Of a stretch of 64,000 nt of DNA, positions 1 to 64,000 are shown piece by piece (position 1 is the first letter of the stretch; every line of letters starts with the position of its first letter). The DNA lies in contig NZ_VOLO01000002.1 of assembly GCF_007954365.1 (NCBI RefSeq), positions 62,001-126,000 on the forward strand. The letters are read 5' to 3'. The position numbers and the translations under genes were made by a program. The notes below the pieces were generated by a model that saw only the letters and a list, made by a program, of their open reading frames with translations, ran no database searches and was not told where the DNA came from. This DNA comes from Frigoribacterium sp. ACAM 257. Lineage in GTDB: Bacteria; Actinomycetota; Actinomycetes; Actinomycetales; Microbacteriaceae.

Positions 1-49
1 GACGGCGACCGTCGGCGGCCATGTGGCCGTGCGCGTGGTCGTGGCCCAT
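1..49 (-). CDS. Cation diffusion facilitator (CDF) transporter, N-terminal fragment cut by window edge
   Basis: Only the first 16 codons lie in the window. They read MGHDHAHGHMAADGRR, and the His-rich start is typical of CDF zinc/cobalt efflux proteins, where it binds metal in the cytoplasm. A good ribosome binding site (GAGGAG, six bases before the ATG) supports the start. The gene is divergent from the oxidoreductase at 224. Other His-rich leaders, such as metallochaperones, cannot be excluded from so short a piece. Confidence 0.5.
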   Translation of the reverse strand, partial: MGHDHAHGHMAADGRR

Positions 50-223
50 GCGTCGCTCCTCACGTCACCCGGTCGGCCCGCCGGGTGCTGGCCGTCGTCG
101 ACCCTACCGGCGGCGACCGACGCCCGACAGGTGCGCGGGCCAGTCGATGACGAGGATCGTTCCCGACTGGGCGCGGCCGCTCCGGAGGGGAACAGAGGAG
201 GCGCCCCGGTCGTTGGCAGCGTC

Positions 224-1111
224 ATGACCGACACCGTCTCCGCCTCCGTCCGCCGCACCTCCTCGTCGGGGCCGCTCGTCGGCGTGACCGGCGCGACCGG
301 GGCCGTCGGCGGCCGCGTCGCCGCCGCGCTCGCCGAGGCAGGCGTCCGGCAGCGCCTGCTCGTCCGCGACGCCGCCAGGGCGCCGCAGCTCGCGGGCGCC
401 GAGGTGGCGGAGGCGACGTACGGGGACCACGGGGCCTCCGTGGCGGCGCTGCGCGGCGTCGACGTGCTCTTCATGGTGTCGGCTGCGGAGGCACCCGACC
501 GCAGGGCCCAGCACCTCGACTTCGTGGCGGCCGCCGCGGAGGCGGGCGTGGGACACGTCGTCTACACGTCGTTCCAGGGCGCGGCTCCCGACGCCGTCTT
601 CACCCTCGCCCGCGACCACTGGGCCACCGAGGAGGCGCTGCGCGCGTCGGGCATGCAGGTCACCCTGCTCCGTGACTCCTTCTACCTCGACGTGCTGCCC
701 GAGTTCGCGGACGAGCAGGGCGTGCTGCGCGGGCCCGCCGGGTCGGGGCGCGTGGCCGCGGTCGCGCGCGCGGACGTGGCGGACGTGGTGACGGCCGTCC
801 TGACGGACCCGTCGGCGCACGCCGGAGCGACCTACGAGCTGACCGGCTCGGAGGCGGTCTCGCTCGACGACGCGGCCACGCGCCTGGCCGCCGTGCTCGG
901 CCGTCCGTTCTCGTTCGTCGACGAGACCCTCGACGAGGCGTACGCGTCACGGCAGCGCTGGCAGCCCGAGCCGTGGCAGGCCGACGCGTGGGTCAGCACC
1001 TACACGTCGATCGCGTCGGGCGAGGTGTCCGGCGTCACGACCGCCGTGCGCGACCTCACCGGCCACGACCCGCTGACCATCGAGACCCTGTTCGGGCCTC
1101 GCGGCGCCTGA
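224..1111 (+). CDS. NmrA/SDR-type NAD(P)-binding oxidoreductase
   Basis: This 296-residue protein has an atypical short-chain dehydrogenase fold. A Rossmann motif TGATGAVG lies near residue 22, followed by NmrA-like text (LFMVSAAEAPDR, VYTSFQGAAPDAVFTLARDHWATEEALRASG). The family binds NAD(P)H and includes redox sensors and quinone reductases of the QOR2 type; no Tyr-x3-Lys catalytic pair is obvious. The ATG at 224 is preferred because the Rossmann motif follows about 20 residues later, whereas upstream in-frame codons read as low-quality sequence. The AGAGGAGG at 194-201 is too far away to be its ribosome binding site. It converges with the MFS gene that ends at 1127. Substrate unknown. Confidence 0.8.
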   Translation: MTDTVSASVRRTSSSGPLVGVTGATGAVGGRVAAALAEAGVRQRLLVRDAARAPQLAGAEVAEATYGDHGASVAALRGVDVLFMVSAAEAPDRRAQHLDFVAAAAEAGVGHVVYTSFQGAAPDAVFTLARDHWATEEALRASGMQVTLLRDSFYLDVLPEFADEQGVLRGPAGSGRVAAVARADVADVVTAVLTDPSAHAGATYELTGSEAVSLDDAATRLAAVLGRPFSFVDETLDEAYASRQRWQPEPWQADAWVSTYTSIASGEVSGVTTAVRDLTGHDPLTIETLFGPRGA

Positions 1112-1126
1112 CCTTCTGCCGCCGGC

Positions 1127-2404
1127 TCAGCTCACGCGACGCGCGGACAAGACGCCGCTGACGCCGAGCACGAGCACCGACACGAAGATGCCCACCATGG
1201 GCAGCTCCCACCCGCCGGAGGCGTCGTGCAGCCCGCCGATCGCCAGCGGGCCGAGCGAGGCGATGGCGTAGCCGCCGCCCTGCACGAGGGCGGAGAGCCG
1301 GCGAGCGTCGTCGCCGTTCGAGGCCATCCGGACGATCACGATGAAGATGATCGTGATGCCGCCGCCCTGGGCCGCGCCGCCGAAGATCGACCAGACCAGC
1401 CAGTGCTCGGGCGCGAAGAACAGGCCGAGCGGCATCGCCGTCCAGAGCACACCGATCAGCGCGATCACCGCCGAGGGACGCCAGCGGAGAGCGAGCAGGG
1501 GCACGCCGAGAGCTCCGACGACCGCCATGATCTGGAACACCGACGAGCTCGCGCCGGCGGCCTCGCGGGTCAGGCCGATCTCGTCGCCGAGCAGCGTGGG
1601 CATCCACGCGGTGAGCCCGTAGTAGGCGAAGGCCTGGCCGGCGAAGGCGAGCGTGAGGCCCCAGGTGGTCCAGCGCCGCAGCAGCGGCCGTCGCCGCGCC
1701 TCCGCGTCGGCCTCGTGGGCTGCGGTCTCGACCACGTCGATGCCGCCGGTGATGACGTCGGCCGTGGAGGCGCCTCCTGCGTCGACCGCACCGGCTGCGG
1801 TGCGTGACCCCACGCCGAGCGCGACCCGCGGACCGACGGCGACGGCCCACACGGCCACCGCCAGCACGGCGAGCAGCCCCCAGCCGACCAGCGCGGCAGG
1901 CCAGCCGACGACCGAGGCGATCGGGGCGGTCGCCAGCGACGTGATCATCGACCCGACGTTGAGCGCCGACGTGTAGATGCCCGTGACGAAGCCCGCTCGC
2001 TCGGGCGTGTAGTCGCGCCGGATGATGACCGGCAGCACGACGTTGCCGACGGTGATGGCGATGCCGATCACGATCGTGCCGACGTAGAGCCAGGACGAGG
2101 TGCCGAGGGCGCGCAGCACGGTGCCGAGCAGGACCCCGGCGAGGCCGATGCTGACGGCGCGCTCGGCGCCGACCTTGACGATCAGGCTCGACGCGAGCGG
2201 GCTCGCCAGGGCGAAGCAGAGCACCGGGATGCTGGTCAGCAGACCCGCGACGACGGCGGTGAGGCCCAGGTCGCTGCTCATCTGGCCGAGCACGGGCGCC
2301 GTGGCGACGATCGGCCCGCGCAGGTTGAGCGCGATGAGGACGATCGCGAGGGTGAGCAGCCAGGCGGCGGGCGAGCGGACCGCGGCCGAGCCGGCCTGCC
2401 TCAC
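1127..2404 (-). CDS. MFS transporter, CynX/NimT-like
   Basis: This 425-residue integral membrane protein has about twelve hydrophobic segments. Its N-terminus (ALNLRGPIVATAPVLGQM) and the NVVLPVIIRRDY segment are typical of the CynX/NimT group of major facilitator transporters (cyanate, 2-nitroimidazole and other small solutes). A hydrophilic loop of about 60 residues sits between the two six-helix halves. The GTG start at 2404 overlaps the stop of the HAD gene by four bases (GTGA), so the two are probably co-transcribed and translationally coupled. Apparent in-frame coding further upstream is a shadow of the HAD gene. Substrate unknown. Confidence 0.85.
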   Translation of the reverse strand: MRQAGSAAVRSPAAWLLTLAIVLIALNLRGPIVATAPVLGQMSSDLGLTAVVAGLLTSIPVLCFALASPLASSLIVKVGAERAVSIGLAGVLLGTVLRALGTSSWLYVGTIVIGIAITVGNVVLPVIIRRDYTPERAGFVTGIYTSALNVGSMITSLATAPIASVVGWPAALVGWGLLAVLAVAVWAVAVGPRVALGVGSRTAAGAVDAGGASTADVITGGIDVVETAAHEADAEARRRPLLRRWTTWGLTLAFAGQAFAYYGLTAWMPTLLGDEIGLTREAAGASSSVFQIMAVVGALGVPLLALRWRPSAVIALIGVLWTAMPLGLFFAPEHWLVWSIFGGAAQGGGITIIFIVIVRMASNGDDARRLSALVQGGGYAIASLGPLAIGGLHDASGGWELPMVGIFVSVLVLGVSGVLSARRVS

Positions 2405-3090
2405 GCCGCGCCGCGCAGGGGCGCCGTGACGAGATCGACGCCGAGCAGGTCGGCCACCTCGCGCACGGTCGACGCGACGGCGACGGCGCCGACGTGCTCG
2501 GCGGGCTCGCCGTAGCCCCAGGTAACGAGGATGGTCGGCACGTCGTGCTCGGCCGCGCCCTCGACGTCGTGGTGGCGGTCGCCGATGAGCACCGGGCGCG
2601 ACACGTCGGCGCCGCGCTCGCGCAGGCGGCGGAGGGCCTCGGCGACGACGTCGGCCTTCGTGTTGCGCACCTCGTCGTCGGACGCCCCGGTGATCAGGTC
2701 GAGGTACTGCACGAGGTCGTGTGCCTCGAGGATCTTGGTGGCCGGCGTCTCGGGCTTCGAGGTCGCGGTCGACGTGGGCAGCCCGGCTGCCTGCACGCTG
2801 GCCAGCAGGTCGCGGACCCCGGGGAAGATCTCGCCCTCGAGCGCGCCGTTCGCGAGGTAGTGGGCGCGGTAGGTGCGCATGGCCTCGGCCAGGCGATCGC
2901 CGGTGAGGCCGAGGCGCACCTCGAAGCTCTGCGGCAGGGGCGGGCCGACCCACGCCATCAGCTCGGACTGCTCCGGCACGGGCAGGCCGAGCGAGGCGAT
3001 GGTGTGGGCGAGGCTGGCCGTGATCGCCGGCGCCGAGTCGGCGATCGTGCCGTCGAGGTCGAACAGGACGGCCGTGTAGGAGGGAGTCAT
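2401..3090 (-). CDS. HAD-superfamily hydrolase (phosphoglycolate phosphatase-like)
   Basis: This 229-residue cytoplasmic phosphatase has the HAD motifs in order: FDLDGTIADSA near residues 10-20 (nucleophile Asp11, acid/base Asp13), TSTATSKPE near residue 106, and IGDRHHDVEGA near residue 173, which binds Mg2+. The helical cap between motifs I and II fits the Gph/PpaX subgroup. A -10-like TAAGCT (3098-3103 on the complement) ends seven bases before the ATG and there is no Shine-Dalgarno, so the mRNA is probably leaderless. The MFS gene follows with a GTGA overlap. The substrate cannot be told from sequence. Confidence 0.88.
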   Translation of the reverse strand: MTPSYTAVLFDLDGTIADSAPAITASLAHTIASLGLPVPEQSELMAWVGPPLPQSFEVRLGLTGDRLAEAMRTYRAHYLANGALEGEIFPGVRDLLASVQAAGLPTSTATSKPETPATKILEAHDLVQYLDLITGASDDEVRNTKADVVAEALRRLRERGADVSRPVLIGDRHHDVEGAAEHDVPTILVTWGYGEPAEHVGAVAVASTVREVADLLGVDLVTAPLRGAA

Positions 3091-3108
3091 CGGCCCCAGC
3101 TTACGAGC

Positions 3109-3142
3109 GGCCGCCGACGTCGTCGCGCTCGGTCCGGCGGCC
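3109..3142 (-). terminator. Possible nucS terminator hairpin
   Basis: The inverted repeat GGCCGCCG / CGGCGGCC (3109-3116 and 3135-3142) lies just downstream of nucS. It has no U-tract and sits close to the HAD gene's putative -10, so it could equally be an attenuating or regulatory structure. Confidence 0.35.
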
Positions 3143-3149
3143 GGCGCCG

Positions 3150-3845
3150 CTAGAACAGCCGCGAGTGCGAGTCGTCGAGCCCGCGCATCGCGTCGTAGTC
3201 GAGCAGCAGCGTACGGATGCCGCGGTCGTGCGCGAGGGTGCGGGCCTGCGGCTTGATCTCCTGCGCGGCGAAGACGCCGGTGACGGGGGCCAGGTGCGGG
3301 TCGCGGTTCATCAGCTCGAGGTAGCGGGTGAGCTGCTCGACCCCGTCGATGTCGCCCCGTCGCTTCAGCTCGACGGCGACGGCGGCGCCCGAGGCGTCCC
3401 TGGCGAGGATGTCGACCGGGCCGATCGCCGTCATGTACTCGCGGCGGACGAGCACGTGCCCCTCGCCCAGCAGGTCGATCTGCTCGGCCAGCAGCTTCTG
3501 CAGGTCGGCCTCGACGCCGTCCTTGGTGAGCCCGGGGTCGACGCCCATCTCGTGCGACGAGTCGTGCAGCACCTCGTGGATCGACACGACGAGGATGTCG
3601 GCCGTCTTCGCCTGCGTGACCTTCCAGAGCTCGACGACCCCCGCCTCCTGCTGGTCGGCGTCGGGCTCGAGCACGCTCAGCGTGCACGGCGGGCTCATCC
3701 AGTTCAGCGGCTTGTAGCTGCCGCCGTCGGAGTGCACGAGCAGGCTGCCGTCGCTCTTGACCATGAGCAGGCGGGTGGCGAGGGGGAGGTGGGCGCTGAG
3801 CCGGCCGGCGTAGTCGACCGAGCAGCGGGCAATGACGAGACGCAC
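3150..3845 (-). CDS. nucS: Mismatch-specific endonuclease NucS/EndoMS
   Basis: This 231-residue nuclease performs non-canonical mismatch repair in Actinobacteria lacking MutS/MutL, cutting both strands at G-T, G-G and T-T mismatches. The N-terminal DNA-binding part ([20 protein letters not shown]) is followed by a PD-(D/E)xK nuclease with Asp145, Glu159 and Lys161; the spacing matches archaeal EndoMS. The C-terminus ([10 protein letters not shown]) ends in the RLF typical of the beta-clamp binding tail. The GTG start lies six bases after a TAGGAT hexamer (3852-3857, complement), suggesting a leaderless transcript. Full length for the family. Confidence 0.95.
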
Positions 3846-3902
3846 CCGACGATCCTAGGCCGGGGGAGACGCGGGCCGGTCCGCCAGGTCTCGTCGGATA
3901 TC

Positions 3903-3931
3903 TTGACAAGATTGAATATCTGAAATACTTT
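3903..3931 (+). promoter_or_regulatory. Sigma-70 promoter of the GntR gene at 3975
   Basis: TTGACA (3903-3908), a 17-base spacer and TACTTT (3926-3931) form a near-consensus promoter inside an AT-rich island (3897-3935) in very GC-rich DNA. Transcription would start near 3938, giving a leader of about 37 bases with a GAGGGGACGAG ribosome binding region before the ATG. TGATGTCCGG (3934-3943), just downstream of the -10, resembles the motif near other GntR genes in this window and may be an autoregulatory site. Confidence 0.65.
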
Positions 3932-3974
3932 CGTGATGTCCGGATGTGCCGGGTGACCACGAGGGGACGAGACC

Positions 3975-4724
3975 ATGACCGACACGACACAGGCCCGGAC
4001 GACCAGTACCGGCACTCCCGCCGCGAGCTCGTCGTCTTCCTCTTCTTCCTCTCCTTCCTCTCCCGCCTGTCGGCGATGCTCCTCGGCTCCGCGCCGGGCC
4101 GCGCGCCCCGAGGCGGACGAGGTCGTCGAGCTGCTGCTCGTGGACGTGGCCGTCGGCCGGTGGATGCCGGGCGACGAGATCGACGTGTCCGTCGCCGCCG
4201 CGGAGCACGAGGTCTCCGAGTCGGTCGTCCGTCTCGCCCTGCACGACCTCCGTCGGGCGGGCCTCGTCAGCACGAACCCGTTCACGGGCGGGTCGGTGGT
4301 CGTCTGGCACCGACGTCACAACGAGGTGCTGATGCGCCGTCTCGTCGGCGTGACCGCCGTGGTCGCGGGGCGGCGTCCGAGCCTCGAGGACCTGCCCGAG
4401 CCGGCCCCCGCCTCCCCGGCGGTCGCGCACCGAGGCCTGGTGCTGCCTCCCGACCTCGCACAGCTGCTCGACCTCGTCCGGCTCGTCACGCTGACCCTGC
4501 CCCCGGCGAGCCGGCGTCAGGTGCTCGCCGAGATCGTCACGCCGTTGTCCGCCCTGGGCAGCACGACGGCCATGCGGGTCCACGGCGTCGTCCCTGCCAT
4601 CTCGGCCGACGTGCGCGGCGTCATCGTCGACTTGATCGAGGTCGCGGCGCACTACGGCGAGTGGGACGAGGTGCCCGTGCTCATGGCCGACTACGCCGTG
4701 GCGCTCGGAGCCGACGAGCGCTGA
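3975..4724 (+). CDS. GntR-family transcriptional regulator (divergent member)
   Basis: This 249-residue protein begins with a low-complexity Ser-rich stretch (residues about 18-30) and a Cys/Arg/Pro segment. A winged helix-turn-helix follows near residues 55-110 (VGRWMPGDEIDVSVAAAEHE, then VRLALHDLRRAGLV, a typical GntR recognition region). The C-terminal half is helical and resembles an FCD-type effector domain, but metal-binding His residues are not clear. It is preceded by the best promoter in the window. Target genes are not evident: the next gene is a LacI regulator after an intergenic repeat. Confidence 0.7.
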   Translation: MTDTTQARTTSTGTPAASSSSSSSSSPSSPACRRCSSAPRRAARPEADEVVELLLVDVAVGRWMPGDEIDVSVAAAEHEVSESVVRLALHDLRRAGLVSTNPFTGGSVVVWHRRHNEVLMRRLVGVTAVVAGRRPSLEDLPEPAPASPAVAHRGLVLPPDLAQLLDLVRLVTLTLPPASRRQVLAEIVTPLSALGSTTAMRVHGVVPAISADVRGVIVDLIEVAAHYGEWDEVPVLMADYAVALGADER

Positions 4725-4730
4725 CGTTCT

Positions 4731-4830
4731 CTTCTCCTCATTCAGGAAGACGAGTCCTGAGCTGCGCGAGGAGAGGTGGGCGAGTCCTGAGCCGTGCACG
4801 GATCAGGAACGCGAGACAGTCAGTTCCTGA
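4731..4830 (+). repeat. 100-bp structured intergenic repeat, copy A
   Basis: This segment aligns without gaps to the complement of 47834-47933, with 73 of 100 bases identical. It contains TCAGGAA (4742-4748), TCCTGA (4755-4760), TCCTGA (4785-4790), TCAGGAA (4803-4809) and TTCCTGA (4824-4830). The first pair forms a hairpin with a seven-base loop. The second (4785-4808) forms a longer palindrome with CCGTGCACGG at its centre. The two copies differ at all four positions in the first loop but keep the stem and the CGCGAGGAGAGG linker, as expected for a selected structure. Confidence 0.75.
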
Positions 4831-4902
4831 GTCGCTGAGACGCAGGAGGCGATCGTCGCGGCCCAGCCGCGGTCTCGATGCCGTCGGCTAGGCTGCGGCA
4901 CC

Positions 4903-5970
4903 ATGAGCCGGGCAGAGGGCGACGTCGCCGTGAGGCCGACCCTCGCCGCGGTCGCGCGGGCGGCAGGGGTCAGCGCGAGCACCGCCTCCTTGGCCTTCAG
5001 CGGTGCCGGCCCCGTCTCGGACGAGACGCGCAGCCGGGTGCTGTCCGTCGCCGCCGACCTCGGCTACGGAGGGCCCGACCCCCGCGCGCGCTCGCTGCGC
5101 CGCGGCCGCTCGGGCATCGTCGGCGCCGTGCTCGAGGACACCCTGAGCAACGCATTCCGCGATCCGATCAACGTCGCCATGCTCGACGGCATCGCCGACG
5201 TCACGGGCCCCGCCGACAACAGCCTGCTGCTGCTCACCGAGAGCGAGGGCGAGCACACCCGCCTGCTCGACGCGCCGGTCGACGCGCTCGTGCTCTTCGG
5301 CTGCAGCACGCGCCTCGACGCGTCGGTGTCGACGGTGCGTCGTCGCGGCATCCCTCTGGTGTCGATCGAGGCGCCGCCGATGGAGGGAGTGCTCGACATC
5401 GGCGAGGACAACGTGGGCGCGTCCCGGCTGCTGGCGCAGCACCTCCACGACCTGGGCCACCGTCGCGTCGCCGTCGTCGCGCTCGAGCTCGGCCCCGGCC
5501 GCGAGACCGGCGAGATCACCGACGCGAGGGTCGCGGCGGGCACGACCTGGCCGGCGCTCGAGCGGCTGCGCGGCACGCGCCTGGTCTACCCCGACGTCGG
5601 CGGGCTGGTCACGCGCGGCAGCTGGACGTCCGAAGGGCACCGGGCCGGCAGGCAGCTGCTCGACGTGCCCGCGGCCGAGCGCCCGACGGCGATCATCGCC
5701 CAGAGCGACCTGCTGGCCTCGGGCGTCATCGCCGCCGCGGCCGATCTCGGGCTCTCGGTGCCCGGCGACCTCAGCGTCGTGGGCTACGACGGGGTCCGGC
5801 TCGACGACCCCCGGGCCGCCGACCTCACCACGGTGGTGCAGCCCGCCGTCGAGAAGGGCCGTGCGGCCGGTCGCGCGGTGCTCGCCCTGCTGGCCGGCGA
5901 GGCCGCGACGGGCACGACGTTCACGAGCGTGTTCCGACCTGGCTCGACGACGGCGCCGCCGCACGCCTGA
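4903..5970 (+). CDS. LacI-family transcriptional regulator
   Basis: This 355-residue protein has an N-terminal LacI helix-turn-helix (PTLAAVARAAGVSASTASLA, residues about 12-31) and hinge, then a periplasmic-binding-like effector domain with characteristic text (SDLLASGVIAAAADLGLSVP, then DLSVVGYDG and TVVQP). The family binds palindromic operators and usually responds to sugars. TAGGCT (4889-4894) ends eight bases before the ATG with no Shine-Dalgarno, so it is probably leaderless. No sugar transporter or glycosidase is adjacent, so its regulon is elsewhere or unknown. Confidence 0.9.
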   Translation: MSRAEGDVAVRPTLAAVARAAGVSASTASLAFSGAGPVSDETRSRVLSVAADLGYGGPDPRARSLRRGRSGIVGAVLEDTLSNAFRDPINVAMLDGIADVTGPADNSLLLLTESEGEHTRLLDAPVDALVLFGCSTRLDASVSTVRRRGIPLVSIEAPPMEGVLDIGEDNVGASRLLAQHLHDLGHRRVAVVALELGPGRETGEITDARVAAGTTWPALERLRGTRLVYPDVGGLVTRGSWTSEGHRAGRQLLDVPAAERPTAIIAQSDLLASGVIAAAADLGLSVPGDLSVVGYDGVRLDDPRAADLTTVVQPAVEKGRAAGRAVLALLAGEAATGTTFTSVFRPGSTTAPPHA

Positions 5971-6003
5971 CCGCGTCTGACCGCGCCTGCTCGGCCCGAC
6001 GGC

Positions 6004-7329
6004 TCAGCCTGCGCCGACGACCATCCACCTGTCGGTGCGGGCGCGCAGGCCGAGCGTGACCGCGCGGGCGCCGATGTAGCCGAGGCCGAAGGTGAGCCAC
6101 AGAGCGACCGCGCCGGCCGTGCCGGGGCCGACCCGCGCCTCCACCGGGAGCAGCAGCGCGAGGTAGACCAGCACGCTGACGACGCTCGCGATCGCGAGGT
6201 ATCGGGCGTCGCCGGCGCCCAGCAGCACCCCGTCGAGCACGAAGACGAAGCCGGCCAGCGGGATGCCGACGGCCATCGCGACGACCACCGAGGGCAGCAG
6301 CGCGCGCACCCCCTCGTCACTGCTGAAGACGGGCGCGAGCACCGGGGCGAGCACGGCGAGCAGGGCGCCGAGCAGCACCCCTCCGCCGACGCCGAACAGC
6401 AAGAGGCGCCGGGTGATCGCCCGCACGCGCTCGCGGTCGCCCTGGCCGAGCGCGTGCCCGACCATCGCCTGCCCCGCGATCGCGAGGGCGTCCAGGGCGA
6501 ACGCGAGCGTGCTGAAGAGCGTCAGCGCGATCTGGACAACGGCCAGGCCGGCGACCCCCGAGGAGGCGGCGGCCACGACGGTCGCGACGAGCGCGGCCCG
6601 CAGACCCGCGTTCCGCACCAGCAGCCAGGCGCCCGAGCGCGCGGTCCGGCCCACCCCGGCGAGACCGGGACGCAGGTCGGCGCCGACCTCGCGCGCGGCC
6701 CGGACGGCGATGACGACGTAGACGGCGGCCATGCCCCACTGCGCGACGACGGTCCCCGCGGCGGAGCCCGCGATGCCCCAGCCGAAGCCGTAGAGGAACA
6801 GCGCGTTGAGGGCGGCGTTGGCGGCGAACCCCACGCCGGCGACGACGAGCGGCGTGCGGGTGTCCTGCAGGCCGCGGAGCAGCCCCGTCGCGGCGATGAC
6901 GACGAGCATGCCCGGCAGGCCGATCAGCGAGACGGAGAGGTACGTCGTCGCAGCCTGGGCGACGTCGCCGTCGACCCCGAAGAGGCCGACGAGCGGTTCG
7001 GCGACGAACGCCCCCGCCACGGCGATCACGACTCCGACGAACAGGGCGAACCACACGCCGTCGACGCCGGCGCGGACGGCCCCGCGGCGGTCGCCGGCAC
7101 CCAGGCGTCGCGCGACGGTCGGCGTCGTGGCGTACGCGAGGAAGATCAGCAGGCCGAGCGCCGTCTGCAGGACGACGCTCGCGACCCCCAGCCCGGCGAG
7201 CGGGACGGAGCCGAGGTGCCCGACGAGGGCCGTGTCGGTGAGCAGGAAGAGCGGCTCGGCCACGAGCGCTCCCAGCGCGGGCACGGCCAGGCGCAGGATC
7301 TCTCGGTCGAGCGGCGACCGGAGGCGCAC
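6004..7329 (-). CDS. MATE-family efflux transporter (DinF-like)
   Basis: This 441-residue membrane protein has about twelve helices in two homologous halves. The MATE start (LDREILRLAVPALGALVAEP) and the GLLRGLQDTRTPL loop are typical of the DinF branch, which exports cationic or oxidised compounds using H+ or Na+ gradients. The GTG start lies two bases after the uracil permease stop, so both are on one transcript. An export pump behind a uracil permease may be coincidental. It converges with the LacI gene. Confidence 0.9.
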   Translation of the reverse strand: MRLRSPLDREILRLAVPALGALVAEPLFLLTDTALVGHLGSVPLAGLGVASVVLQTALGLLIFLAYATTPTVARRLGAGDRRGAVRAGVDGVWFALFVGVVIAVAGAFVAEPLVGLFGVDGDVAQAATTYLSVSLIGLPGMLVVIAATGLLRGLQDTRTPLVVAGVGFAANAALNALFLYGFGWGIAGSAAGTVVAQWGMAAVYVVIAVRAAREVGADLRPGLAGVGRTARSGAWLLVRNAGLRAALVATVVAAASSGVAGLAVVQIALTLFSTLAFALDALAIAGQAMVGHALGQGDRERVRAITRRLLLFGVGGGVLLGALLAVLAPVLAPVFSSDEGVRALLPSVVVAMAVGIPLAGFVFVLDGVLLGAGDARYLAIASVVSVLVYLALLLPVEARVGPGTAGAVALWLTFGLGYIGARAVTLGLRARTDRWMVVGAG

Positions 7330-7331
7330 GT

Positions 7332-8597
7332 CTAGTCGGTGCCGCGGAGCCGGCCCACCACGGTCATCACGTGGTAGACGACGATCGCGGCGACCGTGCC
7401 GAGGATGATGCCCCCGAAGCTCGCGCCGCCGAGCGCGAGGGTGAAGTCCGCGATGCCCATGATCAGGGCGACGCCGGCCGTGAGCTGGTTCTTCGGGCGG
7501 CTGAAGTCGACCTTGTTCTCGACCCAGATGCGGATGCCGATCACGCCGATCAGGCCGTACAGCGCGGTGGTCACGCCGCCCAGCACCCCCGGCGGGATGG
7601 TGAAGATGACGGCACCGATCTTGGGCGACAGGCCGAGCAGGATCGCGACGATGCCGGCGACCCAGTAGGCGGCGGTCGAGAACACGCGGGTGGCGCTCAT
7701 CACGCCGATGTTCTCGCCGTAGGTCGTCGTGGCCGAGCCGCCCCCGAGCCCGGCGAGCACCGTGCTGAGGCCGTCGGCGAAGAGCGCGCGACCGGTGAGC
7801 GGGTCGAGGTCGCGCTTGGTCAGCTGGCCGACGCCCTTCACGTGGCCGACGTTCTCGGCGATGAGCGCGAGCACCACGGGCAGGAACCCGAGGTAGATCG
7901 GCAGCTGCGCGAGGTCGATCGCCGGGGCGGTGAAGGTCGGCAGGCCGACCCAGGCGGCGTCGCCCACGGCACTGAAGTCGACCTCGTCGAGCAGCACCGC
8001 GGCGACATAGCCGACGACGACGCCGACGAAGATCGACAGGCGACCGAGCAGGCCCTTGAACAGCACGGCGCTGAGCACGACGGCGGCGAGCGTGATGACG
8101 GCGGTGAGCGGCGCCTGCGCGAAGTTGTCACGGGCGGCGGGCGCCAGGTTGAAGCCGATCAGGGCGACGATGGCGCCGCTGACGACCGGGGGGAGCAGGG
8201 CGTTGATCCAGCGGGTGCCGGCGAGGTGGACGACGACGCCGACGATCGCCAGCAGGGCACCGACGATGACGATGCCGCTGAGCGCGAGCGGGATGCCGCC
8301 CACGTCGGTCGCCGCCCCGATCGGCGCGAGGAACGCGAACGACGAGCCGAGGTAGCTCGGCAGCTTGTTCTTCGTGATGATCAGGAACAGCAGCGTGCCG
8401 ATGCCCGAGAACAGCAGGGTCGTGCTGGGCGGGAAGCCCGTGATGATCGGCACGAGGAACGTCGCGCCGAACATGGCGACGACGTGCTGGCCACCCAGGC
8501 CGATGGTGCGCGGCCAGGTGAGCCGCTCCTCCGGGGCGACGATCTCGGTGGAGTCGACCGTCTTGCCGTCGCCGTGCAGTGCCCAGGGGAGTGCCAT
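7332..8597 (-). CDS. uraA: Uracil permease, NCS2 family
   Basis: This 421-residue nucleobase:H+ symporter has the NCS2 signatures: GLGGQHVVAMFGATFLVP near the start, AENVGHVKG in the middle (the substrate-binding Glu region) and TTYGENIGVMSATRVFS. The TYGEN motif and overall pattern favour uracil over xanthine. TACAGT (8605-8610, complement) ends seven bases before the ATG, suggesting a leaderless transcript. A tandem 11-bp repeat overlaps the expected -35. The MATE gene is downstream in the same operon. Confidence 0.92.
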   Translation of the reverse strand: MALPWALHGDGKTVDSTEIVAPEERLTWPRTIGLGGQHVVAMFGATFLVPIITGFPPSTTLLFSGIGTLLFLIITKNKLPSYLGSSFAFLAPIGAATDVGGIPLALSGIVIVGALLAIVGVVVHLAGTRWINALLPPVVSGAIVALIGFNLAPAARDNFAQAPLTAVITLAAVVLSAVLFKGLLGRLSIFVGVVVGYVAAVLLDEVDFSAVGDAAWVGLPTFTAPAIDLAQLPIYLGFLPVVLALIAENVGHVKGVGQLTKRDLDPLTGRALFADGLSTVLAGLGGGSATTTYGENIGVMSATRVFSTAAYWVAGIVAILLGLSPKIGAVIFTIPPGVLGGVTTALYGLIGVIGIRIWVENKVDFSRPKNQLTAGVALIMGIADFTLALGGASFGGIILGTVAAIVVYHVMTVVGRLRGTD

Positions 8598-8620
8598 GGG
8601 CAGAACTGTAGCGGCGCGCT

Positions 8621-8642
8621 GTTTCCTGCTCGTTTCCTGCTC
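8621..8642 (-). promoter_or_regulatory. Tandem 11-bp direct repeat in uraA promoter
   Basis: Two adjacent perfect copies of GTTTCCTGCTC (8621-8631, 8632-8642) lie 11-32 bases upstream of the uraA -10 hexamer, where a -35 element would be. They could be a tandem activator or repressor site. The divergent M13 peptidase promoter is about 70 bp away. Confidence 0.4.
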
Positions 8643-8725
8643 CGCCCCTGTGGATGAGCAGGGCGCTCTGCACAGGCTCCGCCGTGTCGAGCGCGGCGTC
8701 GGGGGGCCCGCCTAGGCTGGCGAGC

Positions 8726-10690
8726 ATGACGACCGACGCGCTGTCCTCCGGCATCACCACCGACGAGCTCGACCCTGCGGTGCGCCCGCAGGACGACCTG
8801 TTCCGCCACGTCAACGGGCGGTGGATCGAGCGGACCGAGATCCCCGACGACAAGGCGCGCTACGGCTCCTTCTACCTCCTGGCCGAGGAGGCGGAGGCGG
8901 CGGTCCGCGACATCGTGCACGAGTCGCAGTCGGCCGAGCCGGGCACCGAGGCACGCAAGGTCGGCGACCTCTTCACCAGCTTCACCGACGAAGACCGGGT
9001 GGAGGCGCTCGGTGCCGAGCCGCTCCGCCCGCTCCTCGAGACGGTCGCCTCCGTCGACGACGTGCCCGGGCTGCTCCGCCTCGTCGGCGCCTTCGAGAAG
9101 CAGGGCGTCTCGAGCTTCGTCCAGCTCTTCGTCGACAACGACCCGGGAGACCCCACCCGGTACGTCGTGCAGGTCGAGCAGGGCGGCCTGGGGCTGCCCG
9201 ACGAGTCGTACTACCGCGAGGAGAAGAGCGAGGCGATCCGCACCTCCTACGTGGCCTTCGTCTCGCGCATGCTGGGGCTCGCGGGCCTTGACGACGCCGA
9301 CGAGCGGGCCTCGCGCGTGATGCAGCTCGAGACCGCCATCGCGTCGCACCACTGGGACAACGTCGCCACCCGCGACAGCGACGCGACCTACAACCTGCTG
9401 CCGTGGTCCGAGGCCGCCGCGCTCGCCGAGGGCGTCGACCTCGACGTCTGGCGCGACGCCGTGGGTGCGCCCGCCGGCGTCTTCGACGAGGTCGTCGTGC
9501 GCGAGCCGTCGTTCGTGACGGGCCTGGCCGGCCTGATGACCGACGACCGCCTCCCGGCCTGGCAGGACTGGCTTCGCTGGCAGGTCGTCCGCTCCTTCGC
9601 CGCCTACCTCTCGTCGGCCTTCGTCGAGGCGAACTTCGACTTCTACGGGCGGACGCTGACGGGCACGCCGGTGCAGCGGGCCCGCTGGAAGCGGGGCGTC
9701 TCGCTGGTCGAGGGCGCCATGGGCGAGGCCGTCGGCCGCATCTACGTCGAGCGCCACTTCGCACCCGAGGCGAAGGAGTCGATGGACGTCCTGGTCGAGA
9801 ACCTCGTCGAGGCCTACCGCCGCAGCATCGCCGACCTGTCGTGGATGACCGACGAGACGCGCGCGCGTGCTCTCGACAAGCTCGAGAAGTTCACGCCCAA
9901 GATCGGTTTCCCCGTGAAGTGGCGCGACTACTCGGCCCTCGAGGTCGACCCCGGCGACCTCGTCGGCAACGTCCGAGCCTCGGCCGCCGTCGGCTTCGAC
10001 CGCGAGCTGGGCAAGATCGGCCAGCCGATCGACCGCGACGAGTGGTTCATGACGCCGCAGACCATCAACGCGTACTACAACCCGGGCTTCAACGAGATCG
10101 TGTTCCCCGCGGCCATCCTGCAGTTCCCGTTCTTCGACGCGAGCCGCGACGCCGCGGCGAACTACGGTGCCATCGGCGCTGTCATCGGGCACGAGATCGG
10201 CCACGGCTTCGACGACCAGGGCTCGAAGTACGACGGCGACGGCAAGCTCACCGACTGGTGGACGCCGGCGGACCGCGAGGCCTTCGAGCGCCTCACGACC
10301 TCGTTGATCTCGCAGTACGACGCTCTCGCCCCGGCACAGGTGCCCGAGCACCACGTCAACGGTGCGCTCACGATCGGCGAGAATATCGGCGACCTCGGCG
10401 GGCTGTCCATCGCCTACGACGCGTACCTGATCTCGCTCGACGGCGCTGAGGCGCCGGTGATCGACGGGATGACGGGGGCGCAGCGCTTCTTCCTCAGTTG
10501 GGCGCAGGCCTGGCAGATCAAGCTCCGCGACGAGGAGGCGGTCCGCCTGCTGTCGATCGACCCGCACTCGCCCAACGAGTTCCGCTGCAACCAGATCGTG
10601 CGCAACATCGACGACTTCTACGAGGCGTTCGAGCTGACGGAGTCCGACGCGCTCTGGCTCCCCGCCGAGCAGCGCGTCACGATCTGGTAG
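8726..10690 (+). CDS. M13-family zinc metalloendopeptidase (neprilysin/PepO-like)
   Basis: This 654-residue enzyme has the M13 active site: H489-E490-x-x-H493 in GHEIGHGFDDQG and the third zinc ligand Glu552 in GENIGDLGG. The 63-residue distance from first His to Glu equals that in human neprilysin. The NAYYNPGFNEIVFPA substrate-binding segment and the C-terminal RCNQIVRNIDDFYEAF are also typical. No signal peptide or membrane anchor is visible, so it is a cytoplasmic oligopeptidase like bacterial PepO. TAGGCT (8713-8718) is seven bases before the ATG (leaderless). The pseudo-beta-lactamase gene starts two bases downstream. Confidence 0.95.
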   Translation: MTTDALSSGITTDELDPAVRPQDDLFRHVNGRWIERTEIPDDKARYGSFYLLAEEAEAAVRDIVHESQSAEPGTEARKVGDLFTSFTDEDRVEALGAEPLRPLLETVASVDDVPGLLRLVGAFEKQGVSSFVQLFVDNDPGDPTRYVVQVEQGGLGLPDESYYREEKSEAIRTSYVAFVSRMLGLAGLDDADERASRVMQLETAIASHHWDNVATRDSDATYNLLPWSEAAALAEGVDLDVWRDAVGAPAGVFDEVVVREPSFVTGLAGLMTDDRLPAWQDWLRWQVVRSFAAYLSSAFVEANFDFYGRTLTGTPVQRARWKRGVSLVEGAMGEAVGRIYVERHFAPEAKESMDVLVENLVEAYRRSIADLSWMTDETRARALDKLEKFTPKIGFPVKWRDYSALEVDPGDLVGNVRASAAVGFDRELGKIGQPIDRDEWFMTPQTINAYYNPGFNEIVFPAAILQFPFFDASRDAAANYGAIGAVIGHEIGHGFDDQGSKYDGDGKLTDWWTPADREAFERLTTSLISQYDALAPAQVPEHHVNGALTIGENIGDLGGLSIAYDAYLISLDGAEAPVIDGMTGAQRFFLSWAQAWQIKLRDEEAVRLLSIDPHSPNEFRCNQIVRNIDDFYEAFELTESDALWLPAEQRVTIW

Positions 10691-10692
10691 CC

Positions 10693-11628
10693 GTGTCGCC
10701 CGAGGGGGCCCGGCCCGGCCCGGGCGGCCGGCACAGCAGCCGGTCGGACGAGGCGGCGGAGGCGGGCCGCCACGCGCCGCCCTCTCCGCGGGCGGGGCTC
10801 GGCGCCGCGCTGAGGGCGCTGGGCGACCTCGCGGCCGAGGGCGTGCAGGTCTCCGCCACGGTCCACGACCTCGACGACGGCGACGAGCTGCTTGCCGTCG
10901 ACGACCGGGTCGTGCTGCCCGTCGCCCAGCTGGGTGCCGTGCTGCTCCTGATCGAGGTCAGTGCGCAGATCGAGTCGGGGCGGCTCGGGGCCCTCGACGA
11001 GCTCGAGCGCATCGCCGGTCCTGGCAGCCGGGCAGCCCTCGGGGGCGGTGGAGTCTGGTCCTACCTGCAACGCCGCCGGCTGGCCGTCACCGACGCCGCG
11101 GCACTCGTCGGGGCGCTGCGCGACCCTGCCGCCGTCAACGCGCTGCTCGGCAGGGTCGGGCTCGACGCGGTGCGGGCCAGGGCCGACGACCTCGGCCTGC
11201 GCCAGACCGCCCTGCTCGACGAGATCCGGTCCGAGCGCGGTCCCGACGACGCGCCTGCCCCCTCCGTCGGCTCGACCCGGGAACTCGCTCAGCTCACCGC
11301 CCTGCTCGCCCAGGGGCAGGTCGTCGGCTCGGCGGTCAGCAGCCGGGTGCTCGGCTGGCTGTCGCTCGGCGTCGACCTGTCGTTCGTCGCGGCGCCCTTC
11401 GGCCTCGACCCCGTCTCGCACCGGCGGACCGACCACGACCTGCAGCTCGTCAACGCCGTCGGCAGCGACCGCGGTGTGCGGTCCGAGCTCGGGGTGCTGC
11501 GTGGACCGCGGGGCGGGGTGGCCTACGCCGTCACGGTGGCGTTCGACGACCTCACCCTCGAGCACCGTCTCCGGGTGCTCGCCGCGGCCCGCACGGTCGG
11601 CGCCGACCTGCTGGCCCGCGTCCGCTAG
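10693..11628 (+). CDS. Serine hydrolase/class A beta-lactamase-fold protein with all catalytic motifs lost
   Basis: This 311-residue protein keeps the recognisable scaffold of actinobacterial class A beta-lactamase-like hydrolases (VLLLIEV helix, VNALLGRVGLDAVRARADDL, GVRSELGVLRGPRGGVAYAV). At the SxxK position it has Gln79-Leu-Gly-Ala82, at the SDN position Arg143-Asp-Pro145, and at the KTG position Ala255-Val-Gly257. All three catalytic motifs are therefore replaced while the surroundings are intact, so it is probably a non-catalytic binding or regulatory protein. No signal peptide is visible. The GTG start lies two bases after the M13 peptidase stop, implying co-expression. Codon use looks normal. 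Confidence 0.8.
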   Translation: MSPEGARPGPGGRHSSRSDEAAEAGRHAPPSPRAGLGAALRALGDLAAEGVQVSATVHDLDDGDELLAVDDRVVLPVAQLGAVLLLIEVSAQIESGRLGALDELERIAGPGSRAALGGGGVWSYLQRRRLAVTDAAALVGALRDPAAVNALLGRVGLDAVRARADDLGLRQTALLDEIRSERGPDDAPAPSVGSTRELAQLTALLAQGQVVGSAVSSRVLGWLSLGVDLSFVAAPFGLDPVSHRRTDHDLQLVNAVGSDRGVRSELGVLRGPRGGVAYAVTVAFDDLTLEHRLRVLAAARTVGADLLARVR

Positions 11629-11667
11629 CGCGCGTTCCGCCCCGCCCCGCTCGAGTCGCTCGGCTCC

Positions 11668-11709
11668 CGCAGGTGTCGACCCGCACATGCCGACCCGCAG
11701 GTGCCGACC
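11668..11709 (+). repeat. Three tandem 14-bp repeats (CGCAnrTGYCGACC)
   Basis: Units CGCAGGTGTCGACC, CGCACATGCCGACC and CGCAGGTGCCGACC abut exactly. The middle unit recurs, with at most one change, as an inverted pair at 41222-41235 and 41291-41304. This is a small intergenic repeat family. Confidence 0.65.
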
Positions 11710-11775
11710 GTCGTACCGTCGCGGGTCCTGCAACACAGGGAATTCCCGTTGTCGGAGGACTCTGGGTCGGGTTCT

Positions 11776-11871
11776 GCAGGAGCACCAGGAGCAGCAGCAG
11801 GAGTAACAGCAGCAGGAGCAGCAGGGCAGGCAGGAGCACGAGAGCAGGCAGGAGCCGCAGGCAGCGGCGGC
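11776..11871 (+). repeat. CAGGAG/CAGCAG-rich low-complexity tract between convergent genes
   Basis: Almost 100 bases contain a single T and consist of imperfect AGCAGGAG and GCAGCAG units. It fills the end of the 249-bp gap between two converging genes, just after the palindromic GGGAATTCCC (11739-11748). I see no gene in the gap. It may be a simple-sequence expansion. Confidence 0.55.
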
Positions 11872-11877
11872 TGAGGG

Positions 11878-12285
11878 TCAGTCGACGAGATCCAGCTCGA
11901 CCGCGAGACGCAGCGTCTCGACGCCCGCGGGCGGGCACCGGTCCGAGTCGGCCGACGTGACCCAGTGCAGCGCGCCGATCTCGCCCGACGGCGACGGCTC
12001 GGCACCGGCGTCCGTCGGGGCCGCGGACCAGAGGCGCATGTGGACCTCACGGCCCTCGGGCTCGCCGTGCGCCTGGGTCCTGACCGTGCCCAGCTCGCGC
12101 AGGGACGCACGGTCGAGCGCGAGGCCCACCTCCTCGAGGGTCTCGCGGACGAGGGCGTCCTCGCCGGTCTCGCCCGCCTCCTGCTTGCCGCCGGGGAGGT
12201 AGAGCACGTCGCGTCCGCGAGCGGTGACCATGAGGAGGCGCCGGTCGCGCACCAGCACGAGGGCACTGACGACGATCGGGTCCAT
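11878..12285 (-). CDS. NUDIX hydrolase
   Basis: This 135-residue enzyme has a full NUDIX box in two parts (GGKQEAGETGEDALV then RETLEEVGL), matching Gx5Ex7REUxEExGU. The family hydrolyses nucleoside diphosphates linked to other groups. The N-terminal DPIVVSALVLVRDRRLLMV and C-terminal SGEIGALHWV resemble actinobacterial MutT-like proteins, but the substrate is unknown. I chose the ATG at 12285, which follows a GGATGGGG sequence; an in-frame ATG at 12303 would add six residues. Confidence 0.85.
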   Translation of the reverse strand: MDPIVVSALVLVRDRRLLMVTARGRDVLYLPGGKQEAGETGEDALVRETLEEVGLALDRASLRELGTVRTQAHGEPEGREVHMRLWSAAPTDAGAEPSPSGEIGALHWVTSADSDRCPPAGVETLRLAVELDLVD

Positions 12286-12378
12286 CACCCCATCCTGCGG
12301 CATCGCGGGGCGGCGCTGGCGATACGGCGCAGCAGGGCGGACGGCGTCGCGCACGTCGTGCGGCACGCGTCTGTGATG

Positions 12379-12444
12379 TCGGCGGGTTCCCGTAGCCCGC
12401 GGCGGGTCAGCGGGGACCCGCCGCCGGGCACGGGAACCCGCCGA
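12379..12444. repeat. Large intergenic hairpin, 30-bp arms
   Basis: Arms 12379-12408 and 12415-12444 are complementary at 27 of 30 positions: the outer 15 perfectly, the inner 10 nearly so. The loop is only six bases. The arms carry GGCGGGTTCCCGT, and a further GACCCGCCGAC copy follows near 12455. It lies between the NUDIX start and the hemA end, both on the minus strand, so on that strand it is downstream of hemA and could act as a terminator. Its size also suits a REP-like palindromic element. Confidence 0.7.
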
Positions 12445-12552
12445 GAGGCACAGCGACCCGCCGACTTGCCGTTCGCCCGGCAGGCACGAGACCGCGTGGC
12501 GCGCGGGAGGAACGGAGACGGGGAGTGAGCAGAGCGGCGCGGCGCGGGCGCG

Positions 12553-13845
12553 TCAGCCCACGTCGCGGTGGCGGAGCCGCTCGTCGTCGGCAGGGCGCAG
12601 CACGGCGGGATCGACGGCGGAGGCGCGGGTGTCCGTCAGGCCGAACAGCGACTCGAGGCCGTCGCGGAACTCCTCGCCGCGCCCCTCGCGGGCGAGCTCG
12701 CGGGCCCGGACCGACGGGGTGTGCAGCAGCACGCCGGCGAGGTGCCGCAGCGCCGACTCCGTGCGCTCGGACGAGTCGCCGCGCGACCGCGCACGCTCGA
12801 TCTCGGCGTCGAGCAGGTCGAAGACGTGGCGGCGGAGCGCGACGACGGCCGGCGTCAGCGACTGCTCGGCGGCGACGGCGTGGAACTCGGCGGCGGCGCT
12901 CGAGACGAGCGCGCGGGCGTCGTCAGCGGCCGTCAGCTCGGCGAGGGGAGCGTGCAGGCTGATCGTCTCGAGGTCGAGCAGCTCGACGCCGGGCACCCGG
13001 GCGACGAGCGGGTCGACGTTGCGCGGCAGGCCGAGGTCGATCACGAGGCGGCGCGACGCGTCGACCACCTCGGGCACGACGACCGGCTCCGTGGTCGAGG
13101 TGCAGGTGATCAGCACGTCGCTCCACGAGATGGCCTCGGCGAGGTCGTCGAAGGGGCGCAGGTCGTGCTTGAGCCCGAACCAGGAGGCGCGGCCCGACGC
13201 CGAGAACACGGCGAGGTCGCCGGCGCCCCGGTCGCGCAGCGCGGCGACGGTGGTGGCGGCGTACTGGCCGGTGCCGACGATGAGCACGCGGGCCTGGGAC
13301 CAGTCGGTCACCCGTGAGGAGGCGAGCTCGAGGGCCAGGCGCACGAGCGAGCGGCCGGCGCCGCCGACGTTGGTGCGGTTCTTGATGCCGCGGGAGGTCT
13401 GCGAGGCCTTCTGGAAGAGTCGCTCGAGGTCACGCGACGTCGTGCCGCGGGTGCGGGCGGCCTCGAGGGCCCGGCGGACCTGGCCCGAGATCTCGTCCTC
13501 GCCGATGACGACCGACTCGAGGCCCGAGCTCACGGCGAACAGGTGCTCGACGACCTCGTCGCCGGTGATGACCCGCACGTTCTCGCGCATCTCGTCGGCC
13601 TCGATGCCGCTGGCCTCGCTCATGGTGCTGATGGTGGCCTCGACTGCGACGGAGGCGGCGGCCGTGAGGGGCTCCTCCACGTCGACGTAGGCCTCGAACC
13701 GGTTGCAGGTCGCGAGCACGACGGCCCCGCCCACGAAGTCGTTCGCGTCGACCAGGGTGCTCGCCGCGGAGGGTGCGCCGATGCTCAACTTCTCGAGGAG
13801 GTCGAAGCTGGCGTTCCGGTGGGACGCCGTGAGGCAGATGAGCAC
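12553..13845 (-). CDS. hemA: Glutamyl-tRNA reductase
   Basis: This 430-residue enzyme makes glutamate-1-semialdehyde from glutamyl-tRNA with NADPH, the first committed step of haem synthesis. The catalytic Cys lies in [10 protein letters not shown] (residues about 44-53). [19 protein letters not shown], the Rossmann motif [14 protein letters not shown] and the C-terminal dimerisation domain are all present, at full length. The GTG start follows TATCAT (13852-13857, complement) by six bases, indicating a leaderless transcript. It is divergent from the oxidoreductase-hemE-hemY block; a 14-bp palindrome lies between. Confidence 0.97.
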
Positions 13846-13900
13846 CCGTCGATGATAACTCTCATGCGCCGGTCGAACCCGGGGGTTGCCTCGATGTCGA

Positions 13901-13914
13901 GGCTGTGCACAGCC
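13901..13914. promoter_or_regulatory. 14-bp perfect palindrome in the hemA/oxidoreductase divergent region
   Basis: GGCTGTGCACAGCC is a perfect palindrome 56 bp upstream of hemA's start and 109 bp before the divergent oxidoreductase. GTGCACAGGCTGCAC follows at about 13920. Position and symmetry suit a regulator-binding site, identity unknown. Confidence 0.45.
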
Positions 13915-14022
13915 GATCCGTGCACAGGCTGCACGTTCCGCAGCGCGCGTTCAGGAGGTGCCTGTCAGCCTGGCAGACGGCCTCGCATCACCGGGGCCCC
14001 GCACGACCAGAGGAGCACCACC

Positions 14023-15078
14023 ATGACCGAAGGCACCACCAGCAGCATCGGCAGCACCAGCGCCGACAGCAGCAGCACCAGCACCCAGTGGCAGCTCGTC
14101 GCCCGTCCGCACGGCGAGCCGACCACCGACGACGTCCGCGAGGTCGAGGTCGAGCTGCCCGCGCTCGCGGCGGGCGAGGTGCGCGTGGCCAACGAGTACC
14201 TCTCGGTCGACCCGTACATGCGTGGCCGGATGAACGACGTGAAGTCGTACGTGCCGCCCTTCGCCCTCGGCGAGACGATGACCGGCGGCGCGATCGGCCG
14301 GGTCGTCGAGTCGGCCTCCGACGACCTGCCCGTCGGCACGGTGGTGCAGCACGACCTGGGCTGGCGCGACGTCGCGCAGGGCGCCTCCTCGTCGTTCCGG
14401 GCCGTCGAGCCGGCGCCCGGCGTCGAGCTCTCGGCCTACCTCGGCGTGCTGGGCCTCACCGGCCTCACCGCGTACGTCGGCCTCACCGAGATCGCGGGCA
14501 TCCGCGAGGGCGACGTCGTCTTCGTCTCGGGCGCCGCGGGCGCGGTCGGCACGATGGTCGGCCAGATCGCCCGCCTGAAGGGCGCCTCCCGCGTGATCGG
14601 CAGCGCCGGCAGCGCAGAGAAGGTCGAGCTGCTCACCTCGAAGTACGGCTTCGACGCGGCCTTCAACTACAAGGACGGCGACGTCGCCGAGCTGCTGGCC
14701 GACGCGGCGCCCGACGGCATCGACCTCTACTTCGACAACGTGGGAGGCGACCACCTGTCGGCCGCGCTGGGCGCCTTCAAGGACGGCGGCCGGGCAGCCC
14801 TCTGCGGCTCGATCGCCGGATACAACGCGACGGGCGCGCCCGTCGGCATCACCGGCACGACGAACATCGTGACGCGCGGACTGATGCTCAAGGGCTTCAC
14901 GCTCGGCAACTACCGTCACGTCGCTCCCGCGTTCCAGGCCGAGATGGGCCCGTGGCTGGCGGCCGGCGAGGTCGTGCACGACGAGACCGTCGTCGAGGGC
15001 ATCCACTCGGCCTTCGACGCGTTCACCGGCCTGATGCGCGGCGAGAACGTCGGCAAGATGGTGGTCAAGGTCGGCTGA
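14023..15078 (+). CDS. NADP-dependent MDR oxidoreductase (leukotriene B4 dehydrogenase/CurA-like)
   Basis: This 351-residue zinc-independent medium-chain reductase belongs to the prostaglandin reductase/CurA/YfmJ group, which reduces alpha,beta-unsaturated ketones. Visible marks are SVDPYMRGRM, the nucleotide-binding VFVSGAAGAVGTMVGQIARL, YFDNVGGDHL and CGSIAGYN. A Ser/Thr-rich tail of about 20 residues precedes the domain. The start is fixed by AGGAG eight bases before the ATG. It precedes hemE, but a hairpin at 15099-15115 probably ends its transcript. There is no clear role in haem synthesis. Confidence 0.88.
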   Translation: MTEGTTSSIGSTSADSSSTSTQWQLVARPHGEPTTDDVREVEVELPALAAGEVRVANEYLSVDPYMRGRMNDVKSYVPPFALGETMTGGAIGRVVESASDDLPVGTVVQHDLGWRDVAQGASSSFRAVEPAPGVELSAYLGVLGLTGLTAYVGLTEIAGIREGDVVFVSGAAGAVGTMVGQIARLKGASRVIGSAGSAEKVELLTSKYGFDAAFNYKDGDVAELLADAAPDGIDLYFDNVGGDHLSAALGAFKDGGRAALCGSIAGYNATGAPVGITGTTNIVTRGLMLKGFTLGNYRHVAPAFQAEMGPWLAAGEVVHDETVVEGIHSAFDAFTGLMRGENVGKMVVKVG

Positions 15079-15098
15079 CCCGGGGTCCACGAGGGCGT

Positions 15099-15115
15099 CC
15101 CCGGCACTGCCGGGG
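15099..15115 (+). terminator. Hairpin terminator after MDR oxidoreductase
   Basis: CCCCGGC-act-GCCGGGG is a perfect seven-base stem with a three-base loop, 20 bases after the stop codon. There is no long U-run, as is common in high-GC Actinobacteria. Confidence 0.55.
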
Positions 15116-15147
15116 GCGTCCAGCGGCCGGGTGGGACAATGGGGCAC

Positions 15148-16203
15148 GTGACCCTGCCCGACACGCACCCGCTCCTCTTCGGCCGCACCGCCTCCTCGTC
15201 CCTCGTCCGTGCCCTGCGCGGCGACCGGCCCGAGGTGCTGCCCGTCTGGTTCATGCGCCAGGCCGGTCGTTCGCTGCCCGAGTACCGCGCCCTGCGCGTC
15301 GGCACCGCGATGCTCGACGCCTGCCTCGACCCGGCGCTGTCGAGCGAGATCACGCTGCAGCCCGTCCGCCGCCACGGCGTCGACGCCGGCATCTTCTTCA
15401 GCGACATCGTCGTGCCGATCAAGCTCGCGGGGGTCGGCGTCGACATCGTCGCCGGGCGCGGTCCCGTGCTCGACCAGCCGATCCGCACGCCCGACGACGT
15501 CGCCGCGCTGCGGCCCCTCGAGCAGGAGGCGCTGGCCCCGATCGCCGAGGGAGTCGCCCGCACCGTGGCCGAGCTGGGCGACACCCCCCTGATCGGTTTC
15601 GCTGGCGCCCCCTTCACGCTCGCGGCCTACCTCGTCGAGGGCGGTCCGTCGAAGGACCACATCCGCGCCCGCGCCCTGATGCACAGCGACCCCGAGACCT
15701 GGCAGGCCCTGCTCGGCTGGGCCGCCGACGTGACCGGGGCGTTCCTCCGGGCGCAGGTGCTCGCCGGGGCCAGCGCCGCGCAGCTCTTCGACTCGTGGGT
15801 CGGCAGCCTCTCGCTCTCCGACTACGAGCAGCACGTCGCGCCGTTCTCGGCCCGGGCGCTGTCGCACGTCGCCGATCTCGACGTGCCCACCATCCACTTC
15901 GGCGTCGGCAGCGGCGAGGTCCTGAGCGCCATGCACGGCGTCGGGGTGGACGCCGTCGGGGTCGACTGGCGCATCCCCCTGGACGAGGCCTCGCGACGAC
16001 TCGGCGGCGGCGTTCCCGTGCAGGGCAACATCGACCCGGCGATGCTGCAGGCGCCGTGGCCGGTGCTCGAGGCTCACGTCCGCGACGTCGTCCGGCGGGG
16101 CCGTGCCGCCCCCGCGCACGTCCTCAACCTCGGCCACGGGGTCGGCCCCGACACCGACCCCGACGTGCTGACCCGCATCGTCGCGCTGGCCCACAGCCTG
16201 TAG
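15148..16203 (+). CDS. hemE: Uroporphyrinogen III decarboxylase
   Basis: This 351-residue enzyme converts uroporphyrinogen III to coproporphyrinogen III. Signatures are PVWFMRQAGRSLPEYR near the N-terminus (substrate carboxylate binding), FFSDIVVPIK, FAGAPFTLAAYLVEGG, IHFGVGSGE and the C-terminal LNLGHGVGPDTDPDV. I chose the GTG at 15148: homologues begin TLPxTHPLL at this point and GACAAT (15135-15140) ends seven bases upstream, so the mRNA is probably leaderless. An ATG at 15139 would add three residues. hemY follows after 13 bases. Confidence 0.95.
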   Translation: MTLPDTHPLLFGRTASSSLVRALRGDRPEVLPVWFMRQAGRSLPEYRALRVGTAMLDACLDPALSSEITLQPVRRHGVDAGIFFSDIVVPIKLAGVGVDIVAGRGPVLDQPIRTPDDVAALRPLEQEALAPIAEGVARTVAELGDTPLIGFAGAPFTLAAYLVEGGPSKDHIRARALMHSDPETWQALLGWAADVTGAFLRAQVLAGASAAQLFDSWVGSLSLSDYEQHVAPFSARALSHVADLDVPTIHFGVGSGEVLSAMHGVGVDAVGVDWRIPLDEASRRLGGGVPVQGNIDPAMLQAPWPVLEAHVRDVVRRGRAAPAHVLNLGHGVGPDTDPDVLTRIVALAHSL

Positions 16204-16216
16204 GAGGCGCGCGACC

Positions 16217-17578
16217 GTGACCGAGACGACCCGCTCCTCCGGGGCGGTCGCGCAGCGTGCCCTCGTGGTGGGCGGCGGCGTCGCCGGCCTGGTCGTCGCG
16301 CGCGACCTCGCCGCGGCCGGGGTCGCCGTCACGCTCGTCGAGGCCTCGGACCGGCTCGGCGGCGAGGTCGGCCGTCACGTCGTCGGCGGACTGCCGCTCG
16401 ATGCCGGTGCCGAGAGCTTCGCGACCCGTGGCGGGACGGTGCAGACCTACCTCGACGAGCTGGGGCTCGGCGGCGACGTCGTGCTGCCCGACCCTCGCGG
16501 GGCCTGGGTGCAGCACGGAGCCGGCGAGGCCTTCCCCCTGCCGCGCACGGGCCTGCTCGGCATCCCCGGCGACCTGACGGCCGACGACGTCGTCGCGGTC
16601 GTCGGCGCGGCCGGCACCGCGGAGGCCGCGCGGCTCGACGCGGCGCCGGGCGAGGTGGGCGCCGACGAGACCTCGGTCGGCGGCCTCGTCCGCGTCCGCA
16701 TGGGCGACGCCGTGCTCGACCGGCTCGTCACCCCGATCATCGGCGGGGTCCACTCCGTCCACCCCGACCTGCTCTCCGTCGACCGGGTGGCCCCCGGCCT
16801 CCGGCCGGCGCTGCGGCGGGAGGGCTCGCTGGCCGCGGCCGTCCTCAGCGTGCGCGCGCTCGCGCCGGCAGGCTCCGCGGTCGCCGGGCTGCGCGGGGGC
16901 ATGGCCAGCCTGGCGGAGGCGCTGGTCGCCGAGCTCGACCGCCTCGGCGTCGAGGTGCGCCTGGGCGCCCACGTGGCAGTGCTCGACGCCGGCTCGGTGA
17001 CGCTGACCGGCGACGCCCCGGCGACCTCCCCGGAGCGGCTCGAGGCCGACATCGTCGTGCTCGCCGTCGGCGACGGTGCGGGACGCGTGCTCGGCGGCCG
17101 GCCGGCGCACGCGGCGGGCCTCATCACGCTGGCGACGCTCGTGCTCCGCGACGAGCGGCTCGACGCCGCGCCCCGCGGCACCGGGGTGCTCGTGGCACCA
17201 GGAGCCGACGGCGTCCGGGCCAAGGCGCTCACGCACGCGACGGCGAAGTGGCCCTGGCTCGCCGAGCGGGCGGGCGGCCGGCACGTGCTCCGGCTCAGCT
17301 ACGACTCCCCGGTCGTCACCGCGGCGACGACCGACGACGAGCTGCGCTCCACGGCGCTCGCCGACGCGTCGGTGCTGCTCGGGATGTCGCTCGACCCCGC
17401 CACGGTCGAGGACGCGGCGCGCGTCGAGTGGTCCGCGCCCCTCCCGCAGGAGGCGGTGGGCGCCTCCTCGTCGCTGCCCGACGGCGTCGTCCGCGTCGGC
17501 GGTGCCGTGGCGGGCCGGGGGCTCGCCGCCGTGATCGCCCACGCGCGTCGCGTCGCCTCCGACCTCCTCGCCCGCTGA
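16217..17578 (+). CDS. hemY: Coproporphyrinogen III/protoporphyrinogen oxidase, HemY type
   Basis: This 453-residue FAD flavoprotein has a GxGxxG dinucleotide motif (VVGGGVAGLVVARDLAAAG, residues about 17-35), the LDAGAESFATRGG substrate-side motif and a C-terminal FAD clasp (VRVGGAVAGRGLAAVIAHAR). With HemQ and HemH in the same cluster it most probably oxidises coproporphyrinogen III to coproporphyrin III with O2. AGGAGG overlaps the hemE stop and places the GTG at a good distance, so hemE-hemY form an operon. Also known as hemG/cgoX. Confidence 0.93.
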   Translation: MTETTRSSGAVAQRALVVGGGVAGLVVARDLAAAGVAVTLVEASDRLGGEVGRHVVGGLPLDAGAESFATRGGTVQTYLDELGLGGDVVLPDPRGAWVQHGAGEAFPLPRTGLLGIPGDLTADDVVAVVGAAGTAEAARLDAAPGEVGADETSVGGLVRVRMGDAVLDRLVTPIIGGVHSVHPDLLSVDRVAPGLRPALRREGSLAAAVLSVRALAPAGSAVAGLRGGMASLAEALVAELDRLGVEVRLGAHVAVLDAGSVTLTGDAPATSPERLEADIVVLAVGDGAGRVLGGRPAHAAGLITLATLVLRDERLDAAPRGTGVLVAPGADGVRAKALTHATAKWPWLAERAGGRHVLRLSYDSPVVTAATTDDELRSTALADASVLLGMSLDPATVEDAARVEWSAPLPQEAVGASSSLPDGVVRVGGAVAGRGLAAVIAHARRVASDLLAR

Positions 17579-17695
17579 CCGTCCCTCGCGCAGCGGCCGA
17601 GCGCGGGCGCGTCCGGGCGGCAGCGGGCAGCACCGGGCTACATTGGGACAGCGCGCCGGGCACCGGTCCGCGCCCCCACACATGAATGGAGCGAC

Positions 17696-17947
17696 ATGCG
17701 AGGCAAACTGATCTTCGTCGCCGGAGCAGCCGTCGGATTCGTGCTGGGCGCTCGCGCCGGCCACGAGCGCTACGAGCAGATCGCGGCGAACTCGTCGAAG
17801 CTGTGGAACAGCCGCGCCGTGCAGCGGCAGGTCGTCAAGGCCGAGGACTTCGCCGGCGCCAAGGCCGCCGACGCGGTCGACGCGGTCGTCAACGGCGTGA
17901 AGACGGTGGCCGTCAAGGCCGTCGGAGGCGGGAAGAAGAAGAAGTGA
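17696..17947 (+). CDS. Small YtxH-like envelope protein
   Basis: This 83-residue protein has one N-terminal membrane segment (LIFVAGAAVGFVLGARAGHE, residues about 4-23) with glycine spacing typical of YtxH-like proteins. An amphipathic Ala/Val/Lys-rich region follows, ending in KKKK. GGAGCGAC precedes the ATG, and TACATT (about 17639-17644) is a possible -10 with a 50-base leader. It is first of three small envelope genes inserted between hemY and hemQ, overlapping the next by four bases (GTGA). Function unknown, perhaps cell-envelope stress. Confidence 0.75.
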   Translation: MRGKLIFVAGAAVGFVLGARAGHERYEQIAANSSKLWNSRAVQRQVVKAEDFAGAKAADAVDAVVNGVKTVAVKAVGGGKKKK

Positions 17948-18393
17948 CCGACTCCACCCGGAGCGACAAGGTCCGACGCGGTTCGAAGTCGCGGTCCTTC
18001 TTCGCCCTGGTCCAGGACGTCCCGAGCCTGGTCACCGACCTCGTCAAGGGCGAGCTCGCCCTGCTCAAGTACGAGATCATCGGCACGCTCAAGGCCTTCG
18101 GCATCGGCGCGGGCTTCCTCGTCGGCGCCCTCGTCTTCGTCTTCGCGATGCTCGGGGTGCTGCTCACGGGCATCGTGCTGCTCATCGCCATCTGGCTGCC
18201 CGGCTGGCTGTCGGCGCTGATCGTGGCGTTCGTCCTCCTCCTCGTCGCCGCCCTGTTGGCGTTCCTCGGCTACAGGAGCATCAAGAAGGGCCTGCCGGCC
18301 GTCCCGGAGAAGACGATCGCGAGCCTCAAGCGCGACCTCAAGGCCGTGAAGGGCGTCGGGACCATCCCGGGGCACGACGTCACCGAGTTCTGA
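17944..18393 (+). CDS. Phage-holin-superfamily (DUF1469) membrane protein
   Basis: This 149-residue protein has an N-terminal amphipathic segment (FFALVQDVPSLVTDLVKGEL) and two closely spaced transmembrane helices (residues about 55-80 and 85-112), then a basic tail. This is the pattern of the actinobacterial putative superfamily III holin/YqjE group, chromosomally encoded beside YtxH and DUF3618 genes and not evidence of a prophage. The GTG start overlaps the upstream stop by four bases. Confidence 0.78.
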   Translation: MTDSTRSDKVRRGSKSRSFFALVQDVPSLVTDLVKGELALLKYEIIGTLKAFGIGAGFLVGALVFVFAMLGVLLTGIVLLIAIWLPGWLSALIVAFVLLLVAALLAFLGYRSIKKGLPAVPEKTIASLKRDLKAVKGVGTIPGHDVTEF

Positions 18394-18464
18394 GCCGCAC
18401 CCTCCGCACCCTCCCCGCGAGCCTCGCTCGACCCCTCCTCCCGCCCGCACCGATCGGAGACCCC

Positions 18465-18731
18465 GTGAGCGACAGCACCGCCAAGAACGACGCCAGCAGC
18501 GACAAGGCCGACGGCAGCGACATCCAGGCCCACATCGACCGCACCCGTGCCGAGCTGGCCGCCACGCTCAACGAGCTGGAGGACAAGCTCAACGTGCCCA
18601 AGCAGCTGGGCATCGCGGGGCACAAGGCGAAGTCGTCGTTCTCGCGCGACCCGCTGCCCTGGGTCGCGGGCGCCGGCGTGGCTGCCCTGGCCCTCGTCGG
18701 CGTCGTCGTCGCGTCGGTCCGGTCGCGCTGA
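18465..18731 (+). CDS. DUF3618 family protein
   Basis: This 88-residue protein has a charged N-terminus, a helical DUF3618 core (IQAHIDRTRAELAATLNELE, residues about 26-45), and one C-terminal transmembrane helix (PWVAGAGVAALALVGVVVAS). The GTG start has CGGAGA upstream. With the YtxH-like and holin-like genes it forms the common YtxH/YqjE/DUF3618 trio of small inner-membrane proteins. Function unknown. Confidence 0.85.
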   Translation: MSDSTAKNDASSDKADGSDIQAHIDRTRAELAATLNELEDKLNVPKQLGIAGHKAKSSFSRDPLPWVAGAGVAALALVGVVVASVRSR

Positions 18732-18804
18732 CCGGCGGACCCGGCCGGTCGTGCTGACCGGCGGACCCGGCCGGACGTGCTGACCGGCGGCCTGCGTCGG
18801 CCGG
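18727..18804 (+). repeat. 26-bp tandem repeat, two full copies and one partial
   Basis: Two units of 26 bp (18727-18752, 18753-18778), differing at one position, are followed by a partial third. Each starts GCTGACCGGCGGACCCGGCC. The array begins inside the last codons of the DUF3618 gene and runs toward the hemQ promoter. Confidence 0.75.
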
Positions 18805-18824
18805 CCCGAGATCGCTCGACGACG

Positions 18825-18841
18825 GCCCAACCTGGTTGGGC
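18825..18841. promoter_or_regulatory. Palindromic operator candidate of the hemQ operon
   Basis: GCCCAACC-T-GGTTGGGC is a perfect 8+1+8 palindrome. The putative -10 of hemQ, GAGAAT (18860-18865), ends six bases before the ATG, so the palindrome covers the -35 position. It is well placed for a repressor of the hemQ-hemH-hemC-hemD-hemB-hemL operon; the regulator is unknown. Confidence 0.55.
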
Positions 18842-18871
18842 TCCCAGCCCGCACAGGTGGAGAATGGCCGC

Positions 18872-19594
18872 ATGAGTCACAGCGCCGACTCGGCGGTCCC
18901 CGAGCTGCCGACGTCCGATTCCCCGCCCGCCGAGCGCCTCGGGTACACCCTCTGGGCAGTGCTCCGTCGTGACCCGCAGAACCCGTACGCCCCCGAGCAG
19001 GAGGACGTGGCGCAGCTCGACGAGCTCGTCGAGACGCTCGCCGACGAGGGCGTCGTCGTCCGTGGCTTCTACGACGTGAGCGCGCTCCGGGCAGACGCCG
19101 ACGTGATGATCTGGCTGCACGGCGAGGTCCCCGAGGCGATCCAGTCGGCGTACCGCCGCCTCCTGCGCACCGACGTCCTCGGCGGCCTGCTGCCGACCTG
19201 GAACGCCATGGGCATGCACCGCGACGCCGAGTTCTCGCGGAACCACAGCCCGGCGTTCATGCGCGGCAAGGACCCTGAGGCGTGGCTGACCGTCTACCCC
19301 TTCGTCCGCAGCTACGAGTGGTACCTGCTGCCCGAGGCCGAGCGCCGTCAGATGCTCGCCGATCACGGCAAGCAGGGCTCGGAGCACCGCGCCGTGCTCA
19401 CCAACACGGTGGCCAGCTTCTCCCTCGGCGACTACGAGTGGATCCTGGCCCTCGAGGCTCCCGAGCTCGTGCAGCTCGTCGACCTCATGCGCGACCTCCG
19501 ATACACCGAGGCTCGCCGCCACGTCCGCGAAGAGATCCCGTTCTACACGGGCCGTCGCATCACCACCACCGAGATCATCGAGGTCCTGTCGTGA
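18872..19594 (+). CDS. hemQ: Coproheme decarboxylase HemQ (chlorite dismutase family)
   Basis: This 240-residue enzyme decarboxylates coproheme to haem b in the last step of the coproporphyrin pathway. The family pattern is clear: LGYTLWAVLRRD at the start, WLTVYPFVRSYEWYLLPEAE carrying the reactive Tyr, and ADHG carrying the proximal His. The active-site Arg of true chlorite dismutases is not apparent, as expected for HemQ. The ATG at 18872 has GAGAAT six bases upstream and is probably leaderless. It overlaps hemH by four bases (GTGA). Confidence 0.94.
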   Translation: MSHSADSAVPELPTSDSPPAERLGYTLWAVLRRDPQNPYAPEQEDVAQLDELVETLADEGVVVRGFYDVSALRADADVMIWLHGEVPEAIQSAYRRLLRTDVLGGLLPTWNAMGMHRDAEFSRNHSPAFMRGKDPEAWLTVYPFVRSYEWYLLPEAERRQMLADHGKQGSEHRAVLTNTVASFSLGDYEWILALEAPELVQLVDLMRDLRYTEARRHVREEIPFYTGRRITTTEIIEVLS

Positions 19595-20814
19595 CCGACA
19601 CCACCGGCATCACCAACGGCCAGCTCGTCCGGGCTGCCACCCCCGCCGCCGCGCAGGGGCCGGAGCACGTCAGCGTGCCCACCGACTACGACGCGATCCT
19701 CCTCGCCGGCTTCGGCGGACCCGAGGGCCAGGACGACGTCATCCCGTTCCTCCGCAACGTCACCCGCGGCCGCGGCATCCCCGAGGAACGCCTGGAGGAG
19801 GTGGCGACGCACTACCGGCACTTCGGCGGCGTCAGCCCCATCAACGAGCACAACCGCGAGCTGAAGGCCGCCCTCGAGGGCGAGCTGTCGCGGCGCGGCA
19901 TCGACCTGCCCGTCATCTGGGGCAACCGCAACTGGGACCCGTACATGGCCGACGCCGTGCGCGAGGCCGACGAGCGCGGCTTCACCAAGCTCATCGCGGT
20001 CGCGACCAGCGCCTACTCGTCGTACAGCTCGTGCCGCCAGTACCGCGAGGACTTCGCCATGGCGCTCGAGGCGACCGGGCTCGAGGGCAAGGTCATGATC
20101 GACAAGGTGCGTCAGTTCTTCGACCACCCCGGCTTCGTCCAGCCCTTCATCGACGGCGTCCGCGAGGGCCTCGAGAAGGCCCGGGCCGAGAACGCCGACC
20201 TCGACCTCGCGACCGAGGTGCAGGTGCTCTTCGCGACGCACTCGATCCCGTCGACCGACGCCGCCCGCAGCGGTCCCGAGGCGCGCGGCTTCGACGACGA
20301 GGGCGCGTACGCCGCCCAGCACAAGGCCGTCGCCGAGGTCGTCATGGCCGCGGCCGAGGCCGGTCTGGGCCTCGACCTGCCCGCCGGCGGCGGCACGACC
20401 GTCCCCTGGCAGCTCGTGTACCAGTCGCGCAGCGGACCGCCCTCGATGCCGTGGCTCGAGCCCGACATCAACGACGCCATCGACGACCTCGCGGGCGGAC
20501 CGACGCGGGCCGTCGTCATCGTGCCGCTCGGCTTCGTGAGCGACCACATGGAGGTCATGTGGGACCTCGACGAGGAGGCGCTCGAGACCAGCGAGAAGAA
20601 CGGCTTCTGGGCCACGCGCACCCCCACCCCCGGCATCGACCCGAACTACGTCACGGGACTCGTCGACCTCGTCCTCGAGCGCGTCGAGGGGACGCCCGTC
20701 GACGACCGGCCGCACCTCACCGACATAGGGCCCTGGTACGACGTGTGCCGACCGGGCTGCTGCGAGAACGTGCGCCTCGGGTTCAAGCCCGCCGTCTCGG
20801 GATTGGTGCCGTAG
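19591..20814 (+). CDS. hemH: Coproporphyrin III ferrochelatase
   Basis: This 407-residue enzyme inserts Fe2+ into coproporphyrin III. The start LLAGFGGPEG, the middle SAYSSYSSCRQYREDF and the catalytic His in LFATHSIPSTDA are present. The C-terminal DVCRPGCCENVR together with the Cys in SSCRQY supply four cysteines in the arrangement of actinobacterial [2Fe-2S] ferrochelatases. An N-terminal extension of about 30 residues precedes the domain. Translation is coupled to hemQ by GTGA overlap, and hemC follows four bases after its stop. Confidence 0.95.
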   Translation: MTDTTGITNGQLVRAATPAAAQGPEHVSVPTDYDAILLAGFGGPEGQDDVIPFLRNVTRGRGIPEERLEEVATHYRHFGGVSPINEHNRELKAALEGELSRRGIDLPVIWGNRNWDPYMADAVREADERGFTKLIAVATSAYSSYSSCRQYREDFAMALEATGLEGKVMIDKVRQFFDHPGFVQPFIDGVREGLEKARAENADLDLATEVQVLFATHSIPSTDAARSGPEARGFDDEGAYAAQHKAVAEVVMAAAEAGLGLDLPAGGGTTVPWQLVYQSRSGPPSMPWLEPDINDAIDDLAGGPTRAVVIVPLGFVSDHMEVMWDLDEEALETSEKNGFWATRTPTPGIDPNYVTGLVDLVLERVEGTPVDDRPHLTDIGPWYDVCRPGCCENVRLGFKPAVSGLVP

Positions 20815-20818
20815 GAGC

Positions 20819-21802
20819 GTGGCGACACTCCGAGTAGGCACCAGGGCCAGCGCGCTCGCCGTGGCCCAGTCGACGACGGTCGCCGAGCGGCTCGCGGCCG
20901 CGACGGGCCACGAGGTCGAGCTCGTACGCGTGCACACCGAGGGCGACCGCACGCAGGCGACGGGCGAGTCGCTCTCGCTCGGCGGCACGGGCGTGTTCGC
21001 GAGCGCGCTGCGCGAGGCGCTGCTCGCCGACGAGTGCGACGTGCTGGTGCACTCCCTCAAGGACCTGCCCACCGCCTCCCACCCTGGTCTGCACATCGGG
21101 GCGATCCCGGGTCGGGCCGACGCCCGCGACGCGCTCTGCGCCCGTGACGGCCTCACCCTCGAGACGCTGCCGCAGGGCGCGAAGGTCGGCACCGGCTCGC
21201 CGCGTCGAGTCGCCCAGCTGCTCGCCCGCCGTCCCGACCTCGAGGTCGTGCCCATCAGGGGCAACGTCGACACCCGCCTCCGTCGCCTCGAGGACGACTT
21301 GGACGCCGTCGTGCTCGCCGCCGCCGGCCTGGGCCGCCTCGGCCGCTCGACCTCGGTGACCGACCTGCTCGGCCTCGGCCCGTGGCCGAGCGCCCCCGGG
21401 CAGGGAGCGCTCGCGGTCGAGGTGCGCGAAGGCGACCCGAGCGACGAGCTTGCCCGCGGCCTGCGGGCGATCGAGCACGTCGAGACGCGTCTCGTCGTGA
21501 CCGCCGAGCGCGAGGTCCTCGCCGGGCTCGAGGCCGGCTGCTCGGCGCCCATCGGCGCGACCGCCGTCGTCGACGCCGGCCTGCTGCTGCTCAGCGCCAC
21601 GGTCTACAGCCCCGACGGCTCGCGCCGCATCAGCTCGTCGCACGCGGTGTCGCTCGAGGAGGGGCCCGTCACGGCCCAGCTCGCCGACGTCCACGAGGTG
21701 GCCGGCCGCGTCGTCGACGAGCTGCTCGAGCTCGGCGCGGCCGAGCTCGCGCCGATCGGCGGGGGCCCCTCGGGCGGAGACCCCCTGGGGAGCGCCTCGT
21801 GA
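20819..21802 (+). CDS. hemC: Porphobilinogen deaminase (hydroxymethylbilane synthase)
   Basis: This 327-residue enzyme polymerises four porphobilinogens. Hallmarks are [13 protein letters not shown] at the start, [29 protein letters not shown] and the Cys in [12 protein letters not shown] that binds the dipyrromethane cofactor. The GTG is preceded by TAGGAG, which overlaps the hemH stop. It overlaps hemD by four bases. The C-terminal 20 residues are Gly/Pro-rich and poorly conserved. Confidence 0.96.
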
Positions 21803-22596
21803 CCGCGGTCAAGCCGCTCAAGGGCGTGCGCGTCCTCGTGCCTCGCGGCGGCAAGTGGGGCGACGGCGTCTCCGCGTCCCTCCGCGCGTACGGCGCGGCG
21901 CCGGTCATCGCCCCGCTCATCAACTTCGCGCCCGCCGAGACGCCCGAGCTGCTCGCGGCGGCGCTGGCACGCCTGCAGGCCGGCGTCTACGAGTGGCTCG
22001 TCGTCACCAGCGCGACGACCGTCGACGTGCTCGTCGGCAACGGGATCCGGCCCATCCCCGCGACGCGCATCGCGGCCGTCGGAGAGACGACCGCCGCAGC
22101 CCTGACGCTCGCCGGCTACCACGTCGACTTCGTCCCCGAGGGCGACAACTCCGCCCGCGGCCTCGTCAAGGAGTGGCCGTCGGAGCTCGTCGCCGGGCGC
22201 GTGCTCGTGCCCCAGTCCGACATCGCCGAGCCGACCCTGGTCGCCGGCCTGTCCGCCCGGGGCTTCGACGCCGAGTTCGTCTCGGCGTACCGCACCGTCG
22301 GCGTGCCCGTCACCGACGACGTGGTGCGCGACGTCGCCTCCGGCGACATCAGCGTGCTGCTCGTCACGTCGGGCAGCGTCGCACGGCAGATCGCCGCCCA
22401 GCTGGCGCCCCTGCCCGAGAGCACGGTCGTCGCCTGCATCGGCCCGCGTACGGCGTTCGACGCCCGCGCGGCAGGGCTGCCCGTCCACCTCATCGCCGAG
22501 ACCCGCTCCGCCGCCGCCCTGGTGGAGGCGGTGGTCGAGAACGCCGTCGCGGGCGGCTCGGCCGACCCCGACGACGCGTACGGAGGGGGACGCTGA
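21799..22596 (+). CDS. hemD: Uroporphyrinogen III synthase
   Basis: This 265-residue enzyme cyclises hydroxymethylbilane with D-ring inversion. The family is weakly conserved, but [48 protein letters not shown] and [16 protein letters not shown] fit its two-domain architecture. Position between hemC and hemB makes the call secure. The GTG start overlaps hemC by four bases; 92 bases separate it from hemB. Confidence 0.92.
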
Positions 22597-22688
22597 CGCG
22601 ACCCTCCCGCGGTGCCCGCACCGCGCCTCCTCGGCTCGACCGTGCCGGGGCCCCCCCATCGACGACCATCGACGACCCGAGAAGGACC

Positions 22689-23678
22689 ATGTCCCAGTTC
22701 CCTCGCGTGCGGCCCCGCCGGCTGCGCGCCACCCCTGCCCTCCGCCGCCTGACCGCCGAGACGCGCCTGCACCCCGCCGACCTGGTGCTGCCGATGTTCG
22801 TCCGCGAGGGCATCGACGAGCCCGTGGCGATCAGCTCGATGCCGGGCGTCGTGCACCACAGCCTGTCGAGCCTGCCCCGTGCGGTCGAGGAGGCGGCCGC
22901 GGCCGGGGTGGGAGGCGTCATGCTGTTCGGCGTGCCGCTCGAGAAGGACGCGGTCGGGTCGGGCGCCACCGACCCCGAGGGGATCCTCAACGTCGGCACG
23001 CGGGTGGCGGTCGACGCGGCGCAGGGCGCCCTCGTCGTGCAGACCGACCTCTGCCTCGACGAGTTCACGGACCACGGTCACTGCGGCGTGCTCGCCGCCG
23101 ACGGCTCGGTCGACAACGACGCGACGCTGGTCCGCTACGACGAGATGGCCGTGGTGCAGGCCGAGGCCGGCTCGCAGCTGATCGGCATGAGCGGCATGAT
23201 GGACGGCCAGATCGGCTCGGCCCGCGAGGCCCTCGACGACGCCGGCTTCGGCGGCACCGCGCTGCTGGCCTACGCGGCCAAGTACGCCTCGGCCTTCTAC
23301 GGCCCCTTCCGCGAGGCGGTCCAGTCGACGCTCGTCGGCGACCGCCGCACCTACCAGCAGGACGCGGCCAACGGTCGCGAGGGCATCCGCGAGGTCGAGC
23401 TCGACATCGCCGAGGGCGCGGACATCGTCATGGTGAAGCCCGCCATGAGCTACCTCGACGTGCTCGCCGAGACGGCCGCGATGAGCCCGGTGCCCGTCTG
23501 GGCGTACCAGATCAGCGGCGAGTACTCGATGATGCACGCCGCCGCCGCGAACGGCTGGATCGACCTCGACGCCGCCTCGTACGAGAGCGTGCTGTCGATC
23601 AAGCGCGCCGGGGCCGACGCGATCCTCACCTACTGGGCCACCGAGCTGGCCACCCGCCTGCGCAAGGGAGACATCTGA
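22689..23678 (+). CDS. hemB: Delta-aminolevulinate dehydratase (porphobilinogen synthase)
   Basis: This 329-residue enzyme condenses two aminolevulinates. The two Schiff-base lysines lie in [17 protein letters not shown] and [11 protein letters not shown]. The metal site reads [14 protein letters not shown]: two of the three zinc cysteines are kept and the middle one is Asp, an intermediate between the classic Zn (CxC...C) and Mg (all-Asp/Ala) types. GAGAAGGACC precedes the ATG. The stop shares one base with the hemL start. Confidence 0.96.
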
Positions 23679-25024
23679 TGGGCGACCACGCCAACGAGCA
23701 CTTCTTCACCAGGGCCAAGCAGTCGATCCCGGGCGGGGTGAACTCCCCGGTGCGCGCCTACGGCAGCGTCGGCGGCACGCCCCGGTTCCTGGTGGGGGCG
23801 AAGGGCCCGCACGTGACCGACGCCGAGGGGCGCGAGTACGTCGACCTGGTGGCCTCGTGGGGCCCCGCGATCCTGGGGCACGCGCACCCTGAGGTGGTGC
23901 GCGCGGTGCAGGAGGCGGCGGCCCGCGGCCTGTCGTTCGGTGCGTCGACACCCGCCGAGACCGAGCTCGCGGAGCTGGTGCGCGAGCGCGTGGCCGTCGG
24001 CGACGCCCGCCCGATCGGCAAGATCCGCATGGTGTCGACCGGCACCGAGGCGACGATGACGGCGATCCGTCTCGCTCGTGGCTACACCGGTCGCGACCTG
24101 CTCGTGAAGTTCGCCGGGCACTACCACGGCCACTCCGACTCGCTCCTCGCCGAGGCCGGGTCGGGCGTCGCCACCCTCTCGATGCCCGGCTCGGCCGGCA
24201 TCACCGCCGAGACCGCGGCCCAGACGCTGGTGCTGCCCTACAACGACCTCGAGGCCGTCCGCGCCGTGTTCGACGAGCACGGCCCGCGCATCGCGGCGGT
24301 CATCGTGGAGGCGGCGGCCGCCAACATGGGAGTGGTCGCGCCCGACCGCGGCTTCAACCGCAGCCTGTCCGAGATCACCAGCCGCCACGGCGCGCTGCTG
24401 ATCGTCGACGAGGTGCTCACGGGCTTCCGCGTCGGCCCGGCCGGCTGGTGGGGCCTCGAGGCGTCGAAGGTGGTGCCCGACGGGGCCGGCTGGCAGCCCG
24501 ACCTCGTGACGTTCGGCAAGGTCATCGGCGGCGGCATGCCCCTCGCGGCGCTCGGCGGCCGCGCCGAGGTGATGGACTTCCTGGCCCCGACCGGCCCGGT
24601 CTACCAGGCGGGCACCCTGAGCGGGAACCCCGTCGCGGTCGCCGCGGGAATCGCGACCCTGCGCCTGGCGACGCCCGAGGTGTACGCCCGGCTCGACACC
24701 GTCGCCGACACGCTGTCCCGCGAGGTCTCGGCGGCCCTGTCGGCCGAGGGAGTGGAGCACAGCGTCCAGCACGCCGGCTCGCTGTTCTCGTTCGCCTTCG
24801 CGGCGACTCCGCCGCGGAACTACGACGACGTGCGGGCGCAGCAGACCTGGCGCTACCCCGCGTTCTTCCACTCGATGCTCGACTCGGGGGTGGCACTGCC
24901 TCCCTCCGTCTACGAGGCGTGGTTCGTCACCGCCGCGCACGACGACGCGACCGTGTCGCGGATCCTCGAGGCCGTGCCCGCCGCGGCGCGTGCGGCCGCT
25001 GCCGCGACGCCCCCCGGGGCGTAG
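23678..25024 (+). CDS. hemL: Glutamate-1-semialdehyde 2,1-aminomutase
   Basis: This 448-residue PLP enzyme makes 5-aminolevulinate. The start [20 protein letters not shown], the [17 protein letters not shown] motif, [11 protein letters not shown] and the PLP-lysine motif [14 protein letters not shown] are all typical. It is the last gene of the haem run. A 17-bp inverted repeat (25085-25152) lies 60 bp downstream, facing a converging ABC gene. Confidence 0.97.
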
Positions 25025-25084
25025 CCGCGCCCCGGCACCCGCGTGTCGGCACCCGCACCCCGGCTGGCGCGTCTCGGCTGTCGC

Positions 25085-25152
25085 TGTCGCATCACGTTCC
25101 GAGCATCGCGTCTCGTCGCGGCGGGACGTGACGCCCGGAACGTGATGCGACA
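25085..25152. terminator. Long perfect inverted repeat between convergent hemL and ABC genes
   Basis: TGTCGCATCACGTTCCG (25085-25101) and its exact complement (25136-25152) flank a 34-base loop that is itself partly self-complementary (GCGTC...GACGTGACGC). It may be a bidirectional terminator, but arm length and loop size are unusual, so it could also be a mobile-element remnant or a protein-binding site. Confidence 0.55.
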
Positions 25153-25190
25153 CGGGCGTCGCGGCGGGGCCTGCGGCGTGGGGCCGCCGC

Positions 25191-26092
<902 letters not shown>

Positions 26093-26096
<4 letters not shown>

Positions 26097-26782
26097 GCCC
26101 GGTAGATCCCGGCTTCGCGGACGGCGTCGAACCAGCCCTGGAGACGCCCTGGCTGCAGGCGGACCGCCTCCGCCGCGGCTGCGGCGTCGCCGTCGCGGAC
26201 CGCGTCGCGGAGCGCCTCCGTGAACGCGAGCGCCTGGGCGTGGTCGAAGACGCCGTTGGCGACGGGACGCTGGGCGAGCATGGCGAGGCGGGGGGCGTTG
26301 TTCGCCCAGAGGCGCGACAGCGACGAGCTGCCGGCCCTCTCGAGGAGCAGGTCGTTCACCTTCTTCAGCTCGAGGATGTCCTCGGCGCCGCCGGAGGCGA
26401 AGGTCGCCGCGCGGGCGTCGAGCACCCGCAGGACTTCGTCGCGCTCGGCGTCGGACAGCTTCGGCAGGCCACGCTCGACGAGCATCGCCCACACGGCGTA
26501 GCCGATGTCGATAGTGTCGACGAACTCGTCGTGGGTGGGGTCGACGATGCGGGTGTAGCGGTTGGCCTCGACGTCGACGAGGGCCTGGTCGGCGAGCTTG
26601 GCGATCGCCTCCCTCACGGGAGTACGGGAGACGCCGAGCCAGGCGACCAGCTGTTCGTCGTTCAGGCGCTCGCCGAACTCGAGCGTGCCGTCGATGATCG
26701 CGGCGAACATCTTGTCGTAGACGACGTCACGCAGCAGGCGGCGAGGTGCGGGCGGCTGGTCAGTCAGCTGGGGGATCGGCAT
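26093..26782 (-). CDS. GntR-family regulator, paralogue 1
   Basis: This 229-residue protein has an N-terminal winged helix (RRLLRDVVYDKMFAAIIDGT, then the recognition part [16 protein letters not shown]) and a helical FCD-like C-terminal domain. It shares [14 protein letters not shown] and ANRYTR with the GntR proteins at 33401, 34114 and 35044. The ATG at 26782 has GGAG upstream; an in-frame codon at 26884 would give an implausible Arg-rich leader. TATGAT (26888-26893, complement) and a TGATGTATCGG motif mark its promoter. It heads an operon with the ABC ATPase. Confidence 0.85.
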
Positions 26783-26872
26783 CCGGGTTGCTCCATGTCG
26801 AGAGAGGGGCTGGTCGCGGGGCTCCCTGCGCCGGTCGCGATCTGCCGTGTGTGCGGTGCGTGCATCGGGCAT

Positions 26873-26893
26873 CCGATACATCAAGTGATCATA
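26873..26893 (-). promoter_or_regulatory. Promoter and putative operator of GntR paralogue 1
   Basis: Read on the minus strand: TATGAT (26893-26888), four bases, then TGATGTATCGG (26883-26873). The motif sits at the expected transcription start, where a repressor would block initiation. The same order, TATGAT then TNNTGTAYC, occurs before GntR paralogue 4 at 35739. Confidence 0.5.
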
Positions 26894-26953
26894 ACGCGGT
26901 GCCGTCGACGCGGTCCTGAACGACGCGGCTGCCGCCCGGTCCGGGTCCCTGCC

Positions 26954-26969
26954 CCGGGCCGAGGCCCGG
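26954..26969 (-). terminator. Hairpin downstream of AcuI-like gene
   Basis: CCGGGCC-ga-GGCCCGG is a seven-base stem in a region of repeated GGTCC words, 33 bases past the oxidoreductase stop. There is no U-tract. Confidence 0.4.
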
Positions 26970-27001
26970 TCCCTGTCCCGGTCCTGTCGCGGGCCCGACC
27001 G

Positions 27002-27973
27002 TCAGCCGCGGACGTCGACGACGATCCGCCCGCGCACCGAGCCCGCGACGATCCGCGGCCCGTGGTCGACCACGTCGGCCAGCGAGATCTCCGTCGTGAG
27101 CTCGTCGAGCAGTCCGAGGTCGAGGTCGGCGGCGAGGCGCGTCCAGGCCTCACGACGCAGCTCGACGGGCGCGTCGACCGAGTTGACGCCCACCAACGAG
27201 ATCCCTCGCAGGATGAACGGCAGCACCGTCGTGGGCAGGTCGCTGCCCTGCGCCAGCCCGCACGCGGTGACCGTGCCGCCCCAGGCGGTCCGTGCGAGGA
27301 CGTTCGCGAGGGTGTGGCTGCCGACGGAGTCGACGGCGCCGGCCCAGCGGGGCGACTGCACAGGTCGACCCGGCTGGTCGAGCTCGCCCCGGTCGACGAC
27401 CGTCGTCGCGCCGAGACGCGTGAGGTAGTCGTGTTGTTCGTCCGCCCGCCCCGAGGAGGCGGTGACCGAGTACCCGAGACCACTCAGCAGGGCGATCGAC
27501 ACCGACCCCACGCCGCCGGCGGCGCCGGTCACGACCACGTCGCCGTCGCCGGGGCGCACGTCCCGCTCGAGGCGGAGGACGCTCAGCATCGCGGTGAAGC
27601 CCGCGGTGCCCACGGCGGCGGCCTGCCGGGGCGACATCCCCTCCGGCACGCGGACGAGCGACGCGGCGTCGACGACGGCCTGCTCCGCGTAGCCGCCGTG
27701 GCGGCTCTCGCCCGCGCCGGCGCCGTTCAGCAGCACCAGGTCGCCGGGTGACCAGTCGGCGGACGACGACTCGGCGACGCTGCCCACGAGGTCGATGCCG
27801 GGCACCAGCGGACTCGTCCGAACGATCCCGGGATCGCCCGACAGGGCCATGCCGTCCTTGTAGTTCAGGCTCGACCAGGCGACGTCGACGACGACGTCTC
27901 CCTGCCCGAGGAAGGCCCGGTCGACCTGCTGCAGGGCAGCAGGTCGACCCTTCTCGACGACGACGGCACGCAT
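27002..27973 (-). CDS. AcuI/YhdH-family quinone-type oxidoreductase
   Basis: This 323-residue zinc-independent MDR enzyme is of the acrylyl-CoA reductase (AcuI/YhdH) type. WSSLNYKDGMALSGDPGIVR, VPGIDLVGSV, VVVTGAAGGVGSVSIALLSG and RTAWGGTVTACGLAQG are characteristic. Known members reduce toxic acryloyl-CoA with NADPH. TAGCGT (27980-27985, complement) ends six bases before the ATG, so it is probably leaderless. No acryloyl-CoA-forming genes are adjacent. Confidence 0.88.
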   Translation of the reverse strand: MRAVVVEKGRPAALQQVDRAFLGQGDVVVDVAWSSLNYKDGMALSGDPGIVRTSPLVPGIDLVGSVAESSSADWSPGDLVLLNGAGAGESRHGGYAEQAVVDAASLVRVPEGMSPRQAAAVGTAGFTAMLSVLRLERDVRPGDGDVVVTGAAGGVGSVSIALLSGLGYSVTASSGRADEQHDYLTRLGATTVVDRGELDQPGRPVQSPRWAGAVDSVGSHTLANVLARTAWGGTVTACGLAQGSDLPTTVLPFILRGISLVGVNSVDAPVELRREAWTRLAADLDLGLLDELTTEISLADVVDHGPRIVAGSVRGRIVVDVRG

Positions 27974-27988
27974 GCCGACACGCTACGC

Positions 27989-28025
27989 GGCCCCCGTGCG
28001 CGCGGGCCCGCTCGCTGCGGGGGCC
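27989..28025 (-). terminator. Terminator hairpin after flotillin gene
   Basis: GGCCCCCG (27989-27996) pairs with CGGGGGCC (28018-28025), 17 bases past the flotillin stop and just upstream of the next promoter on the same strand. Confidence 0.5.
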
Positions 28026-28041
28026 TGCGTTCTCGCGTGCC

Positions 28042-29463
28042 CTACGGCTGGTCGACCGGCGTCGTCGTGCGCGGAGCCGCGGCCCCGGAGGCGCCCGACT
28101 GGGCGCCGAGGAAGCCGCCCAGCGCGCCGACGAGGTCGAGCCCGGTGGTCGCCTTCACGACGTCCTGCAGCTGGGTCATGTTGTTCGCGACGGACTTGGT
28201 CAGCTGGTTGGCGCCGTCGGTGGAGACCACCGTCAGGGCGTCGATGTTGCCCATCGGCGCGGCCATCTCCCGAGCGATCTCGGGCAGGCGAGAGATGACC
28301 TGCGACGCCAGGGCAGCCTGGCCGAACTTGCCCTGGGCCTCGGCCAGCGCGTCGACCGCCTCGGCCTCGGCGAGGCCCTTCGCGCGGATCGCGGCGGCCT
28401 CGGCGCGGCCGGCGGCCTCGACGGCGGCGGCCTCGTTCTCGGCGGCGGCACGGGCCGCGTCGGCGAGCTGGGTGCGTCGGAAGGCCTCCGCCTCGACGGC
28501 GGCGTTCGCGGCGTCGCGCTCGGCCTCGGCGTTCTGCACCGACGCGTACGCGGCGGCCTCGGCGGGCTGGCGCACGTCGATGTTCAGGCGCTCCTGGTTG
28601 ACCTTCGCCTGCTCGGCGACGGCGATGCTCTCCTGCTCGGCGACCAGCTTGTCCTGGGTGGCGCGGGCCAGCTCGCCGGCGGCCGAGGCCTCGGCGTTGG
28701 CGCGGTCGGTCTCGGCCTTGATCTGCGCCTGGCGCACGTCGAGCTGCAGCTGGCGCTCGGCCGTCTGCTGCGTGTTGCCGATGCGGGCCAGGGCCGCGAT
28801 GCGCTCCGCCTCCGCCTCGGCGACGTCGGCGTTCTGCTTGGCGACCGCCGCCTCCGCGCGCCCCCGGTCGGCGAGGTAGGTGCTGCCCGGCGTCTCGATC
28901 TCGCGGATGTTCATCGTCTCGATCTGCAGGCCGAGCTCGGCGAGCTCGCCCTTCGTCTCGTTCACCGCGTCCGCGGCGAGGCGGGAGAAGTTCTTGACGA
29001 GGTCGTCGACGGGCTGGCCGCCGATCAGGCCGCGGATCGATCCCTCGAGCGACTGCTGCACGATCACGGGCAGCTGCTGCTGCTGCAGCAGGTAGCGCTG
29101 GGCCGCACGGCGGACGCCGTCCTCGGTGCCGGTGACCTTGAAGTTCACGGTGGCCTTGACGGCGGTGCGGATGTAGTTGGCGTCGATCGCCTGCACCTCG
29201 ACCGGGGTCTGGTACTGCTCGAGCGAGAGCGTGAAGCCCTCCTGGAAGATCGGCCAGACGAACGTGCGACCGCCGATGATGACCTTCTGGGGGCTCGAGA
29301 TGCCGCCGCCCTCGGAGCGCTCGGCGCCGCGGCCGACGACGATCAGGGCCTCGTTCGGCGGGACGCGACGCACTCGGCTCGCGACGAACGACAGCAGGGC
29401 GAGCACGATGACGACGGCGACGACGACCGCGACGACGCTGGTGTTTCCGGTGATGAAGTCCAC
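28042..29463 (-). CDS. Flotillin-like SPFH-domain membrane protein
   Basis: This 473-residue protein has one N-terminal membrane helix (SVVAVVVAVVIVLALLSFVA), an SPFH/band-7 domain (residues about 30-200) and a long Ala/Glu-rich coiled coil (about 200-400; AEAEAERIAALARIGNTQQT) as in FloT. Flotillins scaffold membrane microdomains. A GGAAGGA before the GTG at 29463 sets the start. The NfeD-like gene lies 61 bp upstream, matching the NfeD-flotillin pairing of Bacillus YuaF-FloT (YuaG). Confidence 0.9.
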   Translation of the reverse strand: MDFITGNTSVVAVVVAVVIVLALLSFVASRVRRVPPNEALIVVGRGAERSEGGGISSPQKVIIGGRTFVWPIFQEGFTLSLEQYQTPVEVQAIDANYIRTAVKATVNFKVTGTEDGVRRAAQRYLLQQQQLPVIVQQSLEGSIRGLIGGQPVDDLVKNFSRLAADAVNETKGELAELGLQIETMNIREIETPGSTYLADRGRAEAAVAKQNADVAEAEAERIAALARIGNTQQTAERQLQLDVRQAQIKAETDRANAEASAAGELARATQDKLVAEQESIAVAEQAKVNQERLNIDVRQPAEAAAYASVQNAEAERDAANAAVEAEAFRRTQLADAARAAAENEAAAVEAAGRAEAAAIRAKGLAEAEAVDALAEAQGKFGQAALASQVISRLPEIAREMAAPMGNIDALTVVSTDGANQLTKSVANNMTQLQDVVKATTGLDLVGALGGFLGAQSGASGAAAPRTTTPVDQP

Positions 29464-29524
29464 AGGGCTTCCTTCCAAGGGGCGGGGTGGTGCGGGGCTG
29501 GTGCAGGGGCGGTGCTGGTGCTGG

Positions 29525-30016
29525 TCAGGGGAGCGTGGGCGCCTCGGGCTCGACGGGCTCGACCTGCACGCGGGGTCCTGCCTCGGCGACGACCCGCACG
29601 CGGACGCCGCGGGCGATGGGGGCCTCGCTGTAGGCGAGGCGCCGCTCGAGCTCGCGGACGTCGTCGAGGCGCACCTCGCCGCCGCCCGGCGTGGTCGCCT
29701 CGGTCGTGGTGCCGGTGAAGCCCACGGGAGACCAGTGGCCCCCGCTCTCGCGCCGGGTGACCCGTCGCACGAAGAGCTGCACGAGGACGAGCGCGGCGGC
29801 GGCGACCACGACGGCGAGCACGTAGGTCCACACCGTGTCGAGACCGGCCTGGGTGGTCACGACCCCGGCCAGCCCGAAGATCGAGAGGGCCGCGCCCAGC
29901 GCGACGCCCGAGACGAGGCCGTCGCCGACGTCGAACAGGTCGAGCAGGTCGCCGACGACGATGCTGGCGAGGAGGACGACGAGCCCGACCGCCCCCACGA
30001 CGATGAACGTGATCAT
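29525..30016 (-). CDS. NfeD-like membrane protein, flotillin partner
   Basis: This 163-residue protein has three or four hydrophobic segments in the first 85 residues, then a soluble beta-rich domain (SPVGFTGTTTEATTPGGGEV...GVRVRVVAEAGPRVQVEPV), the OB-like fold of short NfeD proteins. Such proteins pair with flotillins in membrane microdomains. GACAGT lies eight bases before the ATG (30025-30030, complement), a weak leaderless signal. The flotillin gene follows on the same strand. Confidence 0.8.
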   Translation of the reverse strand: MITFIVVGAVGLVVLLASIVVGDLLDLFDVGDGLVSGVALGAALSIFGLAGVVTTQAGLDTVWTYVLAVVVAAAALVLVQLFVRRVTRRESGGHWSPVGFTGTTTEATTPGGGEVRLDDVRELERRLAYSEAPIARGVRVRVVAEAGPRVQVEPVEPEAPTLP

Positions 30017-30115
30017 GCGTCGAGACTGTCAGGTCCCGGGCCGCCGTGCATCGCCTGCGCGACGGAGTGCGGGCGCGGGGCCGGGCCGGGCCGTGGGGGA
30101 GGGACGACCGACGCC

Positions 30116-31141
30116 CTAGCCGAAGAGGATGGCGGCCTCGTCGTAGCGGTGCTGCGGCACGGTCTTGAGGCTGTCCAGCGCCTCCTCGAACGAGACGTGC
30201 ACGATGTCCGTGCCGCGCAGCGCGACCATGCGCCCCCAGCGGCCCTCGACCACCGAGTCGCTGGCCGCCATGCCGAGGCGGGTCGCGAGCACGCGGTCGT
30301 AGGAGGTGGGGGTGCCGCCGCGCTGGATGTGGCCCAGGGTGGTCGCGCGCGTCTCGATGCCGGTGCGCTCCTCGATGATCGGGGCCAGCGCCTCCCCGAT
30401 GCCGCCGAGGCGGGGGCGGCCGAACGCGTCGAGGCCGCGCTCGGAGTGCGCGTCGCTCTCGTGGTCGGGCACGAACCCCTCGGCGACGACGACGAGCGGC
30501 GCACGCCCGCGGTCGTAGGCCGACTGCACCCACGCGACGATCTGGTCCATGCTCGTCGCCTGCTCGGGGATGAGGATGGCGTGCGCTCCGGCGGCCATGC
30601 CCGAGTGGAGGGCGATCCACCCGACGTGCCGGCCCATGACCTCGGCCACCATGCAGCGGCTGTGCGAGTCGCCGGTGGTGCGCAGGCGGTCCATGGCGTC
30701 GGTCGCGATCTGCACGGCCGTGTCGAAGCCGAAGGTGTAGTCGGTGGCGCCGAGGTCGTTGTCGACGGTCTTGGGCACTCCGACGATCTTCAGGCCGGCG
30801 TCGGTCAGGCGCTTGGCGGCGGCGAGCGTGCCCTCGCCTCCGATAGCCATGATGGCGTCGATGCCGAAGCGCTCGAGGTTCTCGGTGATGCGCTCGACCC
30901 CGCCCGCGCCCTCGAAGGGGTTGGTGCGGCTCGTGCCGAGGATCGTGCCGCCCTGCTTGGCGATGCCCTGGATCTCCTTGCGCGCGAGGGGCATCACGTC
31001 GCCTTCGACGACGCCCCGCCAGCCGTCCCGGAACCCGACGAACTCCTGGCCGTGGATCTGCGTGCCCTTGAGCACCGCCCCCCGGATGACCGCGTTCAGT
31101 CCGGGGCAGTCGCCGCCGCTGGTGAGGATCCCTATCCGCAT
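30116..31141 (-). CDS. pfkA: 6-phosphofructokinase (group III)
   Basis: This 341-residue glycolytic kinase has RIGILTSGGDCPGLNAVIRG at the start, GGEGTLAAAKRL and GVPKTVDNDL in the middle, and SRCMVAEVMGRHVGWIA later. The Gly in GGEG with Lys in PKTVDND is the combination of ATP-dependent group III enzymes (as in Streptomyces); PPi enzymes have Asp at the Gly position. The ATG at 31141 has GGAG seven bases upstream. It stands alone on its strand, divergent from a DUF4190 gene. Confidence 0.94.
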   Translation of the reverse strand: MRIGILTSGGDCPGLNAVIRGAVLKGTQIHGQEFVGFRDGWRGVVEGDVMPLARKEIQGIAKQGGTILGTSRTNPFEGAGGVERITENLERFGIDAIMAIGGEGTLAAAKRLTDAGLKIVGVPKTVDNDLGATDYTFGFDTAVQIATDAMDRLRTTGDSHSRCMVAEVMGRHVGWIALHSGMAAGAHAILIPEQATSMDQIVAWVQSAYDRGRAPLVVVAEGFVPDHESDAHSERGLDAFGRPRLGGIGEALAPIIEERTGIETRATTLGHIQRGGTPTSYDRVLATRLGMAASDSVVEGRWGRMVALRGTDIVHVSFEEALDSLKTVPQHRYDEAAILFG

Positions 31142-31227
31142 CGTGTCGCTCCGTCGCATGTCGGGCCCGGAGTCGGGCCGAGGTGCGTCCCATCATGGCC
31201 CACGGAGGCGGGGACTACCCTCGACGC

Positions 31228-31851
31228 ATGACCGATCAGCCCGCGCCGCGGCCCCCGTCGCCGTGGGCGCGGTTCGCGCGGCCGGTGCCGGGCGAGCAGC
31301 GCGGACGGGCCGTCGTGGGGCCGCCCCCGCCCCTGAACGAGGAGGCGCGGGCGAGCCGCGAGACCGCTGCGGCCTCCGGGGCGGCCTGGCCCCCGCCGTC
31401 GGCCCCGGCCTCGTCCGACGAGGCGACCCTCTGGGCTCCGCAGCCGTCCGGCGCGCCGACCCGCGCCTCCTGGTCTCCGCCTCCGCCGCACGCCCCGGGG
31501 GGGCAGGGCTCGTACTTCACGTCGTTCGACGACGACGACTTCTGGGCTGACCAGCCCCGTCGGGACGACGACCCGGGTCGCGGCCTCGCGATCGCCTCCG
31601 TCGTCTTCGGCGTCTTCGCCGCGCCCCTCGGGCTCGTGTTCGGGATCGTCTCGGCGAGGAGGTCACGACGGGCAGGCCGGACTCCGACCCTGGCCCTCGT
31701 GGGCATGGTCGTCTCGGGCGTGGTGATCGTCGCGAGCCTCGTCGGGGGCATCTCCGCGCTCGACTACGCGGCACGGCTCTCGTCGACCTGCGCCCAGCTC
31801 GGGCCGGGCGACTACGCCGACGCGGACGGGCGCACGGTCACCTGTCGGTGA
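31228..31851 (+). CDS. DUF4190-like membrane protein with disordered N-terminus
   Basis: This 207-residue protein has a Pro/Ala/Ser-rich N-terminal 110 residues, then two transmembrane helices (GLAIASVVFGVFAAPLGLVF and LALVGMVVSGVVIVASLVGG) around an RRSRRAGRTP loop, the DUF4190 arrangement. TACCCT (31216-31221) ends six bases before the ATG, so it is probably leaderless. Function unknown; such proteins are common in actinobacterial envelopes. A threefold 10-bp repeat follows the stop. Confidence 0.75.
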   Translation: MTDQPAPRPPSPWARFARPVPGEQRGRAVVGPPPPLNEEARASRETAAASGAAWPPPSAPASSDEATLWAPQPSGAPTRASWSPPPPHAPGGQGSYFTSFDDDDFWADQPRRDDDPGRGLAIASVVFGVFAAPLGLVFGIVSARRSRRAGRTPTLALVGMVVSGVVIVASLVGGISALDYAARLSSTCAQLGPGDYADADGRTVTCR

Positions 31852-31868
31852 CGATGCGCCCGTCGGGT

Positions 31869-31898
31869 GCAGCAGTCCGCAGCAGTCCGCAGCAGTCC
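31869..31898 (+). repeat. Three tandem GCAGCAGTCC units
   Basis: Three exact 10-bp copies lie in the 62-bp gap between convergent genes, followed by a degenerate fourth. Simple tandem expansion. Confidence 0.7.
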
Positions 31899-31913
31899 CC
31901 AGCGGGCCGCGGC

Positions 31914-32399
31914 CTAGAGCTGCACGGTGCCCGTGTCGGCGACGTTCCTCGGGTGGCCCCCGGTCAGCGCCGCCTTCGCGTACTTCAGCAGCGTGACGGC
32001 CTTCGGCTCGTTGCTGACCCAGTACTCGGCGGTGTCGACGTCGACCTCGATCAGGGCGACGGTCGGGTCGTCGCGCCCCTCGTCGAACCACGCCTCGGCA
32101 CCGGCCGTCCAGAACTCGTCGATCAGCGCGGGGTCCTTCGTCACCGACGCGTCGCCGGCGAGGGAGAGCCAGCCCTTGCCGGTCTCGACGGCGACGTTGA
32201 CCTGGGAGTGGGCCTTGATGTCGTCGACCTTGGGGGAGGGGTCGCGGGTGAAGAAGTACACCTTGCCGTCGAAGTCGCGGTCGACGATGGCGAGGGGCCG
32301 GCTCACGAGGCGTCCGTGGCCGCTGCGGGTGGTCAGGATGCCGATGCGCCCGGCGTCGAGCACCTCGGCGACGCGGGAGATGTCGTTGGTCTCAGTCAT
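31914..32399 (-). CDS. Pyridoxamine-5'-phosphate-oxidase-like flavin-binding protein (general stress protein 26 family)
   Basis: This 161-residue split-barrel protein has the family order [60 protein letters not shown] and [17 protein letters not shown]. Members bind FMN or F420 and serve in stress responses; PLP synthesis itself is unlikely. Its ATG overlaps the stop of the rhodanese gene (ATGA), so it is translated with it. Confidence 0.87.
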
Positions 32400-33316
32400 G
32401 CAGGTGACGGTACGCCGGAGGTGCGGAGAGGGGGCCGGTCGCCGGAGGCGCGGTGCGCGTCGCAGAGGACGACGTCGCGGTCCGCGCACGAGGCGCACAC
32501 GACCAGCTGCTCGCGGCACTGGAGGTCGGAGCAGTTCTGCATGCGGCTGGTCCCCTCGCCGCAGGTCGCGCAGCGCCCGACGACGGCGGCGTGGTCGCTG
32601 AACCTGACCGAGCCGCGACGGTCGAAGACGTAGAGCGAGCCCTCCCACAGGCCGTCGTCGCCGAAGCGCTCGCCGTAGCGGGCGACCCCGCCGTCGAGCT
32701 GGTGCACCCGTCCGAACCCCCGGGACACCATCAGCGAGCTGAGCACCTCGCAGCGCACGCCGCCCGTGCAGTAGGTGACGATCGTCCGTTCCTTGAGGTG
32801 GTCCCACCGCCCGCTGTCGAGCTCGGCGACGAACTCGCGGGTCGTCGACACGTCGGGCACCACCGCGTCGCGGCACCGGCCGATGCGCGCCTCGAACTCG
32901 TTGCGGCCGTCGAGGAACACGACGTCCTCGCGCGCCACGAGCTCGTGCAGCTCGTCGGGCGAGAGCCGGGCGCCCCCTCCGACGACGCCCGACTCGTCGA
33001 CCTCGAGCTCGTCGACCGCGCCGAAGGTCACGATCTCGTCGCGCACCTTGACCGAGAGCCGCGGGAAGTCGTCGGCCCCGCCGTCGCTCCACTTCACGTC
33101 GAGGTCGCTGAAGGCCCGGTAGTCCTTCGTCTTGCGCACCCAGCGCCGCAGCTGCTCGACGTCCCCGCCGAGGGTCCCGTTGACCCCGTGCGGCGAGAGC
33201 AGCACGCGACCCCTCAGCCCCAGCGACTCGGCGAGGTCGCGCTGCCAGAGGCGCAGAGCGTCGGGATCGGCCAACGGCGCGAACGCGTAGAACAGGACGA
33301 TCTTCGACACGGGCAC
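32396..33316 (-). CDS. trhO: Rhodanese-domain tRNA hydroxylase, TrhO/YceA-like
   Basis: This 306-residue protein has an N-terminal acylphosphatase-like domain ([20 protein letters not shown]), a rhodanese domain with catalytic Cys in [17 protein letters not shown], and a C-terminal Cys-rich segment ([23 protein letters not shown]) that probably binds metal. TrhO performs O2-dependent hydroxylation of U34 in tRNA. TACGCT (33323-33328, complement) ends six bases before the GTG at 33316, supporting that start; a GTG at 33310 is possible. It is coupled to the stress protein gene downstream. Confidence 0.9.
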
Positions 33317-33346
33317 CGGACGAGCGTAGACGACGCCCTTCCCCGC

Positions 33347-33362
33347 AGTGCATCTATGCACT
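33347..33362. promoter_or_regulatory. Palindrome in the trhO/GntR divergent region
   Basis: AGTGCAT-CT-ATGCACT is a perfect 7+2+7 inverted repeat, 31 bp from trhO's start and 39 bp from the GntR GTG. It is a strong operator candidate for this GntR or another regulator. Confidence 0.5.
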
Positions 33363-33373
33363 AACGTCGACAT

Positions 33374-33384
33374 CTGGTACATCA
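33374..33384 (-). promoter_or_regulatory. TGATGTACCAG motif before GntR paralogue 2
   Basis: On the minus strand this reads TGATGTACCAG, matching TGATGTATCGG before paralogue 1 and TTGTGTACCTC before paralogue 4. It lies 17 bases before the GTG, upstream of the ribosome binding site GAGGAGG. Confidence 0.4.
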
Positions 33385-33400
33385 CACACGAGGAGGCGCT

Positions 33401-34117
33401 GTGCCCGTTCCGCACGACCGCCAGACCGTCATCGCTCGTCGCCTGCACAAGGACGACGTGCACGAGACGCTGCTCGCCGCGATCGTCGCCGGTGTCCTGC
33501 CCGAGGGCAGCCGTCTGCGCGACTCCGACCTCGAATCGTGGCTGGGCGTCTCGCGCACGCCGATCAGGGCGGCCCTGGTGCGGCTCGAGCACATCGGCCT
33601 CGTCGAGGCCGTGCCGCAGTGCTGGACGAGGGTCGCCGTCGCCCGCCCCGACGTGGTGCCTGCCCTCGTCGTCGCGCTCTGCGCGCTGTGGCGCGACCTC
33701 GTCGTCGAGGGGCAGGGCGCGCTCGCGCCCGAGGCGGCGGGCGGGGTGCGCAGGGCCCTCGCTCGGTGCGCGGCGCCCCTCGACGCGTACCGCGCCGACC
33801 CGGCCCCTGACGCTGACCGGTGTCGTGCCCTCGTCGACCAGGTCTTCGCGTGCGTCGCCCTCCTCCGGGGCGGCGACGTTCCCGACGTCGTGCGGGGCGC
33901 CCTCGACGGTCTCGAGTCGCGCCTGCGCCACCAGGCCGCCCTGCTCGGTCGTCACCTCGACGCCGACCTGGTGGGGGCCGTCCTCGACGAAGCAGACGCG
34001 GCGGTCGCGGCGGGCGACGCGCTGCGACTTCGCGGCGCCGTCGACGAGCTGGCCCGGCGTACGGCCAGCCGCTGCTCCGGCCCCACGCCGGCGAGCGACC
34101 CGTGGTGGCGATCGTGA
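33401..34117 (+). CDS. GntR-family regulator, paralogue 2
   Basis: This 238-residue protein has an N-terminal winged helix ([40 protein letters not shown]) and a C-terminal helical domain rich in Ala/Arg/Asp, with CWTRV where the paralogues have NRYTR. GAGGAGG seven bases before the GTG fixes the start. It overlaps the next GntR gene by four bases (GTGA): two regulators of one family in tandem and translationally coupled, which may form heteromers. Confidence 0.82.
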
Positions 34118-34929
34118 CCGGGGCCGTGTTGGTCGACGAGACGGTGCTCGCCGACGAGGCCGTGCTCGCCGACGAGGCCGTGCCCGCCGACGTGGCCGTG
34201 CTCGCCCACGAGGCCGTGATGGTCGACCGGGCTGTGGTGGTCGACCGGGGGGTGGTGGTCGACGAGGCGGTGACCGGTGACCGGGGCCACCTCCGCCAGC
34301 GACGGCTGCTCAGCGACGACGTCTTCCGTGCGCTGCGCGACGCGGTGCTGGAGGGCGTCCTCGAGCCGGGCGAGCGTCTGCGCGACGACGAGCTGGTGCG
34401 GTGGCTCGGGGTCTCCCGGACGCCGATCCGCAATGCGCTCGACCGTCTTCGGAGCGCCGGACTGGTCGACCTCGCCGCGAACCGCTGGACTCGCGTGCGA
34501 GATCCGGACTGCTCGACGCTCGGCGGCAGTGCGTCGGTGGTGGCCGCGCTGCACCGCGCCGCGGCCGTCATCGCCTTCCCGCGGCTCGACGACCCGGCGG
34601 TGGACGTCGTCGCTGCCGGTCTGAGATCCGCGCGGCCCGTGGTGCGGCGCGGCGCAGCGGGCCCCGCGTCGATCGAGGTGCTGCGGTGCGTCGCCGTCGC
34701 CGTGGGCGGCGTGGCCGCGCTCGCGCCCGTCGGGGTGCTGGCCGCGTCGTTCGCCGAGGCGGAGCTGCGCCTCGCTCACGAACTGCGGTCGCGACGGTGC
34801 GTCGTCGATCTCTCCGCGTGGGACGACTTCGACGCCTCTGCCGGGCGCGCCCTCGCTGCTCGGGACGGCGGGGCGTGGGGTGACGCGGTCGGGCAGTTGC
34901 TGCATCGGGTCGCCGCGACGGGGCGGTGA
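34114..34929 (+). CDS. GntR-family regulator, paralogue 3, with repeat-encoded N-terminus
   Basis: From the overlapping GTG at 34114 this is 271 residues. Residues 5-52 are eight hexapeptides of the pattern V-[LMPV]-[AV]-[DH]-x-x encoded by an 18-bp minisatellite. The winged helix follows ([43 protein letters not shown]), then a helical effector domain. Each repeat begins with GTG, so translation could start at several points; the last, 34270, would give 219 residues, close to the paralogues. Third-base GC is high throughout. Confidence 0.78.
34126..34269 (+). repeat. 18-bp coding minisatellite, eight units
   Basis: Eight head-to-tail 18-bp units, each starting with GTG and most containing GAC GAG or GAC CGG, encode [42 protein letters not shown] and VVVDEA. 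Units 2 and 3 are identical; the outer ones have diverged. Confidence 0.9.
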
Positions 34930-35043
34930 CGCCCGCCCGGTGGCGGTCTCGTGAGTGCCGGTCCCGGGTGTGCCGGTCGTGTGTGTGCCGGTCCCGCGGG
35001 CGTCGGTCTCGCGGCGCCGCGACCGTCGACCGGCAGGTGCCCG

Positions 35044-35739
35044 TCAGGACCGTGCGCGGGTCTCGATCCACAGGTCGGGAGTCCGTGACGCCGCGGACGG
35101 GACGACCTCGATGGCGTCACGCAGCGACGCTCGACGAAACAGGCGGACGAGTGCGTCGGCCGTTCGGGGCCAGTCACGGTCGTCGAGGGCCGTGCGCAGA
35201 TCGGCGAGCAGCCCGACGAGGGCCGGACGCGTCCAGTCGATCGAGAGGTGGCGGCAGAGGAACGCAGCCCGGATGTCGAGCGGCTCGGCAGCCCGGCGCA
35301 CGAGAGGGTTGCGGGCCAGTTCGAGGAACCCCGCGGTGGCCTGCACGAGGCCGAGGCAGGTGGGGCCCTCGTCGAGCACGGCCAGGGTTCGCTCGGCGAG
35401 GGCCTCTGCGCTCGCCGAGCCGCTCCGCGCGAGTGACCGGACGGCCTCGGCGTGCAGGACGCCGATCAGCTCGAGCGTGTCGAGCAGGTCGAGATCGTCG
35501 GCCGTCGCCACGCGGGTGTAGCGGTTCGCCTCGATCTTCACGAGGTCGTGTGACGAGAGACGGGCCAGGGCTTCTTTGACGGGTGTCTTCGACACTCCGA
35601 GCCAGGTGGCGAGGTCGTCCTCGAAGAGGCGCTCGCCGGGGGTCAGCGTGCCGTCGACGATGGCGTCGCGGATGGTCTCGAACGTGAGGTCGCGGAGCAG
35701 TCGACGAGGATGGCGGGCAGGAAAGACCGGCACGGGCAT
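35044..35739 (-). CDS. GntR-family regulator, paralogue 4
   Basis: This 231-residue protein is close to paralogue 1: RRLLRDLTFETIRDAIVDGT and WLGVSKTPVKEALARLSSHD, then IEANRYTRVA, and a helical C-terminal effector domain. GGAGGAG precedes the ATG at 35739. TATGAT (35768-35773, complement) is a consensus -10, followed by TTGTGTACCTC. It is divergent from the glycosylase gene at 35821. No obvious catabolic target adjoins it. Confidence 0.85.
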   Translation of the reverse strand: MPVPVFPARHPRRLLRDLTFETIRDAIVDGTLTPGERLFEDDLATWLGVSKTPVKEALARLSSHDLVKIEANRYTRVATADDLDLLDTLELIGVLHAEAVRSLARSGSASAEALAERTLAVLDEGPTCLGLVQATAGFLELARNPLVRRAAEPLDIRAAFLCRHLSIDWTRPALVGLLADLRTALDDRDWPRTADALVRLFRRASLRDAIEVVPSAASRTPDLWIETRARS

Positions 35740-35753
35740 GGCTCCTCCAATGT

Positions 35754-35773
35754 GAGGTACACAAAATATCATA
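35754..35773 (-). promoter_or_regulatory. Promoter and putative operator of GntR paralogue 4
   Basis: Minus strand: TATGAT (35773-35768), three bases, then TTGTGTACCTC (35764-35754). The layout is nearly the same as for paralogue 1. Confidence 0.5.
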
Positions 35774-35820
35774 CGAACACGCTCGCCAGGGATGACGATG
35801 GTCAGGGTTAAGATCTGCGG

Positions 35821-36768
35821 GTGATCCCCGAGGCGTCCGCCGACGCTGCCCTGCTCCGCCCGGTCGAGACCGTGTACCGGCCGGACGAGCCCGTCGACGT
35901 CCGCGCGACGCTGCGGACGCTCGCGCGCGGGGCCGGCGACCCGGCCTGGCGGGCCGAGGGCGACCGGATCTGGCTCGCCGTCCGCACGCCTGCCGGTGCC
36001 GGCACCCTCTGCCTCGTCGGCGGACGCTCCGGGGTGCAGGCCTCTGCCTGGGGGCCCGGGGCAGGGTGGCTGATCGAGGGCGTGCCCGAGTTGCTGGGCC
36101 ACGGCGACGACTGGAGCGAGCTCGACGTGTCGGGCAACACGTTCCTGCGTGACGCGCTGCACCGGTCGCGGGGACTGCGTCTCACCCGCACGCGCCAGGT
36201 GGTGCAGGTGCTCGTGCCCGCCGTGCTCGAGCAGAAAGTGACGAGCACGGAGGCGTGGCGGGCCTGGCGACAGCTCGTGCGGGCCCACGGCGACCCGGCA
36301 CCCGGACCGGCCCCCGCGGGGATGGTCGTTCCCCCCTCGGCCGAGACGTGGCGCCGCGTGCCGAGCTGGGAGTGGCACCGGGCGGGGGTCGGGCCGCAGC
36401 GGTCCGCGACCGTCATGCGCGTCTGTGCCGTCGCCTCCTCGTTGGAGCGCGTGGTGGGGCTGGGCCGGGGCGGGCCGGAGGCCGAGGCCCGGCTGCGCTC
36501 GGTCCCGGGGGTGGGCGTGTGGACGTCGGCCGAGACGACGCAGCGCGCACTGGGCGACGCCGACTCGCCGAGCGTCGGCGACTACCACCTGCCTGCCCTC
36601 GTGGGGTGGGCCCTCATCGGCCGGCCCGTCGACGACGACGGCATGCTGGAGCTGCTCGAGCCGTGGCGCGGACACCGCGAGCGGGTCGTCCGGCTCATCT
36701 CGGCGAGCGGGTTCGCGAAGCCGAGGTTCGGCCCTCGGATGACCATCCAGGACCACCGCCGGCACTGA
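35821..36768 (+). CDS. AlkA-like DNA-3-methyladenine glycosylase (HhH-GPD)
   Basis: This 315-residue base-excision repair enzyme has an N-terminal domain, then the alpha-helical core with VLEQKVTSTEAWRAWRQLV, the helix-hairpin-helix LRSVPGVGVWTSAETTQRAL and the catalytic Asp in VGDYHLPALVGWAL. These mark the HhH-GPD superfamily, AlkA branch, which removes alkylated purines. TAAGAT (35809-35814) ends six bases before the GTG, so it is probably leaderless. It converges with the MarR gene. Confidence 0.85.
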   Translation: MIPEASADAALLRPVETVYRPDEPVDVRATLRTLARGAGDPAWRAEGDRIWLAVRTPAGAGTLCLVGGRSGVQASAWGPGAGWLIEGVPELLGHGDDWSELDVSGNTFLRDALHRSRGLRLTRTRQVVQVLVPAVLEQKVTSTEAWRAWRQLVRAHGDPAPGPAPAGMVVPPSAETWRRVPSWEWHRAGVGPQRSATVMRVCAVASSLERVVGLGRGGPEAEARLRSVPGVGVWTSAETTQRALGDADSPSVGDYHLPALVGWALIGRPVDDDGMLELLEPWRGHRERVVRLISASGFAKPRFGPRMTIQDHRRH

Positions 36769-36794
36769 GCCGCGCCCGTGGCGCGAGGCCGAGC

Positions 36795-37319
36795 CTAGGA
36801 GGCGCGGGCCACCACGTCGCGGTCGTCCGGCGACCCGGCCTGGTCGGGCGAGGCGGCCTTGTCGGGCGAGGCGTCGTCGCCGATGGCCTCGAGCACGCGC
36901 CGGGAGAACGACTCGAGGGTCGAGGCGTCGTCGTGCAGCGCCGCGACGAAGTAGCGGCGGATCGCGGCCGTGTGGCCCCGGGTCGCCGAGAGCATGGCCC
37001 TGCGGCCGTCAGCCGTGAGCTCGACCCAGGTGCCCCGGGCGTCCGAAGCACAGTCGGTGCGGCGCACCAGGCCGCGCTTCTCCATGCGCGTGACCTGGTG
37101 GCTGACCCTGCTCTTCTCCCAGCCGATCTGCTCGGCGATGTCGCGCACCCGGAGCCTGCGGTCGTCGCTGCGGCCGAGGCCCACTAGGATCTCGTACTCG
37201 GGGGCCGAGACGCCCGAGTCGTCGTGCAGCCTGAGCTCGAGGGCACGGTCGAGCCGCCGGCGCATCGAGTAGAAGGCGTCCCAGGCGGCCCACTCGTCGT
37301 CGGAGAGTCGCTCGGCCAT
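36795..37319 (-). CDS. MarR-family regulator
   Basis: This 174-residue protein has a winged helix (LRVRDIAEQIGWEKSRVSHQ, VTRMEKRGLVRRTDCASDAR) typical of MarR repressors and a helical dimerisation part. The C-terminal tail has Ser-Pro-Asp repeats (DDASPDKAASPDQAGSPDD). TACACT (37326-37331, complement) ends six bases before the ATG (leaderless). It is divergent from the PutA-like gene with only 41 bp between the starts, so it very likely regulates that gene and itself. Confidence 0.88.
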   Translation of the reverse strand: MAERLSDDEWAAWDAFYSMRRRLDRALELRLHDDSGVSAPEYEILVGLGRSDDRRLRVRDIAEQIGWEKSRVSHQVTRMEKRGLVRRTDCASDARGTWVELTADGRRAMLSATRGHTAAIRRYFVAALHDDASTLESFSRRVLEAIGDDASPDKAASPDQAGSPDDRDVVARAS

Positions 37320-37325
37320 TCGCCC

Positions 37326-37354
37326 AGTGTAGGGACGGGGGTCCGGCCTATCCT
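37326..37354. promoter_or_regulatory. Back-to-back leaderless promoters of marR and the PutA-like gene
   Basis: TACACT for the minus strand (37326-37331) and TATCCT for the plus strand (37349-37354) each end six bases before their start codon. Each promoter's -35 must lie over or beyond the other's -10, so RNA polymerase can occupy only one at a time, and a regulator bound here would affect both. Confidence 0.5.
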
Positions 37355-37360
37355 CGACCC

Positions 37361-40300
37361 ATGTCCGATGTGCGCGCCGCCGATCTCACCTCCCAGGTCG
37401 TCGACACGGTGCGACGGTGGCTGGTCGTCGCGTCCTCGGTCCCCGCCGACGCCGCCGCCGAGCGCTTCGCGGCGTTGCTCCGCGACCCTGACGGTCTCGC
37501 CTTCGCTGTCGCCTTCGCCGATCGCGTCGTGCGTCCGGAGGACCCGGCGGTGGCCGCGCGCCAGCTCGACCGCCTGAGCCGGGACATGCCCGCCTCGCTG
37601 CCGTGGCAGCTCAAGGCCGCGGTCGCGGCGGGCGGCGGCTTCGGCCCGTTGGCGCCGCGCACGGTCGTGCCCGTCGCGCGCAGGGCCCTGCGACGACTCG
37701 TCCAGCACCTCGTCGTCGAGGCGGCCCCCGACAAGCTCGGCCCGGCCCTCGCGGCCGCAGCCGACGGCGCCCGCCTCGACCTCGTCCCGCTCGGCGAGCC
37801 CGTGCTCGGCGAGGCGGCGGCCCGCCGCAGGGTCGACGCCACGCGCGCGCTGCTCGAGCGCGACGACGTCCACCATGTGTCCGTGCCCGTGGCCTCCGTC
37901 GTCGGCACGGGCGCGGCCTGGGGCGCCGACGAGCGGGCCGCCGCCGCGGTCGAGGCGCTCACGCCCCTCTACGAGCTCGCGCTCGCCTCCGACCCCCCGA
38001 AGACGATCGACCTCGAGGTCGACGAGCACCGTCACCTCGATCTCGCCATCGACGTCTTCACCCAGCTGCTCGACCAGCCACAGCTCGCCGACCTCGAGGC
38101 CGGCATCGAGATCCAGGCCCACGTGCCCGACGCCCTGGCGTCCCTGCAGCTGCTGACCGACTGGGCGCGCGGACGCGTCGCCCGCGGCGGTGCCCCGATC
38201 CGCGTCCGGCTGACCGTGGGCGGCGTCGCGCTCGAGGCCGTCGACGCCGCGCTGCACGACTGGCCGGTCGCGACCCATACGTCCACGGCCGAGGCGCACG
38301 CGGCGCTGCTCCGGGTGCTCGACCACGCCCTCCGCCCCGTGTCGGCCGAGTTCGCCCACCTCGGGCTCGTCACTGCCGATCCGTTCGTCGTCGCCCACGC
38401 GTGGACCCTCGCGAAGCGGCGAGAGGTGACCCAGCACCTCACCGTCGAGATGCCCCTCGGCACGTCGAGGGGGCTCCTCCGGGCGGTGCGGGCCGAGGTC
38501 GGCGACCTCGTGGTGCGGGCCCCGATCGTGCAGCAGGGCGACCTCGAGGCCGCCGCCGACCACGTCGTCCGGCGTCTCGCGGAGGTCGCCGCGCCGGGTT
38601 CTCCCCTCGCCGCCGCTGCCGACCTCGCGCCTGAGGGAGCCGCGTTCGACCAGGAGGCGGCCCGCTACCGCGAGGCGGTCGCCGATGCCGAGGCGGCCGG
38701 CGACGACGACGTGCCGCCGCCGGTTCGCCGTCAGGACCGCTCGCGGCCCCACCTGGCCGTCGCCGACCTCGACCTCGACGGCTCGTCCTCGTTCCGCAAC
38801 GAGCCCGACACCGATCCCGGGCTCGAGGGCAACCGCGCGTGGGCCCGACGCGTGCTCGCGGCCTCGCGACGCTCGGACGCCGGGCTCGACACGATCGAGG
38901 CCGCGCAGGTCGACGGCGACGACGGCGCCGCGCTCGTCGACGAGCTCGTGACCGACGCCGCCCAGGCCGGTGCAGCGTGGGGCAGGGAGGCGCCCGCGAC
39001 GCGCGCCGAGCTGCTCGAGCTCGCCGCGGACGGCGTCGCGCGTCAGCGAGCCGCCCTGGTCGAGGTGCTCGTCAGCGAGACCGGCTCCGTGCTCGACGGC
39101 GCCGATCCCCAGGTCAGCGCGACGGTCGACTCGGCGCGGCACCACGCCGGCCTCGCCCGCGGCGAGGTGAGCGTCCTCGGCGCCCGGCACGCGCCTCCTC
39201 GGCTGACGGTCGTCGTGCCGTCCTGGCGCGCCCCCCTCGTGTCGGCGGCAGAGCCCGTGCTCGCCGCGCTCGCCGCGGGCAGCGCCGTCCTGCTCTGCCC
39301 GGCGCGTGAGTCGCGCCGCACCGCGGCCGTCCTGGCCGAGGTGCTGTGGGGCGCGGGGGTGCCGCGCGCGCTGCTCGTCCTGGCCGACCTCGAGCTCGAC
39401 TCCGAGGCCGGCCGCCGACTCGTGGGGCACCCTGCCGTCGACCGGGTGCGGCTGACGGGCTCGCTCGCGCAGGCCCGGCAGCTGCGGTCGTGGCGGCCGG
39501 AGCTCGACCTCGTCGCCGACGTGCCCGTCGCCGCCGTCGCCGTCGTGACCCCGAGCGCGGACGCCGACCTCGCCGCGGCCGACCTGGTCGCGGGTGCCTT
39601 CCGCTTCGCCGGCCAGGCCCCGTCGGCCTCGCGGACGGCCGTGCTCGTCGGCTCGGCTGCCCAGGGCGAGCGCCTCCGTCGTCAGCTCGTCGACGCGGCG
39701 GCGAGCCTGCGCACCGGCTGGCCGGACGAGGCGACGACGCAGGTCGGCCCGCTGATCGACCCGGCCGAGGGTGCCGTCCTCGAGGCCCTCACCGTCCTGG
39801 CCCCGGGCGAGAGCTGGCTCGTCGAGCCCCGGCAGCTCGACGACGACGGGGGCCTCTGGTCGCCGGGCGTCAAGAGGGGCGTCACCCCCGAGGCCGCAGC
39901 GCGGACGGCTGCCGCGGCGGCTCCCGTGCTCTGCCTGGTCGAGGTGGCCGACCTCGACACGGCGATCGACCTGCAAGAGAAGCTCAGCGCGGGTGGCTCG
40001 GCCGCCCTGCACAGCCTCGACGTCGACGAGGTCGACACGTGGCTGCGCCGCGTCCGGGCAGGCACGCTCGTGGTCGGACGACCCACGTCGCCGATGGTCG
40101 TCCGTCGTCGGCCGGCTGCCGCGTGGGGGCGCTCCGTCGTGGGGCCCGCCGTCGCGGCGGGGGGTCCCGACGGCCTGCTCGCCCAGGGATCGTGGCGGCG
40201 GCTGTCGCGCGACCCCCACCCGTCGCTGCGCCTCACCGGCGTTCCCGACGTGGTCGTGCCCGTGATCGAGGCAGCCAGGTCGTCCCTCTCGTTCGAGCAG

Positions 40301-40996
40301 TTCGACCGGGTCCGGACGGGCGCGGTCGGCGACGAGCGCGCCTGGCAGGCCCACGTCGGCGTGGCACACGACGCCTCCGCCCTGGGCGTCGAGCGCAACG
40401 TCCTGCGCTATCGGCCACGGCCCGTCCTCCTCCGCCTCTCGTCCGACGCCGACCTCTCCGACCTCGTGCGGCTCCTCGTGGCCGCCGCCCGCGTGCGCGC
40501 CCCGATCACGGTCAGCTCGGCGGTTCCCGTCCCGGCGTCGCTCGTCCAGCTGCTGCACTCGCCGGCGTCGCCGATGCCGGTCGGCGCCGTGGTCGTCGAG
40601 AGCGACCAGGCGTTCCTGGCCCGCGCCTCCGCCGGTCTGCTGCAGGCCCGCGAGGCCGGCCACGAACTGGACGACCTCAGCCTGCTGGCCCGCGCGACGG
40701 GGTCGCGCGACCCGGCGGCGGTCACGGAGGCCGACGCCGACGGCGACACCGAGGCCCCCGAGCCCGACGGCGACGCGGTCGCCGAGTACCGAGACCTGCA
40801 CGTCCGGCTCATCGGCGGCGACCCGCGGGCCCTGGCCCGCGCGGTCGGCGGCAGCGTCGACGTGGTGGTGCACGGCGGCGACGTGACCGACGAGGGCCGG
40901 GTCGAGCTGCTGACGTTCGTGCGCGAGCAGAGCGTGACGGTCACGACCCACCGTTCGGGGCTCGTCGACGCCGAGCTGCGCGACCTGCGGATCTGA
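37361..40996 (+). CDS. PutA-like proline dehydrogenase/aldehyde dehydrogenase fusion with degenerate active sites
   Basis: This 1211-residue protein follows PutA architecture: helical N-terminus, PRODH barrel (about 150-440), aldehyde dehydrogenase domain (about 490-990) and a C-terminal domain. Key residues are missing. The catalytic Cys position in GQxCSA is Pro754 (GQAPSA), the catalytic Glu of AETSGKN is Asp720 in VADVPVA, ExFGP is AAAAP and FGGWKRS is AAAWGRS. In the barrel, the LVKGA lysine is lost (RLTVGGV) and EMLEGM is EMPLGT. The frame is intact over 3.6 kb. It is probably a structural or regulatory derivative, not a catabolic enzyme. Confidence 0.8.
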   Translation: MSDVRAADLTSQVVDTVRRWLVVASSVPADAAAERFAALLRDPDGLAFAVAFADRVVRPEDPAVAARQLDRLSRDMPASLPWQLKAAVAAGGGFGPLAPRTVVPVARRALRRLVQHLVVEAAPDKLGPALAAAADGARLDLVPLGEPVLGEAAARRRVDATRALLERDDVHHVSVPVASVVGTGAAWGADERAAAAVEALTPLYELALASDPPKTIDLEVDEHRHLDLAIDVFTQLLDQPQLADLEAGIEIQAHVPDALASLQLLTDWARGRVARGGAPIRVRLTVGGVALEAVDAALHDWPVATHTSTAEAHAALLRVLDHALRPVSAEFAHLGLVTADPFVVAHAWTLAKRREVTQHLTVEMPLGTSRGLLRAVRAEVGDLVVRAPIVQQGDLEAAADHVVRRLAEVAAPGSPLAAAADLAPEGAAFDQEAARYREAVADAEAAGDDDVPPPVRRQDRSRPHLAVADLDLDGSSSFRNEPDTDPGLEGNRAWARRVLAASRRSDAGLDTIEAAQVDGDDGAALVDELVTDAAQAGAAWGREAPATRAELLELAADGVARQRAALVEVLVSETGSVLDGADPQVSATVDSARHHAGLARGEVSVLGARHAPPRLTVVVPSWRAPLVSAAEPVLAALAAGSAVLLCPARESRRTAAVLAEVLWGAGVPRALLVLADLELDSEAGRRLVGHPAVDRVRLTGSLAQARQLRSWRPELDLVADVPVAAVAVVTPSADADLAAADLVAGAFRFAGQAPSASRTAVLVGSAAQGERLRRQLVDAAASLRTGWPDEATTQVGPLIDPAEGAVLEALTVLAPGESWLVEPRQLDDDGGLWSPGVKRGVTPEAAARTAAAAAPVLCLVEVADLDTAIDLQEKLSAGGSAALHSLDVDEVDTWLRRVRAGTLVVGRPTSPMVVRRRPAAAWGRSVVGPAVAAGGPDGLLAQGSWRRLSRDPHPSLRLTGVPDVVVPVIEAARSSLSFEQFDRVRTGAVGDERAWQAHVGVAHDASALGVERNVLRYRPRPVLLRLSSDADLSDLVRLLVAAARVRAPITVSSAVPVPASLVQLLHSPASPMPVGAVVVESDQAFLARASAGLLQAREAGHELDDLSLLARATGSRDPAAVTEADADGDTEAPEPDGDAVAEYRDLHVRLIGGDPRALARAVGGSVDVVVHGGDVTDEGRVELLTFVREQSVTVTTHRSGLVDAELRDLRI

Positions 40997-41331
40997 GCCA
41001 GCCGCACGTCCGGGCTGTTCTCGAGGGGGGCTGCCGAGTCGCGGGCCCGAGCGGTCTGCGGGCCTGAGCGGTCTGCGGGCCTGAGCGGCCCTCTCGCGTC
41101 CCGTCCCCTGCGCACCCCTCCGTGATTTGAGAGTGATCCGCGCCGTCGAGGGCGGACTGCCCCGTCGGCCGGCTCTCAGATTTTCGATCCCTCTCGCTCT
41201 GCCCTGCTCGTGCCCGCCCCCCGCATATGCCGACCTGTGAGGCCGCCCGGCGCTCCTGATACCTGGTTCTCGCACCATCGGCGAGCCTGCGGTCGGCATG
41301 TGCGGAGCGGCCCGCGATCCGGTGCCGCGAC
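40997..41331. other. 335-bp intergenic region with tandem and inverted repeats, no gene
   Basis: I see no coding sequence here. It holds a 17-bp tandem repeat (GAGCGGTCTGCGGGCCT, twice plus a partial copy, 41049-41090), a possible weak terminator (TGAGAG near 41130 pairing with CTCTCA near 41173, followed by GATTTT), and the inverted pair of CGCAYATGCCGACC described separately. Confidence 0.6.
41222..41304. repeat. Inverted pair of the CGCAYATGCCGACC element
   Basis: CGCATATGCCGACC (41222-41235) and GGTCGGCATGTGCG (41291-41304) are inverted copies with one mismatch, 55 bases apart. The right copy is exactly the complement of the middle unit at 11682-11695. Confidence 0.65.
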
Positions 41332-41769
41332 TCAGGGCGTGCGGCGGCTGATCAGCTTCGACAGCACGATGGCGCTGCGGGTGTGGTCGACGTTCGGGGC
41401 GTTGCGCACGCGCTCGAGCGCCTCCTCGAGCGACGGGATGTCCCGGCTGCGCATGTGCACGATGGCGTCGGCGCTGCCCGTGACGGTGCCGGCGTCGACG
41501 ACCTCGGGCACCGTGCTGAGGATGCGCTGCAGCTCGGCCGGCGAGACCGTGCCCCGGCAGAAGAGCTCGACGAACGCCTCGGTGCCCAGCCCCTCGACGG
41601 CAGGGTCGACCTGGACGGTGAAGCCCTTGATGACGCCGTCGGCGACCAGACGGTCGACACGGCGCTTGACGGCCGAGGCGCTGAGGCCCACCGACGACCC
41701 GATGTCGCCGTAGCCCGCGCGGGCGTTCTGCCGCAGCAGATCGATGATGCCGTAGTCGAGGTTGTCCAC
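41332..41769 (-). CDS. Lrp/AsnC-family regulator
   Basis: This 145-residue protein has an N-terminal helix-turn-helix (DNLDYGIIDLLRQNARAGYG, GLSASAVKRRVDRLVADGVI) and an AsnC ligand-binding (RAM) domain. It lies divergent to ddaH-rocD, with palindromic TTGCGCAA sites between, so it is probably the arginine/ornithine-responsive regulator of that operon. TAGGCT (41777-41782, complement) ends seven bases before the GTG (leaderless). Confidence 0.9.
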   Translation of the reverse strand: MDNLDYGIIDLLRQNARAGYGDIGSSVGLSASAVKRRVDRLVADGVIKGFTVQVDPAVEGLGTEAFVELFCRGTVSPAELQRILSTVPEVVDAGTVTGSADAIVHMRSRDIPSLEEALERVRNAPNVDHTRSAIVLSKLISRRTP

Positions 41770-41792
41770 ATCGGGCAGCCTACGCTATTTTC

Positions 41793-41818
41793 TTGCGCAA
41801 AAGGTCTGCGTTGCGCAA
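41793..41818. promoter_or_regulatory. Paired TTGCGCAA palindromes, Lrp operator
   Basis: Perfect palindromes TTGCGCAA at 41793-41800 and 41811-41818 are 18 bp apart, close to two helical turns. ATTGCG (about 41823) and ATATGCGC (41842-41849) could be further half-sites. They lie 56-81 bp before the GTG of ddaH and abut the lrp promoter, as expected for a divergently acting Lrp protein. Confidence 0.6.
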
Positions 41819-41873
41819 GATCATTGCGTCGAGCGCACCCAATATGCGCGTTGTAGGTGTGACACTGAACTCC

Positions 41874-42749
41874 GTGAGCATCGCCGCCGAGACCGTCCAG
41901 CCTTCTCCCGAAGCCCCGCAGCCGCCGACCAGACGTGCGTCGCACCGCAGCGTGCTGATGTGCCGGCCCGAGCACTTCACGGTCAGCTACCGCATCAACC
42001 CCTGGATGGACCCGCAGGTGCCGACCGACACCTCGCGCGCCGTCGCGCAGTGGCAGACACTCTACGAGACCTACCTCGGGCTCGGCTTCGACGTGCAGCT
42101 GATCGACCCGCTGCCCGGCCTGCCCGACATGGTCTACTCGGCCAACGGCGGCTTCGTGCTCGACGGCAAGGCGTACGGCGCCAGCTTCACCTACCCCGAG
42201 CGCCAGCCCGAGGGCCCCGCCTACATGGACTGGTTCGCCGACGCCGGCTTCGACGTGGTCGTGCCCGAGGAGGTCAACGAGGGCGAGGGCGACTTCCTCC
42301 TCGTCGGCGACGTCGTGCTCGCCGGGACCGGCTTCCGCAGCGCGTCCGACTCGCACGCCGAGGTCGCCGGGGTCTTCGGCCGGGAGGTCGTAGGCCTCAC
42401 CCTGGTCGACCCGAGCTTCTACCACCTGGACACGGCGATCGCGGTGCTCGACCCGGAGCCCGTGGACGGCGTGCACAACATCGCCTACCTCGAGAGCGCC
42501 TTCGACGAGCCGTCGCTCGCCGTGCTGCGCGAGCGGTTCCCCGACGCCGTGCTCGTGAGCCAGGAAGACGCCTCGATCCTCGGGCTCAACTCGTACAGCG
42601 ACGGCTACAACGTCGTGATCGCCGCGGCCGCCACCGGCTTCGAGCGCCAGCTGCGCGAGCGCGGCTACAACCCGATCGGCGTCGACCTGTCCGAGCTGCT
42701 GCTCGGCGGGGGCGGCGTGAAGTGCTGCACCCTGGAGCTGCGACGATGA
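41874..42749 (+). CDS. ddaH: Dimethylargininase (DDAH, amidinotransferase superfamily)
   Basis: This 291-residue hydrolase of the guanidino-modifying superfamily yields citrulline from methylated arginines. MVYSANGGFVLDGKAYGASF, the catalytic His in FYHLDTAIAVLD and the C-terminal catalytic Cys in GGGGVKCCTLELRR are present. I chose the GTG at 41874: upstream codons lie over regulatory palindromes, and GACACT (41861-41866) ends seven bases before it. rocD overlaps by four bases (ATGA). Pairing with rocD suggests arginine/ornithine use. Confidence 0.87.
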   Translation: MSIAAETVQPSPEAPQPPTRRASHRSVLMCRPEHFTVSYRINPWMDPQVPTDTSRAVAQWQTLYETYLGLGFDVQLIDPLPGLPDMVYSANGGFVLDGKAYGASFTYPERQPEGPAYMDWFADAGFDVVVPEEVNEGEGDFLLVGDVVLAGTGFRSASDSHAEVAGVFGREVVGLTLVDPSFYHLDTAIAVLDPEPVDGVHNIAYLESAFDEPSLAVLRERFPDAVLVSQEDASILGLNSYSDGYNVVIAAAATGFERQLRERGYNPIGVDLSELLLGGGGVKCCTLELRR

Positions 42750-44023
42750 CGACCGACACGACCCGCACCTCCTCGGCCACCGCCACCGCCTCCTCGGCCT
42801 CGGGCACGGCCGCCGCCACCACCGCCGCGATCGCGGTCGAGGACGCCTCGCTGGCGCACAACTACCACCCTCTGCCCGTCGTGGTGTCGACGGCCGAGGG
42901 CGCCTGGGTCACCGACGTCGAGGGGCGCCGGTACCTCGACTGCCTGGCGGCCTACTCGGCCGTCAACTTCGGACACGGCCACCCGACGCTCGTCGCGGCG
43001 GCCCGGGAGCAGCTCGACCGAGTCACCCTGACGAGCCGGGCGTTCCACAACGACCAGCTAGGCCCGTTCGCCGCCGAGCTCGCCGCCCTGCTCGGCAAGC
43101 AGATGGTCCTGCCGATGAACACGGGCGCCGAGGCGGTCGAGTCGGGCATCAAGGTCGCGCGTGCCTGGGGCTACCGCGTCAAGGGCGTGCGGCCCGGCGC
43201 CGCGAAGATCGTGGTCGCGGCGGGCAACTTCCACGGGCGCACGACGACCATCATCAGCTTCTCCGACGACGAGGAGGCGCGGGCCGACTTCGGTCCGTAC
43301 ACCCCCGGATTCGTGACGGTGCCCTACGGCGACCCCGCCGCGCTCGAGGCCGCGATCGACGACGACACCGTCGCCGTGCTGATCGAGCCGATCCAGGGCG
43401 AGGCCGGCGTGGTCGTGCCGCCGGAGTCCTACCTGCCCGAGGTGCGCCGCATCACCCGCGAGCGGAACGTGCTGTTCATCGCCGACGAGATCCAGTCGGG
43501 ACTCGGGCGCACCGGCGCCACCGTCAGCTGCGACCTCGTCGACGTCGTGCCCGACCTGTACCTGCTGGGCAAGGCCCTCGGCGGCGGCATCGTCCCCGTC
43601 AGCGCCGTGGTCGGCGACCGCGACGTGCTCGGGGTGCTGAGGCCGGGCGAGCACGGGTCCACGTTCGGCGGCAACCCGCTCGCCGCCGCCGTCGGCCTCG
43701 CGGTGGTGCGGATGCTCGCGACCGGCGAGTGGCAGGAGCGCGCGACGCGACTCGGCACGCGCCTCCGTGACGGCCTCGAGGCCCTCGTCGGCTCGGGGGT
43801 CGTGACCGTCCGCGGGGCCGGCCTCTGGATGGGGATCGACATCGACCCCGCCGTCGGCACCGGCCGCGAGGTCTGCGAGGAGCTGATGCGCCGCGGTGTG
43901 CTCGCCAAGGACACGCACGGCTCGACCATCCGGCTCGCGCCGCCGATCGTGATCACCGAGGAGGAGGTCGACGAGCTCGTGTCGACCCTCGGCTCGGTGC
44001 TGGGCGACCTGCGCCGGGGCTGA
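42746..44023 (+). CDS. rocD: Ornithine aminotransferase
   Basis: This 425-residue class III PLP aminotransferase converts ornithine to glutamate semialdehyde. YLDCLAAYSAVNFGHGHP, MNTGAEAVESGIKVAR, NFHGRTTTIISFSDD, the lysine motif LLGKALGGGIVPVSAV and HGSTFGGNPLAAAVG are the OAT pattern. An Ala/Ser/Thr-rich leader of about 28 residues precedes the domain. The ATG overlaps the ddaH stop. A UUCG hairpin ends the operon. Confidence 0.93.
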   Translation: MTTDTTRTSSATATASSASGTAAATTAAIAVEDASLAHNYHPLPVVVSTAEGAWVTDVEGRRYLDCLAAYSAVNFGHGHPTLVAAAREQLDRVTLTSRAFHNDQLGPFAAELAALLGKQMVLPMNTGAEAVESGIKVARAWGYRVKGVRPGAAKIVVAAGNFHGRTTTIISFSDDEEARADFGPYTPGFVTVPYGDPAALEAAIDDDTVAVLIEPIQGEAGVVVPPESYLPEVRRITRERNVLFIADEIQSGLGRTGATVSCDLVDVVPDLYLLGKALGGGIVPVSAVVGDRDVLGVLRPGEHGSTFGGNPLAAAVGLAVVRMLATGEWQERATRLGTRLRDGLEALVGSGVVTVRGAGLWMGIDIDPAVGTGREVCEELMRRGVLAKDTHGSTIRLAPPIVITEEEVDELVSTLGSVLGDLRRG

Positions 44024-44026
44024 GCG

Positions 44027-44042
44027 GGCGCCTTCGGGCGCC
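44027..44042. terminator. GGCGCC-TTCG-GGCGCC hairpin between convergent genes
   Basis: A six-base GC stem closed by a UUCG tetraloop sits three bases after the rocD stop and seven bases before the end of the converging glycosyltransferase, suitable as a bidirectional terminator. Confidence 0.6.
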
Positions 44043-44048
44043 GGCACG

Positions 44049-45572
44049 TCAGCCGCGGCCGGTGGGCGTCACGAAGAGGTAGACGACGCTGCGCTCGGTG
44101 CGGTGCTCCTGGGCGTTGGTGAAGCCGAGCCCGCCGAGCGTGCGCCGGTCGGCGTCGTCGAGGGCGTCGGTCTGGAGGCGGGCGATCCAGAGGCGCTCGA
44201 CGCCGTCCAGCCGCTCGCGGAGCACGACGGCGTCGTCGGCGTCCTCGAGGTCGAGGGTGGCGTCCGTGAAGAGCCCCTCGGAGATGCCGCTGCCGACGAA
44301 CGCGAGGTCGTCCAGCTCGTCGAACCGGTCGGGGTACGCGTAGAGGGCCTGTCGCGGCCTCGTCGAGACGGTGCCGGTGGCGTCGAGCAGGAACGCGTCG
44401 CCGGGTCGTGCCTGGCTCTCGATGTACGTCGAGAGCTGGGCGAGGTCCGCGCCGCCGCCCTTGCCCGCCGGCAGGCGCTGGGCCACCCAGGTCGGGGCGG
44501 AGGCCACGACGAGCAGGGCGATGAGGGCGATGCTGATCCACCGGCGACGGAACCCGGTGATCGCGACGGCGAGCAGCAGGGCCATGCCGGGCGACGACCA
44601 CGTGACGATCCGCGCCTGGTACACGGGCGACAGCACCACGCCGAGGACGAGCAGGAGGCCAGCGGGGAGCGCCGTCCAGAGCGCCCCGAGCAGCACGACG
44701 CTCCCGGGGGTGCGCGATCGGTCGCGGAGGCGCGTGCCGAGCAGGATCAGCAGCACGACGGCGATCGCGGCCCACGCCACGGACGTGGCGAACCAGGGCT
44801 CGACGAGCACGCTGTACCAGGTGATGTCGGAGCCGGTCGACGGATCGTCGGCCGAGAGCAGCCTCGTGCGCTCGGACAGCACGGTGCCGATCACGGGCGC
44901 CGAGACGAGCAGGGCCGACCCGGTCGAGATCGACCAGCCGAGGAGGCGGTGGCGGGCTCCCCGACGCCGGCGCTGGGCCGGTGCCAGCACGAGGAACACC
45001 CCGTGCACGACGACGATCAGCCCGATCGGGACGAACGTGACGATCGCGCCGGCGAGGGCGGCCCCGTAGCCGATCCACCACCTCCGCTGGTGCCGGCGCG
45101 ACGCGACCAGCACGAGGACGGTGAGCCAGACGGCGACGGCGGCGGTCAGCGCGTACGGGCGTGCCTCGGTCGCCTCGAGCGTGAGGCGGGGCAGGACCGC
45201 GGAGATGCCCGCGGCGAGCAGCGCCGTGCGGCGGTCGGTGAGCATCCGCGTGAGGACGAGCACGCCGGCCGCGACGACGCCGACCGCGACCGAGCTCGGC
45301 AGCCGGGTGACGAGCGTGCTCTCGCCGAGAAGGCCCGTCCAGAAGTGCATGAAGACGTAGTAGGCGCCGTGCACGAGGTCGCGCTGGTCGAGGAACGCGA
45401 GCAGGTCGGGCAGGGGGAGGCGCGCGGCCTGCAGGGTGGTGGCCTCGTCGCTCCAGTAGGAGGGGACCCAGGCGGCGGCGAGCCCGACGACCAGCGCGGC
45501 GACGCCGGCCAGCAGCGGGTCGAGCCAGCGGCTGCGGGAGGGGACGACGGCCGGGTCGTGGCCGATGCTCAC
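44049..45572 (-). CDS. Membrane glycosyltransferase-like protein (GT39/GT-C fold)
   Basis: This 507-residue protein has about ten transmembrane helices. The Asp-Glu of the first loop (PSYWSDEATTLQAARLPLPD) is the GT-C acidic motif, and TLEATEARPYALTAAVAVWL follows as in mannosyltransferase-like proteins of Actinobacteria. A soluble C-terminal domain of about 130 residues ends it. It probably transfers sugars from polyprenyl-phosphate donors to envelope acceptors. The GTG start is just upstream of the tRNA-Phe remnant. Confidence 0.8.
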   Translation of the reverse strand: MSIGHDPAVVPSRSRWLDPLLAGVAALVVGLAAAWVPSYWSDEATTLQAARLPLPDLLAFLDQRDLVHGAYYVFMHFWTGLLGESTLVTRLPSSVAVGVVAAGVLVLTRMLTDRRTALLAAGISAVLPRLTLEATEARPYALTAAVAVWLTVLVLVASRRHQRRWWIGYGAALAGAIVTFVPIGLIVVVHGVFLVLAPAQRRRRGARHRLLGWSISTGSALLVSAPVIGTVLSERTRLLSADDPSTGSDITWYSVLVEPWFATSVAWAAIAVVLLILLGTRLRDRSRTPGSVVLLGALWTALPAGLLLVLGVVLSPVYQARIVTWSSPGMALLLAVAITGFRRRWISIALIALLVVASAPTWVAQRLPAGKGGGADLAQLSTYIESQARPGDAFLLDATGTVSTRPRQALYAYPDRFDELDDLAFVGSGISEGLFTDATLDLEDADDAVVLRERLDGVERLWIARLQTDALDDADRRTLGGLGFTNAQEHRTERSVVYLFVTPTGRG

Positions 45573-45601
45573 GCGGCCCCTGCCGAGGTCGGGCCGTCGA
45601 G

Positions 45602-45648
45602 TGTGGCTGGACGCGACATCGATCCGTGGACCTTTCGATTGTCAGTCG
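45602..45648 (-). pseudogene. tRNA-Phe 3' fragment
   Basis: This segment is identical at 43 of 47 positions to 45806-45852, the 3' two-thirds of the tRNA-Phe gene (anticodon loop to discriminator), in the same orientation. The 5' half is absent. The anticodon-loop base change and missing half rule out a working tRNA. It may be a remnant left by an element that integrated at the tRNA-Phe 3' end, or by local duplication. Confidence 0.75.
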
Positions 45649-45775
45649 GTGCGGCGGAGGAGTGCGTGCTGTCGGGCGGCTGTGTGAAGCGTATCGCCCC
45701 GGCGGTCTCGACGGCTGGGCCACGGCGGTGTGGACGCTGTCGACGACCGCGGCGCCGCACGCGCGTCCACGCAAG

Positions 45776-45800
45776 AAGCCCCCGGCTTCACCGGGGGCTT
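45776..45800 (-). terminator. Terminator of the tRNA cluster
   Basis: AAGCCCCCGG-cttca-CCGGGGGCTT is a perfect ten-base stem eight bases beyond the tRNA-Phe 3' end, with a short T-stretch on the minus-strand side. Confidence 0.8.
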
Positions 45801-45807
45801 CAGGATG

Positions 45808-45880
45808 TGGCTGGACGCGGCGTCGATCCGCGGACCTTTCGATTTTCAGTCGAACGCTCTACCAACTGAGCTACCCAGCC
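45808..45880 (-). tRNA. tRNA-Phe (GAA)
   Basis: This is a 73-base cloverleaf. The acceptor GGCTGGG pairs with the 3' TCCAGCC (one G-U), the anticodon stem TTCGA/TCGAA encloses loop CTGAAAA with anticodon GAA, and the discriminator is A. CCA is not encoded. It is third in a minus-strand cluster Glu-Asp-Phe. Confidence 0.97.
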
Positions 45881-45944
45881 GTGGGGACCAACTCGTGGAG
45901 CTGACCCCGGGGAGGAACGTGCCCTCCAGACGAGTGACTCGCCT

Positions 45945-46021
45945 TGGCGACCCTGACCGGACTTGAACCGGCGACCTCCGCCGTGACAGGGCGGCGCGCT
46001 AACCAACTGCGCTACAGGGCC
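45945..46021 (-). tRNA. tRNA-Asp (GTC)
   Basis: This is 77 bases including an encoded CCA. The acceptor GGCCCTG pairs with CAGGGTC, and the anticodon stem CCGCC/GGCGG encloses CTGTCAC with anticodon GTC; the discriminator is G. Middle gene of the tRNA cluster. Confidence 0.97.
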
Positions 46022-46138
46022 AAACTGGTGTTGCTGGTGTTGCTTCGTGCTGATGATACGTCGTGTCAGAGACACTGCCTTGAAAGACACTACCCGGACC
46101 TGGTCCGAAGGAGAAACCGGAGCTTCTCGGTCGAGCCG

Positions 46139-46211
46139 TGACCCCAACGGGATTCGAACCCGTGCTGCCGCCGTGAAAGGGCGGTGTCCTAGGCCACTAA
46201 ACGATGGGGCC
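46139..46211 (-). tRNA. tRNA-Glu (TTC)
   Basis: This is a 73-base cloverleaf. The acceptor GGCCCCA pairs with TGGGGTC, and the anticodon stem CCGCC/GGCGG encloses CTTTCAC with anticodon TTC; the discriminator is A, with no encoded CCA. First gene of the cluster; it supplies glutamyl-tRNA, the substrate of HemA. Confidence 0.97.
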
Positions 46212-46475
46212 GAGTGATCCACGAGGAACCACAGGCAACCGAGGAGCAAGCATACAGATCGGGGGCGTTCCGCGCAAAACGGTCTCGACGAGTGTCCTGG
46301 CGGCGCCCGAGCGACACGACTCGCCGCCGGGCACGACCTGCTGGCGGGTCGGCACGGGGCCGTCTACCTTCGACCTGTACTCCACAGTTCGTCGGTCGCC
46401 AGATCGACGGGCCGATGGGACGGCTCGGGCCTCCCGGGCGAGCTCGACCTCGTGCACGACGAAATCGGAACCTCG

Positions 46476-47768
46476 ATGACCTCCAGCCGCACCCTCCGCC
46501 ACCGCGCCTCCTCGGCCCTCGCCGTGCCCCGCCGCCCGCGTGCCGCCCGGCTCGCCGCCGCCCTCGCGGCCGTGGCCCTGCTCGCGGCGGTCGGCGTCGC
46601 CTCGCCGCTGGCGGCCCACGCGGCGGACTACCCGTCGTGGGCCGACGTGCAGGCCGCGCGCGGCGACACGGCGGCGAAGCAGGGCGAGATCGACACGCTC
46701 CAGGCCCTGCTCACCCAGCTCGACGCCGATCTCGACGCCAAGAACGAGGACGCCCGTCAGAAGGGCGACGTGCTCCAGAAGGCACAGACTGCCTACGACG
46801 ACGCCCAGTTCCGCACCGCGCAGCTGCAGGCCCAGGCCGACGACGCCGCGAAGGTCGCCGCAGCCAGCGAGGAGCGGGCCGGTCAGCTCGCGGCACAGCT
46901 AGGACGGTCGGGCGGCAACGACGGCATCAGCAGCAGCCTCATCGCCGACCCGGGCGACGCGGGCCAGCTGCTCTACAAGCTCGGCGCGATGAGCAAGCTC
47001 ACCGAGCAGGCCGACGGCATCTACTCGCAGGCCACCCAGGACCGCAACACGGCACAGTCGCTCAGCGACCAGGCCGCGGTCGCCGCCGCCGCCCTCGAGG
47101 AGCTCGCCGACGAGGCCCGCGTGGCCCTCGCCGCCGCCAACGAGGCAGCGCAGGCCGCCGCCGACGCACTCGCCGAGCAGGAGGACAACAAGACCCGGCT
47201 GGAGGCGCAGCTCGCGATCCTGGCCCAGGACCTGCAGACCACCGAGGCCGAGTTCCAGAAGGGCGAGGAGGAGCGGAAGGCACGCGAGGCCGCCGCGGCC
47301 GCCGAGGCTGCCAAGTACGGCAGCCCGACCAACGGCACCCCCGCCGGCGTGATCTCCGGCGCGGGCTGGACCCGCCCCTCCGGCGGCAACGTCGTCAGCG
47401 GGTTCGGCATGCGCGTCAACCCGGTCACCCACGTCTACGTGCTGCACGCCGGCACCGACCTGGCCGCTGCCTGCGGCACGCCGATCTTCGCCGCGACGGC
47501 GGGCACGGTCAGCTACGCGGGGTGGATGGGCGGCTACGGCAACTTCGTCCAGATCGACCACGGCGGCGGCGTGAGCACCGGCTACGGCCACCAGGTCAAC
47601 GGCGGCATCATGGTGTCCGTGGGCCAGCGCGTCGAGGTCGGCCAGCGCATCGGCACGGTCGGCTCGACCGGCAACTCGACCGGCTGCCACCTGCACTTCG
47701 AGACCCGCCAGGGCGGCGTCGCGGCCGACCCGGTGCCGTTCATGTCGGCGCGGGGCATCCGCCTCTAG
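46476..47768 (+). CDS. M23-family peptidoglycan peptidase with coiled coil
   Basis: This 430-residue secreted protein has a signal peptide (twin basic start, then LAAALAAVALLAAVGVASPL, cleavage near AHA-AD). A long Ala/Gln/Glu coiled coil (about residues 55-280, with EDNKTRLEAQLAILAQDLQT) follows, then a LytM/M23 domain whose zinc ligands lie in HAGTD and GCHLHFE. All catalytic ligands are present, so it may cut peptidoglycan, or activate amidases as EnvC/FtsX-linked M23 proteins do. I chose the ATG at 46476; an upstream in-frame codon at 46452 is less likely. Confidence 0.92.
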   Translation: MTSSRTLRHRASSALAVPRRPRAARLAAALAAVALLAAVGVASPLAAHAADYPSWADVQAARGDTAAKQGEIDTLQALLTQLDADLDAKNEDARQKGDVLQKAQTAYDDAQFRTAQLQAQADDAAKVAAASEERAGQLAAQLGRSGGNDGISSSLIADPGDAGQLLYKLGAMSKLTEQADGIYSQATQDRNTAQSLSDQAAVAAAALEELADEARVALAAANEAAQAAADALAEQEDNKTRLEAQLAILAQDLQTTEAEFQKGEEERKAREAAAAAEAAKYGSPTNGTPAGVISGAGWTRPSGGNVVSGFGMRVNPVTHVYVLHAGTDLAAACGTPIFAATAGTVSYAGWMGGYGNFVQIDHGGGVSTGYGHQVNGGIMVSVGQRVEVGQRIGTVGSTGNSTGCHLHFETRQGGVAADPVPFMSARGIRL

Positions 47769-47833
47769 CGGCGCTGCGTTCCGGTCCCGCTGCGCGTCCT
47801 CGCGTCCCGGCCCGCCCCTCCTGCTCCCGTCGT

Positions 47834-47933
47834 TCAGGAACCGCGCGGTCGGTTTTTCTGACTGGTGCATGGTTCAGGACCCCGCGTCCTCTCCTCGCGA
47901 AGATCAGGACTGACATTCCTGAATGAGGAGAAG
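47834..47933 (-). repeat. 100-bp structured intergenic repeat, copy B
   Basis: This is the inverted second copy of the element at 4731-4830 (73 of 100 bases identical, no gaps). TCAGGAA, both TCCTGA words and the terminal TTCCTGA are kept, but the fourth word is TCAGAAA, so the second hairpin is weaker than in copy A. It lies between the M23 peptidase stop and the terminator at 47952. Confidence 0.75.
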
Positions 47934-47951
47934 ACGAGGGCGGGTCGTGCG

Positions 47952-47995
47952 GACGACGAGGGCCCCGCGCAGGATCGCGCGGGGCCCTCGTCGTC
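47952..47995. terminator. Strong bidirectional terminator
   Basis: GACGACGAGGGCCCCGCGC (47952-47970) pairs perfectly with 47977-47995 around the six-base loop AGGATC. It lies between the plus-strand M23 gene and the minus-strand ppa gene. Confidence 0.85.
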
Positions 47996-48011
47996 GTGCA
48001 GGAGGCGCGGG

Positions 48012-48503
48012 TCAGTGGCCCTCGGCCGCCAGCTTCACGATGCCGGCCTCGACGATGGCCTCGGCCTCGGCCGCGTCGCCCCAGCCCTCGGTCTTGACCC
48101 ACTTGCCGGGCTCGAGGTCCTTGTAGTGCTCGAAGAAGTGCTCGATCTCCTTGCGGAGGAACTCGGGCACGTCGGTGACGTCCTGGATGTGCTCCCAGCG
48201 CGGGTCCTTCGCGGGGACCGCGATGACCTTGGCGTCGCTGCCGCCGTCGTCGGTCATGTTGAAGACGCCGACGGGACGGACCTTGACGCCCACCCCGGGG
48301 AACAGCGGGTAGTCGAGCAGCACCAGCACGTCGACGGGGTCGCCGTCGAGGCCGAGCGTGTTCTCGAAGAACCCGTAGTCGGTCGGGTAGACGAAGCCGG
48401 TGAAGAGCACGCGGTCGAGGTAGACGCGCCCCGTCTCGTGGTCGACCTCGTACTTGTTGCGGCTTCCCTTGGGGATCTCGATCACGGCGTCGTACGCGGC
48501 CAT
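48012..48503 (-). CDS. ppa: Inorganic pyrophosphatase (family I)
   Basis: This 163-residue enzyme hydrolyses pyrophosphate. The substrate-binding [20 protein letters not shown] and the metal-binding [10 protein letters not shown] (Asp triad of family I) are present. AGGAGCACCC precedes the ATG. It is divergent from tilS; a palindrome at 48532-48552 lies between. Confidence 0.97.
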
Positions 48504-48531
48504 GGGTGCTCCTGGTTCAGTCTCGGGGGCA

Positions 48532-48552
48532 CGCCGACCAGGCCGGTCGGCG
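48532..48552. promoter_or_regulatory. Palindrome in the ppa/tilS divergent region
   Basis: CGCCGACC-aggcc-GGTCGGCG is a perfect eight-base inverted repeat, nine bases before the tilS -10 hexamer. Possible shared operator. Confidence 0.4.
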
Positions 48553-48572
48553 GCTGCCGGTAACGTTACAAG

Positions 48573-49565
48573 ATGCCCGAGAGACCGCGCCTGACCCCTG
48601 CCGTCGCCGACGTCCGACGTGCCGTCCGCGCCTCCCTCGAGGGCCTCGCGACCGGCGACCTGGTGCTGGTGGCGCTGAGCGGCGGCGCCGACTCGCTCGC
48701 GCTCGCCGCGGCGACCGCGTTCGAGGCGCCCCGGGCAGGGCTCACCGCTGGTGCCGTCGTCGTCGACCACGGCCTGCAGCCGGGCTCGGCCGACGTGGCC
48801 GAGGCGGCTGCGGCCCGGGCCTCGGTCCTGGGGCTCGCCCCCGTCGTCGTCCGCAGGGTCGAGGTCGGCGCCGAGGGCGGCCCCGAGGCCGCTGCCCGCG
48901 ACGCCCGCTACGCCGCGCTCGCGGCGGTCGCCGTCGAGACGGGAGCGGTCGCCGTGCTGCTCGGGCACACCCTCGACGACCAGGCCGAGACGGTGCTGCT
49001 CGGCCTCGCCCGCGGCAGCGGACCCACGAGCCTGCAGGGCATGGACGTCGTGTCGGGGCGGTGGCGACGGCCGCTGCTGGCGGTCCGGCGGGGGACGACC
49101 CGCGCCTCCTGCGCAGATCTCGGCCTCGAGCCGTGGGACGACCCGCACAACGACGACCCCGCGTACGCCAGGGTGCGGGTCCGCACGTCCGTGCTGCCCG
49201 TGCTGGAGCGCGAGCTCGGGCCCGGCGTCGCCGAGGCGCTCGTGCGCACCGCGGCGCAGCTGCGCGAGGACTCGGAGGCGCTCGACCACTTCGCCGAGGA
49301 GCAGGCGGAGGAGGTGGCCGACCACGCCGAGGCCGGCATCTCGCTCGACGTCCGGTCGCTGGCGGCGAACCCCGCGGCGCTGCGGCAGCGGCTGATCCGC
49401 CTGGCCGTCGAGAGCGAGTTCGCGCTGACGCTGAGCCGCGCCCAGACCCTCGAGGTCGCCCGGCTCGTCACCGACTGGCACGGCCAGGGGGCGGTGTCCC
49501 TGCCGGGCGTTACAGTTGTCCGCACCGGAGGCGCGCTGCACTTCGCCGCGACCGCCGCCTCCTGA
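48573..49565 (+). CDS. tilS: tRNA(Ile)-lysidine synthetase
   Basis: This 330-residue ATP-dependent enzyme modifies C34 of tRNA-Ile(CAU). The PP-loop SGGADS (residues 36-41), [36 protein letters not shown] and [18 protein letters not shown] are characteristic. TAACGT (48561-48566) ends six bases before the ATG, so it is probably leaderless. The tilS-hpt-ftsH order is conserved in Actinobacteria. Confidence 0.95.
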
Positions 49566-49609
49566 GGCTCCGCCACGCCCTCCCCCTCACGACTGGAGAA
49601 CGCCCGACC

Positions 49610-50161
49610 ATGGAACTCAGCGACATCGAGAGCGACCTGACCAGCGTCCTGTACACCGAAGAGCAGATCCACGCCGCGATCGCCGAGGTCGCCCGTGCCG
49701 TCGAGGTCGACTACGCCGGCCGCGAGCCGCTGCTGGTGGGCGTGCTCAAGGGCGCCGTCATGGTCATGGCCGACTTCGCGCGCGAGCTCAAGCTCAACGC
49801 GCAGATGGACTGGATGGCCGTCTCGTCGTACGGCTCCGGCACCAAGTCGTCGGGCGTCGTCCGCATCCTGAAAGACCTCGACACCGACCTGCACGGTCGC
49901 GACGTCATCATCGTCGAGGACATCATCGACTCGGGCCTCACGCTCTCGTGGCTGCTCGAGAACCTCAAGAGCCGCGGTGCCGCCTCCGTCGAGATCTTCG
50001 CGCTGCTGCGCAAGCCCGAGGCCGCCAAGGTGCACGTCGACGTCAAGTACGTCGGCTTCGAGATCCCCAACGAGTTCGTCGTCGGCTACGGCCTCGACTT
50101 CGCCGAGAAGTACCGCAACCTGCGCGGGGTCGGGGTGCTCGCGCCCCACGTCTACAGCTGA
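49610..50161 (+). CDS. hpt: Hypoxanthine phosphoribosyltransferase
   Basis: This 183-residue purine salvage enzyme has the PRPP-binding motif VEDIIDSGLTLSWL, the active-site loop SSYGSGTKSSG and the C-terminal VGYGLDFAEKYRNL. CTGGAGAA lies nine bases before the ATG. It is the second gene of the tilS-hpt-ftsH block. Confidence 0.96.
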   Translation: MELSDIESDLTSVLYTEEQIHAAIAEVARAVEVDYAGREPLLVGVLKGAVMVMADFARELKLNAQMDWMAVSSYGSGTKSSGVVRILKDLDTDLHGRDVIIVEDIIDSGLTLSWLLENLKSRGAASVEIFALLRKPEAAKVHVDVKYVGFEIPNEFVVGYGLDFAEKYRNLRGVGVLAPHVYS

Positions 50162-50187
50162 GGTCTCCCCTCGGGGAGCATCGTCGT

Positions 50188-50430
50188 GTGTCCCGCAGCC
50201 CGCTCCCGCCCCCGTTCGCCGAGGCAGGGCGCTACCTCGGCAAGCCCGATCTGCGTGACCTCGACCACTTCCTCTCGATCGGGTACGAGGGAGACGAGCA
50301 CCGGACCGACCCGCGGCGGTTCCGGCGTGACATCGCGCGGCGGGAGCGCGTCGCCCGCCGTCTGTCGGTCACCGCACGTGTCGAGTGGTCAGGTACTGTC
50401 CCCCGGACTGCCTCAGGGAGCACTTCGTGA
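50188..50430 (+). CDS. Possible small Arg-rich protein
   Basis: From a GTG this 80-codon frame reads SPLPPPFAEAGRYLGKPDLR, then DLDHFLSIGYEGDEHR and an Arg-rich helix RRFRRDIARRERVARR. Third codon positions are nearly all G or C until about codon 68, as in real genes here, but then become mixed. There is no convincing ribosome binding site. It sits in the 425-bp gap between hpt and ftsH. It may be a real small gene or chance high-GC coding. Confidence 0.4.
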   Translation: MSRSPLPPPFAEAGRYLGKPDLRDLDHFLSIGYEGDEHRTDPRRFRRDIARRERVARRLSVTARVEWSGTVPRTASGSTS

Positions 50431-50586
50431 CCACTCGAGCCCCGGCAGCTGAGGCCGGTCCGCCACCCCAGTACGGGAGCGGGCAGCCCGCTATGAGCGA
50501 ACACCCATGAGGCCCCTAGGCGGCCCGTTGTAGCCTTTCGCTCACGTTCTTCCTGCAGAAAGGTGTCGGGCGTCGCCCGTACTGAC

Positions 50587-52572
<1,986 letters not shown>

Positions 52573-52581
<9 letters not shown>

Positions 52582-52597
52582 GCACGGCCTAGGCACG
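52573..52597 (+). repeat. Tandem ACGGCCTAGGC repeat across the ftsH stop codon
   Basis: Two perfect 11-bp copies (52573-52583, 52584-52594) plus three bases. They begin within the last ftsH codons and include its TAG stop, in the gap where folE usually lies. Confidence 0.7.
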
Positions 52598-52682
52598 CAG
52601 GCCGGTCCGGGCGGCGCGCGACCTTCGCCCGGATCGGTAGCCTTGCCTCTCGACCCGTGGACCCGATCGGAGGAACCGCCCC

Positions 52683-54350
52683 GTGACCGACTCGCCGTCC
52701 GACGGTGCCCGCCGCTCTCCGTCCCACGGGTCCGAGCCACGTGCCTGGAAGCGCCCGCGCGGCCGTGAGCGGTACCCCGACCCGGTCGTCGTCGACGCGC
52801 CTCCTCCGGCCAGCGCCCCGGCCGCCGGGGCCGAGCGTCGCCTCGCCCTCTCGCTCGACGAGCGAGCAGCGGTGAGACCGCCCGCGCAGCTGCCGCCGGT
52901 GACGCACACCCCGGCGACGCAGTCGCAGCAGCGACAGCAGCAACAGCACCCGCCCGTGCCGACGCCCCCCACGGGTGCGCGACCGGGCGTGCCCCCGGCT
53001 GTCGCGCCGCGGGCCTCGACCTCGCCGGCGGCGACCGGTGCATCCGCTCCGACGGCCGCCTCCGGCCACGTCGGTCGACGCCTCGTGGTCGGCGGTCGCT
53101 ACGACGGCCCGCTCCCCGGCGGTGACGCGACACGCACGCGGTCCGGCTCGCACGCGGCGCCCGGCCTCGTCGACGCGCCGGCCCGCGAGGTCGACGAGCC
53201 CGGCCGGCCCCCTCGCGAACGCACCCGTGTCGCCTCGCACGCCGCGCCTCCCGAGGACCGGGCCGAGCTGCTCCGGCTCGAGGCCGACGACGTCGCCGCC
53301 GCTGCGGCTGCGGCCGCCGAACCCGCCCCCGCTGCCGACGCCGGTGCGGGCCCGCAGCCGGCCCCCGCCGTCTCCGGCCCCCGGGCTCGTCGACGGGCAC
53401 GCGGCCGCACCGACGAGGCAGACCCGCGCGACGTCGCGACGCGGGCGATCCCCGTCCAGCGGCCTGCCGCCTTCGTGCGTCCGACCGGCACGGCGCGCGA
53501 CGACCACGGTGCCGTCACGGTCTCGCGGACGCTCGTCATGGGCATCCTCAACGTCACGCCGGACTCGTTCAGCGACGGCGGTCGCTACGTCGGCCTCGAC
53601 GACGCCCTCCGCCACGCGCGCGACCTCGTCTCCGCCGGGGCCGACATCGTCGACGTCGGCGGCGAGTCCACCCGGCCCGGCGCGCGCCGCGTCGACCCGG
53701 TCGAGGAGCAGCGCCGCGTGCTGCCCGTCGTCCGGGAGCTCGCGTCCGAGGGCATCCGGCTGAGCATCGACACGATGAACGCCGCCACCGCCTTCGCCGC
53801 CGTCGACGCGGGCGCCGACGTCATCAACGACGTCTCGGGCGGCCTCGCCGACCGCTACATGGCCCAGGTCGCCGCCGACACGGGGCGGACGTTCGTCGCC
53901 ATGCACTGGCGGGGCCACCTCGCCGACGCGACCGCGGGCATGCGCGGCGACGACGTGCCGGGCCAGGTGCGCGACGAGCTGCGCCGAAGGGTCGACGACC
54001 TCGTGGGCGCGGGCGTGGACCGCGACCAGATCGTGCTCGACCCCGGCCTCGGCTTCTCGAAGGACGCCGACCAGAACTGGGAGGTGCTCGCGAGCCTGCA
54101 CGAGCTCGGCCGGCTGGGCCACCCGATGGTGATCGGGGCCTCGCGCAAGCGGTTCCTCGGCGACCTGCTGCCGGACGGCGCCGAGCCTCGTGACCGCGAC
54201 GCCGCCACGGCCGTCATCAGCGTGCTCGCCGCGCAGGCGGGCGTCTGGGCCGTTCGGGTGCACGACGCCGCGTCGACACGGGCGGCCCTCGACGTCTGGC
54301 AGGCGTGGCAGCGCGGTTCGGGCCCGACCCGCTCGGCGAGGCACGCGTGA
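52683..54350 (+). CDS. folP: Dihydropteroate synthase with long disordered N-terminal extension
   Basis: This 555-residue protein has a catalytic DHPS TIM barrel from about residue 283: MGILNVTPDSFSDGG, VDVGGESTRPGA, SIDTMN, VINDVSGG and GASRKRFLG. It joins para-aminobenzoate to dihydropterin pyrophosphate. The first 285 residues are Pro/Ala/Arg/Gln-rich (QSQQRQQQQHPP, PEPAPAAD-like text) with no recognisable domain, about doubling the usual length. GGAGG before the GTG at 52683 and high third-base GC support the long form. An internal start near residue 278 cannot be excluded. Confidence 0.88.
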   Translation: MTDSPSDGARRSPSHGSEPRAWKRPRGRERYPDPVVVDAPPPASAPAAGAERRLALSLDERAAVRPPAQLPPVTHTPATQSQQRQQQQHPPVPTPPTGARPGVPPAVAPRASTSPAATGASAPTAASGHVGRRLVVGGRYDGPLPGGDATRTRSGSHAAPGLVDAPAREVDEPGRPPRERTRVASHAAPPEDRAELLRLEADDVAAAAAAAAEPAPAADAGAGPQPAPAVSGPRARRRARGRTDEADPRDVATRAIPVQRPAAFVRPTGTARDDHGAVTVSRTLVMGILNVTPDSFSDGGRYVGLDDALRHARDLVSAGADIVDVGGESTRPGARRVDPVEEQRRVLPVVRELASEGIRLSIDTMNAATAFAAVDAGADVINDVSGGLADRYMAQVAADTGRTFVAMHWRGHLADATAGMRGDDVPGQVRDELRRRVDDLVGAGVDRDQIVLDPGLGFSKDADQNWEVLASLHELGRLGHPMVIGASRKRFLGDLLPDGAEPRDRDAATAVISVLAAQAGVWAVRVHDAASTRAALDVWQAWQRGSGPTRSARHA

Positions 54351-54796
54351 GCGCGTCGAGCGACGGCGCGTCGAGCGGCGGCGCCGCGAGCGACGGTCGC
54401 ATGTCGGCCGGCGCGCCCCGCACGACCGCGGTCGGCCTCGACGTGCTCCGGCTGCTCGGCGTCCGTGCCACGGGCCACCACGGCGTCTTCGACCACGAGC
54501 GGCGCGACGGGCAGGAGTTCGTCATCGACGCCGTCGTGCACCTCGACACGACCTCGGCTGCGGACGACGACGACCTCGAGCAGACGGTGCACTACGGCGT
54601 GCTCGCCGAGCAGCTGGTGGCCGCGGTCGAGCGCGACCCCGTCGACCTGATCGAGACCCTGGCCGAGCGCCTCGCGGCCCTCGTGCTGAGCCACCCCGCC
54701 GCCGCGCGGGTCGAGCTGACCGTGCACAAGCCGAGCGCCCCCATCACGGTGCCCTTCGGGGACGTGTCGATCACCGTCGTGCGGGAGCGCGCGTGA
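54347..54796 (+). CDS. folB: Dihydroneopterin aldolase
   Basis: This enzyme splits dihydroneopterin to hydroxymethyl-dihydropterin. VLRLLGVRATGHHGVFDHER carries the active-site Glu region, DLIETLAERLAALVLSHPAA and the catalytic Lys in VHKPSAPI follow. From the overlapping GTG (GTGA with folP) it has 149 residues, of which the first 25 are a Ser/Gly-rich leader; an ATG at 54401 would remove 18 of them. folK overlaps downstream by four bases. Confidence 0.93.
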   Translation: MSASSDGASSGGAASDGRMSAGAPRTTAVGLDVLRLLGVRATGHHGVFDHERRDGQEFVIDAVVHLDTTSAADDDDLEQTVHYGVLAEQLVAAVERDPVDLIETLAERLAALVLSHPAAARVELTVHKPSAPITVPFGDVSITVVRERA

Positions 54797-55413
54797 GCGG
54801 CGAAGCCGCCGGCGCCCCTGGCAGCGCACCCGTCGTGCGCCGCGGCGTGGTCGCGCTGGGCTCGAACCTGGGCGATCGCGACGAGCTGCTGCGCGACGCC
54901 GTCGTCGCGCTGGCGGCGACCCCGGGCGTCAGCGTGACCGCCGCCTCCTCGCCGGTGTCGTCGGTCGCCGTCACGCTCGCCGGCCCGGACGAGAGCAAGC
55001 CGACCTACCTCAACGCCGTCGCGCTCGTCGAGACGACGCTCGAGCCCCTGGCGCTGCTCGACGCCCTGCAGGCGATCGAGAACGACCACGGCCGGGTGCG
55101 CGACGAGCGGTGGGGCGACCGCACCCTAGACCTCGACGTCGTCGTGCTCGGCGACCTCGTGCTCGACACCGATCGCCTCACGCTGCCGCATCCCCGTGCC
55201 CACGAGCGCGCCTTCGTGCTCGAGCCGTGGCTGCAGGTCGACGAGGAGGCGCGGCTCGGCTCGCAGGGACGCGTCGCGGACCTGCTCGCCGCGCTGCCCG
55301 ACCGCACCCGGCCCGTGCCCGGGGCGACCGGCCTGCTCGAGCCGGCCGGCGCCTCCTCGGCTCTCGACTCCGGCCCTGACGGCGACCCGGACGCGGCGGG
55401 AGGCGCCCTGTGA
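54793..55413 (+). CDS. folK: 2-amino-4-hydroxy-6-hydroxymethyldihydropteridine pyrophosphokinase
   Basis: This 206-residue kinase has the HPPK motifs VVALGSNLGDRDELLRDAV, YLNAVALVETTLEPLALL, RWGDRTLDLDVVVLGD and LPHPRAHERAFVLEPW. It makes the pyrophosphate used by FolP. Both ends overlap neighbours by four bases (folB, DUF3180). The last 30 residues are Gly/Asp/Ser-rich. Confidence 0.95.
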   Translation: MSGEAAGAPGSAPVVRRGVVALGSNLGDRDELLRDAVVALAATPGVSVTAASSPVSSVAVTLAGPDESKPTYLNAVALVETTLEPLALLDALQAIENDHGRVRDERWGDRTLDLDVVVLGDLVLDTDRLTLPHPRAHERAFVLEPWLQVDEEARLGSQGRVADLLAALPDRTRPVPGATGLLEPAGASSALDSGPDGDPDAAGGAL

Positions 55414-55880
55414 GGCACACCCGTCCCGCGACGCTGATCGGCCTCGCCCTCGTGGCCCTCGTCGCCGGCTTCGTGATCGACGCCGCGCTCGTCTCGTCCG
55501 GCCAGCCCTCGATCGTGCCGTCGATCGTGCTGGGCCTCGTGCTGCTCGTGATCGGGGGGATCGTCGTGACGATGGCCCTGCCGGTGCGCCGCGTCGCCAA
55601 GGGCACGCAGAAGGAGCGCATCGACCCCTACTACGCCACCCGGGTGCTCCTGCTCGCGAAGGCCAGCAGCCTGGCCGGCGCGCTCTTCGCGGGAGCGAGC
55701 GGAGGGGTCCTCGCGTTCATGACGACACGCGGCGTGGACGTGGCGATAGGCTCCGTGGTGCCCACGATCGTCTCCGTCGTGGGGGGCCTCGGCCTCCTCG
55801 CGGCCGGGGTCGTCGCCGAGCACATGTGCACGGTGCCGCCCGGGGACGACGAGGGCGGACCAGGAGCCCAAGCGGCCTGA
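55410..55880 (+). CDS. DUF3180 family membrane protein
   Basis: This 156-residue protein has four transmembrane helices (near 8-27, 34-54, 84-104, 113-133) and matches the DUF3180 pattern found directly after folK in many Actinobacteria (RPATLIGLALVALVAGFVID, IDPYYATRVLLLAKASSLAG). Function unknown. The GTG start overlaps folK. Confidence 0.88.
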   Translation: MRHTRPATLIGLALVALVAGFVIDAALVSSGQPSIVPSIVLGLVLLVIGGIVVTMALPVRRVAKGTQKERIDPYYATRVLLLAKASSLAGALFAGASGGVLAFMTTRGVDVAIGSVVPTIVSVVGGLGLLAAGVVAEHMCTVPPGDDEGGPGAQAA

Positions 55881-55949
55881 CCGCAGGCCGACGGCCCCGC
55901 CGACAGCACTGCTGCAGGTCGACCCGCAGCCGACCCGGAGGAACGCGCC

Positions 55950-56429
55950 ATGGACCGACTCGACGTGGCGGAGCCCGCCTGGACCGGCATCTCGCCCAAG
56001 TACGTCTGGCCCGAGCTCGTGGGCTGGCTCGTCACGGGGCTGATCGCCGCCGCGGCCACGACGCCGCTCTGGTTCATCGGCGCCTGGTGGTGCTACGTGA
56101 TCACCGCGGCGGTCGTGGTCGTCACGATCGTCGTCATGGCCTTCGTGCCCCGACGCGTCCGCTCGATCCGCTACCAGCTGCGTGAGGACGACCTCCTCGT
56201 CCGTCGCGGCATCCTGTACCTGCGCCTCGTCGCCGTGCCGTACGGCCGCATGCAGCTCATCGACATCAACCGCGGCCCGGTGGTGCGGGCCCTCGGGCTC
56301 AGCGACCTGAAGTTCGTCACGGCGGCCGCGTCGTCGGGCGTGACGATCCCGGGCCTGCCGGAGGCGGAGGCCGACTCCCTGCGCGACCGCCTCGTCGAGC
56401 TCGCCGAGTCGCGCCGGGCGGGGCTGTGA
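55950..56429 (+). CDS. Membrane-flanked PH-domain protein (YdbS-like)
   Basis: This 159-residue protein has two N-terminal helices (ELVGWLVTGLIAAAATTPLW and the following YVITAAVVVVTIVVMAFVPR), then a bacterial PH domain (IRYQLREDDLLVRRGILYLR, VPYGRMQLIDINRGPVVRAL). GGAGGAACGCGCC precedes the ATG. It is coupled to the larger PH-domain gene by a four-base overlap, as YdbS-YdbT in Bacillus, which affects resistance to certain bacteriocins. Confidence 0.87.
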   Translation: MDRLDVAEPAWTGISPKYVWPELVGWLVTGLIAAAATTPLWFIGAWWCYVITAAVVVVTIVVMAFVPRRVRSIRYQLREDDLLVRRGILYLRLVAVPYGRMQLIDINRGPVVRALGLSDLKFVTAAASSGVTIPGLPEAEADSLRDRLVELAESRRAGL

Positions 56430-58291
56430 GCGGGCCGCTGCCGGGGGAGGGAGCGCCGCCTCCTGCGGACCGACCCAGCCCTGCCGGTGCCTCCGGGCCT
56501 GCGGGTGCGCCTGCCGAGGTGGCCGAGCTGACCGACGGCGAGTGGCACCGCCTGCACCCCGCGACGCCCCTGCTCAAGGGCGGCATCGCGCTGATCGTCG
56601 TGCTGGGCATCATCGTCAACAACGCCCGCGAGTGGGTCGTCGGCCTGTTCGTGCCGGGCGGCCGCCGCCCCGACGGCGACGGCGAGGGCGACCCCTTCGG
56701 CTACGTCGTCGAGCACGGGTTCCTCGGGTTCGTCCTGCTCGGCGTGCTCGTCGTGATCGCCGTGCTCGTGCTCGTCTTCTGGCTGTCGTGGCGGATGAAC
56801 ACCTTCCGCGTCACCGAGGAGGTCGTCGAGGTGCGGAGCGGCGTCGTCTTCCGCACGGACCGGCGCGCTCGACTCGACCGGGTGCAGGGGATCAACATCC
56901 AGCGTCCGGTGCTGGCGCGCGTCTTCGGCGCGGCGAAGCTCGAGGTGAGCCAGGCGGGCGACGACGCGAACGTGTCGCTCGCGTACCTGCGCTCGGCGGC
57001 TGCCGACGACCTGCGGCGCGAGATCCTGCGGCGCGCGTCGGGCGTGCAGCGGTCCGCCGTCGACGGGGTGCAGGCGGTGCCCGCGGCCGGTCGGCCCACT
57101 CCGGGCCAGGCCGCGACCGGCCAGGCCGCGCCCACGGATTCCCGCCAGCGCTTCGTCGGCCTCGTCGAGCAGCGCGCCCAGGACTTCCTCTCCGACGGCC
57201 TCGACCCGCAGGAGGCGCCCCCCGAGTCGGTCGTCAAGGTGGACGTCGGCCGCCTGGTCGGGTCGGTCCTGCTCAGCGGGTACACGCTGTTCCTCGTCGC
57301 CGCCGCGATCGCCGTGGTGGTCAGCGTGCGGCTGACGGGCGAGTTCTTCCTGCTCTTCGCCCTGCTGCCCGCCGTGCTCGGCTCGAGCGGGTACTACGTC
57401 AACCGGGTCACGAAGTCGCTGCGGTACAGCATCTCGTCGTCCCGCGACGGCATCCGCATCGGCTACGGGCTGTTCTCGACGACGAACGAGACCCTGCCGC
57501 CGGGACGCATCCACTCGGTCAAGGTGAGCCAGCCCCTGCTCTGGCGGCCGTTCGGCTGGTGGCAGATCAGCATCAACCGGGCGTCGCGGTCGTCGACCGA
57601 CGGCTCGGGCCAGCAGGGCAACTCGACGCTGCTGCCCGTCGGCGACGAGGCCGACGTGCGGCGCGTGCTCGAGCTCGTGCTGCCCGAGCTGGTCGGCGTG
57701 GCCGCCGCCGAGGTGCAGGCCGAGCAGGCTGCCGAGGTGCAGGTCGAGCTCGCTGAGCCCGCCGAGCCCGCCGAGCCCGCCGCGGGTGCCCATCCCGCCG
57801 AGCCCGCTGAGTCCGCTGAGCCGCCGGCGCCGGCGCGCGCCGTCGTGGACGAGCACGCCTCGCACACCCTCTCCCTCGTCGAGGACGGCCTGACCTCGAA
57901 GGGCAGCGAGGGCGGCTTCACGACCTCGCCCCGTCGGGCGGCCGTGCTGCGCTGGTTCTCGTGGCGCCGCAACGGGTTCCGGACGGCTCCCGGCGCCCTG
58001 CTGCTCCGCAAGGGAGCGATCTGGCGCGAGCTCGTCGTCGTGCCCCTGCCCCGGATGCAGAGCGTCGGCCTCTCGCAGGGCCCGCTGCTGCGTCGACTGC
58101 GGCTCGCCGCCGTGCACCTGCACACCGTCCAGGGGCCGATCGTCGCGACGATCGGGGCGCTCGACCAGGACGACGCGATGCGCTTCTTCGAGGGCGCCGC
58201 GCGGGACGCGGTGACCTCGGCCCGAGCCGACCGCACCCACCGCTGGGCCGCCTCCTCGGCCGACGCACCTCGAGAGGAGCCGCGCCCGTGA
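56426..58291 (+). CDS. Multi-PH-domain membrane protein (YdbT-like)
   Basis: This 621-residue protein has paired transmembrane helices near residues 50-70 and 95-120 and again near 280-325, and three PH-like repeats: NTFRVTEEVVEVRSGVVFRT, LRYSISSSRDGIRIGYGLFS and FRTAPGALLLRKGAIWRELV. A linker of Glu-Pro-Ala repeats (about 435-465; AEPAEPAEPAAG) precedes the last repeat. The GTG start overlaps the upstream PH gene and the end overlaps the DUF2520 gene. Role in the envelope not known. Confidence 0.87.
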   Translation: MSGPLPGEGAPPPADRPSPAGASGPAGAPAEVAELTDGEWHRLHPATPLLKGGIALIVVLGIIVNNAREWVVGLFVPGGRRPDGDGEGDPFGYVVEHGFLGFVLLGVLVVIAVLVLVFWLSWRMNTFRVTEEVVEVRSGVVFRTDRRARLDRVQGINIQRPVLARVFGAAKLEVSQAGDDANVSLAYLRSAAADDLRREILRRASGVQRSAVDGVQAVPAAGRPTPGQAATGQAAPTDSRQRFVGLVEQRAQDFLSDGLDPQEAPPESVVKVDVGRLVGSVLLSGYTLFLVAAAIAVVVSVRLTGEFFLLFALLPAVLGSSGYYVNRVTKSLRYSISSSRDGIRIGYGLFSTTNETLPPGRIHSVKVSQPLLWRPFGWWQISINRASRSSTDGSGQQGNSTLLPVGDEADVRRVLELVLPELVGVAAAEVQAEQAAEVQVELAEPAEPAEPAAGAHPAEPAESAEPPAPARAVVDEHASHTLSLVEDGLTSKGSEGGFTTSPRRAAVLRWFSWRRNGFRTAPGALLLRKGAIWRELVVVPLPRMQSVGLSQGPLLRRLRLAAVHLHTVQGPIVATIGALDQDDAMRFFEGAARDAVTSARADRTHRWAASSADAPREEPRP

Positions 58292-59052
58292 GCCCCCAGC
58301 AGAGCGGCCGCCTCGGCGTCGGCATCATCGGCGCCGGCCACGTCGGGCCGGTGCTCGGCGCCGCCCTGGCCGCCGCCGGGCACGCGATCGTCGGCATCTC
58401 GGCCGTGTCCGAGCGCAGCCTCGACCGGGCGGAGGCGATCCTGCCGGGAGTGCCCGTGCTGACGGTCCCCGAGATCGTCGAGCGGAGCGAGCTCGTGCTC
58501 GTCGCGGTGCCCGACGACCAGCTCGCCGACCTCGTGCAGGGCCTCGCCGCGACCGGCGTCTGGCAGCCGGGGCAGCTCGTCGTGCACACCTCGGCGGCGC
58601 ACGGCCTCGAGGTGCTGCGCCCGGCGCTCGCCGCGGGTGCCATCCCGCTCGCGATCCACCCCGCACTCACGTTCACGGGCACGACGATCGACCTCGTCCG
58701 GCTCCGTGAGGCGTGGTGCGCCGTGACGGCGCCCGGTCCGGTGCAGCCGATCGGCCAGGCGCTCGTCGTCGAGATGGGCGCCGAGCCCGTCCTCGTGAGC
58801 GAGGCCGACCGGCCGCGCTACGCCGAGGCGGTCGCGACCGCCACCGAGTTCTCCGCCGCGATCGTCACGCAGTCCGTGTCGATGCTGGCCGAGCTCGGCG
58901 TGCCCGAGCCGGGCCGGCTCATCGCACCCCTCGTCCGCTCGGCGATGGACAGGGCCCTCGGCGTCGCCGGCGGCTCGAGCGGCCCCGGTACCATCGACAT
59001 GGCGGCGTTCGACGACCCGCCGTCGCCGTTCGGCGGGGGCCACGGCGCCTGA
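58288..59052 (+). CDS. Rossmann-like/DUF2520 protein, short form
   Basis: This 254-residue protein has an N-terminal NAD(P)-type fold ([20 protein letters not shown]) and part of the C-terminal DUF2520 domain ([40 protein letters not shown]). Members lie next to panC and resemble ketopantoate reductase relatives. It ends in a non-conserved GGGHGA tail and seems 40-50 residues shorter than typical homologues. panC itself is absent here; lysS is next. GTGA overlap with the PH gene. Confidence 0.82.
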
Positions 59053-59146
59053 CGGCCGGGCGTCCTGCGCTCGCGCCACGCGCCTCCTCGCTTCTTCCTC
59101 GTCTCTTCCCTCCGTCCCCACACCACCCCGTTGGAGCCCCCTGCAC

Positions 59147-60685
59147 ATGACCGACGCGCCCGAGTCCACCACCCCCTCCGACGACGCGGCAGCCGTGGCG
59201 GCCGCCGCGGCCGAGGCGGCACGCGAGGCCTCGGAGCAGAAGCAGGTGCGGCTCGAGAAGCGCCTCCGCCTGCTCGAGACCGGGCGCGACGCGTACCCGG
59301 TCGGCGTGCCGGTGACGGACACGATCCCCGCCGTGCGGGCACGTCACGCCGAGCTCGAGGCGGGCGCGGAGACGGGCGAGGTGGTCGGCCTGGCCGGCCG
59401 TGTCGTGCACGCGCGCAACACCGGCAAGCTCTGCTTCGCGGCGCTCCAGGCCGGTGACGGCTCGCGCATCCAGGCGATGGTGTCGCTCGCCGAGGTGGGC
59501 GACGAGTCGCTGGCCGAGTGGAAGGACTTCGTCGACCTCGGCGACCACGTCTTCGTCAAGGGCCAGGTCATCTCGTCGCGGCGCGGCGAGCTGTCGATCA
59601 TGGTGAGCGAGTGGGCGATCGCGTCGAAGGCGATCCTGCCGTTGCCGAACCTGCACGGCGAGCTCAGCGAAGAGACCCGGGTGCGTCAGCGCTACCTCGA
59701 CCTGATCGTCCGCGACCAGGCCCGTGCCACGGTGCGCGCCCGCGCCGCCGCCGTCTCGTCGCTGCGCCGCACCTTCGACCAGCACGAGTACCTCGAGGTC
59801 GAGACCCCGATGCTCCAGACGATGCACGGCGGCGCGGCGGCGCGTCCGTTCCAGACGCACAGCAACGCGTTCGACACCGAGCTGTTCCTCCGCATCGCGC
59901 CCGAGCTGTTCCTCAAGCGCGCCGTCGTCGGCGGCATCGACCGCGTCTTCGAGATCAACCGCAACTTCCGCAACGAGGGCGCGGACTCGACGCACTCGCC
60001 CGAGTTCGCGATGGTCGAGGCGTACCAGGCCTACGGCGACTACGAGCAGATGGCCCGGCTCACCCAGCAGCTCGTGCAGGAGGCGGCCCTCGCGGTCGCG
60101 GGGACCCACGTCGTCACGCTCGCCGACGGCACCGAGTACGACCTCGGCGGCGAGTGGGCCCGAGTGCCCATGTACGAGTCCCTCAGCGAGGCCGCCGGCG
60201 TCGAGGTGACGCCGCTGACGACCGTGTCCGAGCTGCAGCGCCTCGCCGAGACCGTCGACCTGGTCGTGCCGCACGAGACCCACGGCAAGCTCGTCGAAGA
60301 ACTGTGGGAGCACTTCGTCAAGCCGTCCCTCGACCGGCCCACCTTCGTCGTCGACTTCCCGGTCGACACGAGCCCGCTCGTGCGGCAGCACCGGTCGAAG
60401 CCCGGCGTCGTCGAGAAGTGGGACCTCTACGTCCGCGGCTTCGAGCTCGCGACGGCCTACTCGGAGCTCGTCGACCCCGTCGTGCAGCGCGAGCGCTTCG
60501 TCGAGCAGGCTGCCCTCTCGGCGCGGGGAGACGTCGAGGCGATGCGCCTCGACGAGGACTTCCTCCGCGCGCTCGAGCACGGCATGCCGCCGAGCGGAGG
60601 CATGGGCATGGGCATCGACCGCCTCCTCATGGCGATCACCGGCCTCGGCATCCGCGAGACGATCCTCTTCCCGCTCGTGAAGTAG
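59147..60685 (+). CDS. lysS: Lysyl-tRNA synthetase, class II
   Basis: This 512-residue enzyme has an OB-fold anticodon-binding domain (about 75-180), then class II motifs: FLEVETP-type text ([20 protein letters not shown]), motif 2 [12 protein letters not shown], and motif 3 [20 protein letters not shown]. An Ala/Glu-rich leader of about 25 residues precedes the domain. GTTGGAG lies 11 bases before the ATG. It ends the tilS-to-lysS conserved block. Confidence 0.96.
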
Positions 60686-60720
60686 GGGCACAGCGCGCCG
60701 CGGCGAGGTCCGGGGCGCTC

Positions 60721-60770
60721 TTGACCACTCGAGTCTGTGTCAGTACATTGGTACGAACTTGATACAGAAA
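60721..60770 (+). promoter_or_regulatory. Promoter and putative YtrA-type operator
   Basis: TTGACC (60721-60726), 17 bases and TACATT (60744-60749) form a promoter. Overlapping and following it is AGTACATTGGTACGAACT then TGATACAG, with repeated GTAC half-sites like those bound by YtrA-type GntR proteins. Such a regulator is encoded second in this operon, so autoregulation is likely. Confidence 0.55.
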
Positions 60771-60784
60771 CCCGGGAGGGCACC

Positions 60785-61735
60785 ATGTTCTGGATCTACC
60801 TGCTGCTCGTCGCGGCGCTGGTCACCATCGCCGTCGACGCGGCATCGCCCCGTCGGCACGGGGCACAGCTCGCGAAGCTCGCCGCCCGCATGAACCTCCC
60901 GGTGACCCCCGAGGTCGAGCCGCTCGTCCGCGCCCGGCTCCGCCGCCGCGCCTGGGGCGTGGGACTCGGCGGCGGCGTGGTCGTCGCGGCGGCGCTCACG
61001 GCCGGGCTGCTGTCGCCCGAGCTGCGGCAGTCGCCCCTCGCGGCGGCGGCCGTGCTCGTCGCGGGCTTCGCGGGCACGGGCGTCGGCGCGGCGGTGGCCG
61101 CCACCGGCTCGGTGCCCCGTCCCGCCGCCGATGCGGTCCGCGTCGCCCGGACCGCACCTCCTCGTGTCGCGGACTACGTCGGCCCGCCCGAGCTGCTCGG
61201 CGCGCGCCTCGTCGTGGGCCTGGCACTCGTCGCCGTCGTCGTCGGCGGTGTGGTCGCCGTCACGGGCCTCGGCGGCGCCCTCCCTCCGATCGCTCTCGTC
61301 GACTGGGTCACGGGCATCCCCGGGGTGACCGCCCTCGTCGCCGTGGTCGGGCTCGTCGCGACCGAGGCGGCCATGAGGCGCCTCGTCGACCGGGGGCAGC
61401 CGGCCGTGTCCGAGCTCGACCTCGCCTGGGACGACGCGCTCCGGTCGATGGCGCTGCGCGACCTCGTGACGGCTCCCGTCGTCCTCGGCTTCGTCGGCCT
61501 CACCGGCACCCTGACCGTCCTCGGCGACGCGGCGGGCGGCGGTGGCCCCGGGTCCGTCGGCAACATGGTCGTGGGGGTCCTCGGGCTCGGCGTGGTCGTG
61601 CTGCTCACGCTCGCGGCCGGGGTCGTGATCTGGGCCCTCGCGACGAAGCCGCACCTCCACTGGTGGCGACGCCTGTGGGAGCCGCGCCGCCCCTCCGTCG
61701 TCGGCCCCGCCGGCGCTTCGGGGAGCCGACCGTGA
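60785..61735 (+). CDS. Multi-pass membrane protein of unknown function
   Basis: This 316-residue protein has about seven hydrophobic segments: the N-terminal FWIYLLLVAALVTIAVDA, two near 55-105, three in the middle, and a last one ending IWALATKPHLHWWRRLWEPR. No family motif is recognised. GGGAGGGCACC precedes the ATG. The YtrA-type GntR gene overlaps it by four bases, the reverse of the usual ytr gene order but consistent with joint control. Confidence 0.75.
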   Translation: MFWIYLLLVAALVTIAVDAASPRRHGAQLAKLAARMNLPVTPEVEPLVRARLRRRAWGVGLGGGVVVAAALTAGLLSPELRQSPLAAAAVLVAGFAGTGVGAAVAATGSVPRPAADAVRVARTAPPRVADYVGPPELLGARLVVGLALVAVVVGGVVAVTGLGGALPPIALVDWVTGIPGVTALVAVVGLVATEAAMRRLVDRGQPAVSELDLAWDDALRSMALRDLVTAPVVLGFVGLTGTLTVLGDAAGGGGPGSVGNMVVGVLGLGVVVLLTLAAGVVIWALATKPHLHWWRRLWEPRRPSVVGPAGASGSRP

Positions 61736-62085
61736 TCGTCATCGACCAGCGTTCGTCGGTGCCGCCCTTCGAGCAGCTCCGGCAGCAGCTCCTCGCGGCG
61801 ATCGGCTCGGGCGAGGTGGCGGCCGGCGCCCGGCTGCCCACCGTGCGGCGGTTCGCAGAGGACCTCGGCATCGCGCCCGGCACCGTCGCCCGCACCTACC
61901 GCGAGCTGGAGCAGGCGGACGTGCTCGAGACCCGCGGCCGGCACGGCACGTTCGTGACCGCCGGCGGCGCCGAGGCCGAGGCGCGGTCCGCCGCGGCCGA
62001 GTTCGTGGCGCGGCTGCGCCGCCTCGGGGTGGACGCGGCGACGGCGCGGGGGCTCGTCGACGCCGCCTTCGACGCGTCGGCCTGA
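61732..62085 (+). CDS. YtrA-subfamily GntR regulator
   Basis: This 117-residue protein has a GntR winged helix (PPFEQLRQQLLAAIGSGEVA, RLPTVRRFAEDLGIAPGTVA, RTYRELEQADVLETRGRHGT) and a short C-terminal dimerisation helix, the size of YtrA-type regulators that usually control adjacent membrane proteins or ABC transporters. The GTG start overlaps the membrane protein stop (GTGA). Hairpin terminator at 62101. Confidence 0.9.
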   Translation: MIVIDQRSSVPPFEQLRQQLLAAIGSGEVAAGARLPTVRRFAEDLGIAPGTVARTYRELEQADVLETRGRHGTFVTAGGAEAEARSAAAEFVARLRRLGVDAATARGLVDAAFDASA

Positions 62086-62100
62086 GGGCAGCGGGCCGTC

Positions 62101-62129
62101 CTGCAGGAGGTGCGGGGCGCCTCCTGCAG
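62101..62129 (+). terminator. Terminator of the membrane protein/YtrA operon
   Basis: CTGCAGGAGG-tgcggggcg-CCTCCTGCAG is a perfect ten-base stem 16 bases after the regulator's stop. Confidence 0.65.
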
Positions 62130-62206
62130 TGCGGCTGCGGCGCGAGGTGGTTCGGCCTCGACGCATCCCCAGGTGCGCAGGGGCCGGCAGCGCTTATCCT
62201 CGACGC

Positions 62207-62407
62207 ATGCCAGAGACCTTCTTGGGAGCCGCGATCTTCGCCGTGACGCCGACGATCCTCGTGGGCCTGATCTTCTGGTTCGTCGTGCGCTCGCTGCTGC
62301 GGGCCGACCGGACCGAGCGGTCCGCCTACGCGAAGATCGAGGCAGAAGAGCGCGAGCGAGCCAAGGCGCTCGAGCGCGGCGAGGCCGGCTCGACCCGCTC
62401 CTCCTGA
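62207..62407 (+). CDS. Small single-pass membrane protein
   Basis: This 66-residue protein has one hydrophobic segment (FLGAAIFAVTPTILVGLIFW, residues about 5-24) followed by a charged helix (YAKIEAEERERAKALERGEA). TATCCT (62195-62200) ends six bases before the ATG, so it is probably leaderless. Function unknown. Confidence 0.72.
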   Translation: MPETFLGAAIFAVTPTILVGLIFWFVVRSLLRADRTERSAYAKIEAEERERAKALERGEAGSTRSS

Positions 62408-62766
62408 GCGTCTCTGCACGCCCGTCGACATCGTCGGCGGGCGTCTGCTGTACCCCGGGGCAGAGGAGCACGCGGCGCGGGGGACGACCCTGTCCCCCGA
62501 TCAGGGTCGTCATCTGAACGAGAGGGCGGGCACTGTACCCCAGGACCCGAATCTGCGCCCTACACCCGATGGCGGTGCACGTCAAAGCCTGGTGTCTCTC
62601 GTCCCCCGAAAGGCTCGAAACCCTGTACGCGCGCACAGAACTGCCTAACGAAGGCCCGGAGCGACTTCTGCCGGGACCCTGCCTCGCGCCAGACTCGTAC
62701 CAACGCCGAAGAGCTTCACGAACTATTCGACATGACACCAGTCAGACCTCGAGCAGGGAGAGAACG
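62408..62766. other. 359-bp region upstream of the sigma factor gene
   Basis: I see no gene. It holds a hairpin right after the small membrane protein (ACGCCCG...CGGGCGT, 62418-62444, likely its terminator) and a perfect ten-base hairpin GACGACCCTG/CAGGGTCGTC (62483-62492, 62502-62511) flanked by two TGTACCCC(G/A)GG words (near 62450 and 62534). A less GC-rich stretch follows (about 62570-62760), probably the sigma gene promoter and leader. CAGGGAGAGA before the ATG is the ribosome binding site. Confidence 0.55.
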
Positions 62767-63792
62767 ATGACGATCACATCCGTCACCACGCGCACCACCA
62801 CCACAGACACCACCGACGAGCCCGAGGTCGAGGTCCTGTCCCAGGTCCGCGGTGCGTCCACCGACCAGGTCGGGGACTACCTCCGCCACATCGGCCGCAT
62901 GCCGCTGCTGGACGCCGCAGAAGAGACCGAGATCGCACGTCGCATCGAGGTCGGCCTGTTCGCCGGCGAGAAGCTCAAGGAGCTCCAGGCCGCCGACGCC
63001 GTCAAGAAGAACCGCACCAAGGCGCACGCCGAGACGATGCGCGACCTCCGCTGGCTGCAGCACGACGGCGAGCGTGCCAAGGACCGCATGATCACGGCGA
63101 ACCTCCGCCTGGTCGTCAGCATCGCGAAGCGCTACACGCAGCGCGGCCTCCCCTTCATGGACGTCATCCAGGAGGGCAACCTCGGCCTCGTCCGCGCCGT
63201 CGAGAAGTTCGACTACACGCAGGGCTACAAGTTCTCGACCTACGCCACCTGGTGGATCCGCCAGGCGATCGCCCGTGGCCTCGCCGACAAGGCGCGCGCC
63301 ATCCGGATCCCCGTGCACACGGTCGAGCGCATCAACCGCATCTCGCGGGCCGAGCGCGACCTCACCGTCGACCTGGGCCGTGCGCCGACCGTCGACGAGG
63401 TGGCCGAGGAGGTTGCCATGGAGGTCGCCGACCTGGTCGAGCTCAAGTCGCGCTCGCACGAGCCCGTCTCGATCCACACCGTCGTCGGCGACGCCGAGGA
63501 CAGCGAGCTGGGCGACTTCATCGAGGACGAGGAGACGCCGTCCCCCACGGCCGCGACCGAGAACGCCCTGCTGAACCGCGACATGCACGCCCTCGTCGCG
63601 ACGCTGCCCGAGGACGAGGCACGCGTGATCCGCATGCGCTTCGGCCTGGACGACGACCAGCCCATGACCCTCGACGAGATCTCGAAGCGCGTGCACAGCT
63701 CGCGCCAGGCCGTCTCGCGCGTCGAGAGCCGTGCCCGCCTCCGCATGTTCGCCAAGGCCGTCAGCCAGGACCTGCAGCTCTACCTGCAGTAG
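62767..63792 (+). CDS. RNA polymerase group 2 sigma-70 factor
   Basis: This 341-residue sigma factor lacks region 1.1. Region 1.2 is near residues 35-60 (DYLRHIGRMPLLDAAEETEI), regions 2.1-2.4 include RLVVSIAKRYTQRGLPFMDV and YKFSTYATWWIRQAI, and region 4.2 is MTLDEISKRVHSSRQAVSRV. Region 2.4 equals that of primary sigma factors, so it should read similar -10 elements. Relatives are SigB of Corynebacterium and Hrd factors of Streptomyces. Stand-alone, with a strong terminator. Confidence 0.93.
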   Translation: MTITSVTTRTTTTDTTDEPEVEVLSQVRGASTDQVGDYLRHIGRMPLLDAAEETEIARRIEVGLFAGEKLKELQAADAVKKNRTKAHAETMRDLRWLQHDGERAKDRMITANLRLVVSIAKRYTQRGLPFMDVIQEGNLGLVRAVEKFDYTQGYKFSTYATWWIRQAIARGLADKARAIRIPVHTVERINRISRAERDLTVDLGRAPTVDEVAEEVAMEVADLVELKSRSHEPVSIHTVVGDAEDSELGDFIEDEETPSPTAATENALLNRDMHALVATLPEDEARVIRMRFGLDDDQPMTLDEISKRVHSSRQAVSRVESRARLRMFAKAVSQDLQLYLQ

Positions 63793-63814
63793 GTCCCCTC
63801 TCTCTGCGGTGCCC

Positions 63815-63852
63815 GAGGGCCGCCTCCCCGTTCACCGGTGGAGGCGGCCCTC
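63815..63852 (+). terminator. Terminator of the sigma factor gene
   Basis: GAGGGCCGCCTCC (63815-63827) pairs perfectly with GGAGGCGGCCCTC (63840-63852); the 12-base loop can form three more pairs. Confidence 0.85.
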
Positions 63853-63870
63853 GCTCGTCCCCACCCCTGT

Positions 63871-63980
63871 GTGGTCCCAATTCGGCCCTCATCTCCTCGT
63901 GAACAACGAGATGTGACCCCAGGGCGGCCCGGCATGCCGGCTCACCTGGCATCTCCCCTCAGGTGGTCCCAATTTGGCCC
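63871..63980 (+). repeat. Direct repeats GTGGTCCCAATTyGGCCC at the right edge
   Basis: Two 18-bp copies, 63871-63888 and 63963-63980, differ at one base and are 92 bp apart. Between them are ATCTC...GAGAT and GGCATGCCGG palindromes and a CACCTGG...CAGGTGG inversion. The array may continue beyond the window. Confidence 0.6.
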
Positions 63981-64000
63981 CGCCAGCCGCAGCAAGGACG

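Follow-up and report, generated by a model that had tools for sequence, protein, structure and literature searches.

A full-length PutA paralogue of Frigoribacterium is an apparent pseudoenzyme kept under purifying selection

Introduction

Type B PutA, as defined in an excerpt of PMC5293562, provides the closest described counterpart of the protein analysed here, PutA2, which is encoded in a window (the whole stretch of DNA that was analysed) of 64,000 nucleotides from Frigoribacterium sp. ACAM 257 (NCBI RefSeq assembly GCF_007954365.1, contig NZ_VOLO01000002.1, positions 62,001 to 126,000). PutA2 resembles the type B proteins of Corynebacterium (5ux5) and Rhodobacter capsulatus in length, in the order of its proline dehydrogenase (PRODH) and aldehyde dehydrogenase (ALDH; P5CDH) parts, in its C-terminal domain and in its predicted fold. 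Unlike them, it lacks active-site residues in both domains and shares its genome with an intact PutA (PutA1). Non-catalytic roles are reported, in excerpts of PMC5293562 and PMC9132996, for the trifunctional enterobacterial PutA with its ribbon-helix-helix (RHH) domain and for the regulatory PutA of Ralstonia; in those proteins, however, the enzyme stays active, and in PutA2 no DNA-binding domain was found by the Pfam search described below.

Catalytically dead paralogues are known from other families. According to an excerpt of PMC5201418, the AdoMetDC prozyme of T. brucei stands, like PutA2, beside an active paralogue. The comparison has limits, in that separate PutA2 lineages have each undergone the loss and intact orthologues still exist, and a partnership with PutA1 is hypothetical. 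The pectin-digesting enzymes of beetles are small and secreted, whereas PutA2 belongs to a family of bifunctional catabolic enzymes of about 1200 residues. Among those beetle enzymes, too, dead members have reportedly been retained (PMC6549527). No PutA pseudoenzyme appeared among the matches listed from the open-licence PMC literature, judged by titles and the starts of abstracts.

Results

The putA2 gene (37361..40996, + strand) is an uninterrupted frame from ATG to stop that encodes 1211 residues, as originally predicted. Pfam matches are Pro_dh at residues 134-411 and Aldedh at 522-932, and nothing is matched upstream of residue 134 at E values up to 1, where a trifunctional PutA would carry its N-terminal ribbon-helix-helix. 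The protein divides into an N-terminal arm and alpha domain (residues 1-130; 37361..37750), a PRODH barrel (131-440; 37751..38680), the ALDH domains (481-945; 38801..40195) and a C-terminal domain with flap (946-1211; 40196..40993), all on the + strand. With PRODH and ALDH in one chain of roughly 1100-1200 residues and a C-terminal domain, it is a type B PutA by homology. Its score against the NCBIfam PutA equivalog NF008869 is 121 bits against a cut-off of 747, a difference that alone does not separate PutA2 from PutA1. Among solved structures the top match is Corynebacterium PutA 5ux5 (E 3e-162), with which an AF2 model of residues 1-1198 superimposes at Z 49.3 and rmsd 2.4 over 947 residues. 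Two copies classed below as dead were modelled with pLDDT 86.4 and 84.3 and pTM 0.86 each, from input alignments that in both cases contained intact PutAs too.

In SmPutA, according to an excerpt of PMC12398946, the P5CDH catalytic pair is Cys844/Glu810 and the PRODH substrate residues are Lys265/Tyr473/Arg488/489; the latter were assigned to PutA2 by motif. Alignments of 30 and 75 proteins agree with the original prediction that the nucleophile position is Pro754 (39620..39622) and the general base position Asp720 (39518..39520), and that E-x-FGP, FGGWK(K/R)S and SGKN are replaced; in the alignments E-x-FGP (EYFGP in the active form) has become AAAAP at residues 851-855 (39911..39925), FGGWK(K/R)S has become AAAWGRS at 919-925 (40115..40135; all on the + strand), and SGKN has become PVAA. 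The PRODH motif changes that it had described for LVKGA and EMLEGM are upheld in the same alignments as VVKGA to LTVGG and EMLLGM to EMPLGT. Further losses, beyond those predicted, place Pro176 at the PRODH lysine position, Arg386 at the PRODH Tyr position and Arg623 at the oxyanion Asn position, so that of the PRODH residues Arg404/405 are kept while Lys and Tyr are lost. An alignment with an intact Cys/Glu pair elsewhere in the protein was sought and not found; the sole cysteines are Cys646 and Cys858, and the catalytic position is therefore without a nucleophile.

PutA2 proteins form a distinct clade, to which the window protein belongs, and the true PutA that the original prediction had envisaged as a possible partner is present as PutA1, which has canonical motifs. 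Twenty positions of our own choosing were scored across the clade, with position 219 counted as kept when Asp or Glu. Apart from eight, these are what we take to be motif positions of the PutA and ALDH families. The eight correspond to SmPutA residues given in an excerpt of PMC12398946, by motif and spacing rather than direct alignment. Copies keeping 13 or fewer of the 20 positions, a cut-off that we set ourselves, are termed dead; they make up 45 of the 78 scored full-length PutA2, a set that leaves aside the partial L140, L175 and L176 and loci duplicating earlier ones.

The dismantling is not a one-off. All 15 full-length Frigoribacterium orthologues (the broken G006 copy being counted outside them) keep just 5-11 of the 20 positions and so lack most of the core. 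Position 720 is variable, with Glu retained in 5/15, and a single copy, L010, retains the catalytic Cys, a caveat on the pseudoenzyme reading. In the sister genus g5, all 20 positions are present in 6/6 full-length copies (the truncated L133 being placed among 68 other PutAs). The 57 PutA2 of genus g32, which exclude G268, G285 and G311, range from 20 kept positions down to 6; PutA1 sampled from the same genus keeps all 20 in 10/10 cases. PRODH positions are intact with ALDH changed in 7/57 of these PutA2, and the reverse occurs in 0/57. Across the 45 dead copies Lys176 is kept in none, Cys754 in 2 and Tyr386 in 4, and the PRODH-pocket residues Lys286 and Asn340 in 24 and 8; some ligand or flavin arginines persist (Arg283 45/45, Arg405 41/45), and ligand may therefore still bind.

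On the tree of the 78 PutA2 rows the dead label must switch a minimum of 5 times, Cys loss 6-7 times and Lys176 loss 6 times, and PutA2 with every scored position intact survives in other species. In a tree holding 48 of the 78, all 48 fall together on the same side of a branch supported at 100, although the trees were built in quick mode with SH-aLRT alone, long branches and unequal composition were flagged, and the PutA2 root depends on outgroups that do not form one group. The PutA2 frame is open in 15/16 Frigoribacterium genomes; the breaks in G006 are both single-base deletions in G/C runs, with two more of the same kind in the flanks, and may therefore be sequencing error. Full-length PutA2 is missing from 3/60 g32 genomes, whose assemblies are incomplete or fragmented. 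PutA1 occurs in 16/16 Frigoribacterium genomes and at least 2 PutA matches in 60/60 g32 genomes, and the putA1 and putA2 loci are far apart.

The selection proposed for a protein without known active sites is borne out by dN/dS well below neutral, by codon-position bias and by regional constraint. Across 11 close Frigoribacterium pairs, which share species, PutA2 has dN/dS of 0.11-0.21 and PutA1 of the same genome pairs 0.055-0.107; neutral simulation gave means of 1.41-1.51 and a minimum over 300 runs of 1.16. Seven more distant pairs gave 0.28-0.61 (PutA1 0.152-0.342), values raised partly because synonymous sites saturate, and evolution between subclades may be faster or relaxed. Of 19 gap events between close pairs, 17 have a length divisible by three, and the two exceptions, of 25 and 2 nt, lie in one pair 31 columns apart and sum to 27. 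In 9 close pairs, codon position 3 of the + frame shows 4.0 and 5.7 times more differences than positions 1 and 2, a pattern that rules out a long antisense frame as the selected one.

In g32, overall dN/dS is 0.148 for dead against 0.092 for intact copies, so that constraint is weaker when PutA2 is dead. By region, in non-overlapping pairs sharing no species (9 dead, 7 intact), dN/dS goes from intact to dead from 0.120 to 0.239 in PRODH and from 0.068 to 0.116 in ALDH, against 0.079 to 0.097 in the C-terminal domain and 0.093 to 0.074 in the arm/alpha region, the lowest value among the regions compared in dead copies. Relaxation after death in this genus is thus mostly within the catalytic domains, with arm/alpha and C-terminal domain little changed. 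All-pairs medians (dead 0.150, 34 pairs; intermediate 0.203, 24; intact 0.149, 69) were set aside because species are reused and the real difference between dead and intact is hidden. Of the residues that never vary in intact PutA2, 20 dead representatives, hand-picked from the 45, retain 0.85-0.92 in the arm, alpha and C-terminal domains but 0.65-0.69 in PRODH. The domain at residues 946-1090 is PutA2-specific and is retained in dead copies; PutA2 and PutA1 of g32 are 0.30 identical in the C-terminal domain, 0.45 in the arm and 0.52 in the alpha domain, and those of Frigoribacterium 0.27 over residues 1-30.

The order MarR-putA2-Lrp-DDAH is conserved at loci of the PutA2 clade. In the window, a MarR-family regulator (36795..37319, - strand) diverges from putA2 across a promoter spacer of 41 nt (37320..37360), and downstream lie an Lrp/AsnC-type regulator (41332..41769, - strand) and a DDAH-like hydrolase (41793..42749, + strand). 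The spacer has 29/41 invariant positions in 19 loci (14 Frigoribacterium and 5 g5), with identities of 92% within Frigoribacterium (14/15 loci) and 87% to g5, where fourfold sites reach 59% and 53%; L011, the 15th Frigoribacterium locus, was left out of these statistics and is 66% identical to the window spacer. This conservation also serves marR and not putA2 alone. Amino acids, frame and promoter spacer of PutA2 are under purifying selection. The divergent pairing to which the original prediction drew attention is conserved in relatives: MarR lies within 1.5 kb upstream in 29/29 g32 loci searched, 4 dead among them (29 of the 57, the rest having short flanks). Three further g32 loci were also searched; MarR is present at L090, and was not found at L091, the locus holding the dead copy L068. 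A MarR operator common to putA1 was rejected: across the genome the spacer pattern occurs once exactly and once with 3 mismatches, and the reversed control has one match.

Discussion

PutA2 has lost its catalytic residues and has kept its predicted fold and purifying selection, as expected of a pseudoenzyme. Judged from sequence, it is probably a full-length PutA paralogue that is an apparent pseudoenzyme for both reactions and has been selected for a non-catalytic role. The original proposal is supported in part, for selection on the protein, the second PutA and the MarR pairing; its suggestion of DNA binding is unsupported for the known PutA kind, given the absence of a Pfam domain before residue 134 and a modelled N-terminus that is helical like a PutA arm. 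Repeated loss in relatives with other parts of the protein preserved suggests a second, non-enzymatic job, for which scaffold or regulatory partner is our leading guess.

According to the sequence of events that we favour, ancestral PutA2 would have combined catalysis with a further structural or regulatory function. With PutA1 in the same genome its catalysis would have become expendable, the state changes on the tree would be losses, and the ALDH site would tend to go first and PRODH afterwards, leaving a protein from which catalysis is presumably absent. What survives may be a protein-protein function, that of a scaffold or of a regulatory partner, residing in the N-terminal arm/alpha domain and in the PutA2-specific C-terminal domain, with PutA2 made when the divergent MarR regulator permits. 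More tentatively, as a possibility to which we give somewhat less than even weight, PutA2 of the Microbacteriaceae could be a hidden dual-function protein. Its selected part would be a non-catalytic assembly of arm and C-terminal domain, perhaps a regulatory module with MarR; proline oxidation would be optional and discarded at least 5 times, and the stages between complete enzyme and doubly dead protein, by way of an ALDH-changed form, would still be found in living species.

A dead PutA2 subunit might instead bind PutA1 and tune its activity, stability or channelling. The universal co-occurrence with PutA1 in Frigoribacterium, the multiple PutA matches of every g32 genome, the retained arm, alpha and C-terminal regions and the precedent of a dead paralogue that activates its partner (excerpt of PMC5201418) are consistent with such a role. 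The retained C-terminal domain, however, is the part of PutA2 least like PutA1, as are residues 1-30 in Frigoribacterium, so that a simple interchangeable PutA1 subunit is mildly disfavoured, and the two loci are far apart. This objection is tempered by the arm and alpha domain, which are retained just as well and are not especially unlike PutA1; we nevertheless regard partnership with PutA1 as unlikely, if the foremost of the alternatives.

More doubtful still is a role as ligand sensor together with the divergently encoded MarR protein, in which the sensing of trifunctional PutA would be split between two proteins. The pairing of MarR and putA2 is kept across genera and activity states, the 41-nt spacer is kept in Frigoribacterium and g5, some ligand or flavin arginines remain, and Ralstonia PutA reportedly regulates in response to proline and cofactors (excerpt of PMC9132996). 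Against this, Lys286, Asn340 and Tyr386 of the PRODH pocket are often lost, no further exact match to the spacer pattern occurs in the genome, and L068 persists where MarR was not found. A different catalytic activity, with new residues in the old pockets, would account for the full predicted fold and for residual constraint in the PRODH and ALDH domains; it is very improbable, as near-invariance within the dead Frigoribacterium clade coincides with departure from the active consensus at just 3 positions, and windows 391-480 around the barrel end are the least conserved. Finally, a slowly decaying pseudogene that by chance is still unbroken, to which the broken G006 frame, the relaxed catalytic domains, the long branches and the higher dN/dS between subclades might point, is strongly disfavoured by the open frames of 15/16 Frigoribacterium genomes, by close-pair dN/dS of 0.11-0.21 against neutral 1.4-1.5, by a promoter spacer conserved far beyond fourfold sites and by the little or no relaxation of the arm/alpha and C-terminal domains in dead g32 copies.

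If PutA2 is indeed an apparent pseudoenzyme retained for a non-catalytic role, it bears on a general difficulty: a moonlighting function is hard to separate from catalysis, and here evolution seems to have separated them several times in independent events, with each stage represented among close relatives. Comparing the intact, ALDH-changed and doubly dead forms of PutA2 in neighbouring species would reveal both the nature of the non-catalytic function and the point at which catalysis becomes dispensable. It is also a warning that the name proline dehydrogenase/P5C dehydrogenase, when assigned by homology, may be attached to genes lacking that activity.

Two side observations concern the surroundings of putA2 and its paralogue. 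Beyond the DDAH-like gene lies a class-III aminotransferase that we presume to be RocD-like (42740..44023, + strand; start uncertain), found in 5/16 genus genomes at E 1e-80. A plasmid search brought up 3 PutA-bearing plasmids, which adds little, and PutA1 groups with other families in the tree and may be of foreign origin.

Results

The gene at 37361-40996 (+) encodes a protein of 1211 residues, PutA2, with Pfam matches to the proline dehydrogenase (PRODH; Pro_dh, residues 134-411) and glutamate-semialdehyde dehydrogenase (ALDH; Aldedh, 522-932) domains. Its closest solved structure is Corynebacterium PutA (5ux5, E 3e-162), and its orthologues include those of Frigoribacterium sp. PhB116 (93% identity) and F. 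faeni (86%). The original prediction held that both active sites were dismantled, and alignments of 30, 75 and more proteins bear out the residue losses that it named: the nucleophilic cysteine is Pro754, the general base position is Asp720, and EYFGP, SGKN, FGGWKKS, VVKGA and EMLLGM are each changed. Also replaced are the lysine and tyrosine of PRODH, by Pro176 and Arg386, and the oxyanion asparagine, by Arg623; the active site has no cysteine, and the whole protein only two. The residues of Sinorhizobium PutA taken as equivalents (Cys844, Glu810, Asn707, Phe1010, Lys265, Tyr473, Arg488 and Arg489, from PMC12398946) were matched to PutA2 by motif and spacing. From its residues we infer that PutA2 would be catalytically inactive. 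A 1371-residue antisense frame (37184-41299, -) spans the entire gene and looks like a by-product of high GC content.

A genome search also located the canonical second PutA that had been envisaged: PutA1, full-length, on the same contig, 46% identical to PutA2 and carrying canonical motifs. PutA1 is present in 16/16 Frigoribacterium genomes and a full-length PutA2 resembling the window copy in 15, these 15 retaining 5-11 of 20 scored active-site positions. In the 16th (G006), PutA2 (L083, 7566-11184) is split by two single-base deletions, both in G/C runs; since two further deletions of the same kind lie in its flanks, a sequencing artefact is possible, and the copy may be either a pseudogene or a sequencing error. 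All 20 positions are retained in the six full-length PutA2 proteins of the sister genus g5 and in 66/68 PutAs outside both decayed groups, the exceptions being L056 and the truncated L133.

The second decayed group is the genus g32, where each of 60 sampled genomes has two or three PutA matches. Among 57 full-length PutA2 proteins, which keep from 20 down to 6 positions, all positions are kept in 15, PRODH is kept and ALDH changed in seven, the converse occurs in none, and both are changed in 35; sampled PutA1 retains all 20 in 10/10. The count of 7 to 0, taken over related species and not independent events, suggests that the ALDH site was lost first. In the remaining three of the 60 genomes (G285, G268 and G311) PutA2 is in two pieces, in one case across contigs, and the assemblies are partly poor. 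A tree that also included 13 PutAs of other families as outgroups placed 48 PutA2 proteins from the three genera together on the same side of a branch supported at 100. If copies keeping no more than 13 positions are labelled dead, that label requires at least five changes on the tree of 78 PutA2 proteins; cysteine loss requires six or seven and loss of Lys176 six. Because rebuilding many active-site residues is implausible, we infer that the dead-state changes were separate losses.

Selection on PutA2 persists. In 11 close Frigoribacterium pairs from matched genomes dN/dS is 0.11-0.21 for PutA2 against 0.055-0.107 for PutA1, and in seven more distant pairs 0.28-0.61 against 0.152-0.342. Neutral simulation with the fourfold-site spectrum gave mean values of 1.41-1.51 (lowest 1.16 in 300 runs) and an average of 2.8-4.6 stop codons per gene, with 10/300 runs stop-free. 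In nine close pairs 17/19 gap events are multiples of three; the other two fall in the same pair, 31 columns apart, and their lengths total 27. Among g32 pairs without shared species, dN/dS is 0.092 for intact (seven pairs) and 0.148 for dead copies (nine pairs).

This rise is unevenly distributed along the protein. From intact to dead g32 copies, dN/dS goes from 0.120 to 0.239 in PRODH (residues 131-440) and from 0.068 to 0.116 in ALDH (481-945), with a smaller rise, 0.090 to 0.143, at the very C-terminal end, little in the C-terminal domain (946-1090; 0.079 to 0.097) and none in the arm and alpha domain (1-130; 0.093 to 0.074). Frigoribacterium PutA2 is likewise lowest in the arm and alpha domain (0.09, other regions 0.16-0.18), and its C-terminal parts (0.16 and 0.18) match those of PutA1 (0.19 and 0.23) in constraint. 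Residues invariant in intact PutA2 are retained in 20 dead representatives at 0.85 in the arm, 0.90 in the alpha domain, 0.92 in the C-terminal domain and 0.87 in the flap, compared with 0.65-0.69 in PRODH and 0.74-0.83 in ALDH. The C-terminal domain retained in dead copies is PutA2-specific: in dead g32 proteins it compares at 0.75 with intact PutA2 and 0.30 with PutA1, to which the g32 PutA2 arm (0.45) and alpha domain (0.52) are nearer. The model of window residues 1-1198 (pLDDT 86.4, pTM 0.86) matches 5ux5 (Z 49.3, rmsd 2.4 over 947 residues; Foldseek E 1.7e-68), and that of L161, an independently dead g32 copy, reaches pLDDT 84.3 and pTM 0.86, although both may have been aided by intact relatives in the input alignments.

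The order glycosylase-like gene, divergent MarR, putA2, Lrp, DDAH is conserved in ten Frigoribacterium loci (eight plus two more) and in g5 (L089, L096); three g32 loci (L090, L091, L097) have the same genes more widely spread. MarR lies within 1.5 kb upstream of putA2 in 29/29 g32 loci searched, four of them dead, but the neighbour comparison revealed none at L068. In another genus a single-copy putA (L098) is flanked by MarR and Lrp-DDAH-RocD, and PutA2 thus looks like the resident copy. Lrp and DDAH are kept in the loci compared, unlike the adjacent RocD-like aminotransferase gene (42740-44023), which at E 1e-80 was detected in only 5/16 Frigoribacterium genomes, so that retention of PutA2 does not track it. 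Between MarR and putA2 lies a 41-nt spacer with 92% identity among Frigoribacterium loci (14/15; exception L011) and 87% to g5, compared with 59% and 53% at the gene's fourfold sites. Six bases upstream of the putA2 ATG, a TATCCT box would fit leaderless transcription.

Discussion

The reading that best fits PutA2 is that of a pseudoenzyme descended from a protein with a second role already in place, since both sites were lost in several lineages carrying PutA1 while the frame, promoter, arm and C-terminal domain were kept. The kept regions point to protein-protein contacts as what remains, and PutA2 may be a prozyme-like partner of PutA1 (compare PMC5201418). A sensor working with MarR would resemble regulatory PutAs (PMC9132996) but lacks direct support. 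Because the C-terminal domains differ so strongly, PutA2 is less likely to be a mere interchangeable subunit of PutA1.

Pseudoenzymes in general are already well known; searches of open PMC papers, assessed on titles and abstract openings, yielded none derived from PutA. What is unusual in the pseudoenzyme proposed here is its size, the loss of two chemically different sites, the repetition and the intermediates still living.

Two observations concern other copies. The g32 PutA1 proteins (L002, L069, L168-L178) cluster with PutAs of other families, away from the Frigoribacterium and g5 PutA1 proteins, a hint that intact PutA1 was acquired more than once. L056, from a genome of genus g76 with two PutA copies (G248), has lost the PRODH lysine, one arginine and the ALDH asparagine, possibly representing early decay in another genus.
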